From Phycisphaeraceae bacterium (GTDB taxonomy: Bacteria > Planctomycetota > Phycisphaerae > Phycisphaerales > Phycisphaeraceae), in the NCBI GenBank assembly GCA_029260695.1, contig JAJDCT010000120.1, positions 1 to 18,212 of the forward strand: a stretch of DNA of 18,212 bases, written 5' to 3'. Below are positions 1 to 18,212 of this stretch, piece after piece. Made by a program: the position numbers and the translations under genes. The notes below the pieces were generated by a model, which saw nothing but the letters and a program-made list of their open reading frames with translations, was not told the origin of the DNA and searched no databases. The first letter of the stretch is position 1, and the number at the start of each line of letters is the position of its first letter.

Positions 1-332
1 CGGGCGGCGTTGATGATCCAGCGGAAGGTCAGGCTCTGCTGGCGGCGCCGGCTGACCTGCATGGGCACCTGGTAGTTGGTGCCGCCGACCCGCTTGGACC
101 GGACCTCGACCTCGGGGCGGACGTTGGCGATGGCTTCGCGGAATACCTCGATGCCGGTGGGCTCGCCCTTGGAACGCTTTTCGATCTCGTCGAGTGCGGC
201 GTAGACGACGCGCTGGGCGACCGCCTTCTTGCCGTCACGCATGACGCAGTTGATGAAACGAGACAAGACCTTGTCGCCGTAGCGGGGGTCCGGTTTGAGC
301 TGCTGTTCTGCTTTGGTGATTCTGCTGCCCAT
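1..332 (-). CDS. rpsG: 30S ribosomal protein S7, N-terminal 110 residues (runs off the left edge)
   Basis: S7 is a primary 16S rRNA-binding protein that organises the 30S head. The reading frame starts at the ATG whose complement is at 330-332 and stays open to the window edge. It carries the S7 hallmarks: DPRYGDKVLSRFINCVMRDGKK near residues 15-36, then VRPEVEVRSKRVGG and TNYQVPMQV, then RRRQQSL. About 110 of the usual ~156 residues are present; the truncation is only the window boundary. A Shine-Dalgarno-like AAAGGA lies about 9 nt before the start, which supports it. It follows rpsL after an unusually long 184-nt spacer, as the second gene of a str-type operon; fusA and tuf would be expected beyond the left edge (family knowledge, not seen). 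Confidence 0.95.
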   Translation of the reverse strand, partial: MGSRITKAEQQLKPDPRYGDKVLSRFINCVMRDGKKAVAQRVVYAALDEIEKRSKGEPTGIEVFREAIANVRPEVEVRSKRVGGTNYQVPMQVSRRRQQSLTFRWIINAA

Positions 333-369
333 CGGGCGGTCCTTTCCGTCGGCTCGTCATGGATGAAGT

Positions 370-518
370 AGCTATGAGCTATCCGATCCTTCGTTCACCG
401 CTAAGGCCGACAGGGCCTCACCGATTACTTGCCGATCTATGATGAAACAAATTTGATCCGCCAGCCATCTTCTTAGCTAGCTGCTAATGGCTAACGATTA
501 AAAACTAATGGCTTACTT
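370..518. repeat. Heptanucleotide-register degenerate repeats in the rpsL-rpsG spacer
   Basis: The 184-nt spacer 333-516 is richer in A+T than its surroundings. From 477 to 518 it reads as consecutive 7-mers on the plus strand: CTAGCTG, CTAATGG, CTAACGA, TTAAAAA, CTAATGG, CTTACTT. The last unit runs into the rpsL stop codon at 517-519. A second short tandem, AGCTATG then AGCTATC, is at 370-383. Between them, 404-418 can form a small hairpin (AGGCC, 5-nt loop, GGCCT). No ORF is present. The repeats may be slipped-strand products or part of the mRNA structure between the two cistrons. Confidence 0.5.
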
Positions 519-891
519 AGCCCTTGGCCTTCTTCACGCCGTACTTCGATCGACCGCGGTTACGGCCTTCGACACCCAGGCAGTCAAGCGAGCCGCGGAC
601 AACGTGATACCGCACACCAGGCAAGTCACGCACACGACCACCACGGACCAGCACGATGCTGTGTTCCTGGAGGTTGTGACCTTCGCCGCCGATGTAGGCC
701 GAGATTTCCTTGCCGTTAGACAGGCGGACACGGCAGACCTTACGCAGAGCCGAGTTAGGCTTCTTGGGGGTCACCGTCTTCACCTGCAGGCAGACGCCGC
801 GCCTCTGTGGACAGGCGTCCAGGTCCTTGACCTTGGATTTGGCCTTGGGCGTGCGTCGGGGATTGCGGACGAGCTGATTAATCGTGGGCAT
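517..891 (-). CDS. rpsL: 30S ribosomal protein S12
   Basis: S12 sits at the decoding centre and shapes tRNA selection and streptomycin sensitivity. The protein is 124 aa, the standard length, with no gaps against the family pattern: [12 protein letters not shown] at the N-terminus, [11 protein letters not shown] at 41-51, [11 protein letters not shown] at 68-78 and PGVRYH at 91-96. Lys43 is kept. Residue 88, normally Lys in the GGRVKDLPG loop, is Arg here (codon CGT, complement at 628-630); K88R confers streptomycin resistance in mycobacteria and E. coli (K87R in E. coli numbering). There is no clear Shine-Dalgarno sequence before the ATG. A promoter lies about 75 nt upstream. The gene before it is a glycosyltransferase, so rpoBC is not directly adjacent here. 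Confidence 0.97.
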
Positions 892-925
892 GTCTGGCCG
901 TTCCGGGTATCTGGTGGAATCCGGA

Positions 926-996
926 GGTTATCCGGGGTTATCCAAGTCGTACGATTCGAGCCGGGTAGTATAGGTTGACCCGGCAGGATCTTGCAA
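926..996 (-). promoter_or_regulatory. rpsL promoter with palindrome over the -10 box and a repeat-bearing leader
   Basis: Read on the minus strand, a -35 TTGCAA (991-996) is followed by an 18-nt spacer and a -10 TATACT (967-972). Transcription would start near 960, leaving a leader of roughly 70 nt before the rpsL ATG. An inverted repeat, CCGGGT (961-966) and ACCCGG (978-983), brackets the -10 box with an 11-nt gap and could be an operator. The leader contains GGATAACC twice in a 10-nt tandem register (926-933 and 936-943). The boxes are read by eye; no start has been measured. Confidence 0.55.
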
Positions 997-1065
997 ATCC
1001 CCCCCCATGGCAAATCGGCCTGAAATCCCCCACCACCTAGCCGCCCATGCCCTATTTATCTTGTT

Positions 1066-2310
1066 TCACTGACTTGATTTGGGCTGATTTAACCCAGACG
1101 CCTGCCGGAGCAGACCCGCCAGCAGATCCACGTGGGTACTCATCGAAAGCACCCCATCAAGCCCCGTGGTGGCCTCACGGCACTTCGCAAGCTCCCGCGG
1201 GTCGGTCAGGGCCTGCATCGCGTCCGCCAGAGCCGAGGCGTCCGCCGGGTCCTTTATCACCCGCCCTCGCACCGGGGCCGCTCCATCAACGGCGCCGCCA
1301 GACAGTATTCCGGGGGGGGCGATCAGATCGCTGGCACCGTTATAAGCCGTGCTGATCGCCGGGACACCCATCATCAGCGACTCGATCACCACCTTGCTCG
1401 CCGGGTCGTAAAAGGTCGGATGCACGGTCACGTCGGCCGCGGCATACAGAGCCTCGATCCGCTTGGTGTGCCGAACAAAGCGCACCCGGTCCCGGACACC
1501 CAACCGCGCAGCCTGTTGGTTATGACGATGCCAGAAATCTCCCGCCAGCAATACCACCGCCGGGACATCACGGCCTTTGAGTATCTCTAGCGCCCGCATC
1601 AAAGGCTCGAACCCCTTGAGCCGGGGATTGATCGCGGCAAACAGAAACACCGTCACACCGTCCTGAATCTCAAAGCTGTTTCGGATGCGCTTGCGCCACC
1701 GTGCCCGTTGGTCATCATCGACCTTTGGCATGACCGCCGCGTTTGGGATCAACTCCACCTTCTCGGGAGGCAGGTTGTAGTGCCGCTTAAGTTGCTCGGT
1801 CACATACCGGCTGACCGCCGCGACCTTCACCAGACCTTCGTCTTGAAACGCACGCCGTTCGAAATACAACAGCAACTGTTGCTTAGGATTCAGCCACACA
1901 CCGACACGCTTAACGGCACGGGCCAACCACGTCGGCCTCATCGCGATGTTGCGATCCAATGTCTCGCGAACAGTCCCGCCCCTGGGTTGCAACACGGCTG
2001 CGGGCACGGCGGTGGTCATCGACAAGGTGACATCAAACCCGCCGTCTTCCAGTTGTTTGTGCGCCCAGCTTCTAAATAGAAACAGCCGAAGTGCCGACGA
2101 ACGCTTGCGTCGAGCCATCGCCTTGATCTCAACACCCGGGAGGCAGCCCGTGTCCCGACACCCCCCCGCCAGAAGCGTGACCGCGTGCCCTCGGCCGACA
2201 AGATCCAGCGCAATCTGTGCGGTCGAACGCTCCAACCCCCCCGCGTATGGATCGAAGCCCTCGATCACAATCGCGATCTTCATACTCGTTGAACGATCAG
2301 CTCCGCTCAC
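1066..2310 (-). CDS. Glycosyltransferase family 4 (GT-B fold), probable LPS core sugar transferase
   Basis: The protein is 414 aa and fits retaining GT4 enzymes of the WaaG type, which add a sugar from a nucleotide donor to the growing LPS core at the cytoplasmic face of the inner membrane. The N-terminal Rossmann half begins MKIAIVIEGFDPYAGGLER, with the GG of the acceptor loop. The C-terminal half has LKGFEPLMRAL (about 230-242), then HPTFYDPASKVVIESLMMG near 300-320. The family's E-x7-E motif is D-x7-E here. The longest frame starts with GTG at 2310 and overlaps the waaF stop as GTGA, suggesting translational coupling. An ATG at 2281-2283 (residue 10) is an alternative start, because recognisable homology begins there. 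The donor and acceptor sugars cannot be read from sequence. No terminator follows it. Confidence 0.85.
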   Translation of the reverse strand: MSGADRSTSMKIAIVIEGFDPYAGGLERSTAQIALDLVGRGHAVTLLAGGCRDTGCLPGVEIKAMARRKRSSALRLFLFRSWAHKQLEDGGFDVTLSMTTAVPAAVLQPRGGTVRETLDRNIAMRPTWLARAVKRVGVWLNPKQQLLLYFERRAFQDEGLVKVAAVSRYVTEQLKRHYNLPPEKVELIPNAAVMPKVDDDQRARWRKRIRNSFEIQDGVTVFLFAAINPRLKGFEPLMRALEILKGRDVPAVVLLAGDFWHRHNQQAARLGVRDRVRFVRHTKRIEALYAAADVTVHPTFYDPASKVVIESLMMGVPAISTAYNGASDLIAPPGILSGGAVDGAAPVRGRVIKDPADASALADAMQALTDPRELAKCREATTGLDGVLSMSTHVDLLAGLLRQASGLNQPKSSQ

Positions 2311-3398
2311 GCCCGGGCCCCCACACCCTGCGCCAAATCAATCACCTGTCTGGCCACCATCTGAGCATCAATCCGCGTCATGCAGCGGTGATCCAGCGGG
2401 CATTTTTTCTTCTGGCAAGGCCCACAAAAAACCTTCACCATCACCTGACGCTCAGCATCAAACCCGATCTCCGTCCAAGCCGGGTCCGTCGGGCCAAAAA
2501 TAGTCACGACCGGCGTCCCCAACGCCGCAGCCACATGACGCGGCCCCGTGTCGTTGGTCACCATCACCGAGGCCCGCCTGACGATGCTCTTGAGCAGGCT
2601 CAGAGGCATCCCCGCCGCGGACAGATCCAGGATCGGCGTCTTGGCCCCGGCAATCACACGGTCAAGGATCGCACGCTCCTTGGGTGAGCCGTTCACCGCC
2701 ACAAACGCGTCCAGCTCCTCCGCGCATCGGTCAGCCACCTCGGCGAATCTTTCCGGCTGCCACATCTTCGCGTCGCCGTAGTTCGCCCCGGGGTTCAACA
2801 GCACCAGCTTCCGGCCGGCGTCGGGATCGAACCCGCCTTGGCTCAGCAGATCATCAGCCTGGGCATCATGTTCCGGCCGGGTAAATAACTGCATCCCCGG
2901 GTCCGGGTCGACACTCCCAAGATACCTGGCCAGCCCCAGGTAATAATCCCGCGTGGGGACAGGCACAAAACCTTCCAGTGTCCGCCGGGCCAGCAGCCGG
3001 TCGGTGAGCAAGACACCCCGCCCATCGCGGTCATACCCCACACGCCTGGGGATCTTCGCCATCGCCGTCACCAGCGCGCTGCGGAAACTATTCGGCAGGA
3101 TCACCGCCGTATCGAAATGCCCCGCCGCCAGCCTCGCCGACAAACGGATCGGACCGCCCCGCCTCCCATCCGCCCGCCCCTTGCGCTTGCCACGGACCGT
3201 GACGGTGCGGTTGATCCAGGGGTTGGCATCCATGATCGGGCGGACCGCCGCGCCCACCAGGGCCGTGATATGGGCTTGCGGGTACAACCCCCGTAAGGCA
3301 CGCAGCGTTGGCATCGCCATCACGCAATCGCCCAGCCAGGTCGGCATCACCACCAACAGCCGATTCGCATCTTTAACGGGAGATTCCTCGGGGGGCAT
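2307..3398 (-). CDS. waaF: ADP-heptose:LPS heptosyltransferase (family GT9, WaaF-like)
   Basis: GT9 enzymes transfer L-glycero-D-manno-heptose from ADP-heptose onto the lipid A-Kdo core or a preceding heptose, in the cytoplasm before export. The 363-aa protein has the ordered family signatures: PTWLGDCVMAMPTLRALR (about 19-36), NPGANYGDAKMW (about 202-213), TNDTGPRHVAAALGTP (about 285-300) with FGPTDPAWT after it, and the heptosyltransferase II-type cysteine cluster CGPCQKKKCPLDHRCM near the C-terminus. Next to gmhB and a GT4 gene it belongs to one LPS-core block. The ATG at 3396-3398 has no Shine-Dalgarno sequence but has a TATACT box 7 nt upstream, so its mRNA may be leaderless. WaaF versus another GT9 paralogue is not certain. 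Confidence 0.9.
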   Translation of the reverse strand: MPPEESPVKDANRLLVVMPTWLGDCVMAMPTLRALRGLYPQAHITALVGAAVRPIMDANPWINRTVTVRGKRKGRADGRRGGPIRLSARLAAGHFDTAVILPNSFRSALVTAMAKIPRRVGYDRDGRGVLLTDRLLARRTLEGFVPVPTRDYYLGLARYLGSVDPDPGMQLFTRPEHDAQADDLLSQGGFDPDAGRKLVLLNPGANYGDAKMWQPERFAEVADRCAEELDAFVAVNGSPKERAILDRVIAGAKTPILDLSAAGMPLSLLKSIVRRASVMVTNDTGPRHVAAALGTPVVTIFGPTDPAWTEIGFDAERQVMVKVFCGPCQKKKCPLDHRCMTRIDAQMVARQVIDLAQGVGARA

Positions 3399-3405
3399 CC
3401 GACCA

Positions 3406-3414
3406 AGTATACCA
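3406..3414 (-). promoter_or_regulatory. Extended -10 box 7 nt before waaF
   Basis: On the minus strand the sequence TGG-TATACT (3406-3411 for the hexamer, TG at 3413-3414) is followed by 7 nt and the waaF ATG. It matches an extended -10 element (TGnTATAAT); no good -35 is visible. Transcription would begin at or beside the ATG. Evidence is the match and its position only. Confidence 0.5.
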
Positions 3415-3449
3415 ACGTCGAACGATCCGCCCCCGAGGCCCAGAATGGA

Positions 3450-4646
3450 TCACCGGTCCCACAAGATCGCCGCGATGACCGCAAGCTGGGCCACCACCGC
3501 AGAGCCGATCAGCCGCACGAACAGGTCGCTGTCCGCCGAGCCCAGCCAGAACGCGCCCAACAGGCAGGCACCCGAAATGGTCTGTAGAACGATCGCCATG
3601 ATCCGGATGTAAGAAAATTCGGTCCCCGTGCCGCGCTGGTTCCGCAGCTCTTGTAGGATCAATCGCAGCGTTTTCTCATCCGCACCCTGCGGCACCTCAG
3701 CGGCCTGCACCTGCTTCGGCGGCTCGACAGCCGGTCTTGCCGGAACGGCAGATGTGTTGGACTGGCTGGTTACAGACTCCGATGGGTCCGCATCTTCCTG
3801 GTCGTCATACTCGGCAACCGGCACGTTCCAAGGCCTAAACGGTTTAGGCTCTTGCTGAGTCACCGGACCCGCAGCGGTGGCGGTAGCCTCCGACCCCGGC
3901 TGTGCGCTTAGGTTTTCCTGGTCGCTGTCCTCGCTACGATCCCGCTTCCCCTCGCGCTGGAGCTTGGCGACCGACGCGGCGTCCCACTTACGCTGGGGTT
4001 GCCCGGTCCGGTGGATCTGCTCGGCCGTCTCGGGCTTGCGCTGCTGGGCAACGATCCGTACCGCCTCGACCAGGTTGCGGGCATAAAAGTCGGGCGTCGC
4101 CGGGTGCCCCTCGGTCTCGCCGGAATGCTCGTTAAGCCCCGGGTGTTCGCGCGGGTCGAACGGCTTGAGTCGGTCGGCATCTAAGCGCAATAAAACCGCA
4201 CGCGTCCCGGCAGCCAGACCGGCTTGTACATCACGCACCTGGTCGCCGATCGTCCAACTCTGCAAAAGGTCCAACCCCATCTCACGCGCCGCTTCCTGCA
4301 ACATCCCCGGCGAGGGCTTGCGGTTGGGATGTTCCTTTCGGTACCGGCTGACCGTGCCCTCGGGGTGGTAAGGGCAGTAGTAGTAACGATCGATCTTTGC
4401 CCCATTGGCACCGGCGGCAAGGAGTTCGCTCAGACGCTCGTGCACCGCCTCAACATCCTCTTCGGTGTACTTGCCCCGCGCTACGCCGCCCTGGTTGGTA
4501 ATCACCACGACCTTGTAGCCCAGCCCGCACAGCGACGCCACAGCCGACGCCACCCCCTGCATCAGGCGCACCTTCGCTGGATCACCCAGGTCCCCGTCGT
4601 TGTGGATGAGCGTGTTATCGCGATCTAGGAAGACAGCCGCATTCAT
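3450..4646 (-). CDS. gmhB: HAD-family D,D-heptose 1,7-bisphosphate 7-phosphatase fused to a linker and two-helix membrane tail
   Basis: GmhB removes the 7-phosphate during ADP-heptose synthesis. Residues 1-200 form the HAD domain: nucleophile motif FLDRDNT (Asp8, Asp10), VITNQGG (about 49-55), RKPSPGM (109-115) and TIGDQVRD (132-139). The usual zinc loop is half conserved: C91 and H94 are present, but the second Cys-x-Cys is replaced by EHPN, so zinc binding may be lost or use H106. Residues about 200-340 are polar, Gln/Pro/Ala-rich and probably disordered. Residues about 343-398 hold two hydrophobic helices, predicting attachment to the inner membrane. E. coli GmhB is a soluble protein of about 190 aa, so the tail is extra. 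I chose the ATG at 4644-4646 over an in-frame TTG at 4682 because homology starts there and a -10 box lies 6 nt upstream. waaF follows 51 nt downstream. Confidence 0.85.
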   Translation of the reverse strand: MNAAVFLDRDNTLIHNDGDLGDPAKVRLMQGVASAVASLCGLGYKVVVITNQGGVARGKYTEEDVEAVHERLSELLAAGANGAKIDRYYYCPYHPEGTVSRYRKEHPNRKPSPGMLQEAAREMGLDLLQSWTIGDQVRDVQAGLAAGTRAVLLRLDADRLKPFDPREHPGLNEHSGETEGHPATPDFYARNLVEAVRIVAQQRKPETAEQIHRTGQPQRKWDAASVAKLQREGKRDRSEDSDQENLSAQPGSEATATAAGPVTQQEPKPFRPWNVPVAEYDDQEDADPSESVTSQSNTSAVPARPAVEPPKQVQAAEVPQGADEKTLRLILQELRNQRGTGTEFSYIRIMAIVLQTISGACLLGAFWLGSADSDLFVRLIGSAVVAQLAVIAAILWDR

Positions 4647-4652
4647 ATGTGC

Positions 4653-4682
4653 AGGATAATCGGGAAACGGGCGCCGGGCCAA
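4653..4682 (-). promoter_or_regulatory. Promoter 6 nt before gmhB
   Basis: Minus-strand -35 TTGGCC (4677-4682), an 18-nt spacer and -10 TATCCT (4653-4658), then 6 nt to the gmhB ATG. The -35 shares TTG and one C with the consensus. Position again predicts a start at or next to the ATG. It lies in the 60-nt gap after gmk, so gmhB may be transcribed both from gmk and alone. Confidence 0.45.
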
Positions 4683-4706
4683 TAGATCGACCCGCCCTCC
4701 AGACAG

Positions 4707-5321
4707 TCAAACCGAGTGCGTCTGGCTCTTGCGCCTTCGTTCCAACTCATCCGCCACGGCCTGCACGGCCTGGTCCACCGCGACATCCAACTCGTCATTG
4801 ACGATAAAGGCGTCATAGACATCGCATCCGCGGGCACGGTCGATCTCGTGCTTGGCCCGGGCGAATCGGCCTCGGATGGTCTGCTCATCCTCGCGTTGAC
4901 GGCGGCGCAGCCGTTGCAACAGCGCCTCCTCACTGGGCGGCTCGATAAACAGCGCGAAGCTATCGGGCATGTTCTTCTTGATCTGGATCGCACCCTCGAC
5001 GTCGATCTCGAGGATCATCAGCCGGCCGTCGTCCAGGTTCTCTTCGACCGGTCGGCGGGGTGTGCCGTAGTAGTTGCCGAAGACCTTGGCCCACTCCAGA
5101 AGCTTGCCCGCGTCGCGTTGGCGTTTGAATTGGGCCTCATCCACGAAGTGGTAGTCCACGCCGTCGGTGTCTTCCCCGGTGATCGGGCGGGTGGTCATGG
5201 AGACACTGAAGACCGCGCCAAGGCGCACACGGACACGGTGAGTGATCGTGGTCTTGCCGACCCCGGACGGGCCGGAAATGATCAGCAAAAGGCCGTTTGG
5301 GTTATCAACGGGGGTTCCCAT
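4707..5321 (-). CDS. gmk: Guanylate kinase
   Basis: Guanylate kinase phosphorylates GMP to GDP with ATP in the cytosol. The 204-aa protein is the normal length. Walker A is GPSGVGKT at 17-24. GMP-binding landmarks follow: SMTTRPITGEDTDGVDYHF (about 41-59) with TTRP and DYHF, then NYYGTP, and LEIDVEGA, which corresponds to the family's DVQG/DVDG segment. The lid region is RRRQREDEQTIRGR. It stands between pyrB (78 nt upstream) and gmhB (60 nt downstream). The ATG has no Shine-Dalgarno sequence and an extended -10 box lies 6 nt before it. Nucleotide metabolism is the common theme with the preceding pyrRB pair. Confidence 0.96.
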   Translation of the reverse strand: MGTPVDNPNGLLLIISGPSGVGKTTITHRVRVRLGAVFSVSMTTRPITGEDTDGVDYHFVDEAQFKRQRDAGKLLEWAKVFGNYYGTPRRPVEENLDDGRLMILEIDVEGAIQIKKNMPDSFALFIEPPSEEALLQRLRRRQREDEQTIRGRFARAKHEIDRARGCDVYDAFIVNDELDVAVDQAVQAVADELERRRKSQTHSV

Positions 5322-5327
5322 CTGCTA

Positions 5328-5336
5328 GTTATACCA
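5328..5336 (-). promoter_or_regulatory. Extended -10 box 6 nt before gmk
   Basis: On the minus strand TGG-TATAAC (hexamer at 5328-5333, TG at 5335-5336) is followed by 6 nt and the gmk ATG. The hexamer differs from TATAAT at one base and has the TGn extension; no -35 is apparent. This implies a leaderless gmk mRNA. Confidence 0.5.
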
Positions 5337-5399
5337 GATGTGTTGAGATTTGGGGATGGTGGCTTGCGATTTAGTTGGCTGGTGTAGCGTTTGCCGGGG

Positions 5400-6359
5400 C
5401 TAAACCGGCGCACCGCTGACCAGGAACAAGGCCGCCATCCTGACGCTCAGGCCATTGGCAACCTGCTGAAGGATCGCCGAGTTGGGTCCATCAGCCACCA
5501 CGGAATCGATCTCAACCCCACGGTTCATCGGGCCGGGGTGCATCACCAGCAGATCGGGCTTGGCTCTACTGAGCCGCTGGGCGTTTAGCCCGAAACGTGT
5601 GGAATACTCGCGGACGCTTGGGAAAGCCTGGCTGGTCAGCCGTTCGAACTGGATACGCAGCATGTTCACCACGTCGACCCGTGGCAGCACATCGTCGAGG
5701 CTGTTGGATAGCTCGCAACCGATATCTGTAAACGCCCCGGGCAGCAGCGTCGGCGGGCCGACCAGGATCACATGGGCGCCGAGTTTGATCAGGCCGTAGA
5801 CGTTCGACCGTGCGACCCGGCTGTGTGTGATGTCCCCTACGATCGCGACGGTGAGCCCGGAGAAGTCGAACGAATCGGTCCTGCCGGTGCGCTTGGCGAT
5901 GGTGAGGATATCCAAAAGCCCCTGGGTGGGGTGTTCGTGCTGACCGTCCCCGGCGTTGATCACCGAGCAATCCACCGAACGCGCCAGGTGGGCCGCCGCC
6001 CCGCTGTGGTGGTGCCGACAGACGATCACGTCCACGCCCATCGCTTCGATATTGCGGGCGGTGTCGATCAGCGTCTCGCCTTTGGAAACACTCGAGCCCT
6101 TGCCCGCCATCTCAAGCACATCTGCGGAGAGGCGGCTTGCCGCGAGATTGAAGCTGGCTCGGGTGCGTGTCGAGTCCTCAAAAAACAGGTTCACCACCAC
6201 CCGGCCACGCAGCGCGGGCACTTTTTTCACGCTCCGTGTCGATACGCCGTCAAAGCCCAACGCGGTCGTCAGCAGGAACCGGATGTCCTGAGCCGACAGG
6301 TCCTCTAAGCCCAACAAATGGCGGTGCGGCCAGTGGTATCCGGGTTGCGTTTCAGCCAC
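5400..6359 (-). CDS. pyrB: Aspartate carbamoyltransferase catalytic chain
   Basis: PyrB joins carbamoyl phosphate and L-aspartate, the committed step of pyrimidine synthesis. With the start used here the chain is 319 aa, typical for catalytic subunits. Carbamoyl-phosphate binding STRTR is at 63-67, the SVSKGE loop that reaches across subunits at 90-95, HPTQ at 143-146, GDITHSRV at 175-182 and HPGPMNRG near 276-283. I chose the GTG at 6357-6359, not the ATG at 6413, because it overlaps the pyrR stop by only 8 nt and is preceded by a purine-rich GGAGGGGG; earlier starts would lie deep inside pyrR and precede the conserved domain. Neither a pyrI regulatory chain nor pyrC is adjacent; gmk follows. 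Coupled translation with pyrR is likely. Confidence 0.95.
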   Translation of the reverse strand: MAETQPGYHWPHRHLLGLEDLSAQDIRFLLTTALGFDGVSTRSVKKVPALRGRVVVNLFFEDSTRTRASFNLAASRLSADVLEMAGKGSSVSKGETLIDTARNIEAMGVDVIVCRHHHSGAAAHLARSVDCSVINAGDGQHEHPTQGLLDILTIAKRTGRTDSFDFSGLTVAIVGDITHSRVARSNVYGLIKLGAHVILVGPPTLLPGAFTDIGCELSNSLDDVLPRVDVVNMLRIQFERLTSQAFPSVREYSTRFGLNAQRLSRAKPDLLVMHPGPMNRGVEIDSVVADGPNSAILQQVANGLSVRMAALFLVSGAPV

Positions 6360-6981
6360 GCTCCACCCCCTCCCGCTCGCCTTCATCAAAGACCACCACG
6401 GCGTCCCTCTCATCCGTCGGCGTCACCATGACCTGCACCTTGGCCCCCGGCGCCAACGCCTCGTCTGCCCCCTCCGTCAGGTCAAGCCCAACAAAATCAG
6501 GCGCGATCGGAAGCTCCCGCCCACCTCGGTCTACCAGCACTCCTAGCCACACCCGCCGGGGTCGGCCCAGGTCCATCAGCGACTGCAAGGCCGCACGGAT
6601 CGACCGCCCGGTCATCAGGACGTCGTCGATCAGGACCACGTTCAGGCCATCAATTGGGAAATCTATCTCGGTCGTGCGCACCACCGGCTGCGGCCCGATC
6701 TCGGAGAGGTCATCTCGATAGAGCGTGATATCCAGCGTACCGATACGGCCTTCAAACCGCTCCGCACTAAGCCGCTCGGCGATCCTCTGAGCCAGCACAT
6801 CCCCCCGGCTACGCACACCGACCAACGCCCAACCCCCGCATGGGGCGTCTTTGGGGCTACTTTCGGGGGTTTGTCCGCCTGACGCTTGAGGGTGCCCCGG
6901 ACTCGCGATCGTGTCACTTATCCCAACACACAGCGAATCGATTAATTCCGAGAAGCGGTCACCATCGGCGAGCACACGCAT
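6352..6981 (-). CDS. pyrR: PyrR, bifunctional pyrimidine regulator / uracil phosphoribosyltransferase, with an inserted loop
   Basis: PyrR is a PRPP-binding protein that in Bacillus senses UMP, binds pyr mRNA leaders and promotes termination; many members also make UMP from uracil. The 209-aa product has GVRSRG (55-60), the LDITLYRDDLSE segment (83-94) and the PRPP loop VVLIDDVLMTGRSIRAAL (115-132). LVDRGGRELPI follows. It is longer than the usual ~180 aa because of a Pro/Gly/Ser-rich insertion at about 27-48. I chose the ATG at 6979-6981 rather than a GTG at 7002: a complete promoter ends 6 nt before it and would be transcriptionally incompatible with the longer form. It overlaps pyrB by 8 nt. 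No leader RNA exists for PyrR to bind ahead of the pair. Confidence 0.9.
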   Translation of the reverse strand: MRVLADGDRFSELIDSLCVGISDTIASPGHPQASGGQTPESSPKDAPCGGWALVGVRSRGDVLAQRIAERLSAERFEGRIGTLDITLYRDDLSEIGPQPVVRTTEIDFPIDGLNVVLIDDVLMTGRSIRAALQSLMDLGRPRRVWLGVLVDRGGRELPIAPDFVGLDLTEGADEALAPGAKVQVMVTPTDERDAVVVFDEGEREGVERG

Positions 6982-6987
6982 GGCCGC

Positions 6988-7015
6988 ATGGTAGCCAAGC
7001 ACACGGGGCTTGCAA
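6988..7015 (-). promoter_or_regulatory. pyrR-pyrB promoter, -10 box 6 nt before the ATG
   Basis: Minus-strand -35 TTGCAA (7010-7015), 16-nt spacer, -10 TACCAT (6988-6993), then 6 nt to the pyrR ATG. The -35 hexamer is identical to that of the rpsL promoter. A start at about 6981 leaves no 5' leader. Confidence 0.5.
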
Positions 7016-7036
7016 CCTCAGCCGCACCCAACCCGA

Positions 7037-8245
7037 TCACCGGGCCGTCCCCTTGACCAACGAATCGTCCGCCACAAGCGTGATCGCGACCGATGCCTCG
7101 TCACGGGTGCCTGCGTTTTCGTCGTAGACACGGATCTTCAGGTGGTACTGACCCATCCGCAACTCCGCCGGGAGCGTCACCAACTGCACCACGAAAAAGT
7201 CTCGCCGCTTGTTGTGCGATACATCCGTGATCTGCACCGGCTCGTGGCTCCAGACCTCAAACCCGTTGGATTCATACAGCTCCAACTCCTGCCGCAGACG
7301 CACCTCGTACCCGTCGCCACGGTCTTGCTTCATTGGCTTGAAGTGGTCCAACTCGACATAGACAATCAGCTTCTGCTGACGCCCCGCCACAAATGTATGG
7401 TCCGGGAAAGTGTCGTAAACACCGTAGCCCATCACCTTCTCGCAGAGCTCGATCGTGCGGATCGAAACAGGCTGGCTGCCGTACAACTCGTCCAGGCGAT
7501 GTGCGACGGCTTCCCGATCGACCTCCCCGCCGCCCGCAAGCAACTCACCGCGTAGTGTGGTGACGGCCCTGTGATAGCGTTGGACCAGTTCCTGATCCTC
7601 CGGCGACAGCGACGCGAGCATCGACCAGTCCAACTCGCCGTGTGGCCCGACCGCTGCAAGGGTCGCTGCTGTGACCGCCTTGGATAGGTTCGAATCCCCT
7701 CCACCACGGACCGCCTGGAGATACTGCTCATAGACCTGCGCCTGGGTCAGTTGCTCGCCGACATTCGACGGATTGGCCCGTGCCGATGCCCCTGGGGTCT
7801 GCGACGTCAGCGCGTGGGGGGGCGCCTGGATATCCGCCGTAGTGAGCCCCGCTTCGATCACACCGCTGGAAGATGCCGTCGCCGTTGGCTTTGTGTGTTC
7901 GGCGTGGGCGACCGGGGTAGCCGGAACCGCTTGGACGCCTACAAGAGGCTGCCCACCCGTGCCTGGCCCTGCGCCCAAATCCCGCCAGAGGATCTCCTGT
8001 GGCGGCCCGGTTTGGGCTGCACCCCCAACCGCCGCGACACGCTGAGCGTGTGCCTGCGCCTGGGATGCGAGGTCTACATCAGGCTCCGCCGAAGCCATAT
8101 CCGCTTGGGATTCGGGGGCCGCCTGTGATCCGGGGGCTGGGGAGGATTCCATCAGGCCTATCGGCAGCCCAAGCTCCTGGCAACCGCTGACCAGACCCAA
8201 TACCAAGGTGCCAAAACACCACCATTGAAATGACGCGCGTCGCAT
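7037..8245 (-). CDS. Orphan lipoprotein with low-complexity N-terminal half and a conserved-looking beta-rich C-terminal domain
   Basis: I do not recognise a named family. The 402-aa protein begins MRRA, then a hydrophobic stretch ending in the lipobox LVSGC, so Cys22 should be lipid-modified and the mature protein anchored in the inner or outer membrane, facing the periplasm. Residues about 30-170 are Ala/Gln/Pro/Ser/Thr-rich and likely disordered. Residues about 170-260 are helical (QVYEQYLQAV, SPEDQELVQRYHRAV). Residues about 275-395 alternate like a beta sandwich (YDTFPDHTFVAG, KLIVYVELDHF, YHLKIRVYDENAG). A strong AGGAGG lies 4 nt before the ATG, unlike its neighbours. It sits 110 nt after holA and 55 nt before pyrR, so operon membership is unclear. 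Confidence 0.85.
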   Translation of the reverse strand: MRRASFQWWCFGTLVLGLVSGCQELGLPIGLMESSPAPGSQAAPESQADMASAEPDVDLASQAQAHAQRVAAVGGAAQTGPPQEILWRDLGAGPGTGGQPLVGVQAVPATPVAHAEHTKPTATASSSGVIEAGLTTADIQAPPHALTSQTPGASARANPSNVGEQLTQAQVYEQYLQAVRGGGDSNLSKAVTAATLAAVGPHGELDWSMLASLSPEDQELVQRYHRAVTTLRGELLAGGGEVDREAVAHRLDELYGSQPVSIRTIELCEKVMGYGVYDTFPDHTFVAGRQQKLIVYVELDHFKPMKQDRGDGYEVRLRQELELYESNGFEVWSHEPVQITDVSHNKRRDFFVVQLVTLPAELRMGQYHLKIRVYDENAGTRDEASVAITLVADDSLVKGTAR

Positions 8246-8283
8246 CGTGCCTCCTGCATGCTAGGCCGTGGAATACAGCCAAC

Positions 8284-8299
8284 GGTTCATCCATGAACC
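8284..8299. promoter_or_regulatory. Inverted repeat upstream of the lipoprotein gene
   Basis: GGTTCAT (8284-8290) and ATGAACC (8293-8299) form a 7-bp inverted repeat with a 2-nt centre, 38 nt before the lipoprotein ATG. The tight centre suits a DNA-binding dimer better than an RNA hairpin. I could not find convincing -35/-10 boxes around it. Confidence 0.3.
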
Positions 8300-8355
8300 T
8301 TACCGCGTAACCCTGCCCCCGGATTCTTCTCCCAGTAATCCGCTCGATACCCGAC

Positions 8356-9375
8356 TTACTTTACATTATCGGCCAGCCGGACGCAGAAGCATTCGAGATT
8401 CCGCGTTAGGTTCCCAAACCCCGACTTCGCCCGCCGGTCCGCCTCCAGGACATCGTCAAACGCCGCCGCCAACGACTTGGGGTCCAACCGGCGCAGCACA
8501 CCCATAAATAACTGCTGCCGCGGCCCCCACAGCTTCATCGCCCGGGCGATCTCACCCTCGGGCACCCCCGCCCCCTTCATCAGGGCAGCCGTATTGAGCT
8601 TGCGCACCAGGTCGGCCACGAAATACATCACCAGCACCTCGGCGTGCCCCGCCAGAGCCAGCAGCTCTCGCACCTTCCCGATCACCGGCCCAGCCGACCG
8701 CGAACCCAGCCCCTCCAACACCGCCTCCTGCACCTCCCACGCCTTCTCATCGCTGCTCTTGCCCACCACCTGCTCGATCAGCCCCCGCTCGATCGCCTCA
8801 CCTTTCCCGACCATCAACGCCAGCTTCGCCAACTCGCTGTCCAGTGTCATCAGCTCCGGCCCAAGCCGATCCACCAGCAGCCCCGCCGCCGCAGGCTCGA
8901 TCGCGCAGCCGTGCTCCGCGGGACAACGCTTGACCACCCAACCCTTCGCCTGCACCGGCTTCAAAGGCTCACACTTAATCACCGCACCCACCTTGGCGAT
9001 CAGCTTGTCCAGGTTCCCCTTGTTCCAGGTGTCGCTGCGCAACACCAGCGTCGCGTGGTCCACCGGGGCCTTGGCGTACCGCTCCATCGCCTCGCGGTGC
9101 AATTTTACATACTGGTCCGCGTTGTCGACCACAACGATCTTGTGGTGCTGCATCAGCGCGTAGCTGCGCAGCTCGTCCAGTACATCCGCCACGCCCGCGG
9201 TCTTCCCATCAAAGCTGAATGTCTCGGTCTCCCCGTGCGCAGCATCCAACGCCTTGCGCAGGTCGTCCAGGTGCCGGCCCTTAAGCCACTGCTCCGGCCC
9301 ATACAACACACACACCCGCGTCTCCACGCCGAGTGCTGCCTTGCTCTTGCCGGATGCTTTGGTCGTTCGAGCCAT
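8356..9375 (-). CDS. holA: DNA polymerase III delta subunit
   Basis: The delta subunit opens the beta sliding clamp within the clamp-loader complex. The 339-aa protein has the expected three-part layout. It opens with VCVLYGPEQWLKG, a degenerate P-loop region as usual for delta. Then come LRSYALMQHHKIVVVDNAD, an ERYAKAP region, the helical middle (LTLDSELAKLAL, with ERGLIEQVVGKS) and a C-terminal collar (SRSAGPVIGKVRELLALAGH, then LTRNLECF). Two ATGs compete: 9385-9387 and 9373-9375. I chose the second because the first lies inside a TATGAT -10 box, so a transcript from that promoter cannot include it. The gene follows the anti-sigma gene by 41 nt. The assignment rests on overall pattern, as delta is poorly conserved. 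Confidence 0.85.
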   Translation of the reverse strand: MARTTKASGKSKAALGVETRVCVLYGPEQWLKGRHLDDLRKALDAAHGETETFSFDGKTAGVADVLDELRSYALMQHHKIVVVDNADQYVKLHREAMERYAKAPVDHATLVLRSDTWNKGNLDKLIAKVGAVIKCEPLKPVQAKGWVVKRCPAEHGCAIEPAAAGLLVDRLGPELMTLDSELAKLALMVGKGEAIERGLIEQVVGKSSDEKAWEVQEAVLEGLGSRSAGPVIGKVRELLALAGHAEVLVMYFVADLVRKLNTAALMKGAGVPEGEIARAMKLWGPRQQLFMGVLRRLDPKSLAAAFDDVLEADRRAKSGFGNLTRNLECFCVRLADNVK

Positions 9376-9382
9376 GAACCGG

Positions 9383-9391
9383 ATCATACCA
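9383..9391 (-). promoter_or_regulatory. Extended -10 box 7 nt before holA
   Basis: Minus-strand TGG-TATGAT (hexamer 9383-9388, TG at 9390-9391) precedes the ATG at 9373-9375 by 7 nt. No clear -35 is visible. The box itself contains the alternative upstream ATG, which decides the start choice for holA. Confidence 0.45.
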
Positions 9392-9416
9392 TGAACGACC
9401 AGAGCACTTCACCTGC

Positions 9417-10589
9417 TTACTCCAGCCAGTAGGACATGCCAAGTACCTGAATCCGATTGATGGGCCAGTCGATTTCCTGCTCAGCCACTAGGTGATCGTT
9501 GAAGAATACTTGCAATGTCTCGCCGCGGTGTTCGCTGGTGAGTGCGTGCAGCTTGTCCCAATCTTTCACCTCTCTGCGGTCGCCGCTGCCATCAAAATCC
9601 TGCTCCGTCAGTAATACGGTGCCGTCCTCTAGGCCTACACGGATGCGCAAAGGTTGCTCAAGTTCTCCGTCAGGTGTGAGTTGTATTTGCCAATTTTCGG
9701 TGCGATCCCAGAGAACCGTTTCGGGCGGCAGGTCGAACACGCTGTCGTCGATCGGCTCATCACGTACGTAATCTTCAAACGTCACATTGGTTTCCCATGG
9801 TCCCTTCTCGCCTGTGTTCCACAAGTGAAACTGCCACTTGACAGGCAAGGAATACTCGGCATCGACCCAGACTTGTACCTCCGCTTCACCCTTGGCGTCC
9901 TTTGTGCTTCCGATCATCTGATCCGCCGGCAAGCTGTATATCAGCGTGCGCCGGCCATCAATCATTTCCTTACCTTTCAGAGTCGCGTTATCGGCTACGA
10001 GCATCTGTTTAATGAAGGGATCTAAATCTGAGAAGGTAGCTGGCTTGGTCGGCTTTTTTGGCGGATAGGTATACAAACGGATCCCATTCAGCGTTTGTAT
10101 TGAATTATTAATGTGAATCTCATATCTGCCTGGACGCGTGAAGGTAATCATGTCCGGTGTCCGATCCTCGTCGCCTCCAGTGGAACGGTGGTAAGCATCA
10201 AGCCGTGATCCCATGCCGGTTTTGATTCGGACCGATGACCAGCTGTTGAGAACTTTCCGCTGCTCATTGTCCGGACCCACCACCATCTTCTGTGTCATCC
10301 GGAACGAGACGGTCTTCGTGGGTTTCGCGAGGTTGGCCTGCATCTGCTCCCAGGCGTGAGCCGGCTGAGCCTGCATCGACATCAATCCCCAGACCAGCGC
10401 GATCGTCAGGCTTGCCGCCACCGCCCCACCAATCGCGACCGGAAAACGCCAGCGACGCGCCACCGGTTTGAATGTGTCGATCCGTTCCAGCAGACGTCTG
10501 TCAGCTTCAGGGGGTACATCGCCACGCAACGTCTTGCCAAGCAGTGCGTCCACGGGATGTTCGTTGTTGGATTGGTTATCGCGGTTCAT
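9417..10589 (-). CDS. Putative anti-sigma factor: short cytoplasmic head, one membrane helix, LolA-like periplasmic domain
   Basis: The gene overlaps the ECF sigma gene by 14 nt (10576-10589) and has a GAGGTG Shine-Dalgarno sequence inside the sigma coding end, so the two are co-made. The 390-aa product has a short charged cytoplasmic region (1-48), one membrane helix at about 49-72, and a periplasmic part. Residues about 80-290 (HAWEQMQANL, then PGRYEIHIN, DGRRTLIYSL, VWVDAEYSLPVKW) resemble the LolA/RseB-like lipoprotein-carrier fold found in envelope-stress sensors. A C-terminal extension of about 100 aa has no assignment. It lacks the HxxxCxxC zinc motif of ZAS anti-sigma proteins. The role is inferred from position and topology. 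The ligand is unknown. Confidence 0.7.
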   Translation of the reverse strand: MNRDNQSNNEHPVDALLGKTLRGDVPPEADRRLLERIDTFKPVARRWRFPVAIGGAVAASLTIALVWGLMSMQAQPAHAWEQMQANLAKPTKTVSFRMTQKMVVGPDNEQRKVLNSWSSVRIKTGMGSRLDAYHRSTGGDEDRTPDMITFTRPGRYEIHINNSIQTLNGIRLYTYPPKKPTKPATFSDLDPFIKQMLVADNATLKGKEMIDGRRTLIYSLPADQMIGSTKDAKGEAEVQVWVDAEYSLPVKWQFHLWNTGEKGPWETNVTFEDYVRDEPIDDSVFDLPPETVLWDRTENWQIQLTPDGELEQPLRIRVGLEDGTVLLTEQDFDGSGDRREVKDWDKLHALTSEHRGETLQVFFNDHLVAEQEIDWPINRIQVLGMSYWLE

Positions 10590-11100
10590 AACACACCTCG
10601 TTAGGGATCAGGGAGGCGAGGTATCGTCTTAATCGCTCCCGTGCACGCCGTACATGAGCGCGTGCGGTTGAAGCGGTGCATCCCAGGGCAGCGGCGACAT
10701 CGTCATAGGACATCTGCTCGATCACCCGCAGGTAGATCGCTTCGGCTTGCTGCCCGGGCAGTTTTGCGATCTCGATCAGCACCCGCTGGCGTGCTTCCTC
10801 GACAATCATGTTGTCCAACGGCGAATTCTCATTGCCAGCCACCGCGGCAGGCATCGGTTCGGCGCGCAATCGAATGTGCCGGCGTAAACGGTCCATCGCG
10901 GCCTGAAAACACATCCGCACGATCAACGCTGGCGGATTGGGGTGGGCCAGCACCACCCAACGCTTCTTCCAGATACGCAGCAGCGCATCCTGCAAAGCGT
11001 CCTCGGCCTGATCAGTGTCCCGAAGCACCCGCCAGACCACGACCACCATCTGTCGCCGGGTGAGCCGTAGGTAGTGATCCAAGTCGACAGATTCAGTCAT
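10576..11100 (-). CDS. ECF-type RNA polymerase sigma factor
   Basis: The 174-aa protein has the two conserved regions of ECF sigma-70 factors and nothing else. Region 2 holds RDTDQAEDALQDALLRIWKK (27-46), which binds core polymerase and the -10 element. Region 4 holds LPGQQAEAIYLRVIEQMSYD (114-133), then a helix-turn-helix AALGCTASTARAHVRRARERL that reads the -35. Start: ATG at 11098-11100, with GGAGG 4 nt upstream. It heads a pair with the downstream membrane anti-sigma candidate, the usual arrangement for signal-released ECF factors. A 7-bp inverted repeat lies in its upstream region. The target regulon cannot be read here; members of this kind are numerous in Planctomycetota. Confidence 0.92.
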   Translation of the reverse strand: MTESVDLDHYLRLTRRQMVVVVWRVLRDTDQAEDALQDALLRIWKKRWVVLAHPNPPALIVRMCFQAAMDRLRRHIRLRAEPMPAAVAGNENSPLDNMIVEEARQRVLIEIAKLPGQQAEAIYLRVIEQMSYDDVAAALGCTASTARAHVRRARERLRRYLASLIPNEVCYEPR

Positions 11101-11131
11101 GGGGCCTCCACAACCACATTAACGATCTCGG

Positions 11132-11162
11132 CAACGGTGGTGTGTACAGTAATTGACCGTTG
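11132..11162. promoter_or_regulatory. Inverted repeat in the ECF sigma upstream region
   Basis: CAACGGT (11132-11138) and ACCGTTG (11156-11162) are perfect 7-bp inverted repeats separated by 17 nt, with the palindrome TGTACA in the spacer. The element lies 32-62 nt before the sigma ATG, where a promoter or operator is expected. The two half-sites are 24 bp apart centre to centre, roughly two or more helical turns. I see no convincing housekeeping promoter overlapping it. The rest of the 216-nt gap 11101-11316 shows only the hairpin listed separately. Confidence 0.4.
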
Positions 11163-11247
11163 AAGGTGAAATTCAGCCCTCTGATCCCCGAAAATCATCC
11201 TGCAGTTGGGCAATAAGGGTTTGATGTGTTTCTGGTCGCTGGATTGT

Positions 11248-11263
11248 CTGCCCTCGGGGGCAG
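11248..11263 (-). terminator. Hairpin after mgtE, possible weak terminator
   Basis: CTGCCC (11248-11253), 4-nt loop, GGGCAG (11258-11263), a perfect 6-bp stem 53 nt past the mgtE stop. There is no T-run after it on the minus strand, so it is at best a weak or Rho-assisted end for the surE-mgtE transcript. Confidence 0.3.
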
Positions 11264-11316
11264 TAAGCAGCCAAGACCCGGCTCCTGCTCACTTCACCCC
11301 CACCCACCACGCCCCT

Positions 11317-12684
11317 CTACAACAGCAGCGTCGCAAACAGCAGCACGATCAGGAAACTAAAGACGTCCACAACCGTCGTCACCACCGGCCCGGACGCCAT
11401 CGCCGGGTCCAAACCGACTGACCGCAGCACCAGAGGCACCGTCCCCCCCACTGTTTTGGCGATCAGGATCACGATCGGGACCGCCCCGCCGACCACCAGG
11501 CCCAGGTACAAGTCCTGCTGCCAGACCCAGATGATCACCAGCAGCAACGCCCCAAGCACCGCACCCGCGACCAGCGATAGCGCCGCCTCTTTGATGAAGA
11601 CCCGCAGGAAGTCACCGGGCATGATCAGCCCCAGCGACACCTCCCGCAGCGACACACCCACCGCCTGGTTCCCACCGCTGCCGCAGAGCCCCGCGACCAC
11701 CGGCAAAAACATCGCCAACTCCGGGCGCCTGGCAATCATGCTTAGGAATATATGGATCACGCTCGCGGAGATCAGCAGCAGCACCATGATCGGAAGCAGG
11801 AACACCAACCGCCTCAAAAGCCGCGGGACCATCGGCATCGACCGAAACTCTTCACCGGCAACGATACCCGCAACCATCAAGAGGTCTTCGTTAGCCGAAT
11901 CGCTTAACGCCTCCTGAACCGCCGCACGCTGCACCACCCCGACAAGCCGTTCATCGGCATCCACCACAGGGACCGCCGAGAAGTCCACACGGTCGAACAG
12001 GCCTTCCATGTCTTCCAACGCCGTATCCACCGCCACACTCCGGGGCTTATTGATCGCCAGGTCCGCCAGCTTACGCCCCGCCGGGGCCATCACCAGGCTC
12101 CGCATCCGGACCACGCCGACAAACTTCCCCGCCGCGTCGATCAGGTAGGTGTACCGCACCTCGAATTCGTTGTACTCATCCGCATTCGCACGCAGGTCGG
12201 CGATCACCGCGTCCACATCCTGGCCTTCCCGGTAAGCCAGGTACTCGGTAATCATCAGCCCACCGGCGGTGTCCTCCTCGTATTGCAGACGGTGCCGGGC
12301 GTCCGCCGCCTCTTCCGGGTCCATCTCTTCGAGGATCGCCTCGGCATCATCGTCAGCCAGCTCCGCGAGCACGTCCGTCTGCTCGTCTGAGTCCATCTCA
12401 TCCACGATCGCCGCCGCTTCGCTGGGCTCGAGCTGCTCGATCATGTCGGCCGCATGCTCGTCGACGAAGTGCTCCATCAGGTCGGCGGCGAGGTCGGAGT
12501 GCTCCGCCGACAACAGCGACAGCATCCGCGTACGGAGCTCATCATCCAGGTGACTGATCGTGTAGGTCGTGTCCTCAGGCGGTAGCAGGTGCAGGAAAGC
12601 CGCCAGGTGCTCGGCGTTACCCGAGTCGATCACCTGCGATAGCTGCTGCGTCGCGTCCATATCGATCTGAGGGTCGAAAGTCAT
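11317..12684 (-). CDS. mgtE: Magnesium transporter MgtE
   Basis: MgtE is a dimeric Mg2+ channel in the inner membrane, gated by cytosolic Mg2+. The 455-aa protein has the complete domain order. The acidic helical N domain (about 10-125, repeated LADDDAEAILEEMDPEE-type turns) is followed by two CBS domains (about 130-250). Five membrane helices (about 285-455) come last. Pore-domain signatures are present: GSGGNQAVG and PAMASGPVVTTVVDV, with the conserved Asp. I use the ATG at 12682-12684, preceded by GGAG at about 9 nt, instead of an in-frame TTG two codons earlier. It follows surE after 47 nt with an intercistronic hairpin between. I see no Mg2+ riboswitch; there is no room for one. Confidence 0.95.
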   Translation of the reverse strand: MTFDPQIDMDATQQLSQVIDSGNAEHLAAFLHLLPPEDTTYTISHLDDELRTRMLSLLSAEHSDLAADLMEHFVDEHAADMIEQLEPSEAAAIVDEMDSDEQTDVLAELADDDAEAILEEMDPEEAADARHRLQYEEDTAGGLMITEYLAYREGQDVDAVIADLRANADEYNEFEVRYTYLIDAAGKFVGVVRMRSLVMAPAGRKLADLAINKPRSVAVDTALEDMEGLFDRVDFSAVPVVDADERLVGVVQRAAVQEALSDSANEDLLMVAGIVAGEEFRSMPMVPRLLRRLVFLLPIMVLLLISASVIHIFLSMIARRPELAMFLPVVAGLCGSGGNQAVGVSLREVSLGLIMPGDFLRVFIKEAALSLVAGAVLGALLLVIIWVWQQDLYLGLVVGGAVPIVILIAKTVGGTVPLVLRSVGLDPAMASGPVVTTVVDVFSFLIVLLFATLLL

Positions 12685-12703
12685 CCGCAATCTCCGTCAC
12701 CCA

Positions 12704-12725
12704 TGGGCCGGCTAAATCCGGCCCA
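12704..12725 (-). other. Intercistronic hairpin between surE and mgtE
   Basis: TGGGCCGG (12704-12711), 6-nt loop, CCGGCCCA (12718-12725): an 8-bp perfect GC-rich stem beginning 6 nt after the surE stop. No T-tract follows, so it is unlikely to terminate efficiently. It could stabilise the upstream message or partly uncouple expression of the two genes. Confidence 0.5.
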
Positions 12726-12731
12726 CAGAAA

Positions 12732-13535
12732 TCATCCGATGTGCTCACACCAACGCGGCAACTGAACCGGGTCCGTCACGTCGTGCTGCAGCGGTGTCAG
12801 CGTAATATAACCATCAAACAACGCCGCCACGTCCGTCCCCGGCTCACGGTTGCGGAACGTCATCTCGTTGCAGCACTCGTAATGGAAAGAACCGTCTCCC
12901 GCTGGGGTGATCTCGTATTTGTCTACCATCGAGCTGGTCGAGATCGGTGCTGCCTTCATCCCCTTGGGCTCGGCACCGCCGTCGAGCACAGGGATATTTA
13001 TATTCATGACCGTGTGCGGTGTCATCGGCCCATCCAGTACACGCCGGATGGCCTCACCCGCGTACCGCGCGGATGCCTCCCACCGGATCGCGTTCCAATC
13101 ATCCACGTGCTGACTCACCGCGATCGCGGGGAGCCCCATAAACGCCGCCTCACGGGCCGCACCCACCGTCCCGGAGTAGATCACATTCACCCCGACATTC
13201 GCCCCGGCGTTGATCCCGCTGATGACCAGGTCGATGGGCTGGGGCACCAGGTTCGCAATCGCCAGCTTCACACAGTCCGCCGGCCTCGCCCCCACGCTCG
13301 TCCCGGTAAAGCCCGTGAACTCCTCGCCATCACGAGGATCAGCACCGGGGAGAATCTGGGGGCTTGTGTAGCTGGCGACACGGATCGGCCGGTGAAAGGT
13401 CACCGCATGGCTCGTCGCCGACTGCACCTTCTGCGGCGCAACCACATGCACCTCTCCCAGGTCAGCGATCGCCTTGTACAGCACGTGCAACCCCGGGGCT
13501 TCGATCCCATCGTCATTTGTCAGCAATATTCGCAT
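12732..13535 (-). CDS. surE: 5'/3'-nucleotidase SurE
   Basis: SurE is a metal-dependent phosphatase acting on nucleoside 5'- and 3'-monophosphates, linked to stationary-phase survival. The 267-aa protein begins MRILLTNDDGIEAPGL with the metal-binding NDDG at 7-10. APQKVQSATSHAVTFHRP (about 34-51) supplies the metal-site Ser region. SGINAGANVGVNVIYSGTVGA (about 103-123) with AREA after it is the family signature carrying the metal-site Asn. Length and order are normal. The ATG at 13533-13535 has no Shine-Dalgarno sequence; a TACAAT box is 7 nt upstream. It is the first gene after the ribosomal-cluster terminator and is followed by mgtE. Confidence 0.96.
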   Translation of the reverse strand: MRILLTNDDGIEAPGLHVLYKAIADLGEVHVVAPQKVQSATSHAVTFHRPIRVASYTSPQILPGADPRDGEEFTGFTGTSVGARPADCVKLAIANLVPQPIDLVISGINAGANVGVNVIYSGTVGAAREAAFMGLPAIAVSQHVDDWNAIRWEASARYAGEAIRRVLDGPMTPHTVMNINIPVLDGGAEPKGMKAAPISTSSMVDKYEITPAGDGSFHYECCNEMTFRNREPGTDVAALFDGYITLTPLQHDVTDPVQLPRWCEHIG

Positions 13536-13542
13536 GAGTCCG

Positions 13543-13548
13543 ATTGTA
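13543..13548 (-). promoter_or_regulatory. -10 box 7 nt before surE
   Basis: Minus-strand TACAAT (13543-13548) is followed by 7 nt and the surE ATG. There is no TG extension and no good -35. It lies just beyond the rplQ terminator, where a new promoter is needed, which raises its credibility. Confidence 0.4.
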
Positions 13549-13600
13549 CCGGCCCCCGACCGACCGCGTGTGATGATTCACGAACACCCGCCCGGTGTGC

Positions 13601-13630
13601 AAAAAAAAGCCGACCCATCACGGGGTCGGC
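13601..13630 (-). terminator. Rho-independent terminator of the map-rplQ ribosomal operon
   Basis: On the minus strand GCCGACCC pairs with GGGTCGGC across a 6-nt loop (8 bp, 13609-13630), followed directly by a run of eight T (complement of A at 13601-13608). This is a textbook intrinsic terminator about 40 nt past the rplQ stop, and the only strong one in the window. Confidence 0.95.
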
Positions 13631-13670
13631 CTTCACAAAAGTATTGATTACTGCCAGCCGCGAAGACCGG

Positions 13671-14312
13671 TCAGTCCTTCTTCTCGTCCTCGGTCGCTTC
13701 GACTTCGGCCTTAGGAGCGGCTTCAGCCTCTTCAACCGGTGCAGCCTCCTCGGCAGGGGCCTCTGGCTCGGCAACCGCAGTGGTCGCCCCTTCCTTACGC
13801 AGCGCCGCGGCACGCTCCATACGCTTGTTGGCCTTGTCACGACGACGCGAGTACTGCCCTGAAACTTGGGGCCCCGACTCGTCATCCCCGCCGACCAGTT
13901 GCAGCACGCACAACGACGAACCATCGCCGATACGGTGCTTGGTCAGCTTGATGATCCGGGTGTACCCGCCGGTGCGGTCCGCAAACTTCGGAGCGATCTC
14001 GTCGAACAGGACCTTGACAACCTTCGGCCCGCCGGTGATTTCGCCGTACTTGTTGCGCTGGATCGCGGGGTCGTCCTCGCTCTTGATCATGATCCGGTCG
14101 CCGATCATCTTGAGGACCCGGCGCCGGCTGGCGAGGTCGCCCTGCTTCGCGGCGCTGATCAGCTTCTCGACGAATGGCTTGACGCTCTTGGCCTTGGGCA
14201 CGGTCGTGGTGATCTGCCCGTGGGTGAACAGGGACACAGCCATGTTCCTCCACATCGCCTGGCGGTGATTGGTCTTCCGCCCCAGCTTGAATCCGCGGAC
14301 TCGGTGTCTCAT
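13671..14312 (-). CDS. rplQ: 50S ribosomal protein L17 with internal insertion and acidic C-terminal tail
   Basis: L17 binds 23S rRNA near the tunnel exit. The core is clear: MRHRVRGFKLGRKTNHRQAM at the start, LFTHGQITTTVPKAK (about 28-42), then ADRTGGYTRIIKL and LQLVGG. The product is 213 aa against roughly 115-130 in most bacteria. The excess comes from an insertion near residues 78-95 (EDDPAIQRNKYGEITGG) and a tail from about 140. The tail begins basic (YSRRRDKANKRM) and ends in an Ala/Glu/Pro-rich acidic stretch of about 40 residues. AAAGGAG lies 7-8 nt before the ATG, the best Shine-Dalgarno sequence in the window. It is the last gene before the terminator. Confidence 0.96.
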   Translation of the reverse strand: MRHRVRGFKLGRKTNHRQAMWRNMAVSLFTHGQITTTVPKAKSVKPFVEKLISAAKQGDLASRRRVLKMIGDRIMIKSEDDPAIQRNKYGEITGGPKVVKVLFDEIAPKFADRTGGYTRIIKLTKHRIGDGSSLCVLQLVGGDDESGPQVSGQYSRRRDKANKRMERAAALRKEGATTAVAEPEAPAEEAAPVEEAEAAPKAEVEATEDEKKD

Positions 14313-14344
14313 CGTTAAACTCCTTTATCTTGACCGCAAGACGG

Positions 14345-14435
14345 GCGAGACGCCGTCCTGACAAGCCACTCCCACCTGACGCAATTGCGAGGCGGGGCAA
14401 ATAGGTCCCACGCGGGACCGGGGCGTGATGGCCCC
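14345..14435 (-). other. Structured rpoA-rplQ spacer
   Basis: The 192-nt spacer 14313-14504 has no ORF but several potential stems. They are GACGG/CCGTC around 14342-14360, GGTCCC (14404-14409) with GGGACC (14414-14419), and directly beside it GGGGC (14420-14424) with GCCCC (14431-14435). I see no T-tract. Such structures could cause partial attenuation or processing so that L17 is made independently of RNA polymerase alpha. Confidence 0.4.
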
Positions 14436-14504
14436 AAACATTCACCCGGAAGTATCCCCGGGGCTATCCGGGGCAGGGCACGCAAAGGCGCCCAATATCA
14501 GCTA

Positions 14505-15506
14505 TCAAACGCTGGCGGCCTGGACCTCAGCCGGCAGCTCCATCCCAAGGCTCAGGCCCATGTCCGTGAGCTTGCGCTTAACCTCACGCAGCGACGTCTT
14601 ACCGAAGCTGCGGACCTTCAAGAGGTCGGCCTCGGTGTGAACGACCAGCTCCGCGACGGTCGCGATGTTCGCCGTCTCCAGACAGTTGTTGGCACGGACC
14701 GACAGGTCAAGATCGTTGAGGTTCATCTTGAACTTGCGGATCTGCTCTTCGTCGACACGGGCCGCTGCTGCGGCGGACTCGCTGGCGGTCGCCTCGCCCA
14801 GCTCGAAGTACTGCACGAACGGGTTGAGGTGCTTGCGGAGGATCTTAGCCGCCTCGACCAGCGCCATATCCGGCGTGACCGTTCCGTTGGTCCAGATCTC
14901 CAGCGCCAGCTTGTCGAAGTTGGTCTTCTGCCCGACGCGGGTGTCTTCGACCTTGTAGCGGACACGGGTCACCGGCGAGAAGATCGCGTCGACCGGGATC
15001 AGCCCGATCTCCTGCTCGCCAGGGTTATCGTAGTGCTCGCTGGCCGGGACGTAGCCCCGACCCTTCTCGACATGGAATTCGATGTCGAAGTCGATCTGCT
15101 TGGTCAGCGTCGCCAGGATCAGATCCTTGGTATGGATCGTGATGGAGGTGTCCGCCTCGATCAGGTCACAGGTCACCTCACCGGGGCCCTCGGCCTGGAG
15201 CCGCATGGTCTTGGGCTCGTCGGAGTCCAGCGACACGACGATGTCCTTGACATTCAGGAGGATGTCGGTCGCGTCTTCCTGCACGCCCTCGAGGCTGGTG
15301 AATTCGTGCTGAGCACCCTTGATCTTCACAGCCGAGATCGCCGCACCTTCAAGGCTCGAAAGCAGGATACGCCGGAGGCTGTTACCCACGGTCGTGCCGA
15401 AGCCGCGTTCGAAAGGCTCGACGGTGAATTTGCCGTAGGTCTCGGTGTTGGCCGGGTCCGCGATTACACGGTGGGGAAGCTCTAATCCACGCCATCTGAT
15501 TCTCAT
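14505..15506 (-). CDS. rpoA: DNA-directed RNA polymerase subunit alpha
   Basis: Alpha dimerises to nucleate RNA polymerase assembly and contacts UP elements and activators. The 333-aa product has the N-terminal domain with PFERGFGTTVGNSLRRILL (about 31-49), the beta/beta' contact part, a short Ala/Ser-rich linker (about 235-250) and the C-terminal domain. There, LSVRANNCL keeps the DNA-contacting Arg and Asn (E. coli R265, N268) and GKTSLREVK keeps the HhH motif. The ATG at 15504-15506 is preceded by GGAG at about 7 nt; a TTG four codons earlier is less likely. In E. coli rpsD would precede it; here a 182-nt noncoding spacer separates it from rpsK. Confidence 0.98.
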   Translation of the reverse strand: MRIRWRGLELPHRVIADPANTETYGKFTVEPFERGFGTTVGNSLRRILLSSLEGAAISAVKIKGAQHEFTSLEGVQEDATDILLNVKDIVVSLDSDEPKTMRLQAEGPGEVTCDLIEADTSITIHTKDLILATLTKQIDFDIEFHVEKGRGYVPASEHYDNPGEQEIGLIPVDAIFSPVTRVRYKVEDTRVGQKTNFDKLALEIWTNGTVTPDMALVEAAKILRKHLNPFVQYFELGEATASESAAAAARVDEEQIRKFKMNLNDLDLSVRANNCLETANIATVAELVVHTEADLLKVRSFGKTSLREVKRKLTDMGLSLGMELPAEVQAASV

Positions 15507-15524
15507 GATGATCTCCAAATCGTC

Positions 15525-15680
15525 CCAGCAGCCCAGTGAGGGAGACGCCCAAGGTTTATCGCGTGCCGGCCGCTGCTGGACGGTCGACGGCTTCTGTTCC
15601 CTGGACGGAAGTAAGCAGTTTGATTTCGGGTACTAAACACACCAACACACGCCGGACCAACCACATGGTTGGGGTCGGCG
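15525..15680 (-). other. rpsK-rpoA spacer: hairpin after rpsK and long-range stem before rpoA
   Basis: The spacer 15507-15688 has no gene. Just after the rpsK stop, 15650-15680 can form a hairpin: inner stem CCAACC/GGTTGG with a 4-nt loop, a small internal loop, and outer stem CGCCG/CGGCG. There is no T-tract, so termination would be partial. Nearer rpoA, CCAGCAG (15525-15531) and CTGCTGG (15573-15579) could close a 41-nt loop just upstream of the rpoA ribosome-binding site. No rpsD remnant is visible. Confidence 0.4.
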
Positions 15681-15688
15681 CCGGGGTA

Positions 15689-16066
15689 TCACACGCGGCG
15701 GCGCTTGCGAGGGCGGCACCCGTTGTGTGGGATCGGGGTGTGGTCTTCAACGGCCGTGATCTTCAGCCCGTTGGCCTGCAGCCCGGTAACGGCTGACTCT
15801 CGGCCCGAACCGGCGCCGCGGATCCGAACCTCGACCTCATGCACACCGAACTTCTTCGCCGCAGCGGCGGCCTCTTCGGCTGCGCGGGTCGCGGCGAACG
15901 GGGTGCTCTTGCGCGAGCCCTTGAAACCGGCGCTCCCGGCCGATGCCTGGCACAGGGTTTCGCCGTTCACGTCGGTGATGGTGATCAGGGTGTTGTTGAA
16001 CGACGCCTTGATGTGGGCGATGCCCCGGGCGACGTTCTTGCGGATCTTCTTGGTCTTCTTAGCCAT
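15689..16066 (-). CDS. rpsK: 30S ribosomal protein S11
   Basis: S11 lies on the 30S platform and helps shape the mRNA exit and E site. The 125-aa protein has the family blocks in order: [18 protein letters not shown] (15-32), [18 protein letters not shown] (42-59), [13 protein letters not shown] (80-92) and [18 protein letters not shown] at the C-terminus. GAGGA lies about 8 nt before the ATG at 16064-16066. It is separated from rpsM by a structured 250-nt spacer, far longer than usual in this cluster. Confidence 0.98.
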
Positions 16067-16141
16067 GTGCTTTCCTCGAAGTTCGTGGCGTTGCCGGCTT
16101 TCCCGTTATCAGGCGGGCGGGCAACTGGCTTCGGTTGTCTT

Positions 16142-16288
16142 GTGCGGACACGCGTCCGGCACTCTTGTCTTGTCTGTTACTGAATCGGTCTGCGACAGTT
16201 CGCTTGCGTTCAGTTGATCCCCCGGCAGGGCCGAGGCTATGGGTTGAGCGCTGCCTGGGGGCTGCCGTTAAACGATCGCTTTGCGATC
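16142..16288 (-). other. Structured 250-nt rpsM-rpsK spacer
   Basis: The gap 16067-16316 has no ORF that looks like a gene. Three stems stand out. Near rpsM, GATCGC (16274-16279), a 3-nt loop and GCGATC (16283-16288). In the middle, CCCCCGGCAG (16219-16228) pairs with CTGCCTGGGGG (16251-16261) with one bulged T. Nearer rpsK, GTGCGGAC (16142-16149) pairs with GTCCG and CAC (16154-16162) with one bulge. This is the most structured noncoding stretch in the window; a ribosomal-protein binding site or RNase processing site is possible. Confidence 0.45.
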
Positions 16289-16316
16289 CGCGGCGGTGCC
16301 GGGTGCAGCACTGAGG

Positions 16317-16700
16317 CTACTTCATGCCCTTAACCGACTTCTTGCCGGCGACGGTACGCTTACGGCCCTTGCGGGTGCGGGCGTTGGTCTGGGTGCGCTG
16401 CCCACGCACGGGCAGGCCCCGGCGGTGGCGGTCGCCACGGTACGAACGGATATCGCGAAGCCGGGTGATGTTCTGTGAGACCTGACGACGCAGGGCGCCC
16501 TCGATCACCAGCTTCTCTTCGATGATCCCGCCGACTTGGGCGAGTTGATCTTCCGTGAGCGTGTTGGCACGGACCTGACCTTCCAGGCTGGCCTCTTTGA
16601 TGATGTCTTCCGCGATCTTCGGCCCGATGCCGTAGATGTAACGGAGTGCGATCCGGATCGGTTTGTTGTCCGGGATGTCAACGCCTGAGATACGGGGCAT
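16317..16700 (-). CDS. rpsM: 30S ribosomal protein S13
   Basis: S13 sits in the 30S head and contacts the P-site tRNA and the 50S subunit. The 127-aa protein shows MPRISGVDIPDNKPIRIAL at the N-terminus, then YIYGIGPKIAEDI with the HhH-type helix, and the C-terminal block RDIRSYRGDRHRRGLPVRGQ followed by RTQTNARTRKG. The lysine-rich end is normal. The ATG is at 16698-16700; the likely ribosome-binding GGAAAG is the last unit of a degenerate heptamer array. It follows rpmJ in the standard infA-rpmJ-rpsM-rpsK order. Confidence 0.98.
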   Translation of the reverse strand: MPRISGVDIPDNKPIRIALRYIYGIGPKIAEDIIKEASLEGQVRANTLTEDQLAQVGGIIEEKLVIEGALRRQVSQNITRLRDIRSYRGDRHRRGLPVRGQRTQTNARTRKGRKRTVAGKKSVKGMK

Positions 16701-16711
16701 GGTTCTTTCCA

Positions 16712-16760
16712 GGGTCCAGGGTTCGAGGTCTTTGGTTCAGGGTTCGGGCAGTGGGGTTCA
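16712..16760. repeat. Degenerate heptanucleotide array in the rpmJ-rpsM spacer
   Basis: Seven consecutive 7-mers on the plus strand keep strict register from 16712: GGGTCCA, GGGTTCG, AGGTCTT, TGGTTCA, GGGTTCG, GGCAGTG, GGGTTCA. On the mRNA strand the unit is close to YGAACCC. The array lies just before the rpsM start and supplies its purine-rich ribosome-binding region. The remaining 70 nt to rpmJ show nothing notable. Confidence 0.6.
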
Positions 16761-16831
16761 GGCGGGACATCGAATCAGCGGTGACAGGCCAAGGAGCCCG
16801 ACACCCGATCCCTGTCCCATGATCCCGCACG

Positions 16832-16945
16832 TCATCCCTGCCGCTGCTTGTGCTTGGGGTTGGTGCAGATCACGCGCACGACGCCTTTGCGCCGGATGAC
16901 CTTACAATTTTCGCATATCCGTTTGACGCTGCTTCTTACCTTCAT
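16832..16945 (-). CDS. rpmJ: 50S ribosomal protein L36 (37 aa)
   Basis: L36 is a small zinc-ribbon protein of the large subunit. The frame from the ATG at 16943-16945 to the TGA at 16832-16834 encodes 37 aa beginning [19 protein letters not shown] and ending KHKQRQG. The zinc ligands C11, C14, C27 and H32 are all present, so this is the zinc-binding (C+) form. AGGAAGG lies about 7 nt before the start. It sits between infA and rpmJ's usual neighbour rpsM, exactly as in other bacteria. Confidence 0.98.
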
Positions 16946-17002
16946 GGTCGTGCCTTCCTATTCCGAATCCCCGGCAACGCCGGGGCAGTGTGTCTATCCG
17001 TT

Positions 17003-17218
17003 TCAGTGCCGGTATGTGATCCGGCCCTTGGTCAGGTCGTACGGGCTCAGCTCCACCGTCACACGGTCACCCGGGAGGATGCGGATGTAGAACTTACGCA
17101 TCTTCCCGGAGATGTGGGCGATCATTTCGTGATCGTTCTCAAGCTTGACCCTGAACATCGCGTTGGGCAGGGCGTCAATCACTTCGCCTTCGAACTGGAG
17201 TTTGTCTTCTTTAGCCAC
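17003..17218 (-). CDS. infA: Translation initiation factor IF-1
   Basis: IF-1 binds the 30S A site during initiation. The 71-aa protein is a single OB-fold domain: [19 protein letters not shown] at the N-terminus, [20 protein letters not shown] in the middle, and [20 protein letters not shown] with ITYRH at the end, matching the family without gaps. The leader before the ATG at 17216-17218 is A/G-rich with only a weak AGAGAG ribosome-binding element. It lies 61 nt after map and 57 nt before rpmJ. Confidence 0.98.
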
Positions 17219-17279
17219 TGACTCTCTTTACTTTGTTTCTAATCTCTACTCTACCGGTCTTCATCACGATCAAACTTCC

Positions 17280-18047
17280 CTACCGGCCGTCGGTCAGGAC
17301 GTCCGCGCCGTCTGCGGTGACGGCGACCGTGTGCTCGTAGTGAGCCGACGGCTTGCGGTCCTCCGTCACAACGGTCCAACCGTCGCGGAGTGTCCGCACC
17401 TCGTGTGAGCCCAGGTTGCACATCGGCTCGATCGCGAGCACGACGCCCTCCCTAAGCTCGATGTCGTTTCGGAGCAGGTCTCGGCTCACGAAGTTGGGGA
17501 CCTTGGGGTCCTCGTGCATCTTCGATCCGATCCCGTGCCCCACGAAATCTCGGACAACACTCATGCCCTGCGACTCCGCGTAATTCTGCATCAACCGGGC
17601 GACCTGGCTCCACTTCCTGCCGGGCTTGATATTCTCTATCGCGATCTGGAGCACATGCTCGGTCACCTCGCAGAGCTTGCGGGTCGCCGGTTCAACTTCG
17701 CCGACCAGGATCGTCGTCGCCGCGTCGCCGCACCAGCCGTCAAACTCAACCCCGCAGTCCACTCCGACGATGTCGCCGTCCTTGATTACCCGGTCGCCCG
17801 CGATCCCGTGAACGACTTCTTCGTTCACACTGATGCAAAGGTTCGCAGGGAACGGTGTCGGCCCGGGGTAGCCCTTGAACAACCCCTTGGCACCGGCCTG
17901 GGTAAAGACCCGGCAGCCCTCATCGTCGATCTCCCGGGTCGTTACGCCCGGCTTACATATCTCTCGGCACCGCTGGTGGACCTTCTGGACGATCCGCCCG
18001 GCGACGCGCATTTTCTCGATGTCCTCTGGCGTCTTCCGATTAATCAC
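17280..18047 (-). CDS. map: Methionine aminopeptidase type I
   Basis: MAP removes the initiator methionine from nascent proteins when the second residue is small. The 255-aa protein is the short bacterial type I form. All five metal ligands are visible: D97 and D108 (in VDCGVEFDGWCGD), H171 (in GHGIG), E207 (in IEPM) and E238 (in HYEHT), plus the active-site H80. The start is GTG at 18045-18047; MINRKTPEDIEKM matches the family's usual N-terminus, which excludes the internal Met13. It is the first gene after a good promoter and heads the infA-rpmJ-rpsM-rpsK-rpoA-rplQ cluster. Confidence 0.97.
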   Translation of the reverse strand: MINRKTPEDIEKMRVAGRIVQKVHQRCREICKPGVTTREIDDEGCRVFTQAGAKGLFKGYPGPTPFPANLCISVNEEVVHGIAGDRVIKDGDIVGVDCGVEFDGWCGDAATTILVGEVEPATRKLCEVTEHVLQIAIENIKPGRKWSQVARLMQNYAESQGMSVVRDFVGHGIGSKMHEDPKVPNFVSRDLLRNDIELREGVVLAIEPMCNLGSHEVRTLRDGWTVVTEDRKPSAHYEHTVAVTADGADVLTDGR

Positions 18048-18108
18048 TTTGGCTTGGACCGTTTATTCGGTAATCGTTCAATCTACCCCAAGCCGCAGTG
18101 AGTCGAAC

Positions 18109-18137
18109 ATCGTATCACGGCTCCTGAGGCCTGACAA
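18109..18137 (-). promoter_or_regulatory. Promoter of the map-rplQ ribosomal cluster
   Basis: Minus-strand -35 TTGTCA (18132-18137), exactly 17 nt, then -10 TACGAT (18109-18114). Each hexamer is one to two bases from consensus. Transcription would start near 18102, giving a leader of about 55 nt before the map GTG. Confidence 0.55.
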
Positions 18138-18156
18138 ATATCTTTCATACCGGGGG

Positions 18157-18212
18157 TTAAGCACCGCCCCTGGATCCCCGGATCCGTGGGCCCTTGCCGC
18201 CGCCGGATGCCA
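18157..18212 (-). CDS. C-terminal tail of an unidentified upstream gene, possibly secY
   Basis: One minus-strand frame is open from the window edge to a TAA at 18157-18159 and would encode the last 17 residues ASGGGKGPRIRGSRGGA. The GPRIRGSR segment resembles the basic RIRGR end of many SecY proteins, and secY or adk normally precede map. Seventeen residues are too few to be sure, and two other frames are also open for part of this stretch. Confidence 0.25.
   Translation of the reverse strand, partial: ASGGGKGPRIRGSRGGA

Follow-up and report, generated by a model that had tools for sequence, protein, structure and literature searches.

Start-adjacent boxes in the window

The window, which is the whole 18,212-nt stretch of DNA that we analyzed, is a single 18.2 kb contig of a Phycisphaeraceae MAG (2.84 Mb in 492 contigs, 77% complete; hereafter the own genome), and its gmk gene shares 83-92% identity with those of five Phycisphaeraceae/Planctomycetota MAGs, which places it in class Phycisphaerae of the planctomycetes. 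According to Pfam, its minus strand carries ribosomal protein genes and rpoA, surE, mgtE, a sigma factor gene and the gene after it, holA, a lipoprotein-like gene, pyrR-pyrB, gmk, gmhB, waaF and a glycosyltransferase gene; the names waaF, gmhB, pyrR, lipoprotein and anti-sigma are taken from an earlier note on this DNA. Six of these genes have a candidate -10 box immediately ahead of their start codon, at a distance (gap) of 6 or 7 nt:

2307..3398, minus strand: waaF-like heptosyltransferase gene, box-led (PF01075)
3406..3411, minus strand: putative waaF -10 box TATACT with TGG before it, 7 nt to the ATG at 3398 (from the sequence)
3450..4646, minus strand: gmhB-like HAD phosphatase gene, box-led (HAD domains; the gene caller picked start 4646 without upstream sequence)
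4653..4658, minus strand: putative gmhB -10 box TATCCT, 6 nt to the ATG at 4646 (from the sequence)
4677..4682, minus strand: -35-like TTGGCC, 18 nt upstream of the gmhB box
4707..5321, minus strand: gmk (guanylate kinase) gene, box-led (PF00625)
5328..5333, minus strand: putative gmk -10 box TATAAC, extended form CTGGTATAAC, 6 nt to the ATG at 5321
6352..6981, minus strand: pyrR-like phosphoribosyltransferase gene, box-led (PF00156; start 6981 from the gene caller)
6988..6993, minus strand: putative pyrR -10 box TACCAT, 6 nt to the ATG at 6981
7010..7015, minus strand: -35-like TTGCAA, 16 nt upstream of the pyrR box
8356..9375, minus strand: holA (DNA polymerase III delta) gene, box-led (PF06144; start from orthologue alignment)
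9383..9388, minus strand: putative holA -10 box TATGAT with TGG before it, 7 nt to the ATG at 9375
12732..13535, minus strand: surE gene, box-led (PF01975)
13543..13548, minus strand: putative surE -10 box TACAAT, 7 nt to the ATG at 13535

Re-reading the sequence confirmed the hexamers and spacings that the earlier note had described at all six genes, together with the TGG ahead of the waaF, gmk and holA boxes and the spacing of the two -35-like elements. The single TANNNT class that it proposed accommodates five of the six boxes; TATAAC at gmk does not fit, and a strictly TANNNT class is not supported. The spacing given for holA is correct for the ATG at 9375 and not for an alternative ATG at 9387, which overlaps the box and had been picked by our gene caller. 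For holA we take 9375 as the start, given that the box contains the ATG at 9387 and that alignment with four same-genus orthologues begins only at the residue encoded by 9375. The five strict matches exceed chance expectation (five TANNNT at gaps 6-7 in 19-21 starts vs 0.33-0.36 expected; Poisson P 2.4e-5 to 3.9e-5). These P values are post hoc, since the reader who made the note chose the pattern, and the contigs outside the window are the test that counts. A consensus promoter scan of the window, which demands both hexamers, reported none of the six sites.

A genome-wide peak restricted to genes without Shine-Dalgarno sequences

Genes were called with a purpose-built caller that relies on codon usage and the type of start codon to place starts and never looks at upstream sequence. 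It was exact for 28/42 annotated E. coli starts (50 kb), and the peaks reported here are therefore diluted. The own-genome sample comprised the window and 60 of the 492 contigs, together 368 kb of the 2.84 Mb (241 of 272 called starts usable), and 400 kb were sampled from a genome of the same family, G013 (265 of 274 starts usable); contig-edge genes, starts with less than 60 nt upstream and N-containing sequences were dropped.

TANNNT stood at gap 6 in 12 and at gap 7 in 10 of the 241 own-genome starts, over a background of 2.07 per position, and at gaps 6 and 7 in 17 and 7 of the 265 starts of G013 (24/265 together). These matches belong almost entirely to starts without a Shine-Dalgarno (SD) sequence: 20/144 non-SD vs 2/97 SD starts in the own genome including the window (Fisher p 1.2e-3), 23/173 vs 1/92 in G013 (p 4.8e-4), and 7/48 and 0/33, respectively, at the planctomycete loci L088-L098. 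The genome-wide scan that the earlier note had suggested thus returned a sharp TANNNT peak at 6-7 nt in non-SD genes and none in SD genes, and the lack of a positional peak that would have counted against the note did not occur. For SD-like tetramers the peak is at 8 nt in the own genome and at 7 nt in G013.

We then ranked every XYNNNZ pattern (64 in all) at each of 41 distances from non-SD starts. In the own genome without the window (n=132), TANNNT at gaps 7 and 6 took the top two places (P 5.5e-6 and 1.0e-5), which gaps 6 and 7 keep when the window is included; the same two gaps were the best two in G013, with P 4.1e-16 at gap 6. Pattern counts over the whole own genome agree, with TAYMAT found before ATG 47 times at gap 6 vs 8 times at gap 9. 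A histogram of TATAAT-to-ATG gaps peaks at 6 (11 of 83) and 7 (6 of 83), and TATAAT at gap 6 outnumbers the reversed pattern 377 vs 98 in 37 family genomes. Inflation of gap 6 by in-frame TAA/TAG stop codons was rejected as the main cause, because most matches are not TAA/TAG (16/20 in the own genome, 14/23 in G013) and gap 7 is out of frame.

Run through the same pipeline, 150 kb of Deinococcus deserti plasmid 2, our positive control from a lineage known for leaderless genes, gave 10/98 at gaps 6-7, and 150 kb of E. coli K-12 gave 2/105 and no peak. Sixty-four loci pooled from other phyla (L099-L162, for the most part Proteobacteria) were borderline (13/575 at gaps 6-7 vs 3.8 per position, P 0.048), with the excess wholly at gap 7 (9 vs 3.8).

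Anatomy of the boxes

Among 43 box-led sites from the own genome and G013, a G stands two bases upstream of the box in 25 (p 2.4e-5), and TG precedes the box in 7 vs 2.5 expected (p 0.011), as in an extended -10. The box-led start codon is ATG in 20/20 own-genome and 21/23 G013 cases, not a significant excess over other starts (p 0.051 and 0.18). We detected no enrichment of a -35 element across the 43 sites, though two window sites have conserved ones, and a -35 was rejected as a general partner of the boxes.

CarD is considered a promoter helper where -35 elements are weak. A search of 21 genomes with PF02559 found no short stand-alone CarD frame (the own genome being 77% complete); the 21 matches, in 20/21 genomes, all lie within open frames of at least 623 aa, as would be expected for Mfd. 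With no short frame in the 21 genomes, CarD was rejected as the helper.

Conservation gene by gene

At the same-genus loci (L083-L087, counted where they hold the gene), the boxes are kept at a near-constant distance from the start, and the flanking DNA has diverged most at gmk and less at surE and pyrR. At gmk, CTGGTATAACT is identical and at the same distance in 5/5 same-genus loci despite the diverged upstream DNA. Among 27 family loci from outside the genus, many with uncertain starts, none has a strict TANNNT at gap 6-7 before gmk; of the other planctomycete loci (L088-L098 without L095), 5/10 have one. The waaF box is found at gap 7 in 5/5 same-genus loci and in 3/5 other family loci with a waaF match, and holA has TANNNT at gap 6 in 4/4 same-genus and 2/2 other family loci with a holA match. 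TANNNT at gap 6-7 is likewise present at gmhB in 5/5 same-genus loci (6/19 family loci outside the genus) and at pyrR in 5/5. Retention beyond the genus is therefore not uniform, as the gmk and gmhB counts show. The upstream elements are also retained: TTGCA at 16-nt spacing from the pyrR box in the window and 5/5 same-genus loci, and TTGGC at 18-nt spacing from the gmhB box in the window and 3/5 (L083, L084, L087), with TTCGC in L085 and L086.

The surE box, at gap 6-7 in 3/3 same-genus loci, could be followed furthest. We found surE in 22 of the 41 family genomes searched, own genome included. TANNNT stands at gap 6-7 in 15 of these, at gap 8 in another 2 and at gap 9 in 1, and the remaining 4 have none at gaps 6-9; leaving out the window's genus, 12/19 family genomes have it at gap 6-7. 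The letters of the surE spacer vary between orthologues. A spacer that keeps a length of about 6-7 nt while its letters vary points to a promoter-to-start geometry, because such a geometry predicts this behavior and a ribosome-binding motif would not. In the orthologue table, some rows of which represent one genome twice (e.g., L087 and L195), rplQ, SD-led in the window, has no box at gap 6-7 in any of 12 rows, and mgtE has one in 1/18 rows.

Transcription-unit context

The earlier note held that all six genes head transcription units. This is not supported as stated: each has a same-strand gene 41-135 nt upstream. Folding, which covered one of the six upstream gaps, revealed the following between rplQ and surE:

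13605..13634, minus strand: terminator-like hairpin and U run (region fold -27.4 kcal/mol, z -2.72 vs shuffles)

A consensus scan for terminators reported none in the six gaps, the rplQ-surE gap with its folded hairpin included. Because all six genes sit downstream of a co-directional gene, longer read-through transcripts may also exist. Genes at most 20 nt from a co-directional neighbor have a box at gap 6-7 in 0/25 cases in the own genome and 2/28 in G013.

Spread through the order and class

The surE box extends to a second family of the order, where 4/4 genomes, all of one genus, have it at gap 6; outside the order it stands at gap 6-7 in 2/46 rows. In this wider comparison the start was taken as the ATG closest to the SurE motif (L239 and L289 are without the motif), which for L212 is a later ATG than in the family comparison. 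G046, another relative within the order, has its TANNNT peak at gap 5 (8/70 non-SD starts, P 1.2e-9). We saw no TANNNT peak in G189 (same class), G184 or G229 and a weak one in G090; the low signal in G184 (43% GC), G189 (47%) and G090 (50%) is weaker evidence, because the caller finds few genes there.

A survey of 198 genomes of the class compared TAYMAT counts at gap 6 and gap 9, the latter being a single comparison distance, by family; binomial P values of such family sums treat the counts as independent. Within the order (34 genomes), gap 6 exceeds gap 9 in f1 (498:255), f2 (187:110), f3 (198:129), f5 (82:46) and f6 (218:110), though single genomes such as G008 (0:1) and G406 (11:15) are without excess. 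Elsewhere in the class the excess is clear in f85 (383:233), f87 (124:76), f90 (65:31), f94 (633:456) and f96 (221:139) and slight in f86 (2148:1771), f88 (1198:940) and f91 (1313:1025). No clear excess was found in f7 (277:244), f8 (331:292), f9 (836:822), f84 (55:45), f89 (228:236), f92 (109:125), f93 (87:77), f95 (74:77), f97 (519:493), f98 (495:478), f99 (54:43) or f100 (88:76). These counts indicate a trait that reaches its greatest strength in the order; the remainder of the class has it in some parts and lacks it in others.

Leaderless transcripts as the probable explanation

We propose that the boxes are very probably -10 elements of vegetative-type promoters giving leaderless mRNAs. 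The positional peak, its restriction to non-SD genes and the conservation of box and distance are direct observations; from these we infer the point of transcription start, the use of a sigma factor and initiation on a 5'-AUG. The -10 usually lies 6-7 nt ahead of the transcription start, a geometry by which transcription here would begin at the A of the ATG. With the -10 box this near the gene, RNA polymerase would start transcription at this A or no more than 1-2 bases from it, and the resulting mRNA would have no leader, with the ribosome beginning on the 5'-terminal AUG without Shine-Dalgarno contact. Other genes of the genome, notably those close behind another gene, use Shine-Dalgarno sequences.

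The boxes could also be real promoters whose transcripts start a few bases off the A, leaving a very short leader or beginning just inside the gene. The gap does vary, being 6 and 7 in the own genome and G013, 5 in G046 and 8-9 in 3/22 surE genes. We nevertheless regard such near-leaderless transcription as unlikely, given that the peak is narrow and that its distance matches the usual -10 geometry; moreover, Zheng 2011 counts a box about 12 bp upstream as leaderless (PMC3160421).

A translational role is considerably less probable still. Here the TA-rich box would act as an unstructured or S1-binding A/U stretch on an mRNA made from a promoter further upstream, which would suit genes that are box-led and without SD; for the AT-rich bias that precedes non-SD genes, PMC5397173 names S1 binding as one alternative. 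The signal, however, differs from general AT richness: it consists of a spaced TA...T hexamer that keeps a strict distance and has a G ahead of it. Two window boxes also carry -35-like elements, conserved at spacings of 16 and 18 nt. Chance, or a selective reading of six look-alike hexamers, we find hardly credible: the window pattern was picked after looking and one box of the six is not TANNNT, but the same peak tops all patterns in the other own-genome contigs and in the relative, and the boxes are conserved between species.

Relation to known leaderless systems

Leaderless promoters of the kind that we propose here resemble those of two known groups. In Deinococcota, according to PMC12340547, leaderless genes have an adjacent -10 with consensus TANNNT beside the ORF, SD-led genes occur alongside, and the -10 motif has been validated experimentally in Deinococcus, where reporter fusions of 50 bp of upstream DNA have been employed. 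Our genomes share the start-adjacent TANNNT and the accompanying SD-led genes, and D. deserti gives the same 6-7 nt peak in our pipeline. The proportions differ: PMC12340547 gives a Deinococcota average of about 30% of ORFs, and the excess at gaps 6-7 amounts to about 7% of starts in the own genome; the latter is a lower bound, because of the caller's 28/42 exact starts. The likeness extends to the leaderless genes of Actinobacteria and other groups, for which Zheng 2011 (PMC3160421) takes TANNNT about 12 bp before the start as the mark of a leaderless gene, reports 207/953 genomes and describes the middle positions as carrying little information in high-GC genomes.

The earlier note knew of no experimental description in this lineage, and in openly licensed PMC papers we likewise found, among the matches listed, none of leaderless genes in Phycisphaerales and no genome-wide transcription-start map for Planctomycetes. 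Planctomycetes are absent from the group list of Zheng 2011, and the word stem does not occur in its main text as available (PMC3160421); the all-bacteria figure of PMC12340547 is in its supplement and may include them. In the sections accessible to us, PMC5397173 describes, for one planctomycete species, a bias toward AT upstream of non-SD genes and hints at leaderless and/or S1-driven starts, giving no box, distance or promoter, in contrast to the box and distance seen here. An anti-SD table in PMC10783764 includes class Phycisphaerae, and leaderless genes go unmentioned there for that class. As no description for Phycisphaerales was found, this appears to be a known kind of layout in a lineage that is seemingly new for it.

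Taken together, our sequence comparisons make it reasonably probable that Phycisphaerales join Deinococcota and Actinobacteria as a bacterial lineage in which genes are divided, genome-wide, into leaderless and SD-led ones. On this reading, individual genes such as surE would retain their leaderless status across the family and also in a second family of the order, with no free-standing CarD; one family would have reset the start distance (gap 5, G046), and several other families of the class would lack the trait. Planctomycetes are studied for their unusual cell biology. Were these readings true, one short element would join promoter and translation start, and the patchy occurrence inside one class would offer a natural comparison of the gain and loss of leaderless genes. 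Start-adjacent boxes would also permit gene starts in planctomycete MAGs to be corrected, as in the example of holA.

Distribution of the start-adjacent box

Counts of TAYMAT before ATG at a gap of 6 nt versus 9 nt, the gap being the distance between the putative -10 hexamer and the start codon, revealed no clear gap-6 excess in six families of the same class (f9, f89, f92, f95, f97 and f98), which argues that the start-adjacent box is a trait patchily distributed inside the class. G046 (loci L255-L264) belongs to another family within the order, and in it TANNNT peaks at gap 5 instead of 6-7; surE in this family retains gap 6. Judging from these sequences, it is possible that the distance to the start has shifted specifically in the family of G046.

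Promoter elements and gene neighborhood in the window

Two boxes in the window are preceded by conserved -35-like elements, TTGCA (7010-7015) and TTGGC (4677-4682), in contrast to the 43 pooled box-led starts of the window's own genome and same-family G013, across which no -35 enrichment was found. The gmk box (5328-5333) is TATAAC, ending in C where the last base is normally conserved, and has the same letters in all five same-genus loci compared. At 2307-5321, gmk, gmhB and waaF are adjacent and co-directional, with one start-adjacent box apiece. Among 27 family gmk loci from outside the genus, each about 3.6 kb or less, 19 had a gmhB match and five a waaF match, irrespective of orientation.

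At 891-996 in the window, rpsL shows neither an obvious Shine-Dalgarno sequence nor a start-adjacent box; because a TATACT, with TTGCAA 18 nt ahead of it, sits 75 nt upstream, its mRNA may carry a leader devoid of a Shine-Dalgarno sequence.
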